NCBI RefSeq assembly: GCF_937138205.1
Contig: NZ_CAKZOT010000103.1
Coordinates: forward strand, 1-64,000
From: an uncultured Rhodospira sp.
Lineage (GTDB): Bacteria > Pseudomonadota > Alphaproteobacteria > Rhodospirillales > Rhodospirillaceae
Reading direction: 5' to 3'
Length of the DNA stretch: 64,000 nt
Shown here piece after piece: positions 1 to 64,000 of this stretch. Both the position numbers and the translations under genes were made by a program. Position 1 is the first letter of the stretch; each line of letters starts with the position of its first letter. The notes under the pieces are model-generated. The model was not told where the DNA came from, ran no database searches, and saw nothing but the letters and a program-made list of their open reading frames with translations.

Positions 1-226
1 CGCCCGCTGGAGCCCGACGGCGGACGAATCCCTGGTGGTGATCCGCTTCAAGAACCCGCGCGGCATCGACTTCTCGTACCTGACGTCGATGCTCCACGAT
101 AGCTGGATGTCGCGCGCCAACTCCATCGTCATCCCCGGCGGCAAGCTGGACCTGGCGATGCAGTTGATCCTGACGCCGATGATCGAGCGTCTGGTGGACC
201 GCGCGCGGCGCGCCCGCAACGGCTGA
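1..226 (+). CDS. cbbP: phosphoribulokinase, C-terminal end (partial)
   Basis: The window opens inside this gene; the frame reads from base 2 to a TGA at 224-226, leaving about 74 residues. The tail has the C-terminal pattern of type I (bacterial) phosphoribulokinases: an ADESLVVIRF stretch, a GIDF-YL segment, then SWMSRANSIVIPGGKLDLAM followed by a hydrophobic LILTPMIERL helix. The enzyme makes ribulose 1,5-bisphosphate from ribulose 5-phosphate and ATP, the committed step of the Calvin cycle. Identity is supported by the next genes, a Rubisco activase (cbbX) and ribulose-phosphate epimerase. The start and the kinase P-loop are outside the window. Confidence 0.88.
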   Translation, partial: ARWSPTADESLVVIRFKNPRGIDFSYLTSMLHDSWMSRANSIVIPGGKLDLAMQLILTPMIERLVDRARRARNG

Positions 227-260
227 GGACCTATACGGCTCCTCTCTTTGTCGCCACCTT

Positions 261-367
261 ACGCCTGCCCCCGTGCCCCATCGGGGACAGGCGTCGGCGG
301 GCCGGCCCGTCTCTGGCACCGGACGGGCCGGGTGGGGAAGGCTCCTCCCTCCCAGCCTTCCCCACCC
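261..367. other. three consecutive strong hairpins between cbbP and cbbX
   Basis: The 227 bp between cbbP and cbbX hold three back-to-back inverted repeats. Arms are 261-273/282-294 (one internal mismatch, 8-nt loop), 302-311/322-331 (10 bp perfect, 10-nt loop) and 330-343/354-367 (14 bp perfect, 10-nt loop). None is followed by a clear T-run on the plus strand. They could pause or attenuate transcription, or stabilise processed mRNA between the two genes. The function is an inference; the pairing is read directly. Confidence 0.75.
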
Positions 368-453
368 TCCGGCCCTGCGGCATATCGTTTCCGTGGCTTT
401 GACCTGTTGGCCCGCGGGCCGGCAGCCCCATGATCTAGGCAAGAGGACACCCG

Positions 454-1377
454 ATGCAGGACGCCAGCGAAGAGACCCCCACCTCGGTCGACCTGCAGCA
501 GGAGTTCGAGAACTCCGGCGTCAAGGAGGTTCTGGAGGACCTGGACGCGACCCTCATCGGGCTGGCGCCGGTCAAGCAGCGCATCCGCGAAACCGCCGCG
601 TTGCTGTTGGTGGAACGCGCCCGCAAGCGGCTCGGCCTGGCGCACGACACGCCGACCCTGCACATGAGCTTCACCGGCAACCCGGGGACCGGTAAGACCA
701 CGGTGGCGCTGCGCATGGCCGACCTGCTGCACCGCCTGGGGTATATCCGCAAGGGGCATCTGGTGTCGGTCACCCGCGACGACCTAGTGGGCCAGTACAT
801 CGGCCACACCGCGCCGAAGACCAAGGAAATCCTCAAGAAGGCCATGGGCGGCGTGCTGTTCATCGACGAGGCGTACTATCTGTACCGCCCCGAGAACGAG
901 CGCGACTACGGCCAGGAAGCCATCGAGATCCTGTTGCAGGTGATGGAGAACCAGCGTGACGACATCGTGGTGATCCTGGCCGGCTACGGCGACCGCATGG
1001 ACAAGTTCTTTGAGAGCAACCCGGGGTTCCGCTCGCGCATCGCCCACCATATCGACTTCCCGGACTACACCGACGAAGAACTGTTCCACATCGCCGGGCT
1101 GATGCTGAAGGACCAGAACTATACCCTGACGCCGGAGGCCGAGACGGCCCTGCGCGAATACGTCGGCCTGCGCCGCACGCAGCCCCATTTCGCGAATGCG
1201 CGGTCCATCCGCAACGCGCTCGATCGCGCCCGGCTGCGCCAGGCCAACCGCCTGTTCCAGAGCGCCAGCGGGCCGCTCGACGCCGCCGCGCTGTCGGCCA
1301 TCGACGCGCCCGACATTCGCGCCAGCCGGGTGTTCCAAGGCGCGCCCGACTCCGAACCGGACCCCAACGCCAAATAA
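454..1377 (+). CDS. cbbX: CbbX, AAA+ red-type Rubisco activase
   Basis: This 307-residue AAA+ ATPase removes inhibitory sugar phosphates from red-type Rubisco by tugging on the C-terminus of the large subunit. Walker A is GNPGTGKT at residues 75-82, the pore loop YIGHT is at 115-119, and Walker B is VLFIDEA at about 134-140. The protein has the usual length of CbbX. An AAGAGGA ribosome site precedes the ATG. Its presence implies a form IC/ID Rubisco (cbbLS) elsewhere in the genome, probably just upstream of the window. It sits between cbbP and rpe, all on the same strand. Confidence 0.95.
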
Positions 1378-1428
1378 GTCTTCGCGGCACCGGCCCGCGC
1401 CCCACTTCACGAGAGGGACGTCCTTGCC

Positions 1429-2127
1429 ATGACCTTTGATCGTTCGCTGAAGATCGCCCCGTCGATCCTGTCCGCCGACTTCGCCAACTTCGGCGCCGAG
1501 TGCCGGGCCATCGAGGCCCAGGGCTGCGACTGGGTGCACGTGGATGTCATGGACGGCCACTTCGTCCCCAACATCACCTTTGGTCCGGCCATGTGCAAGG
1601 CCATCCGCCCGCACGTAAGAACCGTGATGGACGTGCACCTGATGATCGCGCCGGCCGACCCGTACCTGGAGGACTTCGCCAAGGCCGGCGCCGACGTCCT
1701 GACCATCCACCCGGAGGCCGGGCCGCACCTGGACCGCTCCCTTCAGTTGATCCGTTCGTTGGGTTGCAAGGCCGGCGTGGCGCTCAATCCGGCGACGCAT
1801 GAATCGGCGATCGAACACGTGCTGGACGGGATCGACTTGGTGCTGGTGATGAGTGTGAACCCCGGCTTCGGCGGGCAGAGCTTCATTCCCAGCGCGGTGG
1901 AGAAGGTGCGCCGCGTGCGGGCGATGATCGGCGACCGGCCGATCCACATCCAGGTGGACGGCGGCATCACGCCCAAGACGGCACCGATGGTCACAGAGGC
2001 CGGCGCGGACGTGCTGGTGGCCGGCTCGGCCGTGTTCAAGGGCGGGTCGGTGGACAATCCGTCCGTCTACGGCGACAACATGCGCGCCATACGGGAAGGG
2101 GTGGCGGCGGGCGCGCGCGCGGCGTAA
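1429..2127 (+). CDS. rpe: ribulose-phosphate 3-epimerase
   Basis: The 232-residue TIM-barrel enzyme interconverts ribulose 5-phosphate and xylulose 5-phosphate. Family signatures are visible: the start [14 protein letters not shown], the metal/catalytic region [23 protein letters not shown] near the middle, and the phosphate-binding stretch VDGGI followed by [12 protein letters not shown]. It starts 51 bp after cbbX ends and is likely co-transcribed, so it probably serves as the Calvin-cycle epimerase (cbbE). A GAGAGGGA ribosome site lies upstream of the ATG. Confidence 0.95.
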
Positions 2128-2225
2128 CCGCAGGGCATTTTGCACAAAACCACTGGTCAGCACCGGGCAAGGGTGGTATCGTTCCGTTTGAGCAAGAATG
2201 TTCATCACCGCAACCGTGGACCAGG

Positions 2226-3002
2226 ATGGATCCCATGCTTGTGAACGGCACCGCCCCCGACGCGTCCGCATTGGCGTCCCAGATGTCCGAGAGGGCCAGA
2301 CGCCTGCAGACATCGTTGGACAGCCACGAGAATCCGCTGATCGCGATCGTTGACGTGAACGATCCCTCCCAGGCCAAAGCCATGGAGGATGATCTCGCGT
2401 TGTCGGAAGATGCCATCGGCCGCCTTGAAGCCGCCGAACAGGAAATGCGGGAGGCGCGCAAGGAGGCCGCCCGCCAAAAGCTCGAACGCCTGAAGGCCCA
2501 ACTCCAAGCTTTGCGGATGCTGGCCGCCAACGACCCGGAGGCTGCCGCGCGCGAGGCCGCTCGGCTGGCCCGTCAGCTTGCCTCGGCGGTCCGCGAGTAT
2601 GTGAGCGCTGGCGGCGACGCCAGCGAGGCGGCCTCGGCGACCGGCGCGCCGCCCCCAAGCGTGCCCACTCCGTCGAATGATGACGGTGCCTCGGTCGAAC
2701 GGGACGCGGGGTCAGGCGCGGCCGGATCGGACCCCATCGACACGGCCGTCGCGGCGAGCAACGCCGAGGCGGCCGACCGCCGGGCGGACGCAGCGTTCGT
2801 CAACGACGCCCGCCTCGTGCGAAGCGGGCTGAAGGCGATCATTGAGGAGGCGCAGCGCCGCAAAGAGGACGATCCGCTTGCGGCCGACATCGACACCACC
2901 GCCGCCGACCGCACCCTGACCGCCGTGGACGCGATGCTGGCGGGACAGGCCGCGACACCCGACACGACCCCATTCGTTCCTAGCGTGACCCTCCTCGTGT
3001 GA
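2226..3002 (+). CDS. unrecognised alanine-rich coiled-coil protein
   Basis: I do not recognise this 258-residue protein. It has no signal peptide or membrane segment. Residues about 45-120 are a charged, Ala/Glu/Arg-rich heptad-like helix (AAEQEMREARKEAARQKLER and on), predicted coiled coil. Residues about 125-165 are a Ser/Pro/Asp-rich linker, and a second helical segment with NDARLVRSGLKAIIEEAQRR follows. ATGs at 2226 and 2235 are both possible starts. Codon use matches the neighbours and the opposite strand offers nothing better. It lies alone between the cbb block and an RND pump on the same strand. Confidence 0.7.
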   Translation: MDPMLVNGTAPDASALASQMSERARRLQTSLDSHENPLIAIVDVNDPSQAKAMEDDLALSEDAIGRLEAAEQEMREARKEAARQKLERLKAQLQALRMLAANDPEAAAREAARLARQLASAVREYVSAGGDASEAASATGAPPPSVPTPSNDDGASVERDAGSGAAGSDPIDTAVAASNAEAADRRADAAFVNDARLVRSGLKAIIEEAQRRKEDDPLAADIDTTAADRTLTAVDAMLAGQAATPDTTPFVPSVTLLV

Positions 3003-3136
3003 CACAAAGGCGGTCGGACCTGCGCCGCGCGCAACAGGGTCCGCGCCTGTCGCATGGCTCGGGAGTCGCAATTTTCCGAGTCTCTCCCTATGGTGGGCGG
3101 CCTTCCTTCCCGCGTCACGCAAGGAACCGTCAGCCC

Positions 3137-4240
3137 ATGACCCCGCGCCAATACCCGCCGGTCCCGGTATGGGTCCTGGTGGCCGTTGCCGTCCTGATCG
3201 GGTTCATGCCCGGCATCGTGATGGCCGAGCCGGACATCGCCCGCCCCGCCCGCATCGCCGAAGCCAAAGCCGCCGACGCCATGGAGGTCCACACCTTCCC
3301 CGCGCGCACCGAGGCGGTGCAGGTCGTCGACCTGTCCTTTCGCGTGCCGGGCCTGCTCCAGGACCTGCCGGTCAAGGAAGGCGAACTGGTTCCCGAGGGC
3401 GAGGTGATCGCCCGACTGGATCCGACCCAGTACGAGCGCAACGTGCGCGAGGCCGAGGTGAACCTGACGTCGGCGCGGCAGGACTTCGAGCGCAAGAGCC
3501 AGCTGGTGGCCGAGAATGCCGTCTCCCGGCAGGCCTACGACGATGCGCGCAACGCCCTCGATCTGGCCGAGGTGGCGCTGGAAAAGGCGCGGCAAGACCT
3601 AGCCTACACGACCCTGTCGGCCCCCTTCGACGCCATCGTCAGCCGCCGCCTCGTGGAATCGTTCACCAACATCCAGGCCGGCCAGCCGGTGGTCCGCCTG
3701 CAGGACGTCAGCGAGATCCGCGTCTCCGCCGACATCCCCGAATACCTGATCGCCACGCATTCCCAGGATGATCCCCTGGCCGTCGAGGCCGTGTTCCCGT
3801 TCCTCGCCGATCGCGTGTTCCCGCTGGCGTTTCGCGAGATCTCGACCGAGGCGGACGACGTCGCCCAGACCTACCGGGTCGAGTACGGAATGCCGCGCCC
3901 CGAGGATGCCGGCATCCTGCCCGGCATGACCGCGACCATGCGGGCGCGGCTGCCGCGCGCCAACACCGTCGAGGGCGCGGTCACCGTGCCGCCGGGCGCG
4001 CTGGTCCCCGCGACACCCACCGCCGAAAACGGCGACGGCGCGGACGCCGAGGACTCCTTCTTCGTCTGGGTGGTCACGAGCGACAACGGCGCGGTCAGCC
4101 GCCGCCCGGTCACGGTCGCCCGCATGACCAACGATCTGGCCTTCATCGCCGCCGGACTGAAGGCCGGCGACAAGGTGGTGACCGCCGGGGTGCATCACTT
4201 GCGCGAGGGGATGCGTGTCCGCCCCCTGGGTAAGGAGTAG
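3137..4240 (+). CDS. RND efflux periplasmic adaptor (membrane fusion protein)
   Basis: The 367-residue protein is the HlyD/AcrA-type adaptor that links an inner-membrane RND pump to the outer membrane channel. An N-terminal hydrophobic segment (about residues 10-30, ending VMAEP) is a signal peptide or anchor. It is followed by a lipoyl half-motif, a coiled-coil hairpin (EAEVNLTSARQDFERKSQLV), the second lipoyl half ending in LSAPFDAIVSRR, and a beta-barrel region. The frame is open further upstream, but the ATG at 3137 places the signal sequence at the N-terminus. The pump gene starts 9 bp downstream. No outer-membrane TolC gene accompanies the pair. Confidence 0.92.
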   Translation: MTPRQYPPVPVWVLVAVAVLIGFMPGIVMAEPDIARPARIAEAKAADAMEVHTFPARTEAVQVVDLSFRVPGLLQDLPVKEGELVPEGEVIARLDPTQYERNVREAEVNLTSARQDFERKSQLVAENAVSRQAYDDARNALDLAEVALEKARQDLAYTTLSAPFDAIVSRRLVESFTNIQAGQPVVRLQDVSEIRVSADIPEYLIATHSQDDPLAVEAVFPFLADRVFPLAFREISTEADDVAQTYRVEYGMPRPEDAGILPGMTATMRARLPRANTVEGAVTVPPGALVPATPTAENGDGADAEDSFFVWVVTSDNGAVSRRPVTVARMTNDLAFIAAGLKAGDKVVTAGVHHLREGMRVRPLGKE

Positions 4241-4249
4241 GGCGGACCC

Positions 4250-7200
4250 ATGGATGTCGCGCGCGTCTCGATCGAAAAGCCGGTCAACACCTGGCTGATC
4301 GTTCTCATCTGCCTGATCGGCGGCCTGGTCGGCCTGATGTCCGTGGGCCGCCTGGAAGACCCGGCCTTCACCATCAAGGAAGCGAAGGTCATCACCGCCT
4401 ACACCGGTGCCACCGCCGTCGAGGTCGAGGAGGAGGTCACCGAGCCCCTCGAATCCGCCATCCAGCAAATGGCCCAGCTCAAGGAAATCCGTTCGGTCTC
4501 CAAACCGGGCGTGTCCGAGATCACCGTCGAGATCCAGGACACCTACGACGGCGCCGAACTGCCGCAGGTGTGGGACGAACTGCGCCAAAAAGTGAGCGAC
4601 GCGCACGCGTCGCTGCCGGACAACGCCGGCACGCCCGCCGTGTTCGACGACTACGGCGACGTGTTCGGGTTGTTCTACGCCATGACGGCCCCCGGCTATT
4701 CGGACCTGGAGATCATCGAGATCGCCAAGTCCCTGCGGCGGGAGCTGCTGACCGTGCCCGGCGTGGCCAAGGTGGAAACCGCCGGAGAGCCGTCGCCCGA
4801 AATCCACATCGAGATCTCCCAGGACAAGCTGAAGCGCTTGGGCGTGTCGATCAGCTCGGGCATCACCCTGCTCGACGTCGAGAACGCCGTGCAGCCCACC
4901 AGCGTCGTGACCATCGGCGACGAGCGGGTGCGCATCACCATCGACGATGCCTTTGACACGGTGGACGCCGTCGAGAACCTGATGATGGGCGCGCCCGGCA
5001 GCACGGCCATGATCCGCCTGCGCGATGTCGCCGAGGTCAGCCTCGGGCGACAGGAGCGGCCCGACCTGCTGATCCGCCACAACGGCGAACCGGCGGTGAC
5101 CTTGGCCATCGCCGCCGTGGGCGACACCAACGTCGTCGAGGTCGGCAAGGCGGTGCAGGCGAAGCTGAACGCCCTGACGCCGTTCCTGCCGGTGGGCGTG
5201 GAGCTGCACACCATCTACAACCAGGCCACCGTGGTCGACGAGGCGGTCGCCGGCTTCCTGGTCAACGTGCTGGTCTCGGTGTCGATCGTGGTGGCCTCGC
5301 TGTGCGTGTTCATGGGCTGGCGCGCGGGTGTGGTGGTCGGCTGCATCCTGTTCCTGACCGTGTTCGGCACGTTGCTGTTCATGTGGTTGGGCGGGATCGA
5401 ACTGGAGCGCATTTCGCTGGGCGCGCTGATCATCGCCATGGGGATGCTGGTCGACAACGCCATCGTCGTGGCCGAGGGCATGTTGATCGGAATGCGGCGG
5501 GGCAAGAGCGCCCTGCGCGCCGCCAGCGACGTCACGCGCCAGACGCAATGGCCCCTGCTGGGCGCCACGGTGATCGGCATCATGGCGTTCTCGGGGATCG
5601 GCCTGTCACCCGACGCCACCGGCGAGTTCCTGTTCTCGCTGTTCGCCGTCATCGGCATTTCTCTGCTGCTGAGCTGGGTGCTGGCGGTGATGGTCACGCC
5701 GCTGTTCGGGTCGTACCTGTTCAAGCAGGGCAAGGCGGCGGCCGACGGCGACGCGGCCGACGATCCGTACGGGGGCCGGATGTTCGGCGCGTATCGGGGT
5801 GTGCTCCGGGCCGCCCTGCGAAATCGCTGGCTGACGGTGCTCGCGCTGGTCGGCGTGACCGCCGCGTGCGTGGTGGGGTTCGGTTCGGTCAAGCAGGGCT
5901 TTTTCCCCTACTCGGACACGCCGATGTTCTACGTCGACGTCTGGATGCCCCAGGGCACCGACATTCTGGCCGTCGAAGAGCTGATGAAAGAGGCGGAGGC
6001 GTTCGTTCTCGACCAGGAGGCCACCGAGACCGTCAGCACCTTCATCGGTCAGGGTGCGACGCGATTCATGCTGACCTATTCGCCGGAGGCCGCCAATCCG
6101 TCCTACGGCCATATGATCGTGCGCACCACCACGCGCGAGGACATCCCGGCGTTGATCGACACAATCCGGGGGCCGCTGGCCGAGCGTTTCCCCAGCGCCC
6201 AGGTGTTCACCCGGCGGCTGGTGTTCGGTCCCGGCGGCGGCGCCAAGCTGGAGGCTCGCTTCTCCGGCCCGGACGCCACCATGCTACGGACACTGGCGGC
6301 GAAAGCGGAAGCCGTCTTCCGCGCCGACGGCGGCATCATCGATATCCGCACCGACTGGCGCCAGCGCGAGAAGGTCCTGCGGCCGCAGTTCGCCGAAAGC
6401 CGCGCCCGTATCGCCGGCGTCAGCCGCAACGACCTGGCCCAGAACCTCTTGTACTTTTCCGACGGCCTGCGGATCGCCACGTTCCGCCAGGGCGATGAGT
6501 TCATTCCCATCGTCATGCGTGCCCCCGACGACGAACGCGGCGACCTGACCGCCATCGACGACCGGCTGGTCTGGAGCAACGGCCAGAGCCGCTACGTGCC
6601 CGTGGGCCAGATCCTGGACGGCGTCGCGGTCGAGACCGAGGACACCATCATCCGCCGCAAGAACCGCGTGCGCACGCTGAACGTCCAGGGCGACCCGGCC
6701 GGCGAGCAGAGCGCCGCCGAGGTCCACGCCCGCATCAAGGACGAGATCGAAAGCCTTCCCCTGCCGCCCGGATACAGCCTTGAATGGGGCGGCGAGATCG
6801 AGGACACCGCCGAGGCCCAGGGCGCCTTGATGAGTCAGGTTCCCGTCGGGTTCCTGGTGATGGTGCTGATCACCGTGTTGCTGTTCGCCACGGTTCGCGA
6901 GCCGCTCATCATCTGGCTGGTGGTGCCGATGTCGATCTGTGGCGTGACGGTGGGCTTGCTCGGCACCGGGCTGGCGTTCGACTTCATGTCGCTGCTGGGC
7001 ATCCTCAGCCTGTCGGGAATGCTGATCAAGAACGCCATCGTGCTGGTGGAGGAGATCGACCTGCAACTGGAGGAACAGTCCGACCGCTTCGCCGCGCTCG
7101 TCCAGGCCGGCGTCAGTCGATTACGGCCCGTGGTACTGGCGGCCGGCACCACCATCCTCGGCATGGTGCCGCTGGTGACCGATCCGTTCTTTGCCTCGAT

Positions 7201-7315
7201 GGCGGTGACCATCTCGGGCGGCCTGGCCTTCGCCACGGTGCTGACGCTGGTGGCCGTGCCGGTGTTCTACAGTCTGTTCTACCGCATCCGGCCAGCCAAG
7301 ACGGCCGCCGCCTGA
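4250..7315 (+). CDS. RND efflux transporter, AcrB/HAE1-like permease
   Basis: The 1021-residue protein is a full-length RND proton antiporter with the usual layout: one N-terminal membrane helix (about residues 15-32), a periplasmic porter domain, a six-helix block (about 330-540), a second porter domain and a final helix block. In helix 4 the proton-relay motif reads GMLVDNAIVVAEG with D402 followed by N403, so the second Asp of the classical AcrB pair is Asn. Helix 10 has IKNAIVLVEE with the conserved Lys. With the adaptor just upstream it forms a two-gene efflux operon; the substrate cannot be told from sequence. Confidence 0.93.
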   Translation: MDVARVSIEKPVNTWLIVLICLIGGLVGLMSVGRLEDPAFTIKEAKVITAYTGATAVEVEEEVTEPLESAIQQMAQLKEIRSVSKPGVSEITVEIQDTYDGAELPQVWDELRQKVSDAHASLPDNAGTPAVFDDYGDVFGLFYAMTAPGYSDLEIIEIAKSLRRELLTVPGVAKVETAGEPSPEIHIEISQDKLKRLGVSISSGITLLDVENAVQPTSVVTIGDERVRITIDDAFDTVDAVENLMMGAPGSTAMIRLRDVAEVSLGRQERPDLLIRHNGEPAVTLAIAAVGDTNVVEVGKAVQAKLNALTPFLPVGVELHTIYNQATVVDEAVAGFLVNVLVSVSIVVASLCVFMGWRAGVVVGCILFLTVFGTLLFMWLGGIELERISLGALIIAMGMLVDNAIVVAEGMLIGMRRGKSALRAASDVTRQTQWPLLGATVIGIMAFSGIGLSPDATGEFLFSLFAVIGISLLLSWVLAVMVTPLFGSYLFKQGKAAADGDAADDPYGGRMFGAYRGVLRAALRNRWLTVLALVGVTAACVVGFGSVKQGFFPYSDTPMFYVDVWMPQGTDILAVEELMKEAEAFVLDQEATETVSTFIGQGATRFMLTYSPEAANPSYGHMIVRTTTREDIPALIDTIRGPLAERFPSAQVFTRRLVFGPGGGAKLEARFSGPDATMLRTLAAKAEAVFRADGGIIDIRTDWRQREKVLRPQFAESRARIAGVSRNDLAQNLLYFSDGLRIATFRQGDEFIPIVMRAPDDERGDLTAIDDRLVWSNGQSRYVPVGQILDGVAVETEDTIIRRKNRVRTLNVQGDPAGEQSAAEVHARIKDEIESLPLPPGYSLEWGGEIEDTAEAQGALMSQVPVGFLVMVLITVLLFATVREPLIIWLVVPMSICGVTVGLLGTGLAFDFMSLLGILSLSGMLIKNAIVLVEEIDLQLEEQSDRFAALVQAGVSRLRPVVLAAGTTILGMVPLVTDPFFASMAVTISGGLAFATVLTLVAVPVFYSLFYRIRPAKTAAA

Positions 7316-7323
7316 TCGTCGCC

Positions 7324-7785
7324 TCAGGTGAGCGCGCCGGCCACGGCGGTCAGCGCCAGGCACAGCACCGCCCCGGTGGTCAGCGCCAAACGGAGGCCGA
7401 TCCACCACGCCGGCACCAGGGACAGGTCGCCCATGCGCTTGTCCAGCAGGAGCTGCCCCAGGAAGGCCAGCGCGAGCAGCGTGAATCCGTGCGTGCCTTG
7501 CAAAAACAGCGCCGACCAGCCGAGCAGCGGCGGCACGACACTGAAGGCGAACAGCTCGGCGGCGTGCTCGCGGTCCAGGCGATGGCTCTGCGCCGCCGCC
7601 ACGCCCCATACGATCCCGCCCAGGAAGGACAGGATCACCGCGCCGTAGGTCTGCACGGCATAGGCACCAACCCCCGCCGCTCCGCCGGTCCCGATCCACG
7701 CCAGGGCGGTCCCGGCGGCGAAGGGCAGCAGACCGGCGACCCCGAGCAGAACGACGGCGGGCGGCATGGACGAACCTGGGCGCAT
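7324..7785 (-). CDS. DUF3429 family integral membrane protein
   Basis: The 153-residue protein has four to five hydrophobic segments covering most of its length, for example PAVVLLGVAGLLPFAAGTAL and VQTYGAVILSFLGGIVWGVA. The motif YGAVILSFLGGIVWG is typical of DUF3429, a small alphaproteobacterial/gammaproteobacterial membrane family of unknown function. The start chosen is the ATG at 7785 because the frame before it has no hydrophobic or family-like sequence. It is convergent with the RND gene, with only 8 bp between stops. Confidence 0.8.
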   Translation of the reverse strand: MRPGSSMPPAVVLLGVAGLLPFAAGTALAWIGTGGAAGVGAYAVQTYGAVILSFLGGIVWGVAAAQSHRLDREHAAELFAFSVVPPLLGWSALFLQGTHGFTLLALAFLGQLLLDKRMGDLSLVPAWWIGLRLALTTGAVLCLALTAVAGALT

Positions 7786-7984
7786 GATGGGGAATCCTTG
7801 GCACACGAACATGAACGACGACCATATCACCGTACCGGACTCGCGTGGCGAGGAGAAACACCGCTGCTCAAGTGCGCGCGACACCGCGCCGACCCGCCGG
7901 ACGGCGGGTGACCCTGATCCTCTGCGATGGTAGCGTGGGCCACCTGCCCCGCTTTCGTCGACTCCGGACCCGGATGGAGCCCCC

Positions 7985-8710
7985 ATGACCGAAGAGTTGT
8001 TCCGCGCCGACTCGTACCAGCGCTCATGCGACGCCACGGTGGTTGCCGCCGCCCCCGACGGAATCCGCCTCGACCGCACGGTGTTCTATCCCATGGGCGG
8101 CGGCCAGCCGGGTGATACGGGCCGGCTATGCCTGGCCGACGGCACCACCATCGAGATCGTCGATACCCGCAAGGCCCCGGACGGCGACGCCGGGATCCTT
8201 CATGTCCCGGCCGAGGGCGCGGCCCTGCCCGCCCCCGGGGCCACCGTGACGGCGGAGATCGACTGGGACCGCCGCCACCGCCTGATGCGGATGCACACCT
8301 GCCTGCACCTGTTGAGTTCGCTGGTGGCCGGCGGCGTCACCGGCGGCAGTGTCGGCGACGGCAAGGGCCGGCTCGACTTCGACCTGCCCGAGAAGACGGT
8401 GGACAAGGACGATTTGACCGCTGCCCTGAACGACCTGATCGGGCGCGACGCGCCGGTCTCCATGCGCTGGATCACGGATGACGAGCTGGACGCCCAGCCC
8501 GAACTGGTCCGCACCATGTCGGTGCAGCCGCCACGGGGCAGCGGCCGCGTGCGGCTGATCGCCGTGGACGGCATCGACCTGCAGCCATGCGGTGGCACCC
8601 ATGTCGCGCGCACCGGCGAGATCGGCGGCATCGCCGTCACCAAGATCGAGAAGAAGGGCAAACACAACCGCCGCATCAACCTTGTGTTCACCGACCCGCC
8701 CAGCACCTGA
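7985..8710 (+). CDS. alaX: alanyl-tRNA editing protein (AlaX type)
   Basis: This 241-residue free-standing editing domain hydrolyses Ser-tRNA(Ala) or Gly-tRNA(Ala) and so guards translation fidelity. It has the AlaRS editing fold signatures: FYPMGGGQPGDTG near residue 37, the zinc motif HTCLH (HxxxH), and the C-terminal CGGTHV (CxxxH) completing the zinc site. Length fits the AlaX-M class. It is transcribed divergently from the DUF3429 gene and followed by ubiA on the same strand. Confidence 0.92.
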   Translation: MTEELFRADSYQRSCDATVVAAAPDGIRLDRTVFYPMGGGQPGDTGRLCLADGTTIEIVDTRKAPDGDAGILHVPAEGAALPAPGATVTAEIDWDRRHRLMRMHTCLHLLSSLVAGGVTGGSVGDGKGRLDFDLPEKTVDKDDLTAALNDLIGRDAPVSMRWITDDELDAQPELVRTMSVQPPRGSGRVRLIAVDGIDLQPCGGTHVARTGEIGGIAVTKIEKKGKHNRRINLVFTDPPST

Positions 8711-8827
8711 ATACCCATCGCGCACGACAGCCGACACTTGAGCCGGGCGGATCATCCCCGTAAGTTTCCGGCGGCGCGCCGGCAGGCTGGGCGCGCATCG
8801 CAGCGGCAACGGAGGGGCGAGAAAACC

Positions 8828-9772
8828 ATGGCCAAGAGCGCGGACCTGATCGGCGACATGCCCGTGAAGAGTTGGGTGGACCGGCTGGTGCCGGCGCCGT
8901 TGCTGCCCTACGCGAAACTGATCCGGCTGGACCGGCCGATCGGCTGGTGGCTGCTGATGTGGCCGTGCTGGTGGAGCACGGCGATGGCCGCCGATGCCTC
9001 CACATACTACCTGCCGGACCCGGTGCTGCTGCTGCTGTTCCTGATCGGCTCGGTTGTCATGCGCGGCGCCGGCTGCACCTATAACGACATCGTCGACAAG
9101 GATGTGGACGCCAAGGTGGCCCGCACGGCGGCGCGGCCGATCCCGTCGGGCGCCGTCTCACCGGCGCAGGCCAAGATCTTCCTGGTGATCCTGCTGCTGA
9201 TCGGGCTGGCGGTGCTGCTGTCCCTGAACTGGTTCGCCATCATCCTGGGCGTCATCTCCCTGCCGCTGGTGTTCGCCTATCCGTTCATGAAGCGCATCAC
9301 CTATTGGCCGCAGGCCTGGCTGGGCATCACCTTCACCTACGGCGCCCTGATGGGCTGGGCGGCGGTGCGCGGCGACTTGGACTGGGCGCCGATCGCCCTG
9401 TACGTCGGCTGCTGGTTCTGGACCCTGCACTACGACACCATCTACGCCCACCAGGACAAGGAGGACGACCTGCTGGTCGGCGTGAAGTCCTCGGCCCTGG
9501 CGCTGGGGCACAACACCCAGCCGGCCCTGCTGCTGTTCAGCACCGTGTTCATCGGCTTGGTGGCGGTCGCTGGGGCGCTGGCCGGGCTGAACTGGCTTTT
9601 CTTCCTGTGGCTGGTGCTGCCGTTCGGGCACCTGCTGTGGCAGGTTGTGACGGTGGACATCAACGACTCGAACGACTGCCTGACCAAGTTCAAGTCCAAC
9701 CGGTGGATGGGCGCCCTGTTGTTCGTCGCCATCATCATCGGGCGCGTGCTGGCCGGCGACGGGGGCGCGTGA
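8828..9772 (+). CDS. ubiA: 4-hydroxybenzoate polyprenyltransferase
   Basis: The 314-residue multi-span membrane enzyme attaches the polyprenyl tail to 4-hydroxybenzoate in ubiquinone synthesis. Both aspartate-rich prenyl-diphosphate/Mg2+ sites are present: NDIVDKDVDAKVARTAARP near residues 83-101 and YDTIYAHQDKEDD near 202-214, along with LDRPIGWWLLMWPCWWS at the N-terminus. A GGAGGGG ribosome site 9 bp before the ATG at 8828 decides the start. Its substrate is the same compound that the hcr module at 17031-27623 degrades. Confidence 0.95.
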   Translation: MAKSADLIGDMPVKSWVDRLVPAPLLPYAKLIRLDRPIGWWLLMWPCWWSTAMAADASTYYLPDPVLLLLFLIGSVVMRGAGCTYNDIVDKDVDAKVARTAARPIPSGAVSPAQAKIFLVILLLIGLAVLLSLNWFAIILGVISLPLVFAYPFMKRITYWPQAWLGITFTYGALMGWAAVRGDLDWAPIALYVGCWFWTLHYDTIYAHQDKEDDLLVGVKSSALALGHNTQPALLLFSTVFIGLVAVAGALAGLNWLFFLWLVLPFGHLLWQVVTVDINDSNDCLTKFKSNRWMGALLFVAIIIGRVLAGDGGA

Positions 9773-9788
9773 GCCCTTTGTCTTCCCC

Positions 9789-10541
9789 TCAACCGCCCAG
9801 GCTGTAGCCACCATCGTCCGTGCGCAGCAGGCTGGGCTGGCGCGGGTCCGGCTCGATCTTGCGGCGCAGGCGATGGATGTGGGTTTCCAGGGTGTGGGTA
9901 CTGACGCCGTCGCCGTAGCCCCACACCCGCGCCAGCAGGACATCGCGGGCCACCGGTCCGTCGGCGGCGCGCAGGCAGGCGAGGATGGCCGCCTCCTTCT
10001 CGGTCAGCGCCACGACGCGGCCGCTGGCGCGTTCGACCAGGGTCCGCCCGCCCGGATCGCACAGATACGGGCCGAGCAAGAAGCGGCCAGTCTGTCCCTG
10101 GTCCCGGTCCGGCCCGGCCGGGTTCACGGCCAGCACCGCCCGCAGTGCCGATACCATCGCCGCCAGCCGCGCCGGCCGGTCGGTGCTGGCCACTCCCGGT
10201 GGCCAGACACGCATCCGCGAGCCTTGCGGCATCATCAACAGCACCGGCAGTCCGGGCACGGTGGCGCGCAGGCGCGTGACGACGCCATGGCCCTCGTCGG
10301 CGTCGGTGACCGACACCAGCGCCACGTCCCAAGCCGGCACCCCCCCGTCAACTCCGTTGACCAGCGCCGCCTCGACCGAGTCCATGTCGTCGACCCGTGC
10401 CTCGGCCTCCGCGTCGGTCAGGCTCGACGCCAGTTGACCGGCCAGCGCCCGGCGCGGGGCCTCCGCCCCATCCACCAGCAGCACGCTCAGAACCCTGCGT
10501 CCCGCCGCCGGCGTCCCAGCCCGTGCTTGCGTCTCCGTCAT
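9789..10541 (-). CDS. response-regulator-like protein with OmpR-type DNA-binding domain
   Basis: The 250-residue protein ends in a clear winged-helix domain of the OmpR/PhoB class (LTEKEAAILACLRA, then WGYGDGVSTHTLETHIHRLR with a final wing DDGGYSLG). The first 120 residues resemble a receiver by position, but the normal phospho-acceptor Asp region reads ALVSVTDADEG and the paired acidic residues after VLLVD are absent, so it is probably not phosphorylated by a histidine kinase. No kinase gene is adjacent. It is divergent from ribA and convergent with ubiA (16 bp apart). Confidence 0.82.
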   Translation of the reverse strand: MTETQARAGTPAAGRRVLSVLLVDGAEAPRRALAGQLASSLTDAEAEARVDDMDSVEAALVNGVDGGVPAWDVALVSVTDADEGHGVVTRLRATVPGLPVLLMMPQGSRMRVWPPGVASTDRPARLAAMVSALRAVLAVNPAGPDRDQGQTGRFLLGPYLCDPGGRTLVERASGRVVALTEKEAAILACLRAADGPVARDVLLARVWGYGDGVSTHTLETHIHRLRRKIEPDPRQPSLLRTDDGGYSLGG

Positions 10542-10671
10542 GGCTTTGTCTTATATCTCGGTTCCCATGGCCGCACACGAGCCAAGGCGGGCCAAGCCCG
10601 GTTCGTTGGTCATAGACCTTTCCGCGCGCCCCGACCAGGGGGACGTCTCCCGCCAAAGGATCGGTACCCTC

Positions 10672-11820
10672 ATGATGCCGCAGTCCCTGCCGCCCAGCAC
10701 GCCGACGCCGCCCGCGACCGCCCTGTCCCCGCTGGACCGGGTCGGCCGCGCGGTCGCCGAACTCCGCCGCGGCGCGCCCGTGGTCGTGACCGGCCCCGGC
10801 GACGCGGTTGTCTGCATGAGCGCCGAGGGCATGGACGGCGAGGCCCTGGCTCGCGTCTCGGCACTTGGCGATGCGCCGCCCGCCCTTTTGGTGACGGCCC
10901 GGCGGGCGGCCGTCCTGCACCTGTCCGCCCCCGGCCCGGGTGCCGTGCGGCTTGTCATTCCCGGCGGCCTGACGGTCGAGCGCCTGCGGTTGCTGGCCGA
11001 CCCGGAGGCGCGGGACTCGGCGCCGGTTCCCCCGGGCACCAGTGTCGAGCCCTTGCCGGTGGACAGCGGCGCCGGCGCCAGCGTCGCCTTGGCCAAGCTG
11101 GCCCGGCTGTTGCCAGCCACAGTGGCGACGCCCTGCCCCTGCCCGGCCCTGGACGCCGAGGCCTGGGCGGGCTCCCGTGATCTGGTGGCGGTGGCGGCGG
11201 AGGACGTCCTCGACTACCACGAGGCGGCGGCGCGGGCGCTACGGCCGGTCGGCGAGGCGCGGGTTCCGCTCGACGGAGCCGAGGATACGCGAATCGTCGC
11301 CTTCCGCCCGGTGGATGGCGGCATCGAGCATCTGGCCATCGTCATCGGCCGGCCCGACCCGGCGGCGCCGATTCTCGCCCGTCTGCACTCCGAATGCTTT
11401 ACCGGCGATCTGCTGGGGTCTCTGCGCTGCGACTGTGGCGAGCAACTGCGCGGGGCCATCGCCGCCATCGCCGCCGAGGGCGCCGGCGTGCTGTTGTACC
11501 TCGCCCAGGAAGGGCGCGGCATCGGCCTGGTCAACAAGCTGCGGGCCTACTGCCTGCAGGACGGCGGGCTGGACACCGTCGAGGCCAACGAGCAACTCGG
11601 TTTCGACGACGACGAGCGGCTGTATTCACCGGCCGCCGAGATTCTGCGTCAGCTCGGCTTCGCCCGGGTCCGGCTGATGACGAACAATCCGCGCAAGGTC
11701 GCGGCGCTGGCCCGGCACCGCATTGAGGTCGTCGAGCGCGTCCCCCACACCTTCCCGGCCAATGCCCACAACGTGGGATACCTGCGCGCCAAGGCGCGTC
11801 GCAGCGGGCATTTGTTCTGA
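10672..11820 (+). CDS. ribA: GTP cyclohydrolase II with unusual N-terminal domain
   Basis: The C-terminal half is a standard GTP cyclohydrolase II, the first step of riboflavin synthesis. It has LHSECFTGD, LRCDCG (zinc cysteines), EGRGIGLVNKLRAY and the LMTNNPRK region. The N-terminal roughly 190 residues (from ATG 10672) are Ala/Pro-rich and lack the DEDRENE-type catalytic motif of DHBP synthase (RibB), so this is not an ordinary RibBA fusion. The frame stays open back to 10540, but that would overlap the divergent regulator; an AAAGGA site 9 bp before 10672 supports the chosen start. The protein is 382 residues. Confidence 0.9.
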   Translation: MMPQSLPPSTPTPPATALSPLDRVGRAVAELRRGAPVVVTGPGDAVVCMSAEGMDGEALARVSALGDAPPALLVTARRAAVLHLSAPGPGAVRLVIPGGLTVERLRLLADPEARDSAPVPPGTSVEPLPVDSGAGASVALAKLARLLPATVATPCPCPALDAEAWAGSRDLVAVAAEDVLDYHEAAARALRPVGEARVPLDGAEDTRIVAFRPVDGGIEHLAIVIGRPDPAAPILARLHSECFTGDLLGSLRCDCGEQLRGAIAAIAAEGAGVLLYLAQEGRGIGLVNKLRAYCLQDGGLDTVEANEQLGFDDDERLYSPAAEILRQLGFARVRLMTNNPRKVAALARHRIEVVERVPHTFPANAHNVGYLRAKARRSGHLF

Positions 11821-11841
11821 CCGCCGGGCGGACCGGGCCGA

Positions 11842-12333
11842 TCAGCGGGAGACGGTCGCGTCGCCGGCCTCCCGCCCCGCTCCAAGCGACTCGAGAATCT
11901 CGTCGACGACCGCGCCCTTGGCCGCCAGCACCGGCGGCGACAGGTCCGCGCCGATGTCGAACACCGCGCCCTCGACGCCGATGAACCGCACCCACGGCGG
12001 CAGCGTGCCCAACACGCGGGCCAACTCCACGGCCTGGGCCAGGCCGAACGCGTGCGTGGAACACGGCGCCACGTCCTCCGGCAGGGGCTGGCGCGACAGG
12101 TCGAACCGAACAATCTCGCCGGGCGCGCGCCCTGACCGCACCGCGTCGATCAGCACCACCCGCGCCGCCCCTTGCCAGCCGTCCATCAGCGCGGCCGGTT
12201 CGCCATCATGTTCGAGGCACGCCACACCCGGTGGCGCCCGTTTGGCGACCGCCCGCGCCACGATCCGGCCGAACGCGTCATCGCCGCGATCCGGGTTGCC
12301 GATCCCGATCACCAGCGTCCGCCCCCCAGTCAT
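11842..12333 (-). CDS. NiFe-hydrogenase maturation protease
   Basis: The 163-residue HyaD/HycI-type endopeptidase would cut the C-terminal tail of the hydrogenase large subunit after nickel insertion. It starts with [15 protein letters not shown], which carries the nickel-probing Asp/Glu region typical of the family, and has an internal IDAVRSG stretch. The ATG at 12333 overlaps the TGA of the large-subunit gene (ATGA), implying translational coupling. It is the last gene of the hydrogenase operon. The frame extends upstream, but the coupled ATG gives the family-like N-terminus. Confidence 0.9.
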
Positions 12334-13649
12334 GCGCGGTCGATGTGCAGGGTCAGGAAATGCGTCGCGCAGGAAATGCACGGGTCGTAATTGCGGATCG
12401 CCTGTTCGCAGATGTACTGGATCTCGTCGTCCGGCTTATCGATCCAGTCCGGCACCAGCCGGCGCAGATCATCCTCGATCATCGGTTGGTTTTGCGAGGT
12501 CGGCGGCACGATGTTGGCCCCGGTGATGAGCCCGGCGTCGTCGAGGCTGTAGCGGTGATACAGCAGCCCGCGCGGTGCCTCGGTCGCGGCGTGGCCGGTG
12601 CCGGCCGTGGGGACAACATCGATGGCCGACCGCTCCGGCGGCGCATAACCGTCGATGAGGCGCAACGCCTCGATCACGGCATACAGCGTCTCGACCGCGC
12701 GCACGGTGATGCTGCGGAACGGGTTGGTGCAGACGGGTCCCAGCCCGGCCGCTCTCGCCGCCTCCCGGACCTCCGGCGGCAGGCGGTCGAAGTTGTTGGC
12801 ATAGCGCGCCATCGGCCCGACGTGATAGCTGCCGCCGTCCGGGATCATGACGCAATGCAGGGCGTTGGAACGCTCGACGTGGCGTTCCTCGAAATGCGCC
12901 TCGAACGCCGCGACGTCGATATCGAGGCCCGTGTTGGACACCACGCGCCCCTCGTTCATCGGGTATTCGTCCGGGTGCCGCAAGGAGACGAATGTGTAGT
13001 CCTGCTCGAACGCTGGAAAGTCGAGCGTGCCGGTCCAGGCCACCGTCTCGAACGCCAGGTCGCGCGCCCGCAGCAGGGTTGCGCGCAACGCCGACAGGTC
13101 CGCCCGCCCGGGCGCGCGATGGAACCCGCCGACGCGGACGTTGATGGGGTGGATCTCCCGCCCGCCCAACAGGTTCATGATTTCGTTGCCGGCCTTTTTG
13201 AGCTGAAGCCCGCGCTGGGCGGCCTCCGGGTGGTCTTTGGCCAGTTCGACCACGCTCGGATAGCCCAGGAAGTCCGGCGCGTGCAGCAGGTAGATGTGCA
13301 GGGCGTGACTGGAGATCCATTCGCCGCAGTAGAACAGCCGCCGCAGATCCCGCAGAGCGCCGCCGACCGTCACGCCGCAGGCCGCCTCCATGGCGTGAAC
13401 GGCGCTCATCTGGTACGCGACGGGGCAGATGCCGCAGATGCGCGCCGTGATGTCCGGCGCCTCGGTGAAGGCGCGGCCGCGCAGCAGCCCCTCGAAAAAG
13501 CGCGGCGGTTCGAAGATCTTCAGCGCCACGTCTTCAAGGGCGTTGCCGCGAATGCGGATGGACATCGCCCCCTCGCCCTCCACACGGGCGAGGTAGTCGA
13601 CCTTGATCGTGCGCGGCGCACCATCGCCGCCCGGCATATCGCTGCCCAT
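12330..13649 (-). CDS. hydA: cytosolic NiFe hydrogenase, large (alpha) subunit, group 3b-like
   Basis: The 439-residue subunit holds the NiFe active site. The nickel ligands are visible as RICGICP (C72, C75) and the C-terminal DPCISCATH (C424, C427). Nine residues follow His430 and would be removed by the protease encoded next. There is no Tat or membrane signal anywhere in the operon, which agrees with a soluble NAD(P)-linked enzyme. The ATG overlaps the small-subunit TGA by four bases. Upstream frame without hydrogenase similarity was excluded from the start. Confidence 0.93.
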
Positions 13650-14428
13650 CACGCCCCTCCCCCATGGCGGTCCCCTTCGCGCCGGAACTCCGGCGCGCTG
13701 GCGTTGTAGGTGCGGAACAGGCGTTGCACGGCGTCGTCCGCCACGCCGAGTGCGCCCAGATGGTGCGCGAGGGAGGCCGTGTTGGGCCGCTCCATCGGCC
13801 CGAAACAGGCGTAACAGCCGCGATTGTAGGCCGGGCAGATGGCGCCGCACCCGGCATGGGTCACCGGCCCCAGGCACGGCGTGCCGTGCGCCACCATGAT
13901 GCACGGGGTGCCGCGCATCTTGCATTCGATGCATACGCTGCCCTGCGGGACGTTCGGCTTGCGCCCGTTCAGCAGGGCGCTGACCACCTCCAGAAGCTGC
14001 GCCTTGTTGATCGGGCAGCCGCGCAGTTCCATGTCGACCCTCACATGCGCCGACAGGGGCGTGGAGGTTTCAAGGGTGCTGATGTACTCGGGGTGGGCGT
14101 AGACCATGTCCGTGAACGCCCGGACATCGGCGAAATTGCGCAACGCCTGGATGCCGCCCGCCGTGGCGCAGGCGCCGATGGCGATCAGCAGCCCGGACTG
14201 CTCGCGCACGGCCTCAAGGCGCTCGCGGTCGTGCGCGGTGGTGATCGATCCCTCGACCAGCGACACGTCGTAGGGGCCGTCCAGCACGGCCCGGCTCGCC
14301 TCCGGGAAGTTGGCGATGGTGATCGCGTCCGCGACGGCCAGCAACTCGTCCTCGCAGTCGAGCAAGGTGAGCTGGCAGCCGTCGCACGAGGCGAACTTCC
14401 ACACGGCGAGTTTGGGTTTGTCGGCCAT
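13649..14428 (-). CDS. hydD: NiFe hydrogenase, small (delta) subunit
   Basis: The 259-residue iron-sulfur subunit passes electrons between the NiFe site and the flavin subunit. It begins with [17 protein letters not shown] (C15, C18, ligands of the proximal [4Fe-4S] cluster) and has later clusters of Cys at [30 protein letters not shown] and RGCYACFGP. There is no Tat signal, as expected for cytosolic group 3 enzymes. The start overlaps the stop of the gamma gene, and its stop overlaps the start of the alpha gene. Confidence 0.93.
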
Positions 14429-15285
14429 CACACCTCGCGAATTCTGAACAGGTGTTGGACACGGTCGAAGGAGAACACCGGTCCATCGTCGCAGACGAAG
14501 AACGGCCCGTACTGACAGCGCCCGCACATCCGCACCCCGCACTTCATGTTGCGTTCCATCGAGATGTGGATGTTCTCCGCCGCGACCCCGCGATCCAACA
14601 GCGCATAGGCCGAAAAGCGCATCATGATCTCTGGCCCGCAGATCAAGGCCGAGGTTCGATCCGGATCGAGGCGCCGCCAGTTGAGGAAGTCGGTGACGAC
14701 GCCGACCTTGCCGGTCCAGTCGCGCCCGGCGTTGTCGACTGTCACGTTGATGTCGATCGAATCGTTGGCGCTCCACCCGGCAAGCTGATCGGTATAGAGG
14801 ATGGTCCGGGGCTGACGCGCCCCGTAGAGCAGGGTCAGGTCCCCGTAGCGGTCGCGGTGGTTCAGCAGGTGGTAGACCGCCGGCCGCAGCGGCGCGAGGC
14901 CGAGCCCGCCGCCCATGACAATCACGTCCCGGCCTTCGATCTCGTCGACCGGCCACACGCTGCCGAACGGCCCGCGCAGGCCGATGATACCACCGGGTTG
15001 AACAGCGCACAGCGCGTCCGTCACCGTGCCGACGGCCATGACGGTGAAGGTCAACTCGCCCGTCCGCGCGGGGTCGCCGCTGATCGAGATCGGCACCTCG
15101 CCCTGGCCGAACACATAGATCATATAGAACTGGCCGGGCGCGAAGGCGCAGGCGCCCGCCGCGTCCCCGGTGCCCGCCGGTTCCACGCGCAGACTCATGC
15201 AGCCGGGGATCTCCTCCCATGTCTCCAGCACCCGGAAGGGCGTGGGAAGCATCGGCCGGGGAAGCTGTTCAGCCGGCTGCGCCAT
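14428..15285 (-). CDS. hydG: hydrogenase gamma subunit, FAD/NAD(P)-binding reductase
   Basis: The 285-residue protein belongs to the ferredoxin-reductase-like family of PyrK/HydG. An FAD-binding barrel ([13 protein letters not shown], then [11 protein letters not shown]) precedes a nucleotide-binding fold with [12 protein letters not shown]. The C-terminal cysteine set [17 protein letters not shown] binds a [2Fe-2S] cluster. It would exchange electrons with NAD(P)H. It overlaps the cNMP-binding gene by 17 bp upstream and the small-subunit gene downstream. Confidence 0.9.
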
Positions 15286-15722
15286 ACGTCGCCCTCCCGC
15301 TCGCGTAGATGTCCAGCATCTGCCGCCGCGTCGCCTGCAACCGTTCCAGCATGAGCTGGGCGAAGCGTTTCATGAGTTGGTAGCCCAGTTCGTGGTCGGC
15401 CTCGGCCTTGCCGCGCAGGCAGGCGCCGTCAAGCGCCACGGCCGAGCCGTCGGTCAGGGCGTGGGTGTCGAAGCCGTTGCGATATGGCGGGAACAGCCAG
15501 GAGTATCCGGCGATGCCGCCCGCGCCGACGCGAGCGATCGACAGCGGCCCGCCCGCCGGCATGTGGCTTTCGATCGCCACCTCACCGCCCCGGATCAGGT
15601 AGAAGGTGTTGGCTTCCTCCCCCTCGCGCAGCAGGAAGTCGCCCGCGCGGAAATGGATCAGTCGGCCGCAGCCCGACAAGGTCTCGAACTGATCCTCCGA
15701 CAGGCCGTCGAAGAACGGGTTC

Positions 15723-16901
<1,179 letters not shown>

Positions 16902-17030
16902 GCGCCCTCCGCCCCGTGATCCCCCAGCCCCGGCGCCGCCCATCGGACTGGAACCGCGTCGCCCATGCCCACGAGTATACACCCAAATGGCCCCGGGACG
17001 GGAGGAGAACTCGGCGTCGGCCACCAGTCT

Positions 17031-17522
17031 TCAGGGCGAATCAGCGGGCGGCGCGATGGTCGCCCGGATGCGATCGACCACATCCTCGGGCGGCCCGATC
17101 GGCGTCATGGCGCCGGCCTCGACGAAGACGGCGACGAACTCGCCGGTGAAACACAGGACGCCGTCCTGGTATCCGCTGACCTCATGAGTCACCGACGTCC
17201 GCCCCAGCCGTGTCATCCGCACCGCGCAGTCCAGGGGATGGCGCGGCGTGATCGGGGCGCGGAAGTCCAGCCGCATGTGCACGAACGGCGTCCCGATGCG
17301 GCGATCAATGTTGAAGCGGTACCAGTCATGGTCCGTGTGGTGGCTCCACCAGGACTCGATGGCCTCCAGCGCCCAGGCCGGAATGTTCGGCGTATAGGCG
17401 ATGGCCGCCGGGTCGCAGTCACCCCAGCGCACCCGAATGCGATGCTCGAAGGGCGTGGCCTGCGGCCCGAGCGTGCCGCCTTCGGTTTGCATTCGGCGGT
17501 CCCCCTCCTCGGGCGCGGTCAT
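17031..17522 (-). CDS. acyl-CoA thioesterase, 4-hydroxybenzoyl-CoA thioesterase-like
   Basis: The 163-residue hot-dog-fold protein carries RWGDCDPAAIAYTPNIPAW, closely matching the active-site segment of the Pseudomonas-type 4-hydroxybenzoyl-CoA thioesterase; D37 is the probable catalytic Asp. The ATG at 17522 overlaps the TGA of hcrB (ATGA), so it is translationally coupled to the reductase genes. It probably releases free CoA from dead-end or excess aryl-CoA esters. The exact substrate is inferred from the operon. Confidence 0.88.
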   Translation of the reverse strand: MTAPEEGDRRMQTEGGTLGPQATPFEHRIRVRWGDCDPAAIAYTPNIPAWALEAIESWWSHHTDHDWYRFNIDRRIGTPFVHMRLDFRAPITPRHPLDCAVRMTRLGRTSVTHEVSGYQDGVLCFTGEFVAVFVEAGAMTPIGPPEDVVDRIRATIAPPADSP

Positions 17523-18523
17523 ACCGGCGATTCCTCCGACCCCGCCTCGGACCACAGATCGCCCAGCAGTCGCACCGCCGACCCCATGGCCACGGCGCGG
17601 CGGTAGCGGGGCGAGGCGGCAGTGGTGCGCAGCGGAATACACACCTTGCCCACGGCCTCGGAGACGTTTGCGGCCGCCAACTCCGCCCACGGCTGGCCGA
17701 TCAGCCCGTCCAGCCCGGGCACGGGGACCGGCGCCGATGCCACCCCGGTCAAGGCGATACGCACGTCCGCCATTCGATCCCCGTCGCGGCGCACCAAGCC
17801 GGCGACCCCGGCGAGGGGAAAGTCGATGGACTCCCGCACGCGCACCTTGGCGTACCCGGCCACGGCCCCGTGCATCGGCGGCACGATGACGGCGGTGACC
17901 AGGGCGCCGGGCGCCAGGGCCAGATGCGCGCGACCATCGGCCCGGAACAGATCAAGCAGCGGGTGGCGGCGCGATCCGTGACCGTCCAGCACCTCCACCG
18001 ACGCGCCGAGCACCAGCAGCGCCGGAGCGAGATCCCCGGCATAGGCGGCGTGGCAGCGGTCGCTCTTGGGGACAACGTGGCACGTCTCGCCGCCGGCCTT
18101 CATGCAGAAACCGTTGGCGGCGCGCCACCATTCGCTTTGGTTCACGAACACGCACCGGGTGTCCTGACACAGGTTGCCGGCCACGGTGGCGGCTTCACGA
18201 TGCGTCGGCCCGGCCACGCAGGCGGCGGCGCGGGCCAGCACCGGCCAGCCGTCCAGGACCAGGGGATCAGCGGCCAGCCGCGCCAGGGTGACGGAGGCCC
18301 CCAGCACCAGCGCGCCGGTGTCCTCGTCCACCGTGATGCCGTCCAGGCCGGGAATGGCGGACAGATCCACCAGGGCCGGCGGCGCCTCCAGGCCATAACG
18401 AATATTGACCAGCAGGGCGGTGCCGCCGGCCAGGGGACGGCTTCCCGGCGCGTCGGCCAGCGCGGCCAAGGCGTCGGCGGTCGACGTCGGGCGATGCAGG
18501 CGAAAGCGCGGCATGGACGTCAT
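17519..18523 (-). CDS. hcrB: 4-hydroxybenzoyl-CoA reductase, beta (FAD, 4Fe-4S) subunit
   Basis: The 334-residue FAD-binding subunit of the xanthine-oxidase family has the FAD loop LAGGTALLVNIRYG near residue 32. It also has the loop unique to HcrB that holds an extra [4Fe-4S] cluster: C124, C140, C148 and C157, spaced 16, 8 and 9 residues as in the Thauera aromatica enzyme. This marks it as 4-hydroxybenzoyl-CoA reductase rather than a generic CO or aldehyde dehydrogenase. A GGAG site precedes the ATG at 18523, four bases after hcrA ends. Confidence 0.93.
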   Translation of the reverse strand: MTSMPRFRLHRPTSTADALAALADAPGSRPLAGGTALLVNIRYGLEAPPALVDLSAIPGLDGITVDEDTGALVLGASVTLARLAADPLVLDGWPVLARAAACVAGPTHREAATVAGNLCQDTRCVFVNQSEWWRAANGFCMKAGGETCHVVPKSDRCHAAYAGDLAPALLVLGASVEVLDGHGSRRHPLLDLFRADGRAHLALAPGALVTAVIVPPMHGAVAGYAKVRVRESIDFPLAGVAGLVRRDGDRMADVRIALTGVASAPVPVPGLDGLIGQPWAELAAANVSEAVGKVCIPLRTTAASPRYRRAVAMGSAVRLLGDLWSEAGSEESPV

Positions 18524-18527
18524 GGCG

Positions 18528-20825
18528 TCAGGCTCCGTTTGGCGCAAAAAGCTCGAACACCCGCTCGGGGCTCAGCGGCAGGGCGCGGGCGCGGACGCCG
18601 GTGGCGTCGTGGACGGCGTTCATGATGGCGGCGATGCTGCCGGCCAACGGCCCCTCGCTGGCCTCCTTGGCGCCGAAGGGTCCATTGGGGTCCAGGCTCT
18701 CCACGATATGGACCTCGATCTCCGGGCTGTCGGCGGTCGTCGGCACACGGTAGTCGAGCAGGTTGGTGGCGATGCCGCGTCCGTCGCGCCAGTTGGTTTC
18801 CTCCGACAGGGCCTGACCCACGCCCATCCAGGCGGCACCCTGGATCTGCCCCTCGACGGCCAGGGGATTGATGGCTCGGCCGACGTCGGCGGCGACCCAG
18901 AGTTTGTGGACCGTGACCCGGCCGGTCACCGGGTCGACCGAGCATTCCGCGACCTGGGCGGCGTACGAAAAGCCCATGGAGGCGCCGATGGCGCTGCCCC
19001 GGATGGCCTTGTCGCCCTGGAACTCGACAGGGCAGGTGAACGTGCCCTTGACGGTGATGGTGCCGGTGTCGATCAAAGCCTCGCGCACCACGTCGCCGAA
19101 CGACAGGCCGGTGTCCTGGATGCCGGCCACGCGGAAGGTCTCGCCCAGGCATTCGATCTGGTCGGGCGCGGCGTCCAGCCGGCGCGCGGCGGCCTCGACC
19201 AGAATGGCTTTCAGACTCTCCGCCGCCTGGATGGTGGCGTTGCCGACCATGAAGGTTACGCGGGACGAATAGCTGCCGTTGTCCTTGGGGGTCACCGCGC
19301 TATCGCTGCTGATCACCCGCAGCCGGCCAGGGTCGCAGCCCAGCACCTCGCCGACCACCTGGGCAACCACGGTGGACGACCCCTGGCCGATGTCGGAGGC
19401 GCCGGTCAGGATGGTGATGGCGCCGTCGAAATCCAGCTTCAGATTGATGACGGCGTGCGGTTCGCCGGTCCAGTGCTTGGGCTTGGAGGTGCCGGAGACG
19501 TAGTGCGAGCACGCCATGCCCAGGCCCCGCCCAGGCGGCAGGCTTCCGCGCCGCTTGTGCCAGCCGGAGGCCCGCTCGACCCAATCCAGGCACTCGGCAA
19601 GACCGTTGCTCAGGACCTTCTGGCCCATCAGGGTCGTGGCGGGCGCGGTCAGCAGGTTGACGCGCCGCACGGCGAAGGGGTCGAGCCCCAGGTCCGCCGC
19701 CATCTCGTCCAACAGCGCCTCGAACGCCGCGCGCATGTCCACGGTGCCGTGACCGCGCATGGCCCCGCACGGCGGCAGGTTGGTGTAGACGCGCCAGCCG
19801 TCGTAGGTGACAGCCGGGATGTCATACAGGCCATGCAGCAACGCGCCGGCATACAGGATGGTGATGATGCCATAGCCGGCATAGGCGCCGCCCCGCTGCA
19901 CGCAGGTGGCGGCGCAGGCGGTCAGCCGGCCGTCGGCCGTCAGGCCCAGCTTCAGCGTAATGTCGGCCTGCGGCCGGCCGCGATGGGTCAGGAAGGTGTC
20001 CTCGCGCGACAACGGCAGGAACACTGTGCCGCCGGCCTTGCGCGCCAGCAGAGCGGCGATGACCTCGAAGCCCAGCGCCTCGGTGCGGGCGCCAAAGCCG
20101 CCGCCCAGGAACGGCTTCACCACACGGATGCGCGCGGTGTCCACCTCCAGGCACTGGGCCACGGTCAGGTGCACGTAGTACGGCACCTGGGTCGTCGTGT
20201 GCAGCGTCAACCGGTCGCGTTCCGGGTCGTACTCGGCCAGCGTGGCGTTGGGCTCCAGGTGGACGTGGTTCACCTCGGCGAAGGTGAAGGTGCCCTCGCG
20301 CACCAGGGCGGCGGCGGCGAACCCGGCCTCCACGTCGCCGAACGACTGGTGCACCTCGCGCTCGATGTTGCCGGGCTTGTCGTCGTGCAGGAGCGGCGCC
20401 TTGGGGCCTCGTGCCTTGGCGCTTTCAAACACCGCCGGCAGCGGAGCGATGTCGGCGCGAATCAACGCCAGCGCCTGGGCGGCCGTGCGGTCATCCACGG
20501 CGGCCACGGCGGCGATCGGCTCGCCGCGATAGCGTACCCGATCCCGCGCCAAGGGGTATTCGTTCCGCGCGATGGGCAGCACGCCGAAGGGAACGGCGCA
20601 GTCGGCGCCGGTGACCACCGCCAGCACGCCGGGCAGCGCCTCGGCCGCCGTTGTGTCGACGCCGCGCAGGATGCCGTGGGACACCGGGCTGCGCAGGATC
20701 GCCCCCGCCAGCGCATCGGCGGGCCGCAGGTCGGCGGTGTAGCGGGCGCGGCCGGTCACCTTCTCGATGCCGTCCACCAGCGGCGTCGGCACCCCGATGC
20801 CGCCCTTGGGGGGAAGAACGGTCAT
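18528..20825 (-). CDS. hcrA: 4-hydroxybenzoyl-CoA reductase, alpha (molybdenum) subunit
   Basis: The 765-residue molybdopterin subunit holds the site that removes the para-hydroxyl of 4-hydroxybenzoyl-CoA to give benzoyl-CoA. Landmarks are GKARYTAD-like [11 protein letters not shown] near the start, [46 protein letters not shown] and the C-terminal [12 protein letters not shown] with the catalytic-Glu region. The gene order C-A-B differs from A-B-C in Thauera. Its ATG overlaps the hcrC stop. It needs molybdopterin, for which moeA/moaD/moaE lie at 53268-55244. Confidence 0.93.
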
Positions 20826-21295
20826 GGCGCGGCCTCCTCGGTTGCAGCGGCCTGGACGGACTCGATGATCTTCACGTACCCGGTGCAGCGGCACAGGTTG
20901 CCGGACAGGGCCTCGCGGATCGCCTCCGGCGACGGTGCCGGGTCGCGGCGCAACAGGCCCTCGGCGGCCATGATCATGCCCGGGGTGCAATAGCCGCACT
21001 GGGTGCCCAGGCGTTCGTGAAAGGCGGTTTGCAGGCGACTCATGCGGCCGCGTTTGGCCTGTCCCTCGATGGTTTCCACGCGCCGGCCGGCCACCTGATG
21101 CGCCAACGTCGAGCACGCGAGACGCGGGCGGTCGTCCACCAGCACCGTGCAGGCGCCGCACTCGCCGCCGTCGCAGCCCTGCTTGGTGCCGGTCAGGCCG
21201 GCCACGTCGCGCAGGTAGTCCAACAGCAGGGCGGAGTCCTCCACCAGATCCTGCCGCGCGCGGCCATTCACGGTGAGGTCAAGAACCGACGTCAT
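20822..21295 (-). CDS. hcrC: 4-hydroxybenzoyl-CoA reductase, gamma (2Fe-2S) subunit
   Basis: The 157-residue subunit has the two [2Fe-2S] domains of the family: a plant-ferredoxin-like set ([14 protein letters not shown] then RLAC) and the helical set ([10 protein letters not shown] then GNLCRCTGY). It passes electrons from reduced ferredoxin to the Mo site. The start codon overlaps the ligase stop by four bases and its stop overlaps hcrA, giving a tightly coupled ligase-C-A-B-thioesterase series. Confidence 0.94.
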
Positions 21296-22926
21296 GGGCT
21301 GTCCTGTCGTTTGGGATCGGAGGTCTCCGCGGCCGCCATCTGGCGCAAACGGAAGCGCTGGATCTTGCCGGTGGCGGTCTTCGGCAGATCGTCCAGAAAG
21401 TGGATGCAGCGGGGATATTTGTAGGGCGCCAGCCCGTCCTTGCAGTGCCGCACCAGGGCCTCGCGCAGGCGGTCGCTCTCACGCACGCCGTCGCGCAGCA
21501 CCACCCAGGCCTCCGGCTTGACCAGGCCGTCGGAGTCCTCCCGACCGACGACGGCGGCCTCCAGAACGTCGGGATGGGTGACGATGCGGTTCTCGATCTC
21601 GATCGGCGAACACCAGATGCCGCCCACCTTCAGCATGTCGTTGCTGCGACCGCAGTATTGATAGCGGCCGTCCGCGTCGCGGCGGAAGGTGTCGCCCGTG
21701 TCCAGCCACTCACCGCGCATGGTGGCGGCGGTCTGCTCCGGGTTGTTCCAGTAACACGCGGCCGTCGACCAGCCTTTCACCTGCAGGCGGCCGACCTCGC
21801 CCGCCGGCACCTCGGCGTCGGTGTCGTCGACGATGCGCACGTCATAGCCGGGTACCGGCCGACCGCTGCTGCCGGGCTGGGCGTCGCCGGGCCGGCTGCA
21901 AAGGAAGATATGCAACGCCTCGGTGGAGCCGATGCCGTCCAGGATCGTCAGCCCGGTGCGCGCCCGCCAGCGGCGGAAGATCTCGGCCGGCAGGGGTTCC
22001 CCGGCCGAGAAGCACAGCCGCAGCGACGACAGGTCGGCGTGCGTGGTCTCCAGCGCCTGAAGCTGGGCGGCGTACAGGGTCGGCACGCCGTAGTAGACGG
22101 TGGGCCGGAAGCGTTCGATGACGGCCAGGGTATTCACCGGCGTCGGCTTTTCGTCCAACAGCACCGCCGGAGACCCGGTCCACAGCGGCACGGTGGCCGC
22201 GTTGCCCAGCCCGTAGGCGAAGAACAGCTTGGAGGCCGAGAACGTCAGATCCTCGGGACCGACGCCCAGCACCTCGCGCCCGAACCACTGGCTGGTGACG
22301 ACCATGTCGCGGTGGCGATGCACCGCACCCTTGGGCCGCCCGGTCGAGCCGGACGAGTAGAGCCAGAAGCACGGGTCCATCGCGTCGGCCGGCTCGGCCG
22401 CCAGGGTGTCGGCGGCGGCGTCCATCAGCGACAGCAGCGTGCGCCCCTCGCCCTCGACCGGCAGCGCCACCGCCGGTCCCGGGTCGGCGGCCTGCACGGC
22501 GGGGACCACCTCGCCGGCGAATTCGGGGCTCCAGATCACGGCCGCGCACCCGGAGTCCTCGATGATCCCCCGATAATCCGCCGTCCGCAGCAGGGTGTTG
22601 AGCGGTACCGGAACCAGACCGGCCTTGATGGCGCCCCAGAACAGGAACAGGAACTCCGGGCAGTCCTTGACCACCAGAATGACCCGCGCGCCCGGGTTCA
22701 GTCCCTGCCCCCGCAGGACGTTGCCGCAGCGGTTCACCCCGGCGGCCAGGTCGGCATAGGTGACGGTGCGGCCGGTCGTCGTGAGGTACGCGGTCCTGTC
22801 GCCCCGCCCCTCCTCCAGGTGGCGGTCGATGAAGGGCACGGCGACATTGAAGCCCGGACCAAAGCGAATGGTCGCGGGCGACGTCGCCGGATCGACGGTC
22901 AGTGTCGGTGTCCGTACCTCCACCAT
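21292..22926 (-). CDS. aryl-CoA ligase, probably 4-hydroxybenzoate-CoA ligase
   Basis: The 544-residue ANL-superfamily enzyme activates an aromatic acid with ATP and CoA. Motifs: YSSGSTGRPKG (A3), YGVPTLYAAQ, DGIGSTEALHIF (A5), GEWLDTGD (A7), and PKTATGKIQRF (A10) with the catalytic Lys at 521. The sequence is of the benzoate-CoA ligase branch; position directly upstream of hcrCAB suggests 4-hydroxybenzoate as substrate (HbaA/Hcl equivalent). The A10 segment fits the PX4GK motif recognised by GNAT protein acetyltransferases, and two GNAT genes lie nearby. Confidence 0.9.
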   Translation of the reverse strand: MVEVRTPTLTVDPATSPATIRFGPGFNVAVPFIDRHLEEGRGDRTAYLTTTGRTVTYADLAAGVNRCGNVLRGQGLNPGARVILVVKDCPEFLFLFWGAIKAGLVPVPLNTLLRTADYRGIIEDSGCAAVIWSPEFAGEVVPAVQAADPGPAVALPVEGEGRTLLSLMDAAADTLAAEPADAMDPCFWLYSSGSTGRPKGAVHRHRDMVVTSQWFGREVLGVGPEDLTFSASKLFFAYGLGNAATVPLWTGSPAVLLDEKPTPVNTLAVIERFRPTVYYGVPTLYAAQLQALETTHADLSSLRLCFSAGEPLPAEIFRRWRARTGLTILDGIGSTEALHIFLCSRPGDAQPGSSGRPVPGYDVRIVDDTDAEVPAGEVGRLQVKGWSTAACYWNNPEQTAATMRGEWLDTGDTFRRDADGRYQYCGRSNDMLKVGGIWCSPIEIENRIVTHPDVLEAAVVGREDSDGLVKPEAWVVLRDGVRESDRLREALVRHCKDGLAPYKYPRCIHFLDDLPKTATGKIQRFRLRQMAAAETSDPKRQDSP

Positions 22927-22954
22927 ACGCTGTACCCCCTCCGCTGCCCGGTCT

Positions 22955-23674
22955 CTAAAGGCTCAGGTGCCGGGTCAGGGCGTCCTGGTCCCGCGCGATC
23001 TCGGCGGCGGCGCCCGCCATGACAATGCGGCCCTTGACCATGACCATGGCCCGGTCGCTGAAGGCCAGTAGGTCCTTGACGTTCTTGTCCACCAGAAGGG
23101 CAGCGATGCCGGACTCACGGACCGTCCGGATGACCGCCCAGATCTCCTTGCGGATCAGCGGGGCCAGCCCCTCGGTGGCCTCGTCCATGATGAGCAGGTC
23201 CGGATTGGTCATCAGCGCCCGGCCGATCGAGACCATCTGCTGCTCGCCCCCCGACAGGCGGTCACCCAGACTGCCGATGCGCTCGGCCAGGCGCGGAAAG
23301 GTGTCGAGCACCCGCTCCAGGGTCCAGTCGCGGCGGCCGTCCAGGCCAGGACGCGCCGCCATCACCAGGTTCTCCCGCACCGTCAGGTTGGGGAACACGC
23401 CCCGCCCCTCCGGCACCACGGCGATGCCCTGGCGAACGATGGCCTTGGGCGGTGCCCCCGTCATGACCCGGCCGTTGACCCGCACCGCGCCGTGGGTCGG
23501 CCGCAGCAGGCCCAGCAGCGTGCGCAGCGTGGTCGTCTTGCCCATGCCGTTGCGGCCCAGCAGGCACACCACCTCGCCGCGTTCCACCCGCAGCGACACC
23601 CCGTGCAGGATGTGGCTGGAGCCGATGTGCGTGTGCAGCCCGTCGCCCTCAAGGATCGGCGGCGTCTCCGTCAT
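22955..23674 (-). CDS. livF: branched-chain/aromatic-acid ABC transporter ATPase LivF type
   Basis: The 239-residue ABC ATPase has Walker A GRNGMGKTT, signature LSGGEQQMVSIGRAL and Walker B LLIMDEATEGL. It is the second ATPase of a five-gene HAAT-family importer. Its start overlaps the livG stop by four bases and the ligase begins 28 bp downstream, so uptake and activation of the aromatic acid are probably co-expressed, as in the hba cluster of Rhodopseudomonas palustris. Confidence 0.92.
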   Translation of the reverse strand: MTETPPILEGDGLHTHIGSSHILHGVSLRVERGEVVCLLGRNGMGKTTTLRTLLGLLRPTHGAVRVNGRVMTGAPPKAIVRQGIAVVPEGRGVFPNLTVRENLVMAARPGLDGRRDWTLERVLDTFPRLAERIGSLGDRLSGGEQQMVSIGRALMTNPDLLIMDEATEGLAPLIRKEIWAVIRTVRESGIAALLVDKNVKDLLAFSDRAMVMVKGRIVMAGAAAEIARDQDALTRHLSL

Positions 23675-24429
23675 GGCTCCGCCTCCTCGCCCAGGTAGGC
23701 CTCGCGGACGGTGGCGCTGGCGCGGATCCGCTCGACCGACCCCGTTTCCAGCACGGCGCCGTTGACCATCACCGTGATGCGCTCGGCGATGGCGAAAACC
23801 GCGTCCATGTCGTGCTCGATCAGGATCATGGTGTGGTCGGCGGCCAGTCGCCGCAGCAGGTCCGTGACCCGCCGCGATTCCTCCTGCCCCATTCCCGCCA
23901 GAGGCTCGTCGAGCAGCAGCAGGGTCGGCTCGGTGGCCATCATCATGCCGATTTCAAGCTGGCGTTTCTCGCCGTGGCTGAGGGTGGCGGCGACGGTGCC
24001 GGCGCGGGCCTCCAGCCCGCACAGCGCCAGGGCGTGCTCGGCCCGCGCCTGGACCTGGCGGCGGGCGGCGCGCGAGGGCCGGATGCGGGCCAGCCCGCCC
24101 GGCAGCCGGGACAGCGCGCCCAGGCGGCAATTGTCCAGGCAGGTCAGCTCGGGCAGGATGTTGGTCTTCTGATAGCTGCGGCCGATGCCCATACGCACGC
24201 GCCGCTGCACGGGCCGCGCGGTGATGTCCCGCCCCCGGAACCGAATGGTGCCGCTGGTGGGCGGCAGGTCGCCGGACAACAGATTGATCGCCGTCGTCTT
24301 GCCCGCGCCGTTGGGACCGATGATGGCGTGAACCACCCCCTCGTCGAAGGCGATCGAGGCGTTGTTCACCGCCCGCAGGCCGCCAAACCGCCGGGTCAGG
24401 GCGCGGGTTTCCAGGATCGGCTCAGCCAT
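23671..24429 (-). CDS. livG: ABC transporter ATPase LivG type
   Basis: The 252-residue ATPase has Walker A GPNGAGKTTAINLLSG, a LivG-type signature LSHGEKRQLEIGMMM and Walker B LLLDEPLAGM. The start chosen is the ATG at 24429 (MAEPILETRALTRRFGG), overlapping the end of livM by 8 bp. It pairs with LivF to energise the importer. Confidence 0.92.
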   Translation of the reverse strand: MAEPILETRALTRRFGGLRAVNNASIAFDEGVVHAIIGPNGAGKTTAINLLSGDLPPTSGTIRFRGRDITARPVQRRVRMGIGRSYQKTNILPELTCLDNCRLGALSRLPGGLARIRPSRAARRQVQARAEHALALCGLEARAGTVAATLSHGEKRQLEIGMMMATEPTLLLLDEPLAGMGQEESRRVTDLLRRLAADHTMILIEHDMDAVFAIAERITVMVNGAVLETGSVERIRASATVREAYLGEEAEP

Positions 24430-25453
24430 CGTCGCCGCCCTCCGCCTCGGCCGGCGCGGCCCGTCGGCGCCGGAGCCAGGGCGGCCCCGCCCCCCGCGTG
24501 AGCAGACTGACCAGGCCATTCGGCAGGAACAGCACCACGGCGATGACGAACAGGCCGACGGCCAGCTTCCAATGACTGGTCAGGTCGGCGACCCAGTCCT
24601 CCAGCAGCACCAGGGTCAGCGCGCCGATGACCGGCCCCACCAGAGTCCCCATGCCGCCCAGGATGACGATGATCAGCACCATGGCGGACTCGTGCCAGCC
24701 CAGGTGGGCCGGGCTGATGAAGCCGCTGCGGGCGACCTCCAGGAACCCGGCCAGCCCGGCCACCGTGCCGGCGATGACGAACACCGCGAGCTGATAGCGC
24801 TGCACGTCGTGGCCCAGCGCCCGCGTCCGGCCCGGGTTGATGCGCACGCCACGCACGATCTGCCCGAACGGTGCCTGCATCAGCAGCCACAGCAGCGCGT
24901 ACACCGCCACCAGGCAGGCCCAGGCGGTGTAGTAGAAGACCGTGCGGTCGGACAGGTCGAGCAGCGTCAGGCCACCCACCGCCAGCACCGGCTTGTCCCA
25001 GACGGTGACGCCGTCGGTCCCGCCCCAGTACGACACGTCGTGGAAGAACAGGTAGGTCATCTGGCCCAGGGCCAGCGTGATCATGATGAAGTAGATGCCG
25101 GAGGTGCGCACGCTGATCCAGCCGATCACCAGCGCCAGCAGCGCCGAGACCGCCAGCGAGGCCGGCAGCAGCAACGCCATGTCCGTCACCCCGGCCTTCA
25201 GGATCAGGGTGGCGGTGATGTACCCGGCGGCGCCCGAAAAGGCCGCGTGCCCCAGGCTCACCAAGCCGGTGTAGCCGACCAGCAGATCCAGACTCATGGC
25301 CAGGATGCCCAGGACGATGATCTTGGCCATCAGACGGACGTAGAAGGTTTCGCCGACCAAGGGGTAGAAGGCGAGCGCCACCGCCACGACCACGAACAGC
25401 AGCGGCAGAACCAGGGACGGTGACAGTGGCGATGAGGGGAAGCGAGGCGTCAT
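24422..25453 (-). CDS. livM: ABC transporter permease LivM type
   Basis: The 343-residue permease has about nine membrane segments and the LivM loop GYTGLVSLGHAAFSGAAGYI. A second conserved region, with VIGALTLVLLEDWV, lies near the C-terminus. A hydrophobic N-terminal segment follows residue 10. It forms the membrane channel with LivH, whose stop lies 6 bp upstream. Confidence 0.92.
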   Translation of the reverse strand: MTPRFPSSPLSPSLVLPLLFVVVAVALAFYPLVGETFYVRLMAKIIVLGILAMSLDLLVGYTGLVSLGHAAFSGAAGYITATLILKAGVTDMALLLPASLAVSALLALVIGWISVRTSGIYFIMITLALGQMTYLFFHDVSYWGGTDGVTVWDKPVLAVGGLTLLDLSDRTVFYYTAWACLVAVYALLWLLMQAPFGQIVRGVRINPGRTRALGHDVQRYQLAVFVIAGTVAGLAGFLEVARSGFISPAHLGWHESAMVLIIVILGGMGTLVGPVIGALTLVLLEDWVADLTSHWKLAVGLFVIAVVLFLPNGLVSLLTRGAGPPWLRRRRAAPAEAEGGDDG

Positions 25454-25459
25454 GACCCG

Positions 25460-26332
25460 TCACCGTGGCGCGAACAGGCCGCTCGGCCGCCAGACCAGCA
25501 CCAGCGCCATCAGGGCATAGACCACCACGCCGGCGGCCTCGGGCACGAACACGGCGCCGAAGGTGTCCGCCAGCCCGATCAGCATGGCGCCCCAAAAGGC
25601 CCCCTGGATCGACCCCACCCCGCCGACCACGACGACGACGAACGACATGATCAGGATATCGTCGCCCATGGTCGGATAGACGGAATTGACGGGCGCGGCG
25701 ATCATGCCGGCGAACACGGCCAACCCCACCCCCAGGCCGAACACGGCCATGAACAGCCGGTTCACGTCGACCCCCATCAGTTCCACCATCTCGCGGTTGG
25801 AGGCGCTGGCGCGGATCATCATGCCCAGACGGGTGTAGCGGATCAGCGCCAGCAGCCCGAGCGCCGTGGCGATACACGCGGCGGAGATGAACAGCCGGTA
25901 GACCGGATAGGCCTGGGTGTCGGTCAGCGGGATTGATCCGGCCAATACGGCCGGCACGTCCACCCCATGCACGTCGTCGCCCCACAGGATGGTGATCAGT
26001 TCCCCGATCACCAGGATCATCCCGAAGGTGAACAGCACCTGCAGCAGGTGGTCGCGGTGGTACAGATGGACGAACCCCAGCCGCTCCAGCAGCAGGCCGA
26101 GCAGGACGCTGATCGGCACGCCGATGGCCACCCCGAGAAAAAAGTTCCCCGTCGCCCCGGCCAGCCAGAACGCCAGATAGGCCCCCACCATGTAAAAGGC
26201 GCCATGGGCCAGGTTGACGATGCCCATGATTCCGAAGATGAGCGTCAGACCGCTGGCCACCAGGAACAGCAGGAACCCGTACTGGATCCCGTTCATAGCC
26301 TGAATCAAATAATAAGTGTAGTCCGCGTCCAT
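25460..26332 (-). CDS. livH: ABC transporter permease LivH type
   Basis: The 290-residue permease has eight or so membrane segments and the LivH patterns GIMGIVNLAHGAFYMVGAYL and VVVGGVGSIQGAFWGAMLIG. The ATG at 26332 places a hydrophobic helix (IQYGFLLFLVASGLTLIFG) at the N-terminus; the open frame above it has no family features. It partners LivM in the importer. Confidence 0.92.
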   Translation of the reverse strand: MDADYTYYLIQAMNGIQYGFLLFLVASGLTLIFGIMGIVNLAHGAFYMVGAYLAFWLAGATGNFFLGVAIGVPISVLLGLLLERLGFVHLYHRDHLLQVLFTFGMILVIGELITILWGDDVHGVDVPAVLAGSIPLTDTQAYPVYRLFISAACIATALGLLALIRYTRLGMMIRASASNREMVELMGVDVNRLFMAVFGLGVGLAVFAGMIAAPVNSVYPTMGDDILIMSFVVVVVGGVGSIQGAFWGAMLIGLADTFGAVFVPEAAGVVVYALMALVLVWRPSGLFAPR

Positions 26333-26432
26333 GCGATGCCCGCGCCCCCGCCGGTGCCAGGAAGACCAGGAATGGTGATCCGAGAGGGAATGAGGGCCGA
26401 CGGCCGCGCGCGACGCGTCGGCCCCTCCGGGT

Positions 26433-27623
26433 TCAGAGCGCGCAGCCCGTGGCCGGGTCCTCCACATCCTCGGCGGCGACGCCCAGGATGTGGTCCTGGC
26501 CGTTGCGGACCTCCCGCAGGTAAATGTCCTGGATCGGGTTGTGCGCCTTCGACATGCGAAACGTGCCGCGCGGGCTTTCGATCTCGGCGGCCTCCATGGC
26601 GGCGAACAGGTCGCTCTTGGCCGAAATGTCGCCCTGAACGGCCTCCAGGCCCTTCGCCAGCAGGGTGGCGGTGTCATAGCCCTGGACGGCGAACACGTCG
26701 GACTCCCGCCCCGTGTTGGCCTGGAAGTCCTCGCGGAACTTCATGTTGAGCGGATTGTCGAGCGCGACCGAATAGTGCAGCGTCGTCTTGATCCCCTCGG
26801 CCGCGTCACCGGCGCCGCCCAGCACGCCCTCGGTCAGGAAGCCCGGCCCATACAGCGGGATCTGGCCATGCAGACCGGCGGCCGCGTAGTCCTTGATGAA
26901 CTTCAGCGCCCCACCGCCGGAGAAGAAGGCGAACACCGCGTCGGGCTTCATGGCGGCGATCTCGGTCAGGTAGGCCTGGAACTCGTCGCGCGGGAAGTCG
27001 AGCAGGAACTCCTTGGCGACCGTGCCGCCGCCGGCGGTGAAGGACTCCTTGAAGGCCTCCATCATTTCCAGGCCGGCCGCGTAGTTCCAGGTGATCAGCG
27101 CCACGTTGCGGTGCCCGTCCTTCAGGACCACGTCGCCGCACGGGTAGTTCGGCTGCCAGTTGGAGAACGAGGTCCGGAAGATGTTGGGGGCGCACAGCTC
27201 ACGGGTAATGCGGTTGGCGCCGGCATTCGGCACGATGGTCAGCGTGCCTTCCTCGCGCACGATGGGCGCCATCGCCTGCACCACGCCCGAGTGGACGGTG
27301 CCCACGACGACGTCGACCTCTTCCTTGAGAACCAACTCGGTGACGTTGTCGACGGCCTTGGGCGGGGCGGACTCGTCGTCGACGCGCACGAATTCGACCT
27401 CGGCGCCGCCAAGGGTTCCGCCCAGTTCCGCCATGCGCAGCATGAAGCCGTCGGTGATGTTGTTGCCCAGCTTGGCGTAGGTGCCGCTGTAGGGCAGCAT
27501 GAAGCCGACCTTGACGCGCGGCGTTGAGCCGATGGCGAACCGGGGCAGGCCGGCCATCGTGGCGGCGGCAGCGGCGCCGCCCAGAACGGCGCGGCGGCTG
27601 GGGGTGAACCGGATACCAGACAT
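26433..27623 (-). CDS. ABC transporter substrate-binding protein, LivK/aromatic-acid type
   Basis: The 396-residue periplasmic protein begins with a twin-arginine-like signal (PSRRAVLGGAAAAATMAG, cleavage near ARFAIGS). The mature part has the type 1 periplasmic fold: KVGFMLPYSGTYAKLGNNI, VVGTVHSGVVQAM and DAVFAFFSGGGALKFI. Such receptors in aromatic-degradation clusters bind benzoate or hydroxybenzoate-like acids. It is the first gene of the 4-hydroxybenzoate operon, with a long 375-bp leader region before it. Confidence 0.9.
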   Translation of the reverse strand: MSGIRFTPSRRAVLGGAAAAATMAGLPRFAIGSTPRVKVGFMLPYSGTYAKLGNNITDGFMLRMAELGGTLGGAEVEFVRVDDESAPPKAVDNVTELVLKEEVDVVVGTVHSGVVQAMAPIVREEGTLTIVPNAGANRITRELCAPNIFRTSFSNWQPNYPCGDVVLKDGHRNVALITWNYAAGLEMMEAFKESFTAGGGTVAKEFLLDFPRDEFQAYLTEIAAMKPDAVFAFFSGGGALKFIKDYAAAGLHGQIPLYGPGFLTEGVLGGAGDAAEGIKTTLHYSVALDNPLNMKFREDFQANTGRESDVFAVQGYDTATLLAKGLEAVQGDISAKSDLFAAMEAAEIESPRGTFRMSKAHNPIQDIYLREVRNGQDHILGVAAEDVEDPATGCAL

Positions 27624-27998
27624 GACGTTTCCCTCCCGAAGTGAATTGTGTCGTTGTGGTGCGGCTCGCCCGGTGTCCCGGCCCGCTCGTGCCCGTCCCG
27701 GACCTCACGAACGGGCGACGAACGCCGCTTCAACGCGTTCTTTGTTGTTTTGCGGTCCCCCCGGTCCATCGGTACGTCCGCGTCTCCGGCTGGCCTTCCC
27801 CTCACCGGAACGCCGCCCACAGGATGGCCGCGAGGATGCCCATACGATACCTGCGGCTAAATGCGCATTCAAGCACCATATTGCCAGTTGATGGGCTAAA
27901 CCGCCTTGGGAGGGTCAAACTCGCCTCGCTTACCGCCGGAATACGGGCTTTTTGCGTCGCGCCAAAGCCATTGCGCTCTCCCGGGCACCGGACGGCGC
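27624..27998. other. non-coding upstream region of the 4-hydroxybenzoate operon
   Basis: This 375-bp stretch lies between the second GNAT gene and the substrate-binding protein gene, both on the minus strand. No convincing gene is present. It contains a sigma-70-like promoter candidate and a 10-bp palindrome, listed separately, which implies a 5' leader of roughly 210 bases. Confidence 0.7.
27844..27872 (-). promoter_or_regulatory. candidate promoter with overlapping palindrome for the hba/hcr operon
   Basis: On the minus strand TTGAAT (27872-27867) and TATCGT (27849-27844) are 17 bp apart, a fair sigma-70 match. A perfect 10-bp palindrome, AATGCGCATT, at 27860-27869 overlaps the -35 box and would suit a MarR- or TetR-like repressor sensing an aromatic or its CoA ester. 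The function is inferred; no regulator gene is adjacent. Confidence 0.4.
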
Positions 27999-28514
27999 TC
28001 AGTCCAGCCTGCGGGTAAACGACAGGCGCGGGCGCGGCGCGAAGCCCAGGTCGATCAGGAACGCCCGCAGACCGATGTCGTCCCAGGCCAGGCGCGTGAC
28101 GACGCGGTCCACCCGCAGCGACGACAGATTGCGCATGAGCTGCGCCAGCAGGGCGCGTCCGATGCCGCGCCGGTTGAACAGCGGCACCACGCCGATGGTG
28201 TCCAGCACCGCCGTCGTCTCGATGCGGCCGAAGTCGCCGTAGTCCACCCGGGCCATCACGAAGCCCGCGAACTGGCCGTCGATCTCGGCGACCAGGGACA
28301 GGCGCACACCGCTACCGCTCATCATCTCGGCCACCTTGCGCCTGTAGTAGGCGGTGCGGTCGCGGCCGGTGATGCGGCGGTCGGTGGCCACGATCATGGG
28401 CAGGTCGGCCTCGACCATGGAACGGACGGTCACGGGATCGCTCAGCAGCGGGTCGGTTTCGGCGTCTTCGGACCGAGCGCCGGCGCGCTCGACCAGGGGA
28501 TTGGCACGGGTCAT
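27999..28514 (-). CDS. GNAT-family N-acetyltransferase, second of tandem pair
   Basis: The 171-residue protein has the GNAT acetyl-CoA loop VVPLFNRRGIGRALLAQLM (R/Q-x-x-G-x-G/A class) and FAGFVMARVDYGDFG. It shares many residues with the upstream neighbour (DRRITGRDR against DRRLTGQSR, and a common GYxLARVxxGxFG-type strand), so the two are paralogues from a tandem duplication. Ten bases separate them. Proximity to an aryl-CoA ligase operon suggests protein acetylation of that ligase, as described for BadL and RpPat in Rhodopseudomonas palustris; this is inference. Confidence 0.86.
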   Translation of the reverse strand: MTRANPLVERAGARSEDAETDPLLSDPVTVRSMVEADLPMIVATDRRITGRDRTAYYRRKVAEMMSGSGVRLSLVAEIDGQFAGFVMARVDYGDFGRIETTAVLDTIGVVPLFNRRGIGRALLAQLMRNLSSLRVDRVVTRLAWDDIGLRAFLIDLGFAPRPRLSFTRRLD

Positions 28515-28524
28515 GGCATGGGCC

Positions 28525-28998
28525 TCACGGATGGGCGGTTTCGAGGTCCGGGGTCACGGGGCGTTCCAGCACCTGGTCGGGGGCCAGTTCGAACCCGCGC
28601 GCCGCGAAGAAGCGGATCAGGTCCGTCTCGGACCAATCGGCCTCGCTGCGGATCTCGGTCACCCCCAGCGCCCGGGCGCGCGTTTCCAGATCGGTCATCA
28701 GGGCACCGGCGACGCCTTTCCCGCGAGACGTCGGCTCAAGGCCCACCGCGTCGATGACCGCCGAGGCGCGGACATCCCCGAATTCGCCGTCCTGCACGCG
28801 GGCCAGCAGGTAGCCGACCGGTGTCAAGCCATGGAGCGCCACCAGGGCGACGGTCGCGCCGCCCTCGGCTTGGCTGTCGGCCATGCGACGGGTGAAGAAG
28901 CCCTTGCGTGACTGGCCCGTCAGGCGCCGGTCGAGAGCGATGACGGCGTCCAGGTGCGCGGCCGTCATCGGAGTGATCTGGACATCTGGTTCGGTCAT
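28525..28998 (-). CDS. GNAT-family N-acetyltransferase, first of tandem pair
   Basis: The 157-residue protein has the GNAT signature GLEPTSRGKGVAGALMTDLE and a C-terminal RFFAARGFELAP helix-strand typical of the family. The ATG at 28998 gives a standard N-terminus (ITPMTAAHLDAVIALD). It leads a two-gene unit with the paralogue downstream and is divergent from the FabG-like SDR, with 149 bp between starts. Confidence 0.86.
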   Translation of the reverse strand: MTEPDVQITPMTAAHLDAVIALDRRLTGQSRKGFFTRRMADSQAEGGATVALVALHGLTPVGYLLARVQDGEFGDVRASAVIDAVGLEPTSRGKGVAGALMTDLETRARALGVTEIRSEADWSETDLIRFFAARGFELAPDQVLERPVTPDLETAHP

Positions 28999-29147
28999 GG
29001 GGGTTCCAGCGGTTGGGGCCGGGCGATCGGCGGAGCCTTGACACGGCACGGGTCACGCGTCACGTTAAACCCGCATTGTGGTGCGTGAATACGATTGAAG
29101 CGTGCCAGCGTTTTTTCCGTCCGTCAAGAGAGAGGGGCACGGGGCTG

Positions 29148-29888
29148 ATGCAGAGCGAACCCCAGACCGGCCGGGCCGATGGGCCGGCCTTCCAGGGTCG
29201 GGTGGCCATCGTCACCGGTGGGGCACGCGGCATTGGCCGGGCCATCGCCGACGCGCTGGCCGGCCAGGGCGCCGAGGTGCATGTGTTCGACCGCGACGCC
29301 CCCGAGGAAAGCGCCTCCGGTTTGGTGCCGCACACCCTCGATATCCGCGACAGCGCTCAGGTGGCCGAGGCCGTGGGCGGTCTCACCCGGCCGCCGACGC
29401 TGCTGGTCAACAACGCAGGCATCACGCGCGACCGCTCCATCGCGCGCATGAGCGACGAGGAATGGGAAACCGTGCTGGCGGTGAACCTGACCGGGGCCTT
29501 CAACCTGATCCGCGCCGTGGCCGCGCCGATGACCCAGGCCGGCGGCGGCCGGATCGTCAACATGGCCTCCATCAACGGGTTGCGGGGCAAGTTCGGGCAG
29601 GCCAACTACGCGGCATCAAAGGGCGGGTTGATCGCCCTGACCAAGACGGCGGCGCGCGAACTGGGGCCGAAGGGGGTGACCGTCAACGCCATCGCCCCCG
29701 GCATGGTGATGACCGACATGGTGCGGGCGCTGCCCCAGGAGGTGCGCGACCGCGCCGCCGCCGAAAGCGTGCTGCCCGCGCTCCCGGAGGTGGACGACGT
29801 CGCCGCCGCCGCCCTGTTCCTGCTGTCCGACGCGGCGCGGTGCATTACGGGGCAGGTGCTTCAGGTGGATTCGGGGCAATACATTTAG
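29148..29888 (+). CDS. short-chain dehydrogenase, FabG/PhaB-like
   Basis: The 246-residue SDR has the NADP(H) loop VTGGARGIGRA, NNAGITRD, and catalytic Ser-Tyr-Lys (NMASING then YAASKGG). The sequence is closest in style to 3-oxoacyl-ACP reductases and acetoacetyl-CoA reductases. The ethylmalonyl-CoA genes that follow need (R)-3-hydroxybutyryl-CoA, so an acetoacetyl-CoA reductase role is possible, but a fatty-acid or other role cannot be excluded. The ATG at 29148 is chosen because conserved sequence begins shortly after. Confidence 0.85.
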   Translation: MQSEPQTGRADGPAFQGRVAIVTGGARGIGRAIADALAGQGAEVHVFDRDAPEESASGLVPHTLDIRDSAQVAEAVGGLTRPPTLLVNNAGITRDRSIARMSDEEWETVLAVNLTGAFNLIRAVAAPMTQAGGGRIVNMASINGLRGKFGQANYAASKGGLIALTKTAARELGPKGVTVNAIAPGMVMTDMVRALPQEVRDRAAAESVLPALPEVDDVAAAALFLLSDAARCITGQVLQVDSGQYI

Positions 29889-29922
29889 AACCCCTCCCCA
29901 ACCCCTCCCCGTAGTCGACTAT

Positions 29923-30123
29923 CTGAGTCACACACTTCTTCTTCATCTCGTCATTGCGAGGAGCGTAGCCCAAAAAACCAAAACTGGGGCAATCCAGGGC
30001 GAATTATTGCGTCCTCCGCTCTGGATTGCTTCACCCTCGTCTTGCGACGAGGGTTCGCAATGACGAGTCACATCATTGCGCGGGCAAAGAGCGGCCGCTT
30101 CGGCGGAAAGATGTGTGACTCAG
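29923..30123. repeat. nested palindromic intergenic repeat
   Basis: Between the convergent SDR and mcd genes lies a 201-bp element with perfect 12-bp outer inverted repeats (CTGAGTCACACA at 29923-29934 and its complement at 30112-30123). Inside is a second palindrome, 29949-30065, beginning CGTCATTGCGAGGAGCG and ending GCAATGACG, with GGCAATCCAG/CTGGATTGC as inner arms. The inner part resembles the widespread 'CGTCATTGCGAG...GCAATCCAG' dispersed palindromic repeat seen in many genomes. No transposase is encoded. Confidence 0.8.
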
Positions 30124-30128
30124 AAACG

Positions 30129-30163
30129 CCGACGGCGGACGAGTGCACCTCATCCGCCGTCGG
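30129..30163 (-). terminator. terminator-like hairpin after mcd
   Basis: A 15-bp stem with one mismatch (arms 30129-30143 and 30149-30163, loop TGCAC) lies 16 bases past the mcd stop. On the minus strand it is followed by CGTTTCT, a weak T-rich tract. Confidence 0.6.
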
Positions 30164-30178
30164 GAGATCGCAAGGTGA

Positions 30179-31864
30179 TCAGGCCGCGCTCTTTCGGTTC
30201 TGAACGCTGCCACGACCGCTCAGCAGGCCGCGCGCCACGACCTGAGCCTGAATCTCAGCCGCGCCCTCGAAGATATTGAGAATGCGGGCATCGCAGAGGA
30301 TCCGGCTGATCGGATACTCGAGCGCATAGCCGTTGCCGCCATGGATCTGAAGCGCGTTGTCGGCGTTCGACCACGCCACCCGCGCGGCCAGCAGCTTGGC
30401 CATGCCGGCCTCGATGTCGCAGCGGAGGTCGTTGTCCTTCTCGCGCGCCGACATGTAGGTGATCTGGCGCGCGACCATGGTTTCGACCATCATGGCCGCC
30501 AGCTTGCCATGGACGCGTGGGAACGCGTACAGCGGCTTGCCGAACTGGACGCGCTCCTGGGCGTACTTCAGGCCCTCTTCCAGCGCGCACTGGGCGACAC
30601 CGACGGCGCGGGCGGCGGTCTGAATGCGCGCCGATTCGAAGGTTTCCATGAGCTGCTTGAAGCCCTGGCCCTCGACGCCGCCCAGAAGGGCATCCTTGGG
30701 CATCTTGAAGCCGTCGAAGGAGATCTCGTACTCCTTCATGCCCCGGTAGCCGAGGACCTCGATCTCGCCGCCGCTCATGCCCTCGGCCGGGAACGGGTCC
30801 GCGTCGGTGCCGCGCGGCTTGGGCGCCAGGAACATGGACAGACCCTTGTAGCCGGGCTCGTCCGGGTTGGTGCGCGCCATCAGGGTCATCAGGTCGGTGC
30901 GGGCGGCGTGCGTGATCCAGGTCTTGTTGCCGGTCACCACCCACTCGTCGCCCTCCAGCACCGCGCGGGTCCGCACGGAGCCCAGGTCCGACCCGGTGTT
31001 GGGCTCGGTGAACACGGCGGTCGGCAGGATTTCGCCGGAGGAGATCTTCGGCAGGTAGTGCTGTTTCTGCTCCTCCGTACCACCCAGGCGGATCAGCTCG
31101 GCGGCGATCTCGGAGCGCGTCCCCAGCGAGCCGACGCCGATATAGCCGCGCGACAGTTCCTCGGTGACCACGCACATGGCCATCTTGCCCAGGCCGCTGC
31201 CGCCGAACTCCTCCGGCACCGTCAGGCCGAACACGCCCATTTCGGCCATCTGCTCGATGATCTCGATCGGGATCAGTTCGTCCTTCTCGTGCCAGCCGTG
31301 AGCGTGCGGCTGCACCTGATCGTCGACGAACTTGCGGAACTGGTCGCGGATCAGGTCCAGCGTTTCGTCCTCAAGGCCCAGCGTCCCGAAGTTCCCGTCC
31401 TTCATCAACTCGGCGATGCGCGCCTTGCAGGCGGCCGTGAAGCCGTGCTCGCGCAGCAGGGTCGTGTAAGGGGTCTGCAACGCCTTGCGCTCGCGGACCT
31501 CGATGCCGAAGTCGGCCAGACGCACGAACTCGCCCTGACTCATGGGCAGGCCGCCGAAGATCTGGTGCAGATACTCCGAGAACGCGCCCTGAACAATGAG
31601 CTGTTCCAACTCGCCGAACGTGCCCTCGGCTTCCAGCCGCTTGCCCCAGGCCAGCATCTCGCCCAGCGCCGTGACGTAGGTGGCGAACCAGGCGAAGCCA
31701 TGGGTGGCGTGCTGTTCGCGTTCCATCAGGGCGGCGTCCAGCTTGCCGTCGACGCTCAACTCGTTGGCGATATGGTCGCGAATGGCCCCCAGCACCTGCC
31801 GTGCCGTCTCGTAGGCGCGTTCGCACGTATACAGAAGATCCTGAACAATCAAAGAGCCTGGCAT
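30179..31864 (-). CDS. mcd: (2S)-methylsuccinyl-CoA dehydrogenase
   Basis: The 561-residue flavoprotein oxidises methylsuccinyl-CoA to mesaconyl-CoA in the ethylmalonyl-CoA pathway. It has an N-terminal extension of about 150 residues not found in ordinary acyl-CoA dehydrogenases, then the acyl-CoA dehydrogenase core: FGLTVPEEFGGSGLG, TAVFTEPNTGSDLGS, TGNKTWITHA and QIHGGNGYALEYPISR. Length and extension are typical of Mcd. It is 85 bp downstream of ccr on the same strand, and ecm is nearby, which settles the assignment. Confidence 0.94.
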   Translation of the reverse strand: MPGSLIVQDLLYTCERAYETARQVLGAIRDHIANELSVDGKLDAALMEREQHATHGFAWFATYVTALGEMLAWGKRLEAEGTFGELEQLIVQGAFSEYLHQIFGGLPMSQGEFVRLADFGIEVRERKALQTPYTTLLREHGFTAACKARIAELMKDGNFGTLGLEDETLDLIRDQFRKFVDDQVQPHAHGWHEKDELIPIEIIEQMAEMGVFGLTVPEEFGGSGLGKMAMCVVTEELSRGYIGVGSLGTRSEIAAELIRLGGTEEQKQHYLPKISSGEILPTAVFTEPNTGSDLGSVRTRAVLEGDEWVVTGNKTWITHAARTDLMTLMARTNPDEPGYKGLSMFLAPKPRGTDADPFPAEGMSGGEIEVLGYRGMKEYEISFDGFKMPKDALLGGVEGQGFKQLMETFESARIQTAARAVGVAQCALEEGLKYAQERVQFGKPLYAFPRVHGKLAAMMVETMVARQITYMSAREKDNDLRCDIEAGMAKLLAARVAWSNADNALQIHGGNGYALEYPISRILCDARILNIFEGAAEIQAQVVARGLLSGRGSVQNRKSAA

Positions 31865-31949
31865 TGTCTTCCCCTGAGCCCGTCATTCCAGCCGGCCCGA
31901 GCGTGTCGTGCCCGGGCGCTCCGTCTCTCCGGTGTGCGGCGGTCCGGCC

Positions 31950-33233
31950 TCAGCCCTCCAGGCACTCTTCCACCGTACGGCGGCCCGGCTTCACGGCCTG
32001 GACCATAACGGCCATGTTCCCCGGCTTGTGCTCGTTCTTCCACATCTTCATATGGGCGTACGGGATCTGATCCCAGGTGAAGACCTCGGACATGCACGGA
32101 TCCAGCCGCCGCTCGATGACAAGCTGGTTGGCCTGCGAGGCCTGCAGCAGGTTGGCGAAGTGGCTGCCCTGGATTCGCTTCTGGCGCATCCAGACGAAGC
32201 GGGCATCAAAGGTCAGGTTGAAGCCCGTGGTACCGGCGCAGAACACCACCATGCCGCCCCGCTTGACCACCAGACAGGACACGGGGAACGTCTGCTCGCC
32301 CGGGTGCTCGAACACCATGTCCACGTCGTTGCCCTTGCCGGTGAACTCCCAGACGGCCCGGCCGAACTTGTAGGATTCCTTCATGTAGGCCTTGAAGTCC
32401 GGGCCATTGACGTCCGGCAGGCGGCCCCAGCAGTTGAAGTCCTTGCGGTTGATGACACCCTTGGCACCCAGCGACATGACGAAGTCGCGCTTGGTCTCAT
32501 CGGAGATCACGCCAATCGCGTTGGCGCCCGAAACGGCGCACAGCTGGACCGCCATGGCCCCCAGGCCGCCGGACGCGCCCCAGATCAGCACGTTCTGGCC
32601 CGGCCGCAGCACATGCGGGCGGTGGCCGAACAGCATCCGGTAGGCGGTCGCCAGCGTCAGGGTATAGCAGGCGCTCTCTTCCCAGGTCAGGTGCTTCGGG
32701 CGCGCCATCAACTGCTGCGCCTGCACATTGGTGAACTGCGCGAACGAACCGTCCGGTGTCTCATACCCCCAGATGCGCTGGCTGGACGAGAACATCGGAT
32801 CGCCGCCGTTACACTCCTCGTCGTCACCGTCGTCCTGGTTGCAGTGAATGACGACCTCGTCGCCCACCTTCCACCGCTTCACCTGCGAGCCCACCGCGTA
32901 GACGATGCCCGAGGCATCGGAGCCGGCGATATGGAACGCGGCCTTGTGGACGTCGAACGGCGTGACCGGCTCGCCCAACGAGGCCCAGATGCCGTTGTAG
33001 TTCACCCCGGCGGCCATCACCATCACCAGGACCTCGTGCGACTCCAGCTTCGGCACGTCCACCACCTCGACCTGCATGGCCGTGTCCGGCGGGCCGTGCC
33101 GTTCGCGACGAATGGCCCAGGCGTACATCTGCTTGGGCACGTGGCCCAGGGGCGGGATCTCGCCCAGCTCGTAGAGGTCCTTCTTCTCCTGGCCCGGATG
33201 CAGTTCGACGACCTCGGCGGCGGCGTTGCTCAT
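31950..33233 (-). CDS. ccr: crotonyl-CoA carboxylase/reductase
   Basis: The 427-residue medium-chain reductase carboxylates crotonyl-CoA with NADPH and CO2 to ethylmalonyl-CoA, the key step of the ethylmalonyl-CoA pathway. It shows the Ccr N-terminus (KDLYELGEIPPLGHVP), VNYNGIWASLGEPVTPF, the nucleotide loop IWGASGGLGAMAVQL and the HPGEQTFPVS segment. The ATG at 33233 follows an AGGGAG site. It is divergent from ecm, with a 250-bp control region between them. Confidence 0.96.
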   Translation of the reverse strand: MSNAAAEVVELHPGQEKKDLYELGEIPPLGHVPKQMYAWAIRRERHGPPDTAMQVEVVDVPKLESHEVLVMVMAAGVNYNGIWASLGEPVTPFDVHKAAFHIAGSDASGIVYAVGSQVKRWKVGDEVVIHCNQDDGDDEECNGGDPMFSSSQRIWGYETPDGSFAQFTNVQAQQLMARPKHLTWEESACYTLTLATAYRMLFGHRPHVLRPGQNVLIWGASGGLGAMAVQLCAVSGANAIGVISDETKRDFVMSLGAKGVINRKDFNCWGRLPDVNGPDFKAYMKESYKFGRAVWEFTGKGNDVDMVFEHPGEQTFPVSCLVVKRGGMVVFCAGTTGFNLTFDARFVWMRQKRIQGSHFANLLQASQANQLVIERRLDPCMSEVFTWDQIPYAHMKMWKNEHKPGNMAVMVQAVKPGRRTVEECLEG

Positions 33234-33338
33234 GCCTCTGAACTCCCTGTACTGGTCTCTCTTCCGTCGTCGCCGACTCCCGCGCTGGGTCATGCGGCGG
33301 TCGCGAAGAGCGGCGGTCTCGTTTGATGTCAGAGTAAG

Positions 33339-33367
33339 GCTATACCCACTCCAGGCTTCCATCGCAA
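33339..33367 (-). promoter_or_regulatory. candidate ccr promoter
   Basis: On the minus strand TTGCGA (33367-33362) and TATAGC (33344-33339) are separated by 17 bp, about 105 bp before the ccr ATG. The boxes match the sigma-70 consensus at four or five of six positions each. Confidence 0.45.
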
Positions 33368-33381
33368 TGCACAAACTGATA

Positions 33382-33417
33382 AATAATTACGCCTGACCGA
33401 CGGCCAAAGTAATTATT
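33382..33417. promoter_or_regulatory. inverted repeat in the ccr-ecm intergenic region
   Basis: AATAATTAC (33382-33390) and GTAATTATT (33409-33417) form a perfect 9-bp inverted repeat with an 18-bp spacer. The arms are AT-only islands in otherwise GC-rich DNA. The site begins 14 bp upstream of the ccr -35 candidate, a position that suits an activator or a shared operator for both divergent genes. Confidence 0.55.
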
Positions 33418-33483
33418 GTTCTGCGATAACGCGCCCCTTGGTAGAGTGCCGCACCCTTTTGTCGCGGCCTGATGGAGACGAGC

Positions 33484-35499
33484 ATGACCGGCACGCCCGA
33501 TTCCCCCGCCCCGCCTGCTGCACCGCAGCGCGACAAGCCCTGGCTGTTCCGGACCTATTCGGGCCACTCCTCGGCCAAGGCCTCCAACGAGTTGTACCGA
33601 ACAAACCTGGCCCGCGGGCAGACCGGGTTGTCGGTGGCCTTCGACCTGCCGACCCAGACCGGCTACGATTCGGACCATGTCCTGGCCACCGGCGAGGTCG
33701 GCAAGGTCGGCGTGCCCATCTGCCACCTGGGCGACATGATGACGCTGTTCGACCAGATCCCGCTGGAAAAGATGAACACGTCGATGACCATCAACGCGCC
33801 GGCCGCCTGGCTGCTGTCGCTGTACATCGCCACGGCGGAGAAGCAGGGCGCCGACAGGTCCAAGCTCCAGGGCACCATCCAGAACGACATCATCAAGGAA
33901 TACCTCTCGCGCGGCACCTACATCTTCCCGCCCGAGCCCTCGATGCGCCTGATCAACGACGTCATCGCCTTCACCTACAAGGAGGTTCCCAAGTGGAACC
34001 CCATCAACATCTGTTCCTATCACTTGCAGGAAGCCGGCGCGACGCCGGAGCAGGAACTGGCCTACGCGCTGGCCACGGCCCGTGCCGTGCTCGACACCGT
34101 GCGCGACTCCGGCCAGGTGCCGGCCGATGACTTCCCCGTGGTGGTCGGGCGCATCAGCTTCTTCCTCAACGCCGGAATCCGCTTCGTCACCGAACTGTGC
34201 AAGATGCGCGCCTTTGCCGAGCTGTGGGACGAGATGTGCCGCGAGCGCTACGGCGTCGAGAACGAAAAGTACCGCCGCTTCCGGTACGGTGTGCAGGTCA
34301 ACAGCCTGGGCCTGACCGAGCAGCAGCCGGAGAACAACGTCTACCGCATTCTGCTGGAAATGCTGGCCGTCGTGCTGTCCAAGAACGCGCGTGCGCGCGC
34401 CGTGCAGTTGCCCGCCTGGAACGAGGCCCTGGGCCTGCCGCGCCCGTGGGACCAGCAGTGGTCGCTGCGCCTGCAACAGATCGTGGCGTATGAGACCGAC
34501 CTGCTGGAATTCGGCGACATCTTCGACGGCTCCAGCGAGATCACGCGCAAGGTCGAGGACCTGAAGGCCGAGGCCCGCGAGGAACTGGCCCGCATCGAGG
34601 CCATGGGCGGCGCCGTGCCGGCCGTCGAGTCCAGCTACATGAAGCAGAAGCTGGTGGAATCGAACACGCGGCGTCTGGCCGGGATTGAGTCCGGCGAGAT
34701 GATCGTGGTCGGCGTCAACAAGTACACCGAGGGCGCGCCCAGCCCGCTGTCCACCGGCGACGGCACCATCATGGCCGTGGACCCGCAGGCCGAACACGAG
34801 CAGATCGAAGGCCTGAAGGCATGGCGCGCGCAGCGCGATGACGCGGCTGTTCAGAGCGCCCTGGCCGACCTGGCGGCGGCGGCGCGCGAGGGCCGCAACA
34901 TCATGGAACCCTCGATCGCCTGCGCCCACGCCGGGGTGACGACCGGCGAATGGGGCCAGACGCTGCGCGACATTTTCGGCGAGTACCGCGCCCCCACGGG
35001 CGTCGCCCGCAACGCCAGCGAGGTGACGGCCGGCGAGCGCATGACGGCCGTGCGTCAGCGGGTCGAGGACGTCTCCGCCCGGCTCGGCCGGCGGGTCAAG
35101 ATCCTGGTGGGCAAGCCGGGCCTGGACGGACATTCCAACGGCGCCGAGCAGATCGCCGTGCGCGCCCGCGATGCCGGCATGGAGGTGGTTTATGAGGGCA
35201 TCCGCCTGACCCCGGCGCAGATCGTCAACGCGGCGCTGGAGGAAAGCGTGCACGTGGTCGGGCTGTCGATCCTCTCCGGGTCGCACGTCACCCTGGTGAC
35301 GGACGTCCTGAACCGGATGCGCGCCGCCGGCCTGGGCGATATTCCGGTGGTCGCCGGCGGCATCATCCCGGCGGAGGACGAGCGCACCCTGCTGGCCGCC
35401 GGTGTGGCGCGCATCTACACGCCCAAGGACTATGACGTCACCGCCATCATGGACGACATCGTGACCATCATCGACCCGGACCAGAAACGGGCGGCATGA
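33484..35499 (+). CDS. ecm: ethylmalonyl-CoA mutase, B12-dependent
   Basis: The 671-residue single-chain mutase converts (2R)-ethylmalonyl-CoA to methylsuccinyl-CoA. Residues about 1-520 form the acyl-CoA mutase barrel (FRTYSGHSSAKASNELYR, then GLSVAFDLPTQTGYDSDH). The C-terminal cobalamin domain has GLDGHSNG with H550 as the lower cobalt ligand, then LSILSGSH. A GGAG site 5 bp before the ATG at 33484 favours it over the ATG at 33472. Along with ccr and mcd it makes the pathway's diagnostic trio. Confidence 0.95.
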   Translation: MTGTPDSPAPPAAPQRDKPWLFRTYSGHSSAKASNELYRTNLARGQTGLSVAFDLPTQTGYDSDHVLATGEVGKVGVPICHLGDMMTLFDQIPLEKMNTSMTINAPAAWLLSLYIATAEKQGADRSKLQGTIQNDIIKEYLSRGTYIFPPEPSMRLINDVIAFTYKEVPKWNPINICSYHLQEAGATPEQELAYALATARAVLDTVRDSGQVPADDFPVVVGRISFFLNAGIRFVTELCKMRAFAELWDEMCRERYGVENEKYRRFRYGVQVNSLGLTEQQPENNVYRILLEMLAVVLSKNARARAVQLPAWNEALGLPRPWDQQWSLRLQQIVAYETDLLEFGDIFDGSSEITRKVEDLKAEAREELARIEAMGGAVPAVESSYMKQKLVESNTRRLAGIESGEMIVVGVNKYTEGAPSPLSTGDGTIMAVDPQAEHEQIEGLKAWRAQRDDAAVQSALADLAAAAREGRNIMEPSIACAHAGVTTGEWGQTLRDIFGEYRAPTGVARNASEVTAGERMTAVRQRVEDVSARLGRRVKILVGKPGLDGHSNGAEQIAVRARDAGMEVVYEGIRLTPAQIVNAALEESVHVVGLSILSGSHVTLVTDVLNRMRAAGLGDIPVVAGGIIPAEDERTLLAAGVARIYTPKDYDVTAIMDDIVTIIDPDQKRAA

Positions 35500-35520
35500 G
35501 CCGCCACGATCGGCGCACCG

Positions 35521-35540
35521 GGTCGCGGTCGACCGCGACC
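35521..35540. repeat. 20-bp perfect palindrome after ecm
   Basis: Two 10-bp arms, GGTCGCGGTC and GACCGCGACC, meet without a spacer 21 bp past the ecm stop. It could be a protein-binding site or part of a compound terminator with the hairpin that follows. Confidence 0.7.
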
Positions 35541-35550
35541 GGTTCGACAT

Positions 35551-35587
35551 GAAGACCCCGGAGTCACGGCGTGGCTCCGGGGTCTTC
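35551..35587. terminator. bidirectional terminator hairpin between ecm and bactofilin
   Basis: GAAGACCCCGGAG (35551-35563) pairs perfectly with CTCCGGGGTCTTC (35575-35587) over 13 bp with an 11-nt loop. It lies between the stops of convergent genes (ecm at 35499, bactofilin at 35621), so it can serve both. Confidence 0.8.
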
Positions 35588-35620
35588 GCGTGATCGGGTT
35601 GGCGAACACAGGCAGGCGGA

Positions 35621-36241
35621 TCAGGCCCCGGCTTTCTTGGCGCTGGGCCGATCCGTCGACACCGTCGAGGGATCGCCGCTGTCGTCCTCGGCGGGGATCG
35701 GGTCCTCGGCGGCGCCATCCATGTCCGGCGTCTCGCCGGCCGTCGTCGCAAGGCGTGGCGCGTCCGCGTACTGGCCGGTGGCGGCGTTCCGTTCCGGCAG
35801 ACCCAGGTCCGGCATTTCGGCCATGCGGCGGCAGTGCCCCTCCATGAAGGCACCGGGCTCGATGGCCAGGCTTTCGTGCGTGACGTCGCCGATCATGCGG
35901 GCCGTGCTGGCCAGGAACACCGACTTGGCGATCACCTGGCCGCTGACGGACCCATGCATTCGCACGGTCTGGGCGCTGACCTCGCCCGTCACCGCCCCGG
36001 AAATGCCAATGATCAGCGAGGCACACTTGATATCGCCCTCGACCCGACCGTCGATCTGGATTTCTCCGGCGCTGACCAGATCGCCCGTGATGGTGAGATC
36101 GGCGCTGACAATCGAGGGAACGGACCGCTCGGCCGGAGCGTCCGACCCCGTCCGACGCTCGCCCTTGCGCGTTTCCGGGGCGGGGATCGGCGCGGGAGAG
36201 GAAGAGGGTGCTGTCGGCTTTGGATTAGCCCTGGAAAACAT
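35621..36241 (-). CDS. bactofilin
   Basis: The 206-residue polymer-forming cytoskeletal protein has a central beta-helix (about residues 45-135) with hydrophobic repeats such as ISADLTITGDLVSAGEIQIDG, GDIKCASLIIG and GSVSGQVIAKSVFLA. Disordered tails rich in Pro and Asp/Glu flank it. Its start overlaps the upstream M23 peptidase gene by 17 bp. Bactofilins commonly pair with LytM-type peptidases to shape the cell wall locally. Confidence 0.92.
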   Translation of the reverse strand: MFSRANPKPTAPSSSPAPIPAPETRKGERRTGSDAPAERSVPSIVSADLTITGDLVSAGEIQIDGRVEGDIKCASLIIGISGAVTGEVSAQTVRMHGSVSGQVIAKSVFLASTARMIGDVTHESLAIEPGAFMEGHCRRMAEMPDLGLPERNAATGQYADAPRLATTAGETPDMDGAAEDPIPAEDDSGDPSTVSTDRPSAKKAGA

Positions 36242-37547
36242 GCTGACCGGCCTTCATGAACTGCGCGGGGTTGCGCGGCGCGCCCTTGACGCGAATTTCG
36301 TAGTGCAGGTGCGGTCCCGTGCTGCGGCCGCTGTTGCCGAGTTTTCCGATCTCATCGCCCCGCGCCACGGTATCGCCGACCTTGCGCGAAATGCTCGACA
36401 GATGGCCATAGCGCGTCACCACGCCCATGCCGTGGCTGATGTCCACGCTGCGACCATACCCACGGCGCCAGCCGGCGTAAACCACCTTCCCCGCGGCGGT
36501 CGCCACGATCGGCGTCCCCATGGGCGCCGCATAGTCCATGCCCTCGTGCCGGGCCGCCCGGCCGTTGAAGGGATCCTGACGGATGCCGTAGGCGCTGGTG
36601 AGGCGGTGCTGTGCCAGGATCGGTTGGGACAGAGGCAGAGCGTCGGTCAGCGCCCGCAGCGCGTCCAGACGGTCGACGTAGGTGTTCAGGTCCGTCACCG
36701 AGTCCTTGTAGACCGGCTTGTCGAGGATCGGCAAATCGGCCGGCACGAACGGGCCACCCCGGCCATCCGCGTTTGCCGTCAGGGCGTCGAGCATACTGTC
36801 GATGTCCAGCCCCACCTCGGCCAGACTGCCCTCGATGTCGGTGATGCGGGTGCGGGCGACCGCGCCGAAGTGCTCCAGCAGAGCCGCCTGGGCGGTCTCC
36901 ATCTCGATGACCAGATCTTCCAGGTCGGTGACCCGGTCTGTCAGGGCTTGGTTCTCCTCCAGCGCCAGATCGCGCTGCAGCACCATCTTGCGCATCTCCA
37001 GTTCGAAGTCATCGAACTGGGTCAGGAGTTGGTGCGCCTCCGACAGCTCCGCCATGCCCTCTTCCATTTCGGCGAGCTGCGCGAGCAGGGCATCACGGGC
37101 GCGGCCCGCCTCCTCCTCCCAGGTGGCGAGATCGGGCTCGGCGTCCCCATGGACCTCGCCCCCGGTCTTTTCGGCGTCGCCCGTATCCACGTAGCGCGAG
37201 ATGACGGCGTGATTGTTTTCCAGCCCCCGGGTGACCTCGGCGATCTGATCGCGGTACAGGGCCACCTCGGCCAGAAGTTGCTTGTAGCTGTCCTGTGCTT
37301 CCTGGACTTCCGCCTTTTTCGCGTCGATCACGGTGTCGACCCAGATCACCATGGCGAGGCTGTAGGTCACGATGCCCAGAAGAACGACACCGACGGTGGC
37401 CGTGATCGCCTGTGTGAGGCTGCCGAGACTCAATGACTGGAACCCGCCGGAATCGGTGCGGATCATCACATGGCGTTCGGGGAAAGCCCGCCGCAGGGCT
37501 CGTTTCCAGGGGGGAAGATTGAGATGCTGAGGGTCAAACTCTGACAT
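36225..37547 (-). CDS. M23 (LytM) family metallopeptidase, membrane-anchored
   Basis: The 440-residue protein has one membrane segment near residues 48-70, a long coiled coil (about 75-255) and a C-terminal M23 domain. Zinc-site motifs are RHEGMDYAAPMGTPI (HxxxD) and GPHLHYEIRVKG (HxH), so it may be catalytically active. It is probably an inner-membrane peptidoglycan endopeptidase working with the bactofilin encoded just downstream. Confidence 0.93.
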   Translation of the reverse strand: MSEFDPQHLNLPPWKRALRRAFPERHVMIRTDSGGFQSLSLGSLTQAITATVGVVLLGIVTYSLAMVIWVDTVIDAKKAEVQEAQDSYKQLLAEVALYRDQIAEVTRGLENNHAVISRYVDTGDAEKTGGEVHGDAEPDLATWEEEAGRARDALLAQLAEMEEGMAELSEAHQLLTQFDDFELEMRKMVLQRDLALEENQALTDRVTDLEDLVIEMETAQAALLEHFGAVARTRITDIEGSLAEVGLDIDSMLDALTANADGRGGPFVPADLPILDKPVYKDSVTDLNTYVDRLDALRALTDALPLSQPILAQHRLTSAYGIRQDPFNGRAARHEGMDYAAPMGTPIVATAAGKVVYAGWRRGYGRSVDISHGMGVVTRYGHLSSISRKVGDTVARGDEIGKLGNSGRSTGPHLHYEIRVKGAPRNPAQFMKAGQHVFQG

Positions 37548-38092
37548 GTTGTCCTGTCTTTCCAGTCAATGGCCAACCTGCTTGGCGACGCGGCGCCGCC
37601 CGCGCTCCCGAGGCTGTCGCGTCCAACGCCGATGACCTGGGCCGGTCCTGGCCTCGCAGCCGCAGAATGCTTACCTGCTTCGCGTGGACCCGACCATGCG
37701 GGGCGTCACAGCGGCTGACACCGGCGCGCAACGCCACGCTTATGGAACCCGCCATCCTCGTCCGCACGCCAAGGCGCGCGCCATGGAACGAGTGTCATCG
37801 TGTCGCATGATGAGCGCCAGCCCTCGACTCGGCGCCGTGATCCACCGACCTGACACGGCTCGGCCCCGTTCCCTCCGCTCGTCGCGGGGTCCGACTCCCC
37901 ACGGAACGCATATGAATAAAAATGACCGCACGCAAGCCACACACTGAAGTGCCTTCCGCTGCTGGGACTTCACCGCCCCATCTTAGACACATTGTGGTAA
38001 CAATTCACAAACTGTGGGGCCGAATCGAGTGCGCCTGCGAACAATCACGCCGCGCCGTTGCCAAACTCACCGGCGGACGTCATGGTCGGGCG
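37548..38092. other. 545-bp intergenic region between M23 peptidase and pgpA
   Basis: The region separates divergent genes. The first 300 bp are GC-rich and show no gene. The 37910-38020 part is AT-richer (CATATGAATAAAAATG; GGTAACAATTCACAAAC) and is the most likely promoter zone. I could not identify matched -35/-10 boxes or an RNA gene with confidence. Confidence 0.5.
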
Positions 38093-38626
38093 ATGATGTC
38101 CTATCACGATCCCCCACCAACCGACACACCCAAAGGCGTCCGACACCACATGGTTCGCTGGTTGGCCACGTGGTTCGGCAGCGGGCTCAGCCCCGTCGCG
38201 CCGGGAACGGCGGGATCCCTGGCCGCCCTTCCATTCGCCTGGCTGCTGGCCTGGGCGGGAGGGGCCTGGACGCTACTGGGCGCCACGGTGATGGTCTTCG
38301 GCGTCGGCGTCGTCGTGAGCGAGGCCTACCGCCAGACCGCCGGCCGCAAGGACCCGTCCGAGGTGGTCATCGACGAGGTGGCCGGGCAATGGCTCACCCT
38401 GGGGCTGGTGCTGCTGGTTTGGCCAATGGACAGCCTGATCGTGGCCCTGTCCTTCCTCGCCTTCCGGATCGCCGACATCACAAAGCCATGGCCCGCCAAC
38501 GCCATTGACCGCAGGATGGATGGCGGCCTGGGAATCATGCTTGACGACATGGTGGCCGGCCTCTACGCAGCCGGGGCCGTGTTGATCACCCTCATCGGAC
38601 TGCGGAACGGGATTGTCGCGTCATGA
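38093..38626 (+). CDS. pgpA: phosphatidylglycerophosphatase A
   Basis: The 177-residue membrane phosphatase makes phosphatidylglycerol from its phosphate. Signatures are WFGSGLSPVAPGTAGSLAALP and VIDEVAGQWLTL, plus LDDMVAGLYAA near the C-terminus. ATGs at 38093, 38096 and 38150 are all possible starts; the first fits the length best. It overlaps the next gene by ATGA. pgsA, which makes its substrate, is at 52705. Confidence 0.92.
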   Translation: MMSYHDPPPTDTPKGVRHHMVRWLATWFGSGLSPVAPGTAGSLAALPFAWLLAWAGGAWTLLGATVMVFGVGVVVSEAYRQTAGRKDPSEVVIDEVAGQWLTLGLVLLVWPMDSLIVALSFLAFRIADITKPWPANAIDRRMDGGLGIMLDDMVAGLYAAGAVLITLIGLRNGIVAS

Positions 38627-39204
38627 CCGCCCTCGCCAAGGAGTTGGAAGAGCACGCCCGCGCCGTGCTTGCGGTATGCCGCCAGGAAGGCCTGGTGGTG
38701 GCCGTCGCCGAGTCGTGCACCGGCGGCCTGCTGGCCGCCAGCCTGACCGCCGTTCCCGGCTCCAGTACCGCGTTCGACCGTGGTTTCGTCACCTATTCGA
38801 ACGAGGCCAAAACGGACATGCTGGGGGTCGAGCCCGAATTGTTGCAGTCGGCCGGTGCGGTTAGCGAGGATGTCGCGGTGGCCATGGCGCTGGGCGCGCT
38901 GGCGGCCAGCGGCCAAAGCCTGAGCGCCGCCATCACCGGCATCGCCGGCCCGGACGGCGGCAGCGACGCCAAACCGGTCGGCTTGGTTCACATGGCCGCC
39001 GCCCGCCTGGACGGCCTGGTGCGTCCGAAGCGGTACGTGTTCGCCGGTGGTCGCGACGACATCCGCCTGGCCAGCGTCCACGCTGCCCTGGACCTCCTGC
39101 TGGAACTGGCGACCCTGCGCGACGACGAGGACGAGGACGAGGACGACGGCGAGGGAGCGGCCAGGACCACGCCGGGCGACGCAACGCCCGAGGCCGGGCG
39201 GTGA
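38623..39204 (+). CDS. pncC: nicotinamide-nucleotide amidohydrolase, CinA C-terminal family
   Basis: The 193-residue protein is a stand-alone CinA C-terminal domain (AESCTGGLLAASLTAVPGSS, then GFVTYSNEAK and GIAGPDGGS), which deamidates NMN in pyridine nucleotide recycling. The last 30 residues are an acidic run (DDEDEDEDDGE) unlike the family core. Start and stop overlap both neighbours by four bases. Confidence 0.92.
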   Translation: MTALAKELEEHARAVLAVCRQEGLVVAVAESCTGGLLAASLTAVPGSSTAFDRGFVTYSNEAKTDMLGVEPELLQSAGAVSEDVAVAMALGALAASGQSLSAAITGIAGPDGGSDAKPVGLVHMAAARLDGLVRPKRYVFAGGRDDIRLASVHAALDLLLELATLRDDEDEDEDDGEGAARTTPGDATPEAGR

Positions 39205-40568
39205 CACCGCCCCCGAACCGCACCCGATCCTCGACCCGCCGGTCCCGCCGCGCCACTCCGTCCCCGTCCCGGGTCCAGTGGACCGGTCCTGACCGCGTGC
39301 GCGTCCCTGTGACGGACCTGGGCGCCCACGGCCACGGCTTGGCCCGCCACGACGGTCAACCGCTGTACATCCCGGATGCCCTGCCTGGCGAGACCGTCGA
39401 GGTGCGGATCGTCGACCGCGTGGGCGATGGCTGGCGCGCCGAAGTGCTGTCGCACCTGGACCCCTCCCCGGACCGGGTGGAACCCGTGTGTCCGCACTTC
39501 GGGCCGTGTGGCGGCTGCACCCTGCAACACCTGCGCCCGGCGGCCCAGGCCGCGTGGAAGCGTCAGCAGATCATCGACGCGGTGACCAAGCGGGGCCTGC
39601 CGGTGCCGGACGTCGATCCGGTGGTGGCGATCCCGCCGGGGCACCGCCGCCGCTGTACGCTCGGCTGGCGCCGGACGGCCCGGGCGGTCCTGCTTGGCTT
39701 CCACGGGCAGGACAGCCATCGCCTGGAGGACGTGCACACGTGCCCCATGGTCGCCTCCGACCTGTTTGTGCTGTTCGCGTCGTTGCGGGCGCTGCTGGAG
39801 GACATCACGGGCGCGGGCGATGCGGGGCAGGCCATTCTGACCCTGACCGACACCGGCGCGGACTGCACCCTGACGCTGGACCGCCCGCCCACCCTGGCGA
39901 TTCGCGAGCGGCTGGCCGCCTTCGCCGAAGACGCCGATCTGGCCCGCCTGGGGTGGTTGTCCAACGGCACCGTGGAGCCGGTCGTGGAACGGCGGCCGCC
40001 GACGGTGCTCATGGCTGGCACGCCCGTCCGCCTGCCGCCGTTGGCCTTTCTCCAACCCTCGCGGGAGGGCGCGGAGGCCATCATTGAAGCCGTGCGCGCG
40101 CGCCTGCCGGCCAGCGATGGCGCGGCGCTGGACCTTTATGCAGGGATGGGGACGGTCACGTTTCCGCTCGCCGCCGAGGGCCGTGCGGTCCACGCGGTCG
40201 ACGAGAACGCGGACTCGATCGCGGCACTGTCCGCCGCCGTGGCCCCGGGACAGCCGATCACCACGGCCGTGCGAAATCTGGACTCGGACCCGGTTGGCGG
40301 CGCCGCGTTGCACGCCTTCGAGGCGGTGGTGTTCGATCCGCCACGGGCCGGCGCCCGCGCCCAGGCCACAGCCCTGGCGTCGGACGGACCGCCTCACATC
40401 GTTGCCGTCTCGTGCCGACCGGCCACGTTCGCCCGCGATGCCCGGATCCTGGTCGATGCCGGCTATGCGCTGGGCCGTATCACGACCATCGACCAGTTTC
40501 CCTGGGCGGCCCATGTGGAACTCGTCGCCGGCTTTGAGCGTCGCCCTGCCGCCGCCCTCTCGGACTGA
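39201..40568 (+). CDS. class I SAM-dependent RNA (uracil-5-) methyltransferase, RlmD/TrmA family
   Basis: The 455-residue protein starts with GTG overlapping the pncC stop. It has a TRAM-like beta barrel (about 28-85), iron-sulfur cysteines CPHFGPCGGCTLQ, the SAM motif LDLYAGMGTVTFPLA, VFDPPRAGA and the nucleophile region VSCRPATFARD. rRNA m5U methylation is the likely activity; which uracil is modified cannot be told. The basic Arg/Ser-rich first 25 residues may indicate a later true start. Confidence 0.88.
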   Translation: MTPPPNRTRSSTRRSRRATPSPSRVQWTGPDRVRVPVTDLGAHGHGLARHDGQPLYIPDALPGETVEVRIVDRVGDGWRAEVLSHLDPSPDRVEPVCPHFGPCGGCTLQHLRPAAQAAWKRQQIIDAVTKRGLPVPDVDPVVAIPPGHRRRCTLGWRRTARAVLLGFHGQDSHRLEDVHTCPMVASDLFVLFASLRALLEDITGAGDAGQAILTLTDTGADCTLTLDRPPTLAIRERLAAFAEDADLARLGWLSNGTVEPVVERRPPTVLMAGTPVRLPPLAFLQPSREGAEAIIEAVRARLPASDGAALDLYAGMGTVTFPLAAEGRAVHAVDENADSIAALSAAVAPGQPITTAVRNLDSDPVGGAALHAFEAVVFDPPRAGARAQATALASDGPPHIVAVSCRPATFARDARILVDAGYALGRITTIDQFPWAAHVELVAGFERRPAAALSD

Positions 40569-40579
40569 TCTGACTGACG

Positions 40580-40891
40580 TCAGACCGTCTGGCGGATCGA
40601 AAACAGGGTGTCGAACCGGGCCAGGTCGAGCATTTCCCGAACGGTCCCCTTGGGGTCGGCCAGCACGACGGCGCTGCCGGTCTTTTTCGCCTGCTCGCGC
40701 AGGGTCAACAGGAACCCGAGGCCGGCGGAATCCATGTACGTCAGGCCCCCGAAGTTGACCTCGACCTGCCCGGGACGGCCGGACAGCGTCTCGCCGACGA
40801 CGCGATCAAAAGTCGAACGATCGCTGTGGATGAGCTGATCCGACAGGTACAGGACGATTTTGCCACTCTCTGATTTCACTTCGTACTTCAA
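40580..40891 (-). CDS. STAS-domain anti-sigma-factor antagonist
   Basis: The 103-residue protein is a single SpoIIAA-like STAS domain with the phosphorylatable Ser55 in TYMDSAGLGFL. It starts with TTG at 40891 behind an exceptionally good AGGAGGAG ribosome site. No partner kinase or phosphatase is adjacent. It is 268 bp downstream of the chemoreceptor gene on the same strand. Confidence 0.88.
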   Translation of the reverse strand: MKYEVKSESGKIVLYLSDQLIHSDRSTFDRVVGETLSGRPGQVEVNFGGLTYMDSAGLGFLLTLREQAKKTGSAVVLADPKGTVREMLDLARFDTLFSIRQTV

Positions 40892-41081
40892 GGCCTCTCC
40901 TCCTTGTGGCGGTCTTTGAGCCTGAACAAACCCCTAGGCTGGCGCCAGATACCGAACACCTGCTCGCCTTGCGCGCCGGAGCATTCCGAGACGACATGGA
41001 GACATCCTGCGATCACACCGGATCCCAGCCCCGCATTCTATCCGAATCTATCCGCACGTTCATTGTTCGAATTTGGGCCGC

Positions 41082-41111
41082 CCCTTGGATCACAGGCCCT
41101 TGGATTACAGG
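41082..41111. repeat. 15-bp tandem duplication in the gap after the chemoreceptor
   Basis: CCCTTGGATCACAGG is followed directly by CCCTTGGATTACAGG. The 268-bp gap (40892-41159) holds no gene; just upstream a shorter tandem, CTATCCGAAT/CTATCCGCAC, is also seen. Confidence 0.75.
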
Positions 41112-41159
41112 AAAGCGGGGCTTGGCCAGCGATCGAAGGCACGGACGGCCGCGACCGAT

Positions 41160-43505
41160 CTAACGCCGGTTGCCGATCATGCCATTCAGCCCATCCTGCT
41201 GTTGGTCGTTCAGTTCCAGGCGGATGTGTGTGGCGTCGTCGGTCTTGGCGACGATGGCACCACTCACAGTCCCAAGACCCGGGATATCGATCTTGAATTC
41301 CTGACCCCGCTCGCCGTCCAGCGCCCGATCGAGCGTGCCCACACCGCTCCGGGCGAGATCGTGCAACAGGGCGGACTGTTGGCCGCGCCCCGGGATCTCC
41401 AGGGTCACGGCCAGGTTGACCGTATGCAGTTCGCTGTCCAGACGGTCCTCCTCCGACCCGCTGCGCATCAGCTTGTCGAGCGCGGCCTGCATCTGGTGCA
41501 CGCGGTTGCGCACCTCGGCCGCCGCCTGCTGGACCGAGTTGGCGTGTTGGCCGGTCTCGGTGCTGCTGCTCGACACCTGGCCGATGTTCTCCGAGGAGTC
41601 CTGCGTGCTGCGCGAGGCCTGCTGCGCATTCTGGCTGATTTCCCGGGTGGCGGCGGTCTGTTCCTCCACGGCCGCTGAAACGGCGGTGGCGATCTCGTTG
41701 ATCTCGGCGATGACCTTGGCGATCCCGTCGATGGCGTCCACCGCCTCGCGCGTGGCGGACTGCATCCCGCCGATCTGCTTGGCGATGTCCTCGGTCGCGT
41801 TGGCCGTCTGGTTGGCCAGCGTCTTGACCTCGTTGGCGACGACGGCGAAGCCCTTGCCGGCCTCCCCGGCCCGCGCGGCCTCGATCGTGGCGTTGAGGGC
41901 CAACAGGTTCGTCTGCTTGGCGATGTCGCTGATCATGTTGACGACTTCGCCGATCTGGTTGGCCGCCTGGGCCAGCCCCTGGATCCGCTCGTTGGTCGTC
42001 TCCGCCTGTTCCACCGCCCGATGGGCCGTCGCCGCCGAAGCGCTGACCTGCCGGCTGATCTCGTCCACCGAGCTGGCCATCTGTTCGGCGGCGGCGGCCA
42101 CGGCATCGACACTGTGCGCCGCCTCCCGCGACGCGGACGCGGCGGCATCGGACCGGTTTTCCGTCTGCCTGACCGCGTCGGCCATCTGTTGGGCCAGCGT
42201 ATGCATGGTCTCGGCCTGCTGTTGGACAAGGCTGATGGCGTTGCGGACCTCCTGGTCGAGGGCGTTGGTCATGGCGAACATCTCGGCCTTGACCTTGCGC
42301 GCGTTGCGCCGGTGCATGGCCTCCTGCTCCGCCGCCAGTTCCTTCAGCTTCAGGCCATTGTCCTTGAACACCTGAACCGCGCCCGCCATTTCGCCGATCT
42401 CGTCGGAACGCTGACGCCCGGGCACCTCGACGGTAAGGTCGTCGTGCGCCAGCCGTTCCATGGCCTCCGTCATGCCCTTCAACGGACGGCTGAGCAGCCG
42501 GCGCAGCATGAGGACGATCAGCCCCATCACACCCAACGTGGCCAGCGGGTTGACGACGGCCTGCACCGAGGTCGACCGAAGCTGCACCTCCTCCAGGTGC
42601 TCCACCCGATCGTGCAACCGATCGGTCTCCGCCTGAGATGTCTCGCGCACCTCTGTGCGCTGCTTCTCGGCGGCCCGCATCAACTCGGCCAGTTCGCGCT
42701 CCTGGGCTTCCTCCAGGGTTTGGATTTTCTTTTCTGCCCGCTCCTCAAGCGCGATCAGGGCCGCCCGTGTGACGGCCACCTCGAGAACGCCGCGCGGCTC
42801 ATCGCCGCTTCCGTGGCAGCCCTGGCATTCCATGTCGTTGGTCAGGGTGGAGTAGGAGAACAGAACCGGCTGCAGGGCGCCGTCGTCGTCCTCGACCTCG
42901 CCCGGGTGTGTGGCCTTGCCATCGCCGACCGCCAACGCGTCGTCCAGACCCGCCTTGCGGTCCGCCGGAATCTCCACCGGATCCTCGCTTGACCGGGCTT
43001 GAAAATACGTCGTGCCCAGACGCTCGTTCACCTCCATGATGGTGGAATTGTCGGTGAAGGCCTCCACCCCTGTCGTCCGCCACAACCGGATCGACATGAC
43101 CCCCGGAATCTCGGACAGGGAGAACATGATGTCCTCGGCGGTGGAGGCTTCGCCGCTGAGCATCGCGGAGCGGATCATGCTTGTCGCCGACGACGAGATC
43201 CCCTGATGCATCCCGGCGATGAACCGCCGTTCGATCTCGGTTTCGCTGACCGTCTCCGTCTCGACCAGATCATGGTGCGCCTTTTGGCGAGCAATCTGCG
43301 TCTCGACAACCTCATCGACCGTGTTTTCAATAAACTCGTCTTTCTTCGCAATGACCCCGTCAACGTCTTCAGAAAACGCCTCTGTCTCGGACCGGACAAC
43401 AGTTGAAAAGTAATAAACCAAGGCTATATTTACGATGGCAATAATTGAAACCAAGGCCACGACAACGGCCGTAATCTTAGCATTCAGCGACTTCATCATG
43501 CCCAT
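41160..43505 (-). CDS. methyl-accepting chemotaxis protein with c-type heme motif and PilZ-like tail
   Basis: The 781-residue receptor has membrane helices at about 12-34 and 315-336. The periplasmic region between them contains ECQGCHGSG (C227, C230, H231), a CxxCH heme-attachment motif, followed by a coiled coil at about 250-312. Then come a HAMP domain (about 337-390), a full signalling domain (about 420-670, hairpin near QTNLLALNATIEAARAGEAG) and a C-terminal segment (about 695-781) with LLHDLARSGVG resembling a PilZ domain. A redox or gas sensor is likely. It is a monocistronic gene; no che operon is nearby. Confidence 0.88.
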   Translation of the reverse strand: MGMMKSLNAKITAVVVALVSIIAIVNIALVYYFSTVVRSETEAFSEDVDGVIAKKDEFIENTVDEVVETQIARQKAHHDLVETETVSETEIERRFIAGMHQGISSSATSMIRSAMLSGEASTAEDIMFSLSEIPGVMSIRLWRTTGVEAFTDNSTIMEVNERLGTTYFQARSSEDPVEIPADRKAGLDDALAVGDGKATHPGEVEDDDGALQPVLFSYSTLTNDMECQGCHGSGDEPRGVLEVAVTRAALIALEERAEKKIQTLEEAQERELAELMRAAEKQRTEVRETSQAETDRLHDRVEHLEEVQLRSTSVQAVVNPLATLGVMGLIVLMLRRLLSRPLKGMTEAMERLAHDDLTVEVPGRQRSDEIGEMAGAVQVFKDNGLKLKELAAEQEAMHRRNARKVKAEMFAMTNALDQEVRNAISLVQQQAETMHTLAQQMADAVRQTENRSDAAASASREAAHSVDAVAAAAEQMASSVDEISRQVSASAATAHRAVEQAETTNERIQGLAQAANQIGEVVNMISDIAKQTNLLALNATIEAARAGEAGKGFAVVANEVKTLANQTANATEDIAKQIGGMQSATREAVDAIDGIAKVIAEINEIATAVSAAVEEQTAATREISQNAQQASRSTQDSSENIGQVSSSSTETGQHANSVQQAAAEVRNRVHQMQAALDKLMRSGSEEDRLDSELHTVNLAVTLEIPGRGQQSALLHDLARSGVGTLDRALDGERGQEFKIDIPGLGTVSGAIVAKTDDATHIRLELNDQQQDGLNGMIGNRR

Positions 43506-43951
43506 TTCTCGCCGTCCTGACGTTTTGCCTTGACCCAGGCCTCATGCACAGCCATGCCGTGTCATAGTGGGCCGGGGACCGCGAACGCACGACCCCGGCA
43601 CACGACTCACGACCCCATCGGTTCGAGGCAGACCACCGGTCCCCCGCCGACACTGTTTAGCATCGAATCTCTACCGAATCGCTAATCTCGTCTGTTCTGT
43701 TTGCCGAAACGTTAATCGGATCAGCCGGGACGGCGCATGGCAGCCGCGCTAGCCCTGCATGTGAAAATCACGCGAAGTGAATTGAACACGGTCAAGTATC
43801 ATCGGCCCGCCGACACACGAAGCGAGCGGTTAGGCAACACGAAAACGACGCCTTGCCAGCCGCAAGGCGCGCCATGATTGCCTCTCATCAGAATTCAGGC
43901 CGTTACACCAACAATAGTGAGTCGGATATTGTGCCGTCCGCCCACCCTCTG
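43506..43951. other. 446-bp intergenic region upstream of the chemoreceptor
   Basis: It separates the chemoreceptor start from the end of a small membrane-protein gene on the same strand. Apart from the terminator at 43849-43869 I see no gene. The 43660-43720 part is AT-richer with two similar segments (TCGAATCTCTACC, CGAATCGCTAATC) and may contain the chemoreceptor promoter. Confidence 0.5.
43849..43869 (-). terminator. rho-independent terminator of the small membrane-protein gene
   Basis: CGCCTTGC pairs with GCAAGGCG across a 5-nt loop. On the minus strand the stem is followed by TCGTTTTCGT, a T-rich tail. It is 83 bp past the stop at 43952. Confidence 0.7.
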
Positions 43952-44137
43952 TCAGGTCGCCGACTCGTCCTCTTCGACGCGGCCACCGGTGACGATAATG
44001 GTGATCGCCATGATGACAATCGTCAGGGCCAAAACCAGGTAGATGACCCACCATTGCTGGAAGATGAATACGGCCAAGTAGGCCAGCAGGCCCGCGAGAG
44101 CGACAGCAAGGATGAGACTCAACTTGACGGTTACCAT
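43952..44137 (-). CDS. small membrane protein, two predicted helices
   Basis: This 61-residue protein is almost entirely hydrophobic: helices at about 5-27 (LSLILAVALAGLLAYLAVFI) and 30-51 (VIYLVLALTIVIMAITIIV), with a short acidic tail. I do not recognise a family. A GGAAGGGAGG ribosome site 6 bp before the ATG and a terminator after it support a real gene. It is divergent from the DUF1538 operon and may be an accessory subunit; that link is only positional. Confidence 0.7.
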   Translation of the reverse strand: MVTVKLSLILAVALAGLLAYLAVFIFQQWWVIYLVLALTIVIMAITIIVTGGRVEEDESAT

Positions 44138-44498
44138 GGCCGGCCTCCCTTCCGTTTCAGATGCCCGGTTGCGGCCCCGCCGCCACTGACCGGCGCCGCC
44201 GCCCTCGCCGCCTCAAAAACGAAGGCTTTCGAGACGGTATTGTTACGTTTTAGATATAGCAGTTGGCATTCGTTGTCCACCCAATCGCCCCACCCAATCG
44301 CCCCCCAACGCCCTGGATCCGCCCGTCCCGTCCGCTGCTCTTCCGGCACCCCTGCATTGACAGGCTCCCGGGGTGCCCCCACGTTCTTGAGTACTATCGT
44401 GGCTTGTGTGATCGCCGCGGTCGCCTCACTCTCCGGACTCCGCTCATTCTCGCGGCGGTTCGCCCCTTTCCGCCCACTGTCGAACTGTCCCCCCAGGC
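44138..44498. other. 361-bp divergent control region before the DUF1538 operon
   Basis: No gene is seen. A 13-bp perfect tandem duplication (CACCCAATCGCCC twice) is at 44278-44303, next to an AT-rich stretch at 44244-44273 (TATTGTTACGTTTTAGATATAG). A TTGACA at 44357-44362 has no well-spaced -10 partner. Confidence 0.5.
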
Positions 44499-45233
44499 AT
44501 GATCACGCCCTTCCGATCCTTTCTCGGACTCATCCTGGGTGCGCTGCGCGATCTGGCGCCGATCATCCTGGTCATCAGCTTTTTCCAGATCGTCGTGCTG
44601 CAGCAACCGTTTCCGAACCTCGGGCCGATCATCGTCGGCTTGCTGCTGGTGTTGCTGGGGCTGGCGCTGTTCATCCAGGGGCTGGAGATGGGGTTGTTTC
44701 CCCTGGGCGAGTCCATGGCCCATGCCTTCGCCCGCAAGGGCAGTCTGTTCTGGCTGCTGGCGTTCGCCTTTGCCCTCGGCTTCGGGACCACGGTGGCCGA
44801 GCCAGCGCTGATCGCGGTGACCGGCGAGGCGGCCGAGGCCGCCGCCAAGGCCGGCCTGATCGCGCCGGGACCGGACAGCAAAGCGACCTATGCGGTCGGG
44901 ATGCGCTACACCGTGGCTTTCGCGGTTGGCATCGCCATCCTTGTGGGGGTCTTCCGCATCATCAAGGGCTGGCCGGTGCAGATCCTGATCATCGGCGGAT
45001 ACCTCATCGTCGTGGCGCTGACCTTCATCGCGCCGGCGGAGATCGTTGGCGTGGCGTACGATTCCGGCGGCGTCACCACGTCGACCATCACCGTGCCGCT
45101 GGTCACCGCGCTGGGCGTCGGGCTGGCCTCGATGCTGCGCGGCCGCAATCCGTTGATTGACGGCTTCGGGCTGATCGCCTTCGCCAGCCTGACGCCGATG
45201 ATGTTCGTCATGCTCTACGGCCTGCTGTACTGA
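44499..45233 (+). CDS. DUF1538 integral membrane protein, first copy
   Basis: The 244-residue protein has about six membrane segments. DUF1538 marks are [10 protein letters not shown] (61-70), AEPALIAV (100-107), [20 protein letters not shown] (186-205) and [14 protein letters not shown] (218-231). The second copy follows 20 bp downstream with the same motifs, so the two probably assemble as one pseudo-symmetric transporter or channel. No substrate is known to me. The small polar residues in the DSGGVTTST loop between hydrophobic stretches could line a pore; this is inference. Confidence 0.88.
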
Positions 45234-45253
45234 CCCGGAAGGAACCGCGCCCC

Positions 45254-46045
45254 GTGGCCACGCTGATCCAGCTTGTCGATACGCTCTGGACCACCATTCT
45301 GGACGTGGCGCCGATCCTGCTGATCCTGGTGCTGTTCCAGGTGATGGTGCTGCGCCAGAAGGTGCCGCACCTGCGACGCATGATCCTGGGGTTCATCTAC
45401 GTGGTGCTGGGGCTGGACCTGTTCCTGGTCGGGCTGGAGATGGCGTTGTTTCCCCTCGGCCAGATCATGGCCGGGCAACTGACCGACCCGGCATTCATGG
45501 GCGTCTCCGAGCAGGGGGCCATCGGGGCCAACTGGCGCGACTACCTGTGGGTCTATGCCTTCGCGGCCGCCGTCGGCTTTTCCACCACCATCGCCGAGCC
45601 GGCGCTGATCGCCGTCAGCCTGAAGGTGAAGGAGGTCTCCGGTGGCGCGGTGAAGGCGTGGGGCCTGCGGGTGGCGGTGGCCGTCGGTGTGGCGGTTGGC
45701 GTGACGCTCGGCGCGCTTCGCATCGTCACCGGCTGGTCCTTGCCCCTGCTCATCGTCATCGGCTATGTGATCGTGATCATTCAGACCCTGATCGCGCCGC
45801 GTCAGATCATTCCGCTCGCCTACGATTCCGGGGGAGTGACCACGTCCACCGTCACGGTGCCCCTGGTGACCGCGCTCGGCCTGGGCCTGGCCTCGAACAT
45901 TCCCGGGCGCAGTCCCCTCATCGACGGCTTCGGGCTGATCGCCCTGGCCAGCCTGTTTCCCATGATCACCGTCATGGGCTACGCGCAGGTGGGCGACCTT
46001 CTCGCCCGTCGCGCCGCCCGCCGCAAAGCGCGTGAGGAGTCATGA
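45254..46045 (+). CDS. DUF1538 integral membrane protein, second copy
   Basis: The 263-residue paralogue starts at GTG 45254 after a GGAAGGA site. It repeats the family motifs GLEMALFPLG (60-69), AEPALIAV (114-121), [11 protein letters not shown] (189-199) and [14 protein letters not shown], and adds a basic C-terminal tail (ARRAARRKAREES) facing the cytoplasm if topology matches copy one. Its stop overlaps the start of the PII-like gene by four bases, tying membrane protein and regulator together. Confidence 0.88.
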   Translation: MATLIQLVDTLWTTILDVAPILLILVLFQVMVLRQKVPHLRRMILGFIYVVLGLDLFLVGLEMALFPLGQIMAGQLTDPAFMGVSEQGAIGANWRDYLWVYAFAAAVGFSTTIAEPALIAVSLKVKEVSGGAVKAWGLRVAVAVGVAVGVTLGALRIVTGWSLPLLIVIGYVIVIIQTLIAPRQIIPLAYDSGGVTTSTVTVPLVTALGLGLASNIPGRSPLIDGFGLIALASLFPMITVMGYAQVGDLLARRAARRKAREES

Positions 46046-46392
46046 AGTTCAAGTTGATCATCGCCAGTGTCCCGGACACGACGACCGACGCCATCGTCGA
46101 CGCCGCCCGCAAGGAGGGCGCCACCGGCTGCACGGTCCTGACCAACGCCCGCGGCGAGGGGCTGAAAAAGGCCAAGACGTTCCTGGGCCTGGACCTGGCG
46201 GGCGGGCGCGACCTGGTGCTGATCATCGTCGAGCAGCATCTGGCCCGGCGCATCCTGGAAACCATCGACGCGGCCGGCAAGTTCGACACCAGCCCCGGGG
46301 CCGGCATCGCCATCATGATCGATGTCGAGGACGCCGTCGGCCTGGGCAGCCAGATTCACACCATCCAGACCGAGATCGAGGACGAGGTATGA
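46042..46392 (+). CDS. PII-like nitrogen-regulator-family protein
   Basis: The 116-residue protein starts KFKLIIASVPDTTTDAIVDAARKEGATG, the beta-alpha start of PII proteins, and has the fold's length. The T-loop region reads ARGEGLKKAKTFLGLD and lacks the uridylylatable Tyr of GlnB/GlnK, so it is a PII-like sensor rather than a nitrogen PII. PII-like proteins next to transporters usually bind adenine nucleotides and gate the transporter. It is translationally coupled on both sides. Confidence 0.86.
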   Translation: MKFKLIIASVPDTTTDAIVDAARKEGATGCTVLTNARGEGLKKAKTFLGLDLAGGRDLVLIIVEQHLARRILETIDAAGKFDTSPGAGIAIMIDVEDAVGLGSQIHTIQTEIEDEV

Positions 46393-46823
46393 GCAGCAGG
46401 CCGTATAAGCCGGTCCGGCAGGTCATGTCCGACACGCCGTACCTGATCGAGGGCATGGCCACCGTCACCGAGGCGGTGGCCATGATGAAAGAGAAGCGCG
46501 TCAGTTCCCTGGTCATCCGCAAGCGCCACGAGGGCGACGAATACGGCATGGTCGTCATCCAGGACATCGCCGACAAGATCGTCGCCCAGGATCGCTCGCC
46601 CGACCGCGTCAACGTCTACGAAATCATGAGCAAACCCCTGATCGCCGTGCAGGCCGACATGGACGTCCGGTACGCCATCCGCCTGCTTGGCCGGTTCCGC
46701 CTGTCGCGGACCATCGTGATGGACCAGGGAGAGCTGGTCGGCATCGCCACCCTGCGCGACCTTGTCCTCGCCTACCTGACGGGCGACGATCAAGTCCCGC
46801 CCGCCCCAACGGAGACATCGTGA
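46389..46823 (+). CDS. CBS-domain pair protein
   Basis: The 144-residue protein is essentially two CBS motifs: VRQVMSDTPYLIEGMATVTEAVAMM, then YEIMSKPLIAVQADMDVRYAIRLL with VGIATLRDLVLAYL at the end. Such Bateman modules bind AMP, ATP or S-adenosyl ligands. The ATG overlaps the PII-like stop. It is a second probable ligand sensor for the DUF1538 pair. Confidence 0.9.
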   Translation: MSSRPYKPVRQVMSDTPYLIEGMATVTEAVAMMKEKRVSSLVIRKRHEGDEYGMVVIQDIADKIVAQDRSPDRVNVYEIMSKPLIAVQADMDVRYAIRLLGRFRLSRTIVMDQGELVGIATLRDLVLAYLTGDDQVPPAPTETS

Positions 46824-46824
46824 C

Positions 46825-47817
46825 ATGCTCACCGCCGTGGTGTTCTTGATCCTCGGATTCGTCCTCTTGCCTGTCGGCGCCAACATCCTGGTCAGCGGCG
46901 CCGTCGCCCTGTCGGAACGCCTGGGCGTCTCGCCCCTGGTGGTGGCGTTGACCGTCGTGGCCTTTGGCACGTCGCTGCCGGAACTGGTGGTCTGTCTGGA
47001 CGCCGCGCTGGGCGGCGCGCCGGGCATCGCCATGGGCAACGTGGTCGGCTCGAACATCGCCAACGTGCTGTTGATCCTGGGGGCGGCGGCCCTGATCATG
47101 CCCGTCGCCTGCGGCGAGCCGCGCGCGTTCCTGCGTGACAGCCTGATCATGCTGGCCGCCACGGCCCTGTGCGTGGGCGCGGTCCTGTCGGGTGTCATCC
47201 CGCGCTGGCAGGGCGGCGGGATGCTGGTCCTGCTGGTGGTTTTCCTGGTGTACTCCTATTGGCGTGACTCGACCGACAAGGACGCCGCCGAGTCCCATCT
47301 GTCAGAGGTCGAGGAGTTCGAGGGCCTGAAGGACCGGCCCTGGGCGATCATCATTGGCGCCATCGTGCTCGGGCTTGCCGGGGTGGTCGGTGGCGCCCAC
47401 CTTCTGGTCGAGGGCGCCGTGGTGGTCGCGCGCGGCCTGGGTGTGTCCGAGGCGGTGATCGGTCTGACCGTTGTGGCCCTGGGCACCTCGCTGCCGGAAC
47501 TCGCGGTGGCCGTCGCGGCGGCGATGAAGAAAGAGCCGGATGTGATCGTCGGCAGCATTGTCGGCTCCAACATCTTCAACATCCTGGCCATCCTGGGCGC
47601 CACCGCGCTGGTGATCCCGATCGAAGTGCCGGCGCAGGTGGCGTCGTTCGACATCTGGGTCATGGTCGCCGTCGCCGTGCTGTTGCTGCCCGTCATGATG
47701 AGCGGGCGCCGCATGAGCCGGGTTGAGGGGGGCCTGTTCCTGACGGCCTACGCGGGGTACACGGCGATCCAGTACGTCGGCGTGGATCGTGTGTTGATGC
47801 TGTCCCCGGTGTCTTGA
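46825..47817 (+). CDS. calcium/sodium antiporter, CaCA family
   Basis: The 330-residue exchanger has the two inverted alpha-repeats: AFGTSLPELVV with GNVVGSNIANVLLILG in the first half, and ALGTSLPELAV with GSIVGSNIFNILAILG in the second. About ten membrane segments are present. It starts one base after the CBS gene stops, so it is part of the same operon. It resembles YrbG-type exchangers; the transported ions are inferred from the family. Confidence 0.92.
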   Translation: MLTAVVFLILGFVLLPVGANILVSGAVALSERLGVSPLVVALTVVAFGTSLPELVVCLDAALGGAPGIAMGNVVGSNIANVLLILGAAALIMPVACGEPRAFLRDSLIMLAATALCVGAVLSGVIPRWQGGGMLVLLVVFLVYSYWRDSTDKDAAESHLSEVEEFEGLKDRPWAIIIGAIVLGLAGVVGGAHLLVEGAVVVARGLGVSEAVIGLTVVALGTSLPELAVAVAAAMKKEPDVIVGSIVGSNIFNILAILGATALVIPIEVPAQVASFDIWVMVAVAVLLLPVMMSGRRMSRVEGGLFLTAYAGYTAIQYVGVDRVLMLSPVS

Positions 47818-47828
47818 GGCCGCCAACC

Positions 47829-48611
47829 ATGGTGCACGCCATCCCGCCTTTCGCCCTGGTGACCGGAGCGGGCCGCCGGATCGGCCGTGCCCTGGCGCTG
47901 GAATTGGCGGACGTCGGTTTCGCGGTGGCCGTGCACTATTTCGGCTCGGCCGAGGCTGCCCACGAAACCCGTGCCTTGATCGAGGCCCAGGGCGGTCGCG
48001 CCGTCACCGTGCGCGCCGACCTGGGGACCGAGGACGACGCGGCGCCCCTGGTGCGCCGCGCGTCCGAGGCGCTCGGCGGCCCCATCGGCGTCCTGGTCAA
48101 CAATGCCTCGACGTTCGACTACGACGCCTGGGACACCGTCGACCGCGAGAGTTGGGATCGGCACATGGAACCCAACCTCCGCGCCCCGTTCGTGCTCGCC
48201 CAGGCCATGGCCCGCGCGTTGCCGGCCGAGGCTGAAGGCTTGGTGCTCAATATGATCGACCAACGGGTCTGGAACCTGACGCCGCACTTCGTCAGCTACA
48301 CGGTCAGCAAGGCCGGGCTGTGGACCCTGACGCAAACGCTGGCGCTGGCGCTGGCCCCGCGCGTACGGGTCAACGCCGTTGGCCCGGGGCCGGCGCTGCC
48401 AAGTCCGCGCCAGACACAGGCGCAGTTCGATGCCCAATGCGCGGCCCTGCCCTTGCGGCGGGGAACCTCGCCCGAGGAAATCAGGACCGCTCTCCGGTTT
48501 GTCCTTGCGGCCCGCTCCATGACCGGGCAAATGATAGCGCTCGATGGGGGTCAGCATCTGGCCTGGGCGTGGCCGGCCACGGGCGGTCTCGCCAAGGCGC
48601 CCGAGGAGTAG
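47829..48611 (+). CDS. short-chain dehydrogenase, pteridine-reductase-like
   Basis: The 260-residue SDR has VTGAGRRIGRALAL, with the Arg-Arg pair seen in pteridine/dihydromonapterin reductases, NNASTFDYD, and YTVSKAGL (catalytic Tyr, Lys). The folB gene follows 98 bp later, which supports a pterin/folate role (FolM-like). The ATG at 47829 is preferred to the TTG at 47814, which overlaps the exchanger gene. Confidence 0.82.
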   Translation: MVHAIPPFALVTGAGRRIGRALALELADVGFAVAVHYFGSAEAAHETRALIEAQGGRAVTVRADLGTEDDAAPLVRRASEALGGPIGVLVNNASTFDYDAWDTVDRESWDRHMEPNLRAPFVLAQAMARALPAEAEGLVLNMIDQRVWNLTPHFVSYTVSKAGLWTLTQTLALALAPRVRVNAVGPGPALPSPRQTQAQFDAQCAALPLRRGTSPEEIRTALRFVLAARSMTGQMIALDGGQHLAWAWPATGGLAKAPEE

Positions 48612-48709
48612 GCCCCCGGCACGCCCGACATCCAATCGGCCCCCAGCCTTGGCCCGTCTGCGGCGCGTCATGTCCGCGCCCCTGCTGTTCCTTCTGGCAA
48701 GGTGGGTTC

Positions 48710-49135
48710 ATGAGCCCTCGCTCCAAGCTATACACGACCACACCGTCAAACCCGTTGGCGGATGCCGAGGCTGGCCTGCGTCATGTGTTTGTCCGCGACC
48801 TCGTGCTGCCGGCGCGGATCGGGGTGCACACGCACGAAAAGACCGGCCCGCAACGAATACGCCTGAACCTGGACCTGGGCGTGCGGGAGGGCGCGGTCGC
48901 CCTGGAGGATCGGCTGGAGAACGTGGTGTGCTATGAGTCGGTGCTCAACCGTGTTCGCGCCATCGTCGCGACCGGCCATGTGAACCTCGTGGAGACACTC
49001 GCCGAACGGATCGCGCAGACGTGCCTGGAGGATGCCCGGGTCCGGCGCGCCGTGGTCCGGATCGAGAAGCTCGACGTCTTTTGCGACGCCGCAAGTGTCG
49101 GCGTCACAATCGAACGGCTCAATCCGTTTGGATGA
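48710..49135 (+). CDS. folB: dihydroneopterin aldolase family protein
   Basis: The 141-residue protein has the FolB pattern VFVRDLVLPARIGVHTHEK, QRIRLNLDL, VCYESVLNRVRAIV and NLVETLAERIAQ. It converts dihydroneopterin to 6-hydroxymethyl-dihydropterin in folate synthesis, or acts in a related pterin step. The ATG at 48710 follows an AAGGTGG site. Confidence 0.88.
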   Translation: MSPRSKLYTTTPSNPLADAEAGLRHVFVRDLVLPARIGVHTHEKTGPQRIRLNLDLGVREGAVALEDRLENVVCYESVLNRVRAIVATGHVNLVETLAERIAQTCLEDARVRRAVVRIEKLDVFCDAASVGVTIERLNPFG

Positions 49136-49739
49136 GGCCACGGGGGCGCCCGCTGGCCATTTGCACGCGCCGCGCTCCTTCCTCCGCACTGAAGGTTTTC
49201 CTCAAATCCTAGACGTTCGGCATAGGCCGAGTCGGATGAGCCGAATGTGCCGGGAATGCACGGGATTTCTGTCAATTCCTGCTATGCAACGAGTTGTGCA
49301 CAGGGCCATCGCCGTCACAGAACCGACGCACCCCTGTCAAGAAGCATCACCCGGACCGCCTCCAATTTGTCGATCGGATGCTAATCTACTTTAAAAACAG
49401 CGACTTACGAAAATTGCCCAAAAGTTAATCAGGGTGACGGATTCCCCGGATTTCCAGGGAGTCGGGGAGCCGGGCCACACATCACCCACAGAGTTATCCA
49501 CAGCTTTCGTGGATACATTGGCCCTTGCCAATCGGCCAAACATATCACAGCCATGCGATTCGCTGGTGTATGAAACAACTGTTACAGCCTTCCATCCTTT
49601 GGAACAGAGCCGATGGGCGTGACGCACCCGACCGTCCGATATACTGTCCCCCCTATGAACCATGATCGGACACTCCGTTTCGGCGAGGCCATAGGTCGAT
49701 GGAACGGGATCCTCCTGTGCCCAGGAGGGAGCGGCCGTG
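49136..49739. other. 604-bp intergenic region before uvrC with DnaA-box-like sites
   Basis: No gene is present. The region has an AT-rich patch (49379-49432) and four GANTC sites (starting at 49230, 49440, 49459 and 49557), the CcrM methylation motif of alphaproteobacteria. A consensus DnaA box is listed separately; near-matches are TTGTGCACA at 49294-49302, TCACCCACA at 49482-49490 and CGTGGATAC at 49508-49516. A TATACT box at 49640-49645 may be the uvrC -10. It could be a replication origin or simply a regulated promoter. Confidence 0.5.
49494..49502 (+). promoter_or_regulatory. consensus DnaA box
   Basis: TTATCCACA matches the DnaA 9-mer exactly. With the sequence to its right it also forms a 7-bp inverted repeat (TATCCAC, 7-nt spacer, GTGGATA). 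Confidence 0.6.
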
Positions 49740-51635
49740 ATGGCCGATAACCGCCCCGACCTTGATGCTCCAGAGGCGCCGTCGGCGGTCCCCGTGCCGA
49801 CCGGCGTCGGCGTGATCGCCGCCGCCGTCCGCACGCTGCCCAACACCCCCGGTGTGTATCGGATGCTCGACCGGTCCGGCGACGCATTGTACGTCGGCAA
49901 GGCGCGCAGCCTGAAGAAGCGGGTGGTCACGTATACCCACCCGGAGCGACTGCCCACCCGGCTGCAGCGCATGATTTCCGCCACGGCGCGCATGGAGGTG
50001 GTGACCACCCACACCGAGGCCGAGGCCCTGCTGCTCGAATCCAACCTGATCAAGAAGCTGAAGCCGCGCTACAACATCCTTCTGCGCGACGACAAGTCGT
50101 TCCCCTATATCCTGATCGCCGATGACCACGCCTGGCCGCGCGTGCTGAAGCATCGTGGCGCCCGCACCCGGCCCGGGCAGTACCACGGTCCCTATGCCTC
50201 CGCCGGCGCGGTCAACCGAACGCTGGTGGCTCTTCAAAAAGCGTTTCTGCTGCGCTCGTGCTCCGACAGCGTATTTGCCAACCGCACGCGTCCGTGCCTG
50301 CTGCACCAGATCAAGCGCTGCTGCGCGCCGTGCGTCGGCCGCGTCAGCGAGGACGAGTACCAGGGGTTGGTGGAGCAGGCCCGCGCCTTCCTGGAAGGCC
50401 GCAGCCAGGACATGCAGCGCGACCTGGCGACGCGCATGGAGGACGCCAGTGCGCGGCTGGCGTTCGAGGAAGCGGCCATCTACCGCGACCGCATCCGCGC
50501 CCTGACCAGCGTGCAGTCGCACCAGGACATCACCCTGCCCGGCCTGGGCGAGGCCGACGTGGTGGCCGTGCATCAGGCCGGCGGGCAGACCTGCATTCAG
50601 GTGTTCTTTTTCCGCGCCGGCAACAACCACGGCAACCGCGCCTACTACCCCAGCCACGCCCGCGAGGACGAGGCCGGCGCCGTGCTGGAGGCGTTCCTGG
50701 GACAGTTCTACAGCCGCCAGATGCCGCCGAAGGTGATCCTGCTCAGCACGGACATTCCCAACCCCGAGCTGGTGGCCGAGGCGCTGTCGATCCGCGCCGA
50801 GCACAAGGTGACACTGCACGTCCCGCAACGCGGCGCCCGGCGCAAGGTCGTGGACCACGCCCTGACCAACGCCCGCGAGGCGCTGGCCCGGCGCATGGCC
50901 GAGACGTCGGCGCAACAGACGCTGTTGGAGGGGCTGGCCGAGGTTCTGGGCCTGGAGGGGCCGCCCGAGCGCGTGGAGGTCTATGACAACTCCCACATTT
51001 CCGGCACCAACCCCATCGGCGCCATGATCGTCGCCGGGCCGGAGGGCTTCCAGAAGACGTCCTACCGCAAGTTCAACATCCGCCACGCCGAGGCCACCGC
51101 CGACGACTACGCCATGATGCGCGAGGTGATGGAGCGCCGCTTCGCCCGCGCCCTGAAGGAGGACCCCGACCGCACGCGCGGCCAGTGGCCCGACCTGGTG
51201 CTGATCGACGGCGGCCAGGGGCAGGTGAGCGCGGCGGCCGGGGTGCTGGAGGACCTGGGCATCGAGGACGTGCAGCTGGTGGGCGTGGCGAAGGGACCGG
51301 ACCGCGACGCCGGGCGGGAGCGGTTCTTTGTTCCGGGCCGGCCGTCGTTCCTGCTGCCGCCGAACCACCCGGTGCTGTATTTCGTGCAGCGCCTGCGGGA
51401 CGAGGCGCACCGCTTCGCCGTGGCCGGCCATCAGGCGCGGCGCAAGAAGGCGGCGGCGGCCAATCCTCTGGATGCCATCCCCGGCATCGGCGCGGCGCGC
51501 AAGAAGGCGCTGATGCACCACTTCGGCTCCGCCAAGGCGGTGTCACAGGCCGGGCTGGCCGACCTGGAGGCGGTGGAGGGGATTAGCGAGGGATTGGCAC
51601 GGAAGATTTATGAGAGGTTTCATGGGGAGACATGA
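49740..51635 (+). CDS. uvrC: excinuclease ABC subunit C
   Basis: The 631-residue nuclease makes both incisions in nucleotide-excision repair. It has the GIY-YIG domain ([20 protein letters not shown] near residue 38), the UVR motif ([15 protein letters not shown]), the RNase-H-like C-terminal nuclease core ([27 protein letters not shown]) and two helix-hairpin-helix motifs ([24 protein letters not shown]). The ATG at 49740 is preferred over GTG 49737. Confidence 0.96.
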
Positions 51636-51694
51636 CGCGGCTAGAGTGCCGGTCTCAATCAATGTGACCCAGACCGCAATGCCATGCCACGCCC

Positions 51695-52666
51695 ATGACC
51701 GACACCGACACCCTTTATCACCGCCTGTTCTCCCATCCGCTCATGGTGGAACATCTTGTGCGCGACTTCGTGCCCGACGCCATGGCGGTGGGCCTGGATT
51801 TCACCCACATGGACCGGGTCTCCGCCAAGTTCCATGGCGACCGCGTCAGAACCCGCCGGGAAGGCGATATCATCTGGCGCATTCCGGCCCACGAGGGACC
51901 GGACATCTACCTGCACCTTCTGCTGGAGTTCCAGTCCACGTCCGACTGGTGGATGGCGGTTCGGGCTCAGGTCTACGAAGGCCTGCTATGGCAGCATCTC
52001 ATCAAGGAAAACGACCTGAAGGACGGAGACCGACTGCCGCCGGTGTTGCTGGTGGTGATCCACAACGGCGCCCGCGCCTGGACGGCACCCACCGACACAA
52101 CGGACCTGATCAATCTGCCCAAGGGCTCCCCGTTGTGGCCTTGGCAACCGCGACTCCGGTATCATGTTCTGGACATGGGACGGGTGCCCGAGGACACTCT
52201 CACCGGCCGGGAAACGCTGACGTCCCTTCTGGTGCGCCTGGAGCGGCCGCAGGAACCCGGGGCGCTTCGGCACGTCGTTGACGGCGTGATTGCGTGGTTC
52301 CGGGCGCATCCGGACTATACGGATTTGAAGCAGCTGTTCACGGCGTTGGTCGGACAGGCATTGCGGGGCTCGGGTTTGCCGGACCGGATCCCCGACGATC
52401 TACGGGAGGTGCGAACGATGCTGGAAACCCTCGGCGAGGAATGGACAAAGAAGTGGCGGGCTGAGGGCCGGGCTGAGGGCCGGGCTGAGGGCCGGGCTGA
52501 GGGACAAGTTCACATGCTCGCCCGGTTGATCGAACACCGCTTTGGGCCTCTGACGGATGATCAGCGGACACGCATCCTGTCGGCTGATGAGGCCACGGTG
52601 GCACTTTGGGAAAAGCGCTTGTTCGAGGCTACCTCCATCGACGATGTACTGTCCCAGCCACATTGA
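51695..52666 (+). CDS. Rpn/YhgA-like nuclease family protein with DUF4351-like tail
   Basis: The 323-residue protein belongs to the PD-(D/E)XK-type recombination-promoting nuclease (Rpn, transposase_31) family: YHRLFSHPLMVEHLVRDFVP at the start, GDIIWRI, and LLLEFQST as the E-x-Q active-site strand. A repeat block RAEG x4 (about residues 255-270) links to a DUF4351-like end (LARLIEHRFGPLTDDQ). It separates uvrC from pgsA, which are usually close together, so it is probably a mobile-like insertion into the locus. Confidence 0.87.
   Translation: MTDTDTLYHRLFSHPLMVEHLVRDFVPDAMAVGLDFTHMDRVSAKFHGDRVRTRREGDIIWRIPAHEGPDIYLHLLLEFQSTSDWWMAVRAQVYEGLLWQHLIKENDLKDGDRLPPVLLVVIHNGARAWTAPTDTTDLINLPKGSPLWPWQPRLRYHVLDMGRVPEDTLTGRETLTSLLVRLERPQEPGALRHVVDGVIAWFRAHPDYTDLKQLFTALVGQALRGSGLPDRIPDDLREVRTMLETLGEEWTKKWRAEGRAEGRAEGRAEGQVHMLARLIEHRFGPLTDDQRTRILSADEATVALWEKRLFEATSIDDVLSQPH
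52457..52504 (+). repeat. four 12-bp tandem repeats inside the Rpn-like gene
   Basis: CGGGCTGAGGGC is repeated four times (last copy ending in A), encoding Arg-Ala-Glu-Gly each time. Copy-number change would keep the frame and only alter linker length. Confidence 0.9.
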
Positions 52667-52704
52667 TGCGGAACCGAACCTCTTCGGACTCACCAGCTCC
52701 GCCC

Positions 52705-53271
52705 ATGCTCTCCTCTCTCCCCAACGCCCTCACCGTGGCCCGGATCGCTGTGGTTCCGATCATCGTCGCAACGGTCTTCATCCCCGGCCCTGAAGCCCGT
52801 TGGGTGGCCGCCGGACTGTTCGCCGTGGCGGCGGTGACGGATTACCTCGACGGCTGGCTGGCGCGGGCGCTGAAGGTGGAATCCGACGTCGGCCGCGCGC
52901 TCGACCCCATCGCCGACAAGCTGCTGGTGGCCGCCGTGTTGCTGATGCTGGCCGGGGTGGACCGCCTGAGCGACCTGGGGGTGGTCGCCGCCGTGATCAT
53001 CCTGGCACGCGAGATCCTGGTCTCCGGCCTGCGCGAGGCCCTGGCCGGGCACAGCGTCGTCATGCCCGTGACCCGGCTGGCCAAGTGGAAGACGGCGTCG
53101 CAGCTCGTGGCGCTGCCGTTGCTGCTGGTGGGAGACGCGGCCTACGTCATCGGACTCTCGCTGCAATGGCCCGGCGAACTCCTGTTATGGATCGCGGCGG
53201 GGCTGACGGCGCGCACGGGCTATGACTATCTTCTTCAGGCGCTCGCCCATCTGCGGAAGGATTCGTCGTGA
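52705..53271 (+). CDS. pgsA: CDP-diacylglycerol-glycerol-3-phosphate 3-phosphatidyltransferase
   Basis: The 188-residue membrane enzyme makes phosphatidylglycerophosphate. The CDP-alcohol motif is complete: D-YL-DG-WL-AR, then G three and D residues later (VGRALDPIADK). The ATG at 52705 gives the usual LSSLPNALTVARI start; an ATG at 52666 overlapping the previous stop (TGATG) is an alternative. It overlaps moeA by four bases. Confidence 0.94.
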   Translation: MLSSLPNALTVARIAVVPIIVATVFIPGPEARWVAAGLFAVAAVTDYLDGWLARALKVESDVGRALDPIADKLLVAAVLLMLAGVDRLSDLGVVAAVIILAREILVSGLREALAGHSVVMPVTRLAKWKTASQLVALPLLLVGDAAYVIGLSLQWPGELLLWIAAGLTARTGYDYLLQALAHLRKDSS

Positions 53272-54521
53272 CCGTCCCCACCGACCCTGTCTCCATCGAC
53301 GATCGCCTGCTGCCGCTGGACGAGGCACTGGAGCGGCTTCAGCGCGAATTGCGCCCGGTGGTCGCCCCCGAGCGCGTCCCGCTGCGCGCGGCCGCCGGGC
53401 GCATCCTGGCCGCCGATGTGGTGGCCGCCGTCGATCATCCTGGCCATGCCGTCTCGGCCATGGACGGATACGCCGTGCGGCACGCGGACCTTTCGGCCGA
53501 TGCGCCGGTGACGCTGCCCGTGTCCGGGCGCGCGGCGGCGGGCCATCCCCTGCCCCACCCACTGGAGCCGGGCTCGACCGCGCGCATCTTCACCGGCGCG
53601 GTGATGCCCGAGGGGGCGGACACCGTGATCATGCAGGAGGACGTCACCGAGGCCGGCGACGGGGGCGTCACCCTCCCCGCCGGCGCGTCCCATGGGCGCC
53701 ATGTGCGCGCCGCCGGCAGCGACTTTCACGCCGGCGCCACGGTGCTGGCCGCCGGGCGTCGCCTGCGGCCGCCGGATATCGCCCTGGCCGCCGCCGCCGG
53801 ACAGGCCCACCTGCCGGTGTTCGAGCGCTTGCGCGTCGGCGTCTTCTCCACCGGCGACGAGGTGGTCGAGCCGGGCCAGCCGTTGCCCCCCGGCGGGCTG
53901 TACGACAGCAATCGCCACGGGTTGTTGGCGCTGGTGGAGGCGATGGGCGCGGCGGTCACCGACCTGGGCAATCTGCCCGATGACCGCGCCCGGATCACAG
54001 CGGCGCTGGACCGGGCCGCCGAGGAGCACCATGTGCTCATCACCTCCGGCGGTGTGTCGGTGGGCGGCGAGGACCACGTGCGCGACGCCGTGGCGGCGCT
54101 CGGCACCCTCCACTTCTGGCGCCTGGCCATCAAGCCGGGCAAGCCGACCGCGCTGGGCAGCATCCGCGACACGACGTTCATCGGCCTGCCCGGCAACCCG
54201 GTCTCGGCCCTGGTGACGTTCCTGCTGGTCGCCCGGCCGGTGCTGCAACGCCTGGGCGGCGCGCGGGTGGTCCCGCCCCGCCGTTACCCCGTGCCGGCCG
54301 GGTTCTCGCACGAAAACACGGGCCACCGCCGCGCCTTCCTGCGGGCCTGGGTCGAGGACACGGCCGAGGGACCGCGCGTACGGCTGTTCCGCTCGCAGGA
54401 CAGCGCCATGACCACGTCGCTCGGCGCCGCCACCGGCCTGGTGGACCTGCCGGCGGACACGGACACGGTGGCCCCGGGCCAGCCGGTGGACTACCTGCCG
54501 CTCACCGAGGTGCTGTCATGA
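53268..54521 (+). CDS. moeA: molybdopterin molybdenumtransferase
   Basis: The 417-residue protein inserts molybdate into adenylated molybdopterin. Landmarks: SAMDGYAVRHADL, RIFTGAVMPEGADTVIMQED, VFSTGDEVVEPG, LITSGGVSVGGEDH and GLPGNPVSALVTF. It starts with GTG overlapping pgsA. It supplies cofactor for molybdenum enzymes such as HcrA in this window. Confidence 0.95.
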   Translation: MTVPTDPVSIDDRLLPLDEALERLQRELRPVVAPERVPLRAAAGRILAADVVAAVDHPGHAVSAMDGYAVRHADLSADAPVTLPVSGRAAAGHPLPHPLEPGSTARIFTGAVMPEGADTVIMQEDVTEAGDGGVTLPAGASHGRHVRAAGSDFHAGATVLAAGRRLRPPDIALAAAAGQAHLPVFERLRVGVFSTGDEVVEPGQPLPPGGLYDSNRHGLLALVEAMGAAVTDLGNLPDDRARITAALDRAAEEHHVLITSGGVSVGGEDHVRDAVAALGTLHFWRLAIKPGKPTALGSIRDTTFIGLPGNPVSALVTFLLVARPVLQRLGGARVVPPRRYPVPAGFSHENTGHRRAFLRAWVEDTAEGPRVRLFRSQDSAMTTSLGAATGLVDLPADTDTVAPGQPVDYLPLTEVLS

Positions 54522-54769
54522 AGGTGCTGTATTTCGCCTGGGTGCGCGACTTTGTCGGCACGGGTCAGGAGACCGTGGAGCCCCCAGCCGAGGTCGCCAC
54601 CGTCGGAGACCTCATGGGCTGGTTGGCTCAGCGCAGCCCGGGACACGCGCGGGCGTTTGCCGACCCAGCGGTCGTCCGCTGCGCGGTGGATCAGGACTTC
54701 GCCGGTGCCGAGGCCCCTATTGCCGGCGTGTCGGAAGTGGCTTTCTTCCCGCCGGTGACCGGAGGCTAG
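54518..54769 (+). CDS. moaD: molybdopterin synthase sulfur-carrier subunit
   Basis: The 83-residue ubiquitin-like protein ends in the obligatory Gly-Gly (FFPPVTGG), which becomes a thiocarboxylate. It overlaps moeA by ATGA and is followed 4 bp later by moaE, its enzyme partner. Confidence 0.94.
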   Translation: MKVLYFAWVRDFVGTGQETVEPPAEVATVGDLMGWLAQRSPGHARAFADPAVVRCAVDQDFAGAEAPIAGVSEVAFFPPVTGG

Positions 54770-54773
54770 GGCC

Positions 54774-55244
54774 GTGATCCGCGTGCAGGCCGAGGCCTTC
54801 GACGTCGGCGCCGAGATCGCCGCCTTCACGCGCGGTACGGGGCGGGTCGGCGCGGTAGCGACCTTCACCGGGCTGGTGCGTGACTATCTCGGCGACAGGC
54901 CCGAGGGCGCGCCGCCTGTGCGGGCCATGACCCTGGAGCACTACCCGGGCATGACCGAACGCCAGTTGGAGCGGATCGAGGCCGAGGCCCGAAGCCGCTG
55001 GGACCTCGCCGACGTGCTTGTCATTCACCGCGTCGGGCGGATGGAACCGGGCGAGCCCATTGTGCTGGTGTGCACGGCGTCGGCCCATCGCGCGGCGGCG
55101 CTGGACAGTTGCGCGTTCCTCATCGACTGGCTGAAGACCCAGGCCCCGTTCTGGAAACGCGAGGAAACGCCGGACGGTGACCGCTGGGTCGAGGCGCGCG
55201 CCAGTGATGATGACGCGGCCAAGCGGTGGAATCAGTGTTCGTAG
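54774..55244 (+). CDS. moaE: molybdopterin synthase catalytic subunit
   Basis: The 156-residue subunit has GAVATFTGLVRDYLGD, LEHYPGMTERQLE, VIHRVGRMEPGE and the catalytic-Lys region FWKREETPDGDRWV. It starts at GTG 54774. Its TAG stop lies within the palindromic repeat at 55241-55329. Confidence 0.95.
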   Translation: MIRVQAEAFDVGAEIAAFTRGTGRVGAVATFTGLVRDYLGDRPEGAPPVRAMTLEHYPGMTERQLERIEAEARSRWDLADVLVIHRVGRMEPGEPIVLVCTASAHRAAALDSCAFLIDWLKTQAPFWKREETPDGDRWVEARASDDDAAKRWNQCS

Positions 55245-55329
55245 GGCGGGTTCGCGCCTTTAGCGCAACCCGCCATGGGCACTTTGCTTGCGGCGGATTG
55301 GCCCGCTGCGCCGGCCGAATCCGCCCTAC
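55241..55329. repeat. palindromic repeat containing the stop codons of moaE and folD
   Basis: The 89-bp element opens GTAGGGCGGGTT and closes AATCCGCCCTAC, with internal arms AACCCGCC and GGCGGATT. Its first TAG (55242-55244) ends moaE, and its last CTA (55326-55328) is the folD TAG on the other strand. The sequence resembles widely dispersed GTAGGGCGG...CCGCCCTAC repeats. It probably also serves as a bidirectional terminator. Confidence 0.85.
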
Positions 55330-56222
55330 CCGTTCGACGACCGGTCCCGCTCCACCCCCGCCGACCGACACGCCGCCTCCACGGTGTTGTCGAGCAGGCA
55401 GGCGATGGTCATGGGGCCGACGCCGCCCGGCACCGGGGTGATGGCCCCCGCCACCTCCTTCGCCGCCTCGAAATCCACGTCGCCGACCAGCCGGCCCTTC
55501 TCCTGGCCCGAGTCCGGCGGCAGGCGATTGATGCCGACGTCAATCACGGTCGCCCCCGGCTTGATCCAGTCGCCCTTGACCATCATCGGCCGGCCGACGG
55601 CCGGCACCAGGATATCGGCGCGGCGGCATTCCTCGGCCAGATCACGGGTGCGCGAGTGGGCCATGGTCACCGTGCAGTTGGCGGCCAGCAGCAACTGCCC
55701 CATCGGCTTGCCCATCAGGTTGGAGCGGCCAATGACCAGCGCCCTGGCTCCCGTCAGGTCACCCAGCACATCCCGCAACAGCATCATGCAGCCCTTGGGC
55801 GTGCACGGCAGCAGCGCCGGCGCGCCCGAGGCCAGATTGCCCACGCTCACGGGGTGCAGCCCGTCCACGTCCTTGGCCGGGTCGATGGCCTGCACCACGC
55901 GCTGCGGGTCCAGCCCGGCGGGCAGCGGCAACTGCACCAGGATGCCATGCACGGTCTCATCGCCGTTCAGGCGGCCGATCAGGGCGTCCAACTCCGCCTG
56001 GGTCGTTTCGGCGGGCAGTCGGTAGGCGGTCGAGACCATGCCGGCCTCGCGCGCCATGCGTTCCTTGCTGCGCACATAGACCTGGCTGGCCGGATCCTCG
56101 CCCACCAGAACCACCGCCAGACCCGGTACCAGACCGCGTCCGGCCAGCGCCGCAACCTCTTCGGCGACACGGGCGCGCAACGCGGCGGAGAAGGCTTTTC
56201 CATCAATGATACGGGCGGTCAT
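55326..56222 (-). CDS. folD: methylenetetrahydrofolate dehydrogenase/cyclohydrolase
   Basis: The 298-residue bifunctional enzyme interconverts methylene- and formyl-tetrahydrofolate. Motifs: [15 protein letters not shown] (catalytic Lys), [24 protein letters not shown] and [10 protein letters not shown]. The ATG at 56222 starts the conserved MTARIIDGK. It is divergent from purU, another folate C1 enzyme. Confidence 0.96.
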
Positions 56223-56364
56223 GGCGGCTCCGGGACGGGACGGGGCGGAGGAACGGGCGGCGGGACCATACGCCGACATCCCCACAGAGGAAAGGCGTTT
56301 CCCGACCGCGAAACCCTGTTACGGTGCGTGCACTTGGCCCCTCGATATCCTCGGACCGCCCGCC

Positions 56365-57234
56365 ATGAACGCTGATCCCAATGTGCCCTACATCCTCACC
56401 ATCCAGTGCCCGGACGGCCTGGGCGTCCAGGCCGCCGTCATGGGATTCCTGGCCGGCCACCAAGCCTTCATCACCGAATCACACAGTTACGGCGATCCAC
56501 TCACCGGCCGCTTCTTCATGCGGGTGGTATTCCGCGCCGGGCATCCCAACATGCCCGACCTGGAGACCCTGCGCTCGCACTTCCAGACGGTGGCCACCAA
56601 CTTCGGCATGGACTGGGGCCTGCACGACGCCACCGAGCCGCCGCGCGTGCTGATCGCCGTGTCCCGCTTCGGCCATTGCATGAACGACCTGCTGCACCGG
56701 TGGCAGTCGGGGCAGCTCGGCATCCGCATCGCCGCCGTGGTGTCCAACCATACCGAGATGCGCGGCCTGGCCGAGTGGCACGGCATTCCCTACCACCATC
56801 TGCCGGTCACCCCGGACACCAAGCCCGAGCAGGAACGCCGCGTCCTCGACCTGGTGGAGGAGCAGGAGATCGATCTGGTGGTGCTCGCCCGCTACATGCA
56901 GGTGCTGTCGCCGGAGATGAGCGCCGCGTTGTCCGGGCGCTGCATCAACATTCATCACTCGTTCCTGCCCAGCTTCAAGGGCGCGCGACCCTACCAGCAG
57001 GCGCACGGCCGCGGCGTGAAGCTGATCGGCGCCACCGCGCATTACGTCACCGAAAACCTCGACGAAGGGCCGATTATCGAGCAGGAGGTCGTGCGCGTCG
57101 ACCACACCCATACGGGCGAGGAACTGGTGCGCATGGGCCGCGACGTCGAGACGGTCGTGCTGGCCCGGGCGGTGCGCTGGCACTGCGAGCGCCGGGTTTT
57201 CATGAATGACAACAAGACGGTGGTGTTCAAGTAG
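56365..57234 (+). CDS. purU: formyltetrahydrofolate deformylase
   Basis: The 289-residue enzyme hydrolyses 10-formyl-THF to formate and THF. An N-terminal ACT domain (ILTIQCPDGLGVQAAVMGF) precedes the formyltransferase fold with VVSNHTEM, VVLARYMQVLSPEM, and NIHHSFLPSFKGARPYQQA (catalytic His, later Asp). The start at 56365 removes a non-conserved upstream extension. It lies 143 bp from divergent folD. Confidence 0.95.
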   Translation: MNADPNVPYILTIQCPDGLGVQAAVMGFLAGHQAFITESHSYGDPLTGRFFMRVVFRAGHPNMPDLETLRSHFQTVATNFGMDWGLHDATEPPRVLIAVSRFGHCMNDLLHRWQSGQLGIRIAAVVSNHTEMRGLAEWHGIPYHHLPVTPDTKPEQERRVLDLVEEQEIDLVVLARYMQVLSPEMSAALSGRCINIHHSFLPSFKGARPYQQAHGRGVKLIGATAHYVTENLDEGPIIEQEVVRVDHTHTGEELVRMGRDVETVVLARAVRWHCERRVFMNDNKTVVFK

Positions 57235-57351
57235 AGCTTTCTTGTCCACGCCCAGGGCCACGTTGTGGCGCCCCGGAACAGGGCGCCGGTCGCACGGCGA
57301 GGCCCGAATGCCTTGCTCTTGCTCTTTGGTTTTCCTCAAAAAACCATCACC

Positions 57352-57368
57352 TGCACACAAATTGTGCA
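57352..57368. promoter_or_regulatory. NtrC-type upstream activator site
   Basis: TGCACACAAATTGTGCA matches the NtrC consensus TGCACC-N5-GGTGCA at ten of twelve defined positions, with perfect 5-bp outer arms. It is centred about 140 bp upstream of the sigma-54 candidate, a typical enhancer distance. Confidence 0.65.
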
Positions 57369-57494
57369 GAGCCCACCTTGGCCGCCCATAAAATTGTCAT
57401 GGGCTGTCGCGCGCGGCCCGCCCAAACGGCCGCTCCGGCCTGCGCCACGCGCCTAACCCCCTGAATAAAAGCCATTTTCTATCCTCTCGGCCAC

Positions 57495-57510
57495 TTGGCA
57501 CGGTGCTTGA
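57495..57510 (+). promoter_or_regulatory. sigma-54-type promoter for glnK-amtB
   Basis: TTGGCACGGTGCTTGA fits the -24/-12 pattern TTGGCAC-N5-TTGC with one change (A for the last C). It is 93 bp before the glnK ATG. An inverted repeat ACGGTG/CACCGT at 57500-57517 overlaps the -12 element. Confidence 0.6.
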
Positions 57511-57588
57511 ACACCGTAGTCCACGACGCCAGACCGCCCTGATCCAATGATGGGCGGGGACCCGGGCGGCGAGACACCATCTGGTTGA

Positions 57589-57942
<354 letters not shown>

Positions 57943-57956
57943 GAGGACCGAAACCG

Positions 57957-59312
<1,356 letters not shown>

Positions 59313-59404
59313 GCGGTCGTCCGAATGGTCGGCCCGGCGTCCCCTCGACCCGGGGGCGCCGGGTTGCCCTCCCCGCCCTTTTGGGCGCGTTCCTAACTCC
59401 GACT

Positions 59405-59437
59405 GGCCCCGGGGCGTGCTGCCCCGGGGTCTCTTTT
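59405..59437 (+). terminator. rho-independent terminator after amtB
   Basis: An inverted repeat with CCCCGGGGC (59407-59415) and GCCCCGGGG (59421-59429), loop GTGCT, is followed by TCTCTTTTG. It lies about 95 bp past the amtB stop. Confidence 0.88.
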
Positions 59438-59515
59438 GTGCCACGCCGCGGACGCCGTGTCCCGACCGCCGGGGGACGGGCTGAAAACGCTTGGGCTCCG
59501 CGGGGGATTCGCGCC

Positions 59516-59521
59516 TATACT
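59516..59521 (+). promoter_or_regulatory. candidate -10 box before lptD
   Basis: TATACT lies 20 bp upstream of the lptD ATG. TTGGGC at 59491-59496 is a possible -35 but the spacing of 19 bp is long, so the assignment is weak. Confidence 0.35.
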
Positions 59522-59541
59522 CCCGCACGCTGTGATGACGG

Positions 59542-62127
59542 ATGAGGGGGTCGCGCGGGGTGGTGCGAGGCGTGTACGGCGACGGAAGCGGGACACCGTG
59601 TGCCAGGGTCTTGGCGGGTCTGGCGGCCATGTGCGTTGTTGTGGTGTGGAGTGCGTCACCGGCCCTGGCCCTCAGCGCCCGAGACCTCGCCGGGACCGGC
59701 GAGGGGTTCCGTGATTTCGACCTCGGCGCATCGGACCCGACCGCCAGCGGCGCCGTCTCCGGCGGTGTGCTCGGCGGTTTGGCGGCGCCGTCGGCGGCGG
59801 CGCCGGAGGTGCGCCTGAACCCGGTTCCGTCCGGCACAGACGCCCGCGACACCCTGCCGACGCTGCCGCGCCTGCACACCCCCGTGTCACCGGCCGTACC
59901 GACGCCTCGGTTGCGCCCAGTGGTGGATTCGCTGCAAGCCGTCGATCCCGCGCCGGCGCTGGCGCCCTCCGTCTCATCCCCGGCGCCCGAGACCCCGCCA
60001 GCGGCGGCGCCACCAGACACCGCTCCCACCGATCCGGCGACCCTGATTCGGGCCGACGAACTGCGCTACGAACGCGACCTGGGTCTCTACCGGGCGCGCG
60101 GCAACGTGGAACTGACCAACGGCGAGCGCGTGGTCATGGCCGACGCGGTGTCCTACAACGAACGCACCGACACCCTGACCGCCAACGGCAACGTGCGCGT
60201 GGTGGAGGCCGACGGCACCACATACTTCGCCAACTATGTCGAGTTGTCGGCCGATTTCCGCGACGGGTTCGTCCGCGACATGTCGGTGTTGCTGGCCGAT
60301 CGCTCGCGCATCACCGCCGTCTATGCCACCCGCACGGCCGGCGAACGCAAGGACTTCTGGAAAGGGGTGTACACGGCCTGCGACACATGCCCGACCGACG
60401 AAGGATCGCCCTGGCCGACACTGAGCGGCAACCAAGCCGGCACCCGCGAGCGCCAGCGGCCCCTGTGGCAGATCCGCGCCGCGCACGTCACGCATGACGA
60501 AGTGGCGCGCGACATCATCTATCGCGACGCCACGCTGGAGCTGTTCGGCGTTCCGGTGGCCTACACGCCGTATCTGACCCAGCCCGACCCCACGGTCTAC
60601 CGGCGCACCGGCGTTCTGGCGCCGACGTTCGGGGTGGACGACACCATGGGCTACTGGACCGAGGTCCCCTATTACGTCGTCATCGACGATCAGCAGGACA
60701 CCACCCTGCGCGTGCGCGCCATGTCCGAGGAGGCGTGGCTGTTGCACCCGGAATACCGTCTGCGATTCGGCAGCGGCGAGCTCTATCTTGACGGCAGCCT
60801 GACCAACGATGGCGCGGAGGGCCTGTCGGGCCACCTGACCAGCCGGGGCCGCTGGCACATCAATGACGTCTGGCGCGCCGGCTTCGACAGCGCGGTGGCC
60901 ACGTTCGACGGGTATCTGGACCGCTATGACTTCCCCAATCCCGACTGGCTGACCAACCACGCCTATGTCGAGGCCTTCTCGGGCCGGAACTACGCCGCCG
61001 CCGAGGCCTTCTCGTTCGACGATACGCGGGTCGATTACGACGACGACGCCAACCCGATCGTCCTGCCCCTGGTCACCTACGACTACGCCAGCGAGCCCGT
61101 GATGCTGGGCGGGCGGATGGCGTTGAACGGCAGCGTGCAGGGCATCCACCGCGAGGACGGGGCCAGCAGCACGCGGGTCTCCGGTTCGGTCGGGTGGACC
61201 CGGGCCGGCACACTGAACGGGGGCCTTGCCTATGACGTGAATGCGTTCCTTAACAGCGACCTGTACGTCGTCGACGACGCCAACCAGACCGATGGCGTGC
61301 CCGGGTCCGGCTACGATGGCTCGGTGGCCCGGGTCTATCCGTCGGCGCGGATGCGCCTGCGGTATCCGATGGTTCGGGTGGCGCCCAACCATCGCCAGAT
61401 CCTGGAGCCCATCGTCACCGTCGCCATGGCCCCGCCCGACCTCAACACCAAGCGCATCCCCAACGAGGACAGCCAGGACCCGCAGTTGACCCACGTCAAC
61501 CTGTTCACCGGCGACCGCACGGGGGGGCGCGACCGGGTGGACGACGGCCTTTCGGTCAACTACGGTCTGCGTTGGACCTACCTCGACGCCGATAACGGAT
61601 CGGTCGCCGTCCAGTTCGGCCAGGCTTGGCGGCCGTTCGAGTCCGATTTTCTTCTGTCCAGCGCCGGCTATGGCCAGGGGCTTTCGGATTTCGTCGGCAG
61701 CCTCGACGTGCGGCCGCACCCCTACCTGGACCTGTTCTACCATTTCCGGCTGGACAGGGACGATCTGACGCCGAACAGGACCGTCCTGGGCTTCCGGGCG
61801 GGACCGCCGGTCCTGTCCATCGGCGGCACCTATGTCCGGGTCGGTGAGGCAGGGGACGTCTACGACAGCGGCATCCCCGACCGCGAGGAAGTGGTCGCCT
61901 CGGTGAACACGGCGTTCAGCCGATACTGGAGCGCCTACGCCGGCGGCCGCTACAATCTCGCCAGGAACCAGACGGTGGACCTTTGGGGCGGCCTGACCTA
62001 CGAGGACGAGTGCCTCGCGCTGGCGCTTGATTACACATCCAACTACAACGAGGTCAGCGGCGAGGACGAGGGACAGAGCCTGGTTTTGCGTATGACACTG
62101 AAGACGTTGGGTGAGATCAGTTTCTAG
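59542..62127 (+). CDS. lptD: LPS-assembly protein LptD
   Basis: The 861-residue outer-membrane protein inserts lipopolysaccharide into the outer leaflet. A signal sequence (about 22-44) is followed by an unusually long Pro/Ala/Ser-rich linker to about residue 165. Then comes the OstA jelly-roll (RADELRYERDLGLYRARGNV, VVMADAVSYNERTDTLTANG) and a C-terminal beta barrel. A cysteine pair sits at CDTCPTDEG (near residue 280) and one Cys near the end (YEDECLALAL). surA, encoding a barrel chaperone, follows directly. Confidence 0.93.
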   Translation: MRGSRGVVRGVYGDGSGTPCARVLAGLAAMCVVVVWSASPALALSARDLAGTGEGFRDFDLGASDPTASGAVSGGVLGGLAAPSAAAPEVRLNPVPSGTDARDTLPTLPRLHTPVSPAVPTPRLRPVVDSLQAVDPAPALAPSVSSPAPETPPAAAPPDTAPTDPATLIRADELRYERDLGLYRARGNVELTNGERVVMADAVSYNERTDTLTANGNVRVVEADGTTYFANYVELSADFRDGFVRDMSVLLADRSRITAVYATRTAGERKDFWKGVYTACDTCPTDEGSPWPTLSGNQAGTRERQRPLWQIRAAHVTHDEVARDIIYRDATLELFGVPVAYTPYLTQPDPTVYRRTGVLAPTFGVDDTMGYWTEVPYYVVIDDQQDTTLRVRAMSEEAWLLHPEYRLRFGSGELYLDGSLTNDGAEGLSGHLTSRGRWHINDVWRAGFDSAVATFDGYLDRYDFPNPDWLTNHAYVEAFSGRNYAAAEAFSFDDTRVDYDDDANPIVLPLVTYDYASEPVMLGGRMALNGSVQGIHREDGASSTRVSGSVGWTRAGTLNGGLAYDVNAFLNSDLYVVDDANQTDGVPGSGYDGSVARVYPSARMRLRYPMVRVAPNHRQILEPIVTVAMAPPDLNTKRIPNEDSQDPQLTHVNLFTGDRTGGRDRVDDGLSVNYGLRWTYLDADNGSVAVQFGQAWRPFESDFLLSSAGYGQGLSDFVGSLDVRPHPYLDLFYHFRLDRDDLTPNRTVLGFRAGPPVLSIGGTYVRVGEAGDVYDSGIPDREEVVASVNTAFSRYWSAYAGGRYNLARNQTVDLWGGLTYEDECLALALDYTSNYNEVSGEDEGQSLVLRMTLKTLGEISF

Positions 62128-62138
62128 GAGTTGTGTTG

Positions 62139-63464
62139 ATGGGCGTGAACGCGGTGTTGAGCCGATCCCGGAGTGCCGTCCACCGGGCCTGTTTGTCGAT
62201 CACGGTCGCCTTGTTCATGGCCCTGGTGGCGCCCCTGCTGGCCCCTGCGCTCCCGGCCCAGGCCCAGCCGGCGGCCGACATGGTGTTGCGGATCGCGGCG
62301 GTGGTGAACGACGACATCATCTCCGTCTATGACATCGAGGCTAGGAGCGACATCCTGATCGCCTCGGCCGGAATGCCCGATACGACAGAAACCCGCGCGC
62401 GCATCCGCGATCAGGTCCTGCGCGCCCTGATCGACGAGACCCTGAAGCTCCAGGAAGCGCAACGCCTCGACCAGACTGTGACGGAAGAGGAAATGACCCG
62501 GGCGGTGCGGCAGGTCGAACAGCAGAACCGCATTCCTCCGGGCGGATTCGAGGACTTCATCCAGGCCACGGGCGTGGACCGAGAGTCGGCCCTGCGCCAG
62601 ATCCGCGCCGAAGTCGCCTGGATCAAGAGCATACGGGTCCTGTTCGCCAGCCAGGTGGACATCACCGACGAGCAGGTCGACATCGTCATGAACCGGCTGC
62701 AGGCGGCGCGCGGCAAACCGGAGTACCTGGTCAACGAGATCTATCTGCCGGTGGACAATCCGACCGAAGAGGCCCGCATCCGCCAGAACGCCGAGCGGCT
62801 GGTCGCGCAGTTGCGCGAGGGCGCGGCGTTCCCGCCGCTCGCCCGCCAGTTCTCGCAAAGCCCCTCGGCGGCCAAGGGCGGCCAGCTGGGCTGGGTCCGG
62901 CAGGGCGACCTGGACACCGCCCTGGAACAGGCCCTGCAGGGGATGCCCGAGGATAGCGTGTCCGACCCGATCCGCACGGTCGGCGGCTTCCACATCCTGC
63001 ACATGCTTGACCGGCGCCGGACCGCCGAACCGGACCCCGACGCCGCCCGGCTGAGCATCAGCCAGTTGGCGCTTCCCTCCAGGGGTCCGAAGGCTCTTTC
63101 GCGGGCCACGCGTGAGGAAATCAAGACCGTGGTGCGCCAGAACGTCGAAACGTGCGAGGACCTGAACGCCTTGGCCGAGGAGATGGACGTGCCCAACTCC
63201 GGCGCGGTCGGGTCGGTCCCGGTGGCGCGCCTGCAAGGACCGATGCGCGACATTCTGCTGGGCCTGGGCGAAAACCAGGCATCCGAGCCGCTGCGCACCC
63301 CGAACGGCGAGTTGATCCTGATGGTCTGCGACCGCGAGGTGCCGGGTGGAATGCCGACCCGGGAAGACATCCGCGAACGGCTGTATCAGGAACGCCTGGA
63401 CGCCATTGCCAACCGCCATTTGCGCACCTTACGCCAGCAGGCGCTGATCGATATCCGCATCTGA
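62139..63464 (+). CDS. surA: periplasmic peptidyl-prolyl isomerase SurA
   Basis: The 441-residue chaperone has a signal peptide (about 20-45, LLAPALPAQAQPA), the SurA N-terminal domain (AAVVNDDIISVYDIEAR), a parvulin domain (VNEIYLPVDNPTEEAR to GGFHILHMLD) and a second degenerate parvulin-like region. AGGAG at 62126-62130 is 8 bp before ATG 62139, which is better than the GTG at 62133. It lies between lptD and pdxA as in many Proteobacteria. Confidence 0.94.
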   Translation: MGVNAVLSRSRSAVHRACLSITVALFMALVAPLLAPALPAQAQPAADMVLRIAAVVNDDIISVYDIEARSDILIASAGMPDTTETRARIRDQVLRALIDETLKLQEAQRLDQTVTEEEMTRAVRQVEQQNRIPPGGFEDFIQATGVDRESALRQIRAEVAWIKSIRVLFASQVDITDEQVDIVMNRLQAARGKPEYLVNEIYLPVDNPTEEARIRQNAERLVAQLREGAAFPPLARQFSQSPSAAKGGQLGWVRQGDLDTALEQALQGMPEDSVSDPIRTVGGFHILHMLDRRRTAEPDPDAARLSISQLALPSRGPKALSRATREEIKTVVRQNVETCEDLNALAEEMDVPNSGAVGSVPVARLQGPMRDILLGLGENQASEPLRTPNGELILMVCDREVPGGMPTREDIRERLYQERLDAIANRHLRTLRQQALIDIRI

Positions 63465-63479
63465 CCGGACAGCCCCGCC

Positions 63480-64000
63480 ATGCCCGCCGCTCCAGCTGCC
63501 TCCACGTCCCCCCCTCTGGCCCTGACCATGGGCGAGCCGGCCGGCGTCGGCGCCGAGATCACCCTGGCCGCCTGGACCCGGCGGCGCGACAGCGCCGTGC
63601 CCCCGTTCGTGCTGCTCGACGACGTCGACCGGATCGAGGCGATGGCGCGCCGACTCGGCTGGTCCGTCCCGGTGGCGCGCGTGGACCATCCGCGCGAGGC
63701 CCTGCCTCGGTTCGCCGAGGCACTGCCGGTGCTCCATCGGCCCTTGCCCGTTCCGGTCGAGCCGGGTCGGCCCGACCCCGCGAACGCCGGCGCGGTGCGC
63801 GACGGCATCGCCGAGGCGGTGACCCTGGTCCGACAGGGCGAGTGCGCAGCCGTCGTCACCAACCCCATCAACAAGGACGTGCTGCAAGGCGCCGGGTTTG
63901 TCTTTCCCGGTCACACCGAGTTCCTGGCCGAACTGGCGGGCGGCGAGGGCCGGGCGGTGATGATGCTCGCCTGCCCCGGCCTGCGAGTGGTGCCGATCAC
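63480..64000 (+). CDS. pdxA: 4-hydroxythreonine-4-phosphate dehydrogenase (partial, runs off window)
   Basis: The first 173 codons are present; the gene continues beyond the window. PdxA motifs are clear: LALTMGEPAGVGAEITL near residue 13, VVTNPINKDVLQGAGF and FPGHTEFLAEL. It acts in pyridoxal phosphate synthesis. It begins 15 bp after surA, completing the lptD-surA-pdxA order. Confidence 0.95.
   Translation, partial: MPAAPAASTSPPLALTMGEPAGVGAEITLAAWTRRRDSAVPPFVLLDDVDRIEAMARRLGWSVPVARVDHPREALPRFAEALPVLHRPLPVPVEPGRPDPANAGAVRDGIAEAVTLVRQGECAAVVTNPINKDVLQGAGFVFPGHTEFLAELAGGEGRAVMMLACPGLRVVPI

Follow-up and report, generated by a model that had tools for sequence, protein, structure and literature searches.

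A DUF1538 gene pair homologous to UmpAB is linked to PII-like and CBS genes and may encode a nucleotide-gated cation/proton antiporter

A tight gene run containing two DUF1538 subunits

The window, a 64,000-nucleotide stretch from an uncultured Rhodospira sp. (contig NZ_CAKZOT010000103.1), carries on its plus strand a tight gene run in the order umpA, umpB, PII, CBS and CaCA (44499-47817, by open reading frame positions; Table 1). Twenty nucleotides separate umpA from umpB, ATGA overlaps join umpB to the PII gene and the PII gene to the CBS gene, and a single nucleotide lies between the CBS and CaCA genes. The CaCA gene overlaps the next gene, SDR, by 4 nt, and SDR and FolB genes continue the same run downstream.

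A preliminary description had placed these genes and reported overlapping or one-base junctions after the second DUF1538 gene, and our coordinates and junctions agree with it. Its further account of two paralogous DUF1538 proteins, a two-CBS protein and a CaCA exchanger also holds: the DUF1538 proteins are 49% identical over 238 columns, with the named motifs aligned, both exceed the Pfam gathering cut-off for the family (22.6 bits), and the CBS and CaCA proteins score over their Pfam and TIGR00367 cut-offs. The divergent 61-residue protein that it mentioned was found at the position and on the strand given, but it is a lineage extra and not conserved, with a homologue (83% identity) only at one same-genus locus among the 93 searched (tblastn, E < 0.01).

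Table 1. Features of the gene run and its divergent neighbor
Feature	Position	Strand	Domain evidence
Divergent ORF, 61 aa	43952-44137	-	
umpA-like DUF1538 subunit A, 244 aa	44499-45233	+	PF07556 223.1 bits; NF041627 (UmpA) 359.9 bits, cut-off 490
umpB-like DUF1538 subunit B, 263 aa, GTG start, long C-terminal helix	45254-46045	+	PF07556 226 bits; NF041628 (UmpB) 331.1 bits, cut-off 500
Dedicated PII-like protein, 116 aa	46042-46392	+	PF00543 34.5 bits, cut-off 25; PII fold
Stand-alone two-CBS protein, 144 aa	46389-46823	+	PF00571 62.5 bits, cut-off 24, 2 stretches
CaCA calcium/sodium antiporter, 330 aa	46825-47817	+	Na_Ca_ex 211.8 bits, cut-off 24.9; TIGR00367 233 bits, cut-off 179.65

The DUF1538 pair resembles a known antiporter

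Each of the two adjacent subunits scores best with its own NCBIfam model (the UmpB model gives subunit A 172.4 bits and the UmpA model gives subunit B 209.3 bits), which is the UmpAB-type arrangement. Judged from these profile scores, the pair is homologous to UmpAB, though both subunits lie under the NCBI equivalog cut-offs. UmpAB of Halomonas zhaodongensis is a two-subunit Na+(Li+, K+)/H+ antiporter and an A-B heterodimer, in which UmpA co-immunoprecipitates with UmpB, and its antiport in vesicle assays is pH-dependent and occurs with Na+, Li+ and K+ (PMC5484666). The window resembles this system in having paired DUF1538 subunits in the same order, with the right subunit first, and differs from it both in the sub-cut-off scores and in that the published clone has no listed PII or CBS gene. 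The 4.2-kb insert of that clone carries ORF1 to ORF4, with umpB last and no gene after it, and the main text of the study names neither PII nor CBS (PMC5484666).

By analogy with this homologue, the window pair would form an A-B heterodimer and most likely carries out antiport. The preliminary description had proposed an undescribed transport system of unknown substrate, acting as an ion or solute channel. Neither part is supported, as the DUF1538 pair has been characterized as UmpAB (PMC5484666) and the NCBIfam UmpA and UmpB models match, under their cut-offs; the homology supports an antiporter, not a channel, as the transporter class.

Structure comparison gave UmpB no convincing relative in the PDB. 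Its AlphaFold2 model is confident (mean pLDDT 94.2), and its best matches were a Foldseek hit at E 0.36 and a VIA alignment to 4u9n with a Z score of 5.2 over 103 residues at 4.3 Å, inside the helical background; a profile of 138 DUF1538 sequences gave no hit in the PDB with an E value of 1 or less. The rows for CLC, MgtE, NapA and NHA2 as possible fold relatives were weak, and we drew no inference from them. Both the poor PDB matches and the scores under the two equivalog cut-offs count against the gated-antiporter reading set out below. Across 138 aligned DUF1538 proteins, D17, E115, R156, D191 and D224 are invariant.

The linked PII proteins are a separate type

The PII-like protein of the window has the PII fold, as shown by matches to 6yc6 (Foldseek, E 2.9e-6) and 2v5h (VIA, Z 12.3, 3.5 Å over 93 residues), and SbtB chains are among its PII-fold matches with both programs. 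Quinone reductase, the top PDB match of the single sequence, was judged a chance match, and a profile search gave PII proteins.

Its segment 37-59 has four residues fewer than the same segment of GlnB/GlnK proteins. Tyr51 is found in none of the 138 main-set PIIs and in none of 37 divergent ones, in keeping with the preliminary description, which had noted the lack of the uridylylation tyrosine. We take Tyr51, Gln39, Lys58, Lys90, Arg101 and Arg103 to serve uridylylation and ligand binding in PII proteins. All six are present in each of 17 canonical controls, while the main set retains Gln39 in two proteins, Arg103 in nine, and Lys58, Lys90 and Arg101 in none, so that these 138 proteins depart from the canonical GlnB/GlnK residue pattern. 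Glycines are kept (Gly35 in 138/138, Gly37 and Gly89 each in 137/138). In a tree that includes 10 members from loci away from DUF1538, the PIIs of this type separate from the 17 GlnB/GlnK-type sequences with a support of 0.987.

In five loci, fused UmpAB abuts a protein of 369-420 aa that apparently holds three PII domains, since each of three segments aligns with the PII profile (hhalign probabilities 95.6, 97.5 and 93.9%). PII proteins of this kind on a Methylocystis plasmid are annotated as "P-II family nitrogen regulators"; those beside DUF1538 are probably not nitrogen regulators, and annotators should treat that label as a probable error.

PII accompanies DUF1538 across distant genomes

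A survey of the DUF1538-DUF1538-PII-CBS neighborhood had been set beforehand as a test of the proposed coupling, and the neighborhood proved to be conserved far beyond close relatives. We sampled 198 loci containing 194 distinct UmpB cores; 80 are the best 80 of 587 confirmed loci and are biased to near relatives, and the other 118 were hand-picked from listed matches to spread families. A PII-like gene adjoins DUF1538 in 191 of the 198, counted by gene spans and allowing the order PII-CBS-UmpAB; our first adjacency rule, a stricter domain distance of 350 nt, gave 185/198. CBS accompanies PII in 150 loci, leaving 41 of the 191 PII loci without it, and PII is absent beside DUF1538 in seven. Among 299 genomes of the phylum, with kinship uncorrected, 113 contain both DUF1538 and PII, 3 DUF1538 only, 17 PII only and 166 neither. 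The PII profile thus matched in 113/116 genomes with DUF1538 and in 17/183 without it, at a threshold (E <= 0.001) loose enough to let in other PIIs that match weakly.

The linkage to PII persists where A and B are fused, in five loci and in a further six, and in one locus the operon is re-ordered as PII-CBS-UmpAB. In the loci examined for fusions, the only ones seen joined A to B, and neither CBS nor DUF1538 was fused to PII. UmpB homologues over the equivalog cut-off occur in 2 of 390 genomes (505.7 and 500.4 bits), and in both PII and CBS follow. These loci are the nearest proxies for Halomonas UmpAB, with UmpA scores (428.7 and 417.6 bits) under the cut-off of 490. Three genomes of one family have DUF1538 without a neighboring PII, a PII-CBS pair lying on another contig. 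PIIs of the same type are also found apart from DUF1538, in seven loci, some of them beside an SH3-domain protein.

We found no published report of coupling between UmpAB and PII or CBS in the titles, opening abstracts or DUF1538/UmpAB passages of the openly readable literature searched; the "PII" in the relevant passage of PMC7221264 is a peptide motif. Within this literature, the linkage is the unreported part and the antiport is already published.

A proposed nucleotide-gated antiporter

We lean slightly toward the hypothesis that the four-gene module encodes a cation/proton antiporter, that its own PII protein gates this antiporter by sensing nucleotides, and that the CBS protein tunes it. 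UmpA and UmpB would form a heteromeric secondary transporter, most likely exchanging Na+ (and Li+, K+) for H+, with the PII-like protein, presumably a trimer, as its dedicated regulatory subunit. An adenine nucleotide would be sensed in the pocket between PII subunits, and PII would dock on UmpAB from the cytoplasmic side through its short conserved loop and so open or block antiport. In many lineages a second nucleotide-sensing unit, the CBS protein, would bind or load this PII or UmpAB. Antiport could thereby be throttled by the energy or second-messenger state, such that the proton motive force is not drained at low energy. In this scheme we infer the contact of PII and CBS with UmpAB, the ligand and the sign of control.

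Known systems offer partial parallels. In GlnK-AmtB, T-loop insertion blocks the channel (PMC10710835); there, too, PII is encoded beside a membrane transporter, but of another family, and the UmpAB-linked PIIs have lost Tyr51 and the long T-loop. SbtB is likewise a dedicated PII-like protein next to its transporter, the Na+-coupled SbtA, and is AMP-controlled (PMC10710835), whereas SbtA transports bicarbonate and the pair has neither DUF1538 nor a CBS partner. The divergent proteobacterial PII-NG proteins, compared here by description and with no verified member in our tree, also adjoin a proton/cation antiporter, CzcABC, although that partner is an RND metal pump (PMC7726332, citing Sant'Anna 2009). 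Nucleotide-binding CBS pairs control transport in MgtE, CorB and OpuA (PMC10710835), where they lie within the transporter and not, as here, in a separate protein beside PII.

Several observations count against PII gating. Since UmpAB was active in Escherichia coli without its own PII or CBS (PMC5484666), PII would be dispensable for antiport, at least on overexpression. The passages on PII control in PMC10710835 suggest that only trimeric transporters come under it, and the published account of UmpAB describes a heterodimer. The loci that lack PII (seven) or have PII but no CBS (41), the PIIs away from DUF1538 and the fusions not seen weigh in the same direction.

Alternative explanations

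It is also possible, if unlikely, that PII and CBS are not transporter subunits and are co-transcribed with UmpAB for salt or pH stress, acting on other targets. Such co-transcription would fit the PIIs found away from DUF1538, the dispensable CBS gene and the ability of the PII-CBS pair to relocate to another contig. However, the near-constant neighbor of DUF1538 is the PII gene and not the CBS gene, and the retention of one partner class through fusion, re-ordering and several phyla points to a direct PII-UmpAB link; both known PII-transporter pairs described in the passages of PMC10710835 bind directly.

We consider it quite unlikely that DUF1538 pairs natively carry another ion or solute, with Na+(K+)/H+ antiport a side activity of overexpression in sensitized E. 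coli. The pH-dependent vesicle assays with Na+, Li+ and K+ (PMC5484666) argue against a side activity, as does the invariance of the membrane-protein residues D17, E115, D191 and D224, yet the functional evidence comes from that single study, and overlapping authors have assigned the same activity to RDD, UPF0118, MFS and CDF proteins. Another substrate would suit the sub-cut-off scores of the window proteins, and is opposed by the frequent marine and saline sources among the named loci (within the best 80 of 587) and by two cable-bacteria papers that link UmpAB presence to salinity.

The CaCA exchanger is a lineage-specific accessory outside the core module. It adjoins the module in all five same-genus or same-family loci with room and in 2 of the 80 wider loci (best 80 of 587 confirmed), lies just upstream of UmpAB in one other locus, and is absent in three same-order loci with room downstream. 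A sodium-calcium circuit in this lineage, in which the Na+ gradient of UmpAB would feed CaCA and PII and CBS would serve the whole circuit, draws on these occurrences and on the 1-nt CBS-CaCA gap but is very unlikely, given that 78 of the 80 loci and the three same-order ones have no CaCA adjoining the module, and that, with SDR and FolB in the same run, its overlap may mark just an operon join.

Implications

The broader form of the gated-antiporter hypothesis, namely that UmpAB-PII-CBS is a class of nucleotide-gated cation/proton antiporters with a dedicated PII subunit and that the three-PII single chains are covalent PII trimers, is one we hold tentatively, giving it a little less than even weight. 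If true, cation/proton antiport would join the transporters under PII control, and the three-PII proteins would be a natural covalent PII trimer that could free PII from the rule of trimeric transporters only. Because Na+/H+ and K+/H+ exchange costs proton motive force, how antiporters are throttled by energy is a basic question, and PII and CBS beside an antiporter provide a concrete two-sensor system in a family assayed so far without these neighbors. UmpAB-type exchangers may thus be switched by the nucleotides of the cell.

The UmpAB-like transporter of the window

The compact plus-strand run in the window comprises two paralogous DUF1538 genes followed by genes for a PII-like protein, a two-CBS protein and a CaCA exchanger; adjoining genes overlap or sit ≤20 nt apart, and every protein was confirmed by Pfam. 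Beyond CaCA, the run extends into an SDR gene and a FolB-like gene, and it contains both DUF1538 matches (n=2) of the window's own genome. A genome of the same class (G280, L129) has a DUF1538 protein in common with the named Nisaea nitritireducens locus (L089), from which an alphaproteobacterial origin of the window is inferred.

Window features in and around the DUF1538 run
Feature	Position	Strand	Remark
Methyl-accepting chemotaxis protein	41160-43505	-	CQGCH motif, presumably a c-type haem signature, inside sensor part
61-aa ORF	43952-44137	-	divergent; counterpart in one relative
UmpA-like DUF1538	44499-45233	+	
UmpB-like DUF1538	45254-46045	+	
PII-like	46042-46392	+	
Two-CBS	46389-46823	+	
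CaCA	46825-47817	+	
SDR	47814-48611	+	4-nt overlap with CaCA
FolB-domain ORF	48320-49135	+	after SDR gene
GlnB/GlnK-type PII	57589-57942	+	11 kb downstream of PII-like gene; keeps all residues lost from PII-like product

The NCBIfam UmpA and UmpB models matched both DUF1538 proteins in the correct subunit order, with the UmpA-like protein at 359.9 bits (under the equivalog cut-off of 490) and the UmpB-like protein at 331.1 (under 500). Judged by its sequence, the transporter is of a known kind. A 2017 paper (PMC5484666) reported that UmpAB from Halomonas zhaodongensis is a heterodimer with pH-dependent Na+(Li+,K+)/H+ antiport activity, so the preliminary description's view that the substrate is unknown is out of date at the family level. 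Since umpB was the last of four ORFs in the 4.2-kb clone, and PII, P-II and CBS do not occur in that paper's main text, the regulators lay outside the UmpAB study (PMC5484666). The UmpB structure model is confident and has helix breaks near AEP (113-116) and DSGGVTTS (195-201), where E115 and D191 are invariant across 138 proteins; these features would suit an antiporter. Comparison of the model with the PDB gave no matching fold.

Conservation and rearrangement of the neighbourhood

We examined 198 DUF1538 loci containing 194 distinct UmpB cores: 80 named records (the best 80 of 587 confirmed), 60 chosen from a phylum survey, 20 from a gammaproteobacterial survey and 38 others, mainly divergent forms and near relatives. 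The DUF1538-PII-CBS neighbourhood singled out in the preliminary description proved to be conserved. By gene spans, a PII-like gene adjoined DUF1538 in 191/198 loci (named 79/80, phylum 56/60, gammaproteobacterial 20/20, others 36/38), and CBS accompanied PII in 150/198 (78/80, 37/60, 20/20 and 15/38, respectively); a stricter adjacency rule gave 185 and 148. The named loci span multiple phyla, including Alpha-, Gamma- and Deltaproteobacteria/Desulfobacterota, one Zixibacteriota MAG and one Binatia MAG, and on a Methylocystis plasmid the order is DUF1538-DUF1538-PII, with no CBS gene. Across one set of 299 phylum genomes, DUF1538 occurred in 116 and a PII-profile match, at a threshold that lets in some weak matches, in 130 (both 113, DUF1538 only 3, PII only 17, neither 166; Fisher's p = 2.6e-59, which ignores phylogeny).

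CaCA adjoined the module in 2/80 wide loci and 5/5 same-genus or same-family loci, and was absent from 3/3 same-order loci with room for it (L347-L349). CaCA and SDR remain together in L078, L083 and L341-L345.

Variations among the loci speak for a functional PII-UmpAB link. PII is still next in order where UmpA and UmpB are fused, and one locus (L274) has the order PII-CBS-UmpAB. No PII adjoined DUF1538 in seven of the 198 loci (L072, L153, L154, L155, L159, L225, L226); the L155 and L159 genomes additionally carry fused UmpAB with PII (L217, L218), and three genomes of family f47 (L153, L154, L226) hold a PII-CBS pair elsewhere (L329, L330, L335). Only two UmpB proteins in 390 genomes searched exceeded the NCBI cut-off; both genes (L321, L322) have PII and CBS downstream, and one of these loci also holds a second module (fused UmpAB, PII, CBS) and a third PII upstream.

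In five loci (L212, L213, L327, L350, L351), a fused UmpAB of 621-713 aa is abutted by a 369-420 aa protein with two PII domains by HMMER, or three in L351. Comparison of the multi-PII alignments with a PII profile by hhalign gave 95.6% for the N segment, 97.5% for the middle and 93.9% for the C segment. By Pfam alone, a single PII domain clears the cut-off in each of L327 and L351, whereas L212 and L213 have no domain that does. In L339, two overlapping PII-like genes (4455-5166, minus strand) follow a fused UmpAB, possibly a step towards multi-PII proteins.

A divergent PII class

With PF00543 in ten genomes, GlnB/GlnK-type proteins scored 106-124 bits and the divergent PII at the DUF1538 locus 24-44 bits, each in 9/10; in G350, no PF00543 entry was listed at the DUF1538 locus, and the multi-PII protein of this genome scored 19 bits. 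A tree of 192 PII domains set 17 GlnB/GlnK-type members apart from the remaining 175, ten of them from loci not adjoining DUF1538 (support 0.987). Among 138 PIIs of the main type, Thr29 (135), Gly35 (138), Gly37 (137), Gly87 (134) and Gly89 (137) are kept, Gln39 (2) and Arg103 (9) are rare, and Tyr51, Lys58, Lys90 and Arg101 occur in none; segment 37-59 has 19 residues versus 23 in GlnB/GlnK types. Alignment of 55 members shows a near-invariant motif around RGEG....TF.GL....D. The structure model (mean pLDDT 82.8, lowest in the RGEG-motif loop) has a PII fold by structure comparison. Given the roles of the lost residues, contacts with ATP phosphates and 2-oxoglutarate would be altered; our guess at the ligand is an adenine nucleotide that carries fewer phosphates. 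For the CBS proteins, an alignment of 75 shows D50, K82, P83, Y95, R98, V110 and G118 to be invariant.

Two further P-II matches in the window's genome (L297, G000:C6:19172-19447, 54.7 bits; L305, G000:C31:159-440, 46.9 bits) are neither GlnB/GlnK-like nor adjoining DUF1538. PII of the type seen at DUF1538 loci, here without adjoining DUF1538, stands beside an SH3-domain protein in L331, L332, L333 and L337 (Pfam match in L332, similar ORFs by eye in the others), and a flavoprotein-like ORF also adjoins PII in some of these.

Possible control of UmpAB by PII

PII proteins dock onto transporters and block them in GlnK-AmtB and SbtB-SbtA, according to a review that describes PII use as restricted to trimeric transporters (PMC10710835). 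We lean slightly towards direct, nucleotide-dependent gating of UmpAB by PII. No report of UmpAB-PII/CBS coupling was found in the open literature searched; the parts are of known kinds, and the combination of UmpAB, PII and CBS is what is new. The UmpAB-PII pairing would be a test case for the rule that PII controls only trimeric transporters: UmpAB might assemble as a trimer of heterodimers, or PII, its covalent form included, might serve another symmetry.
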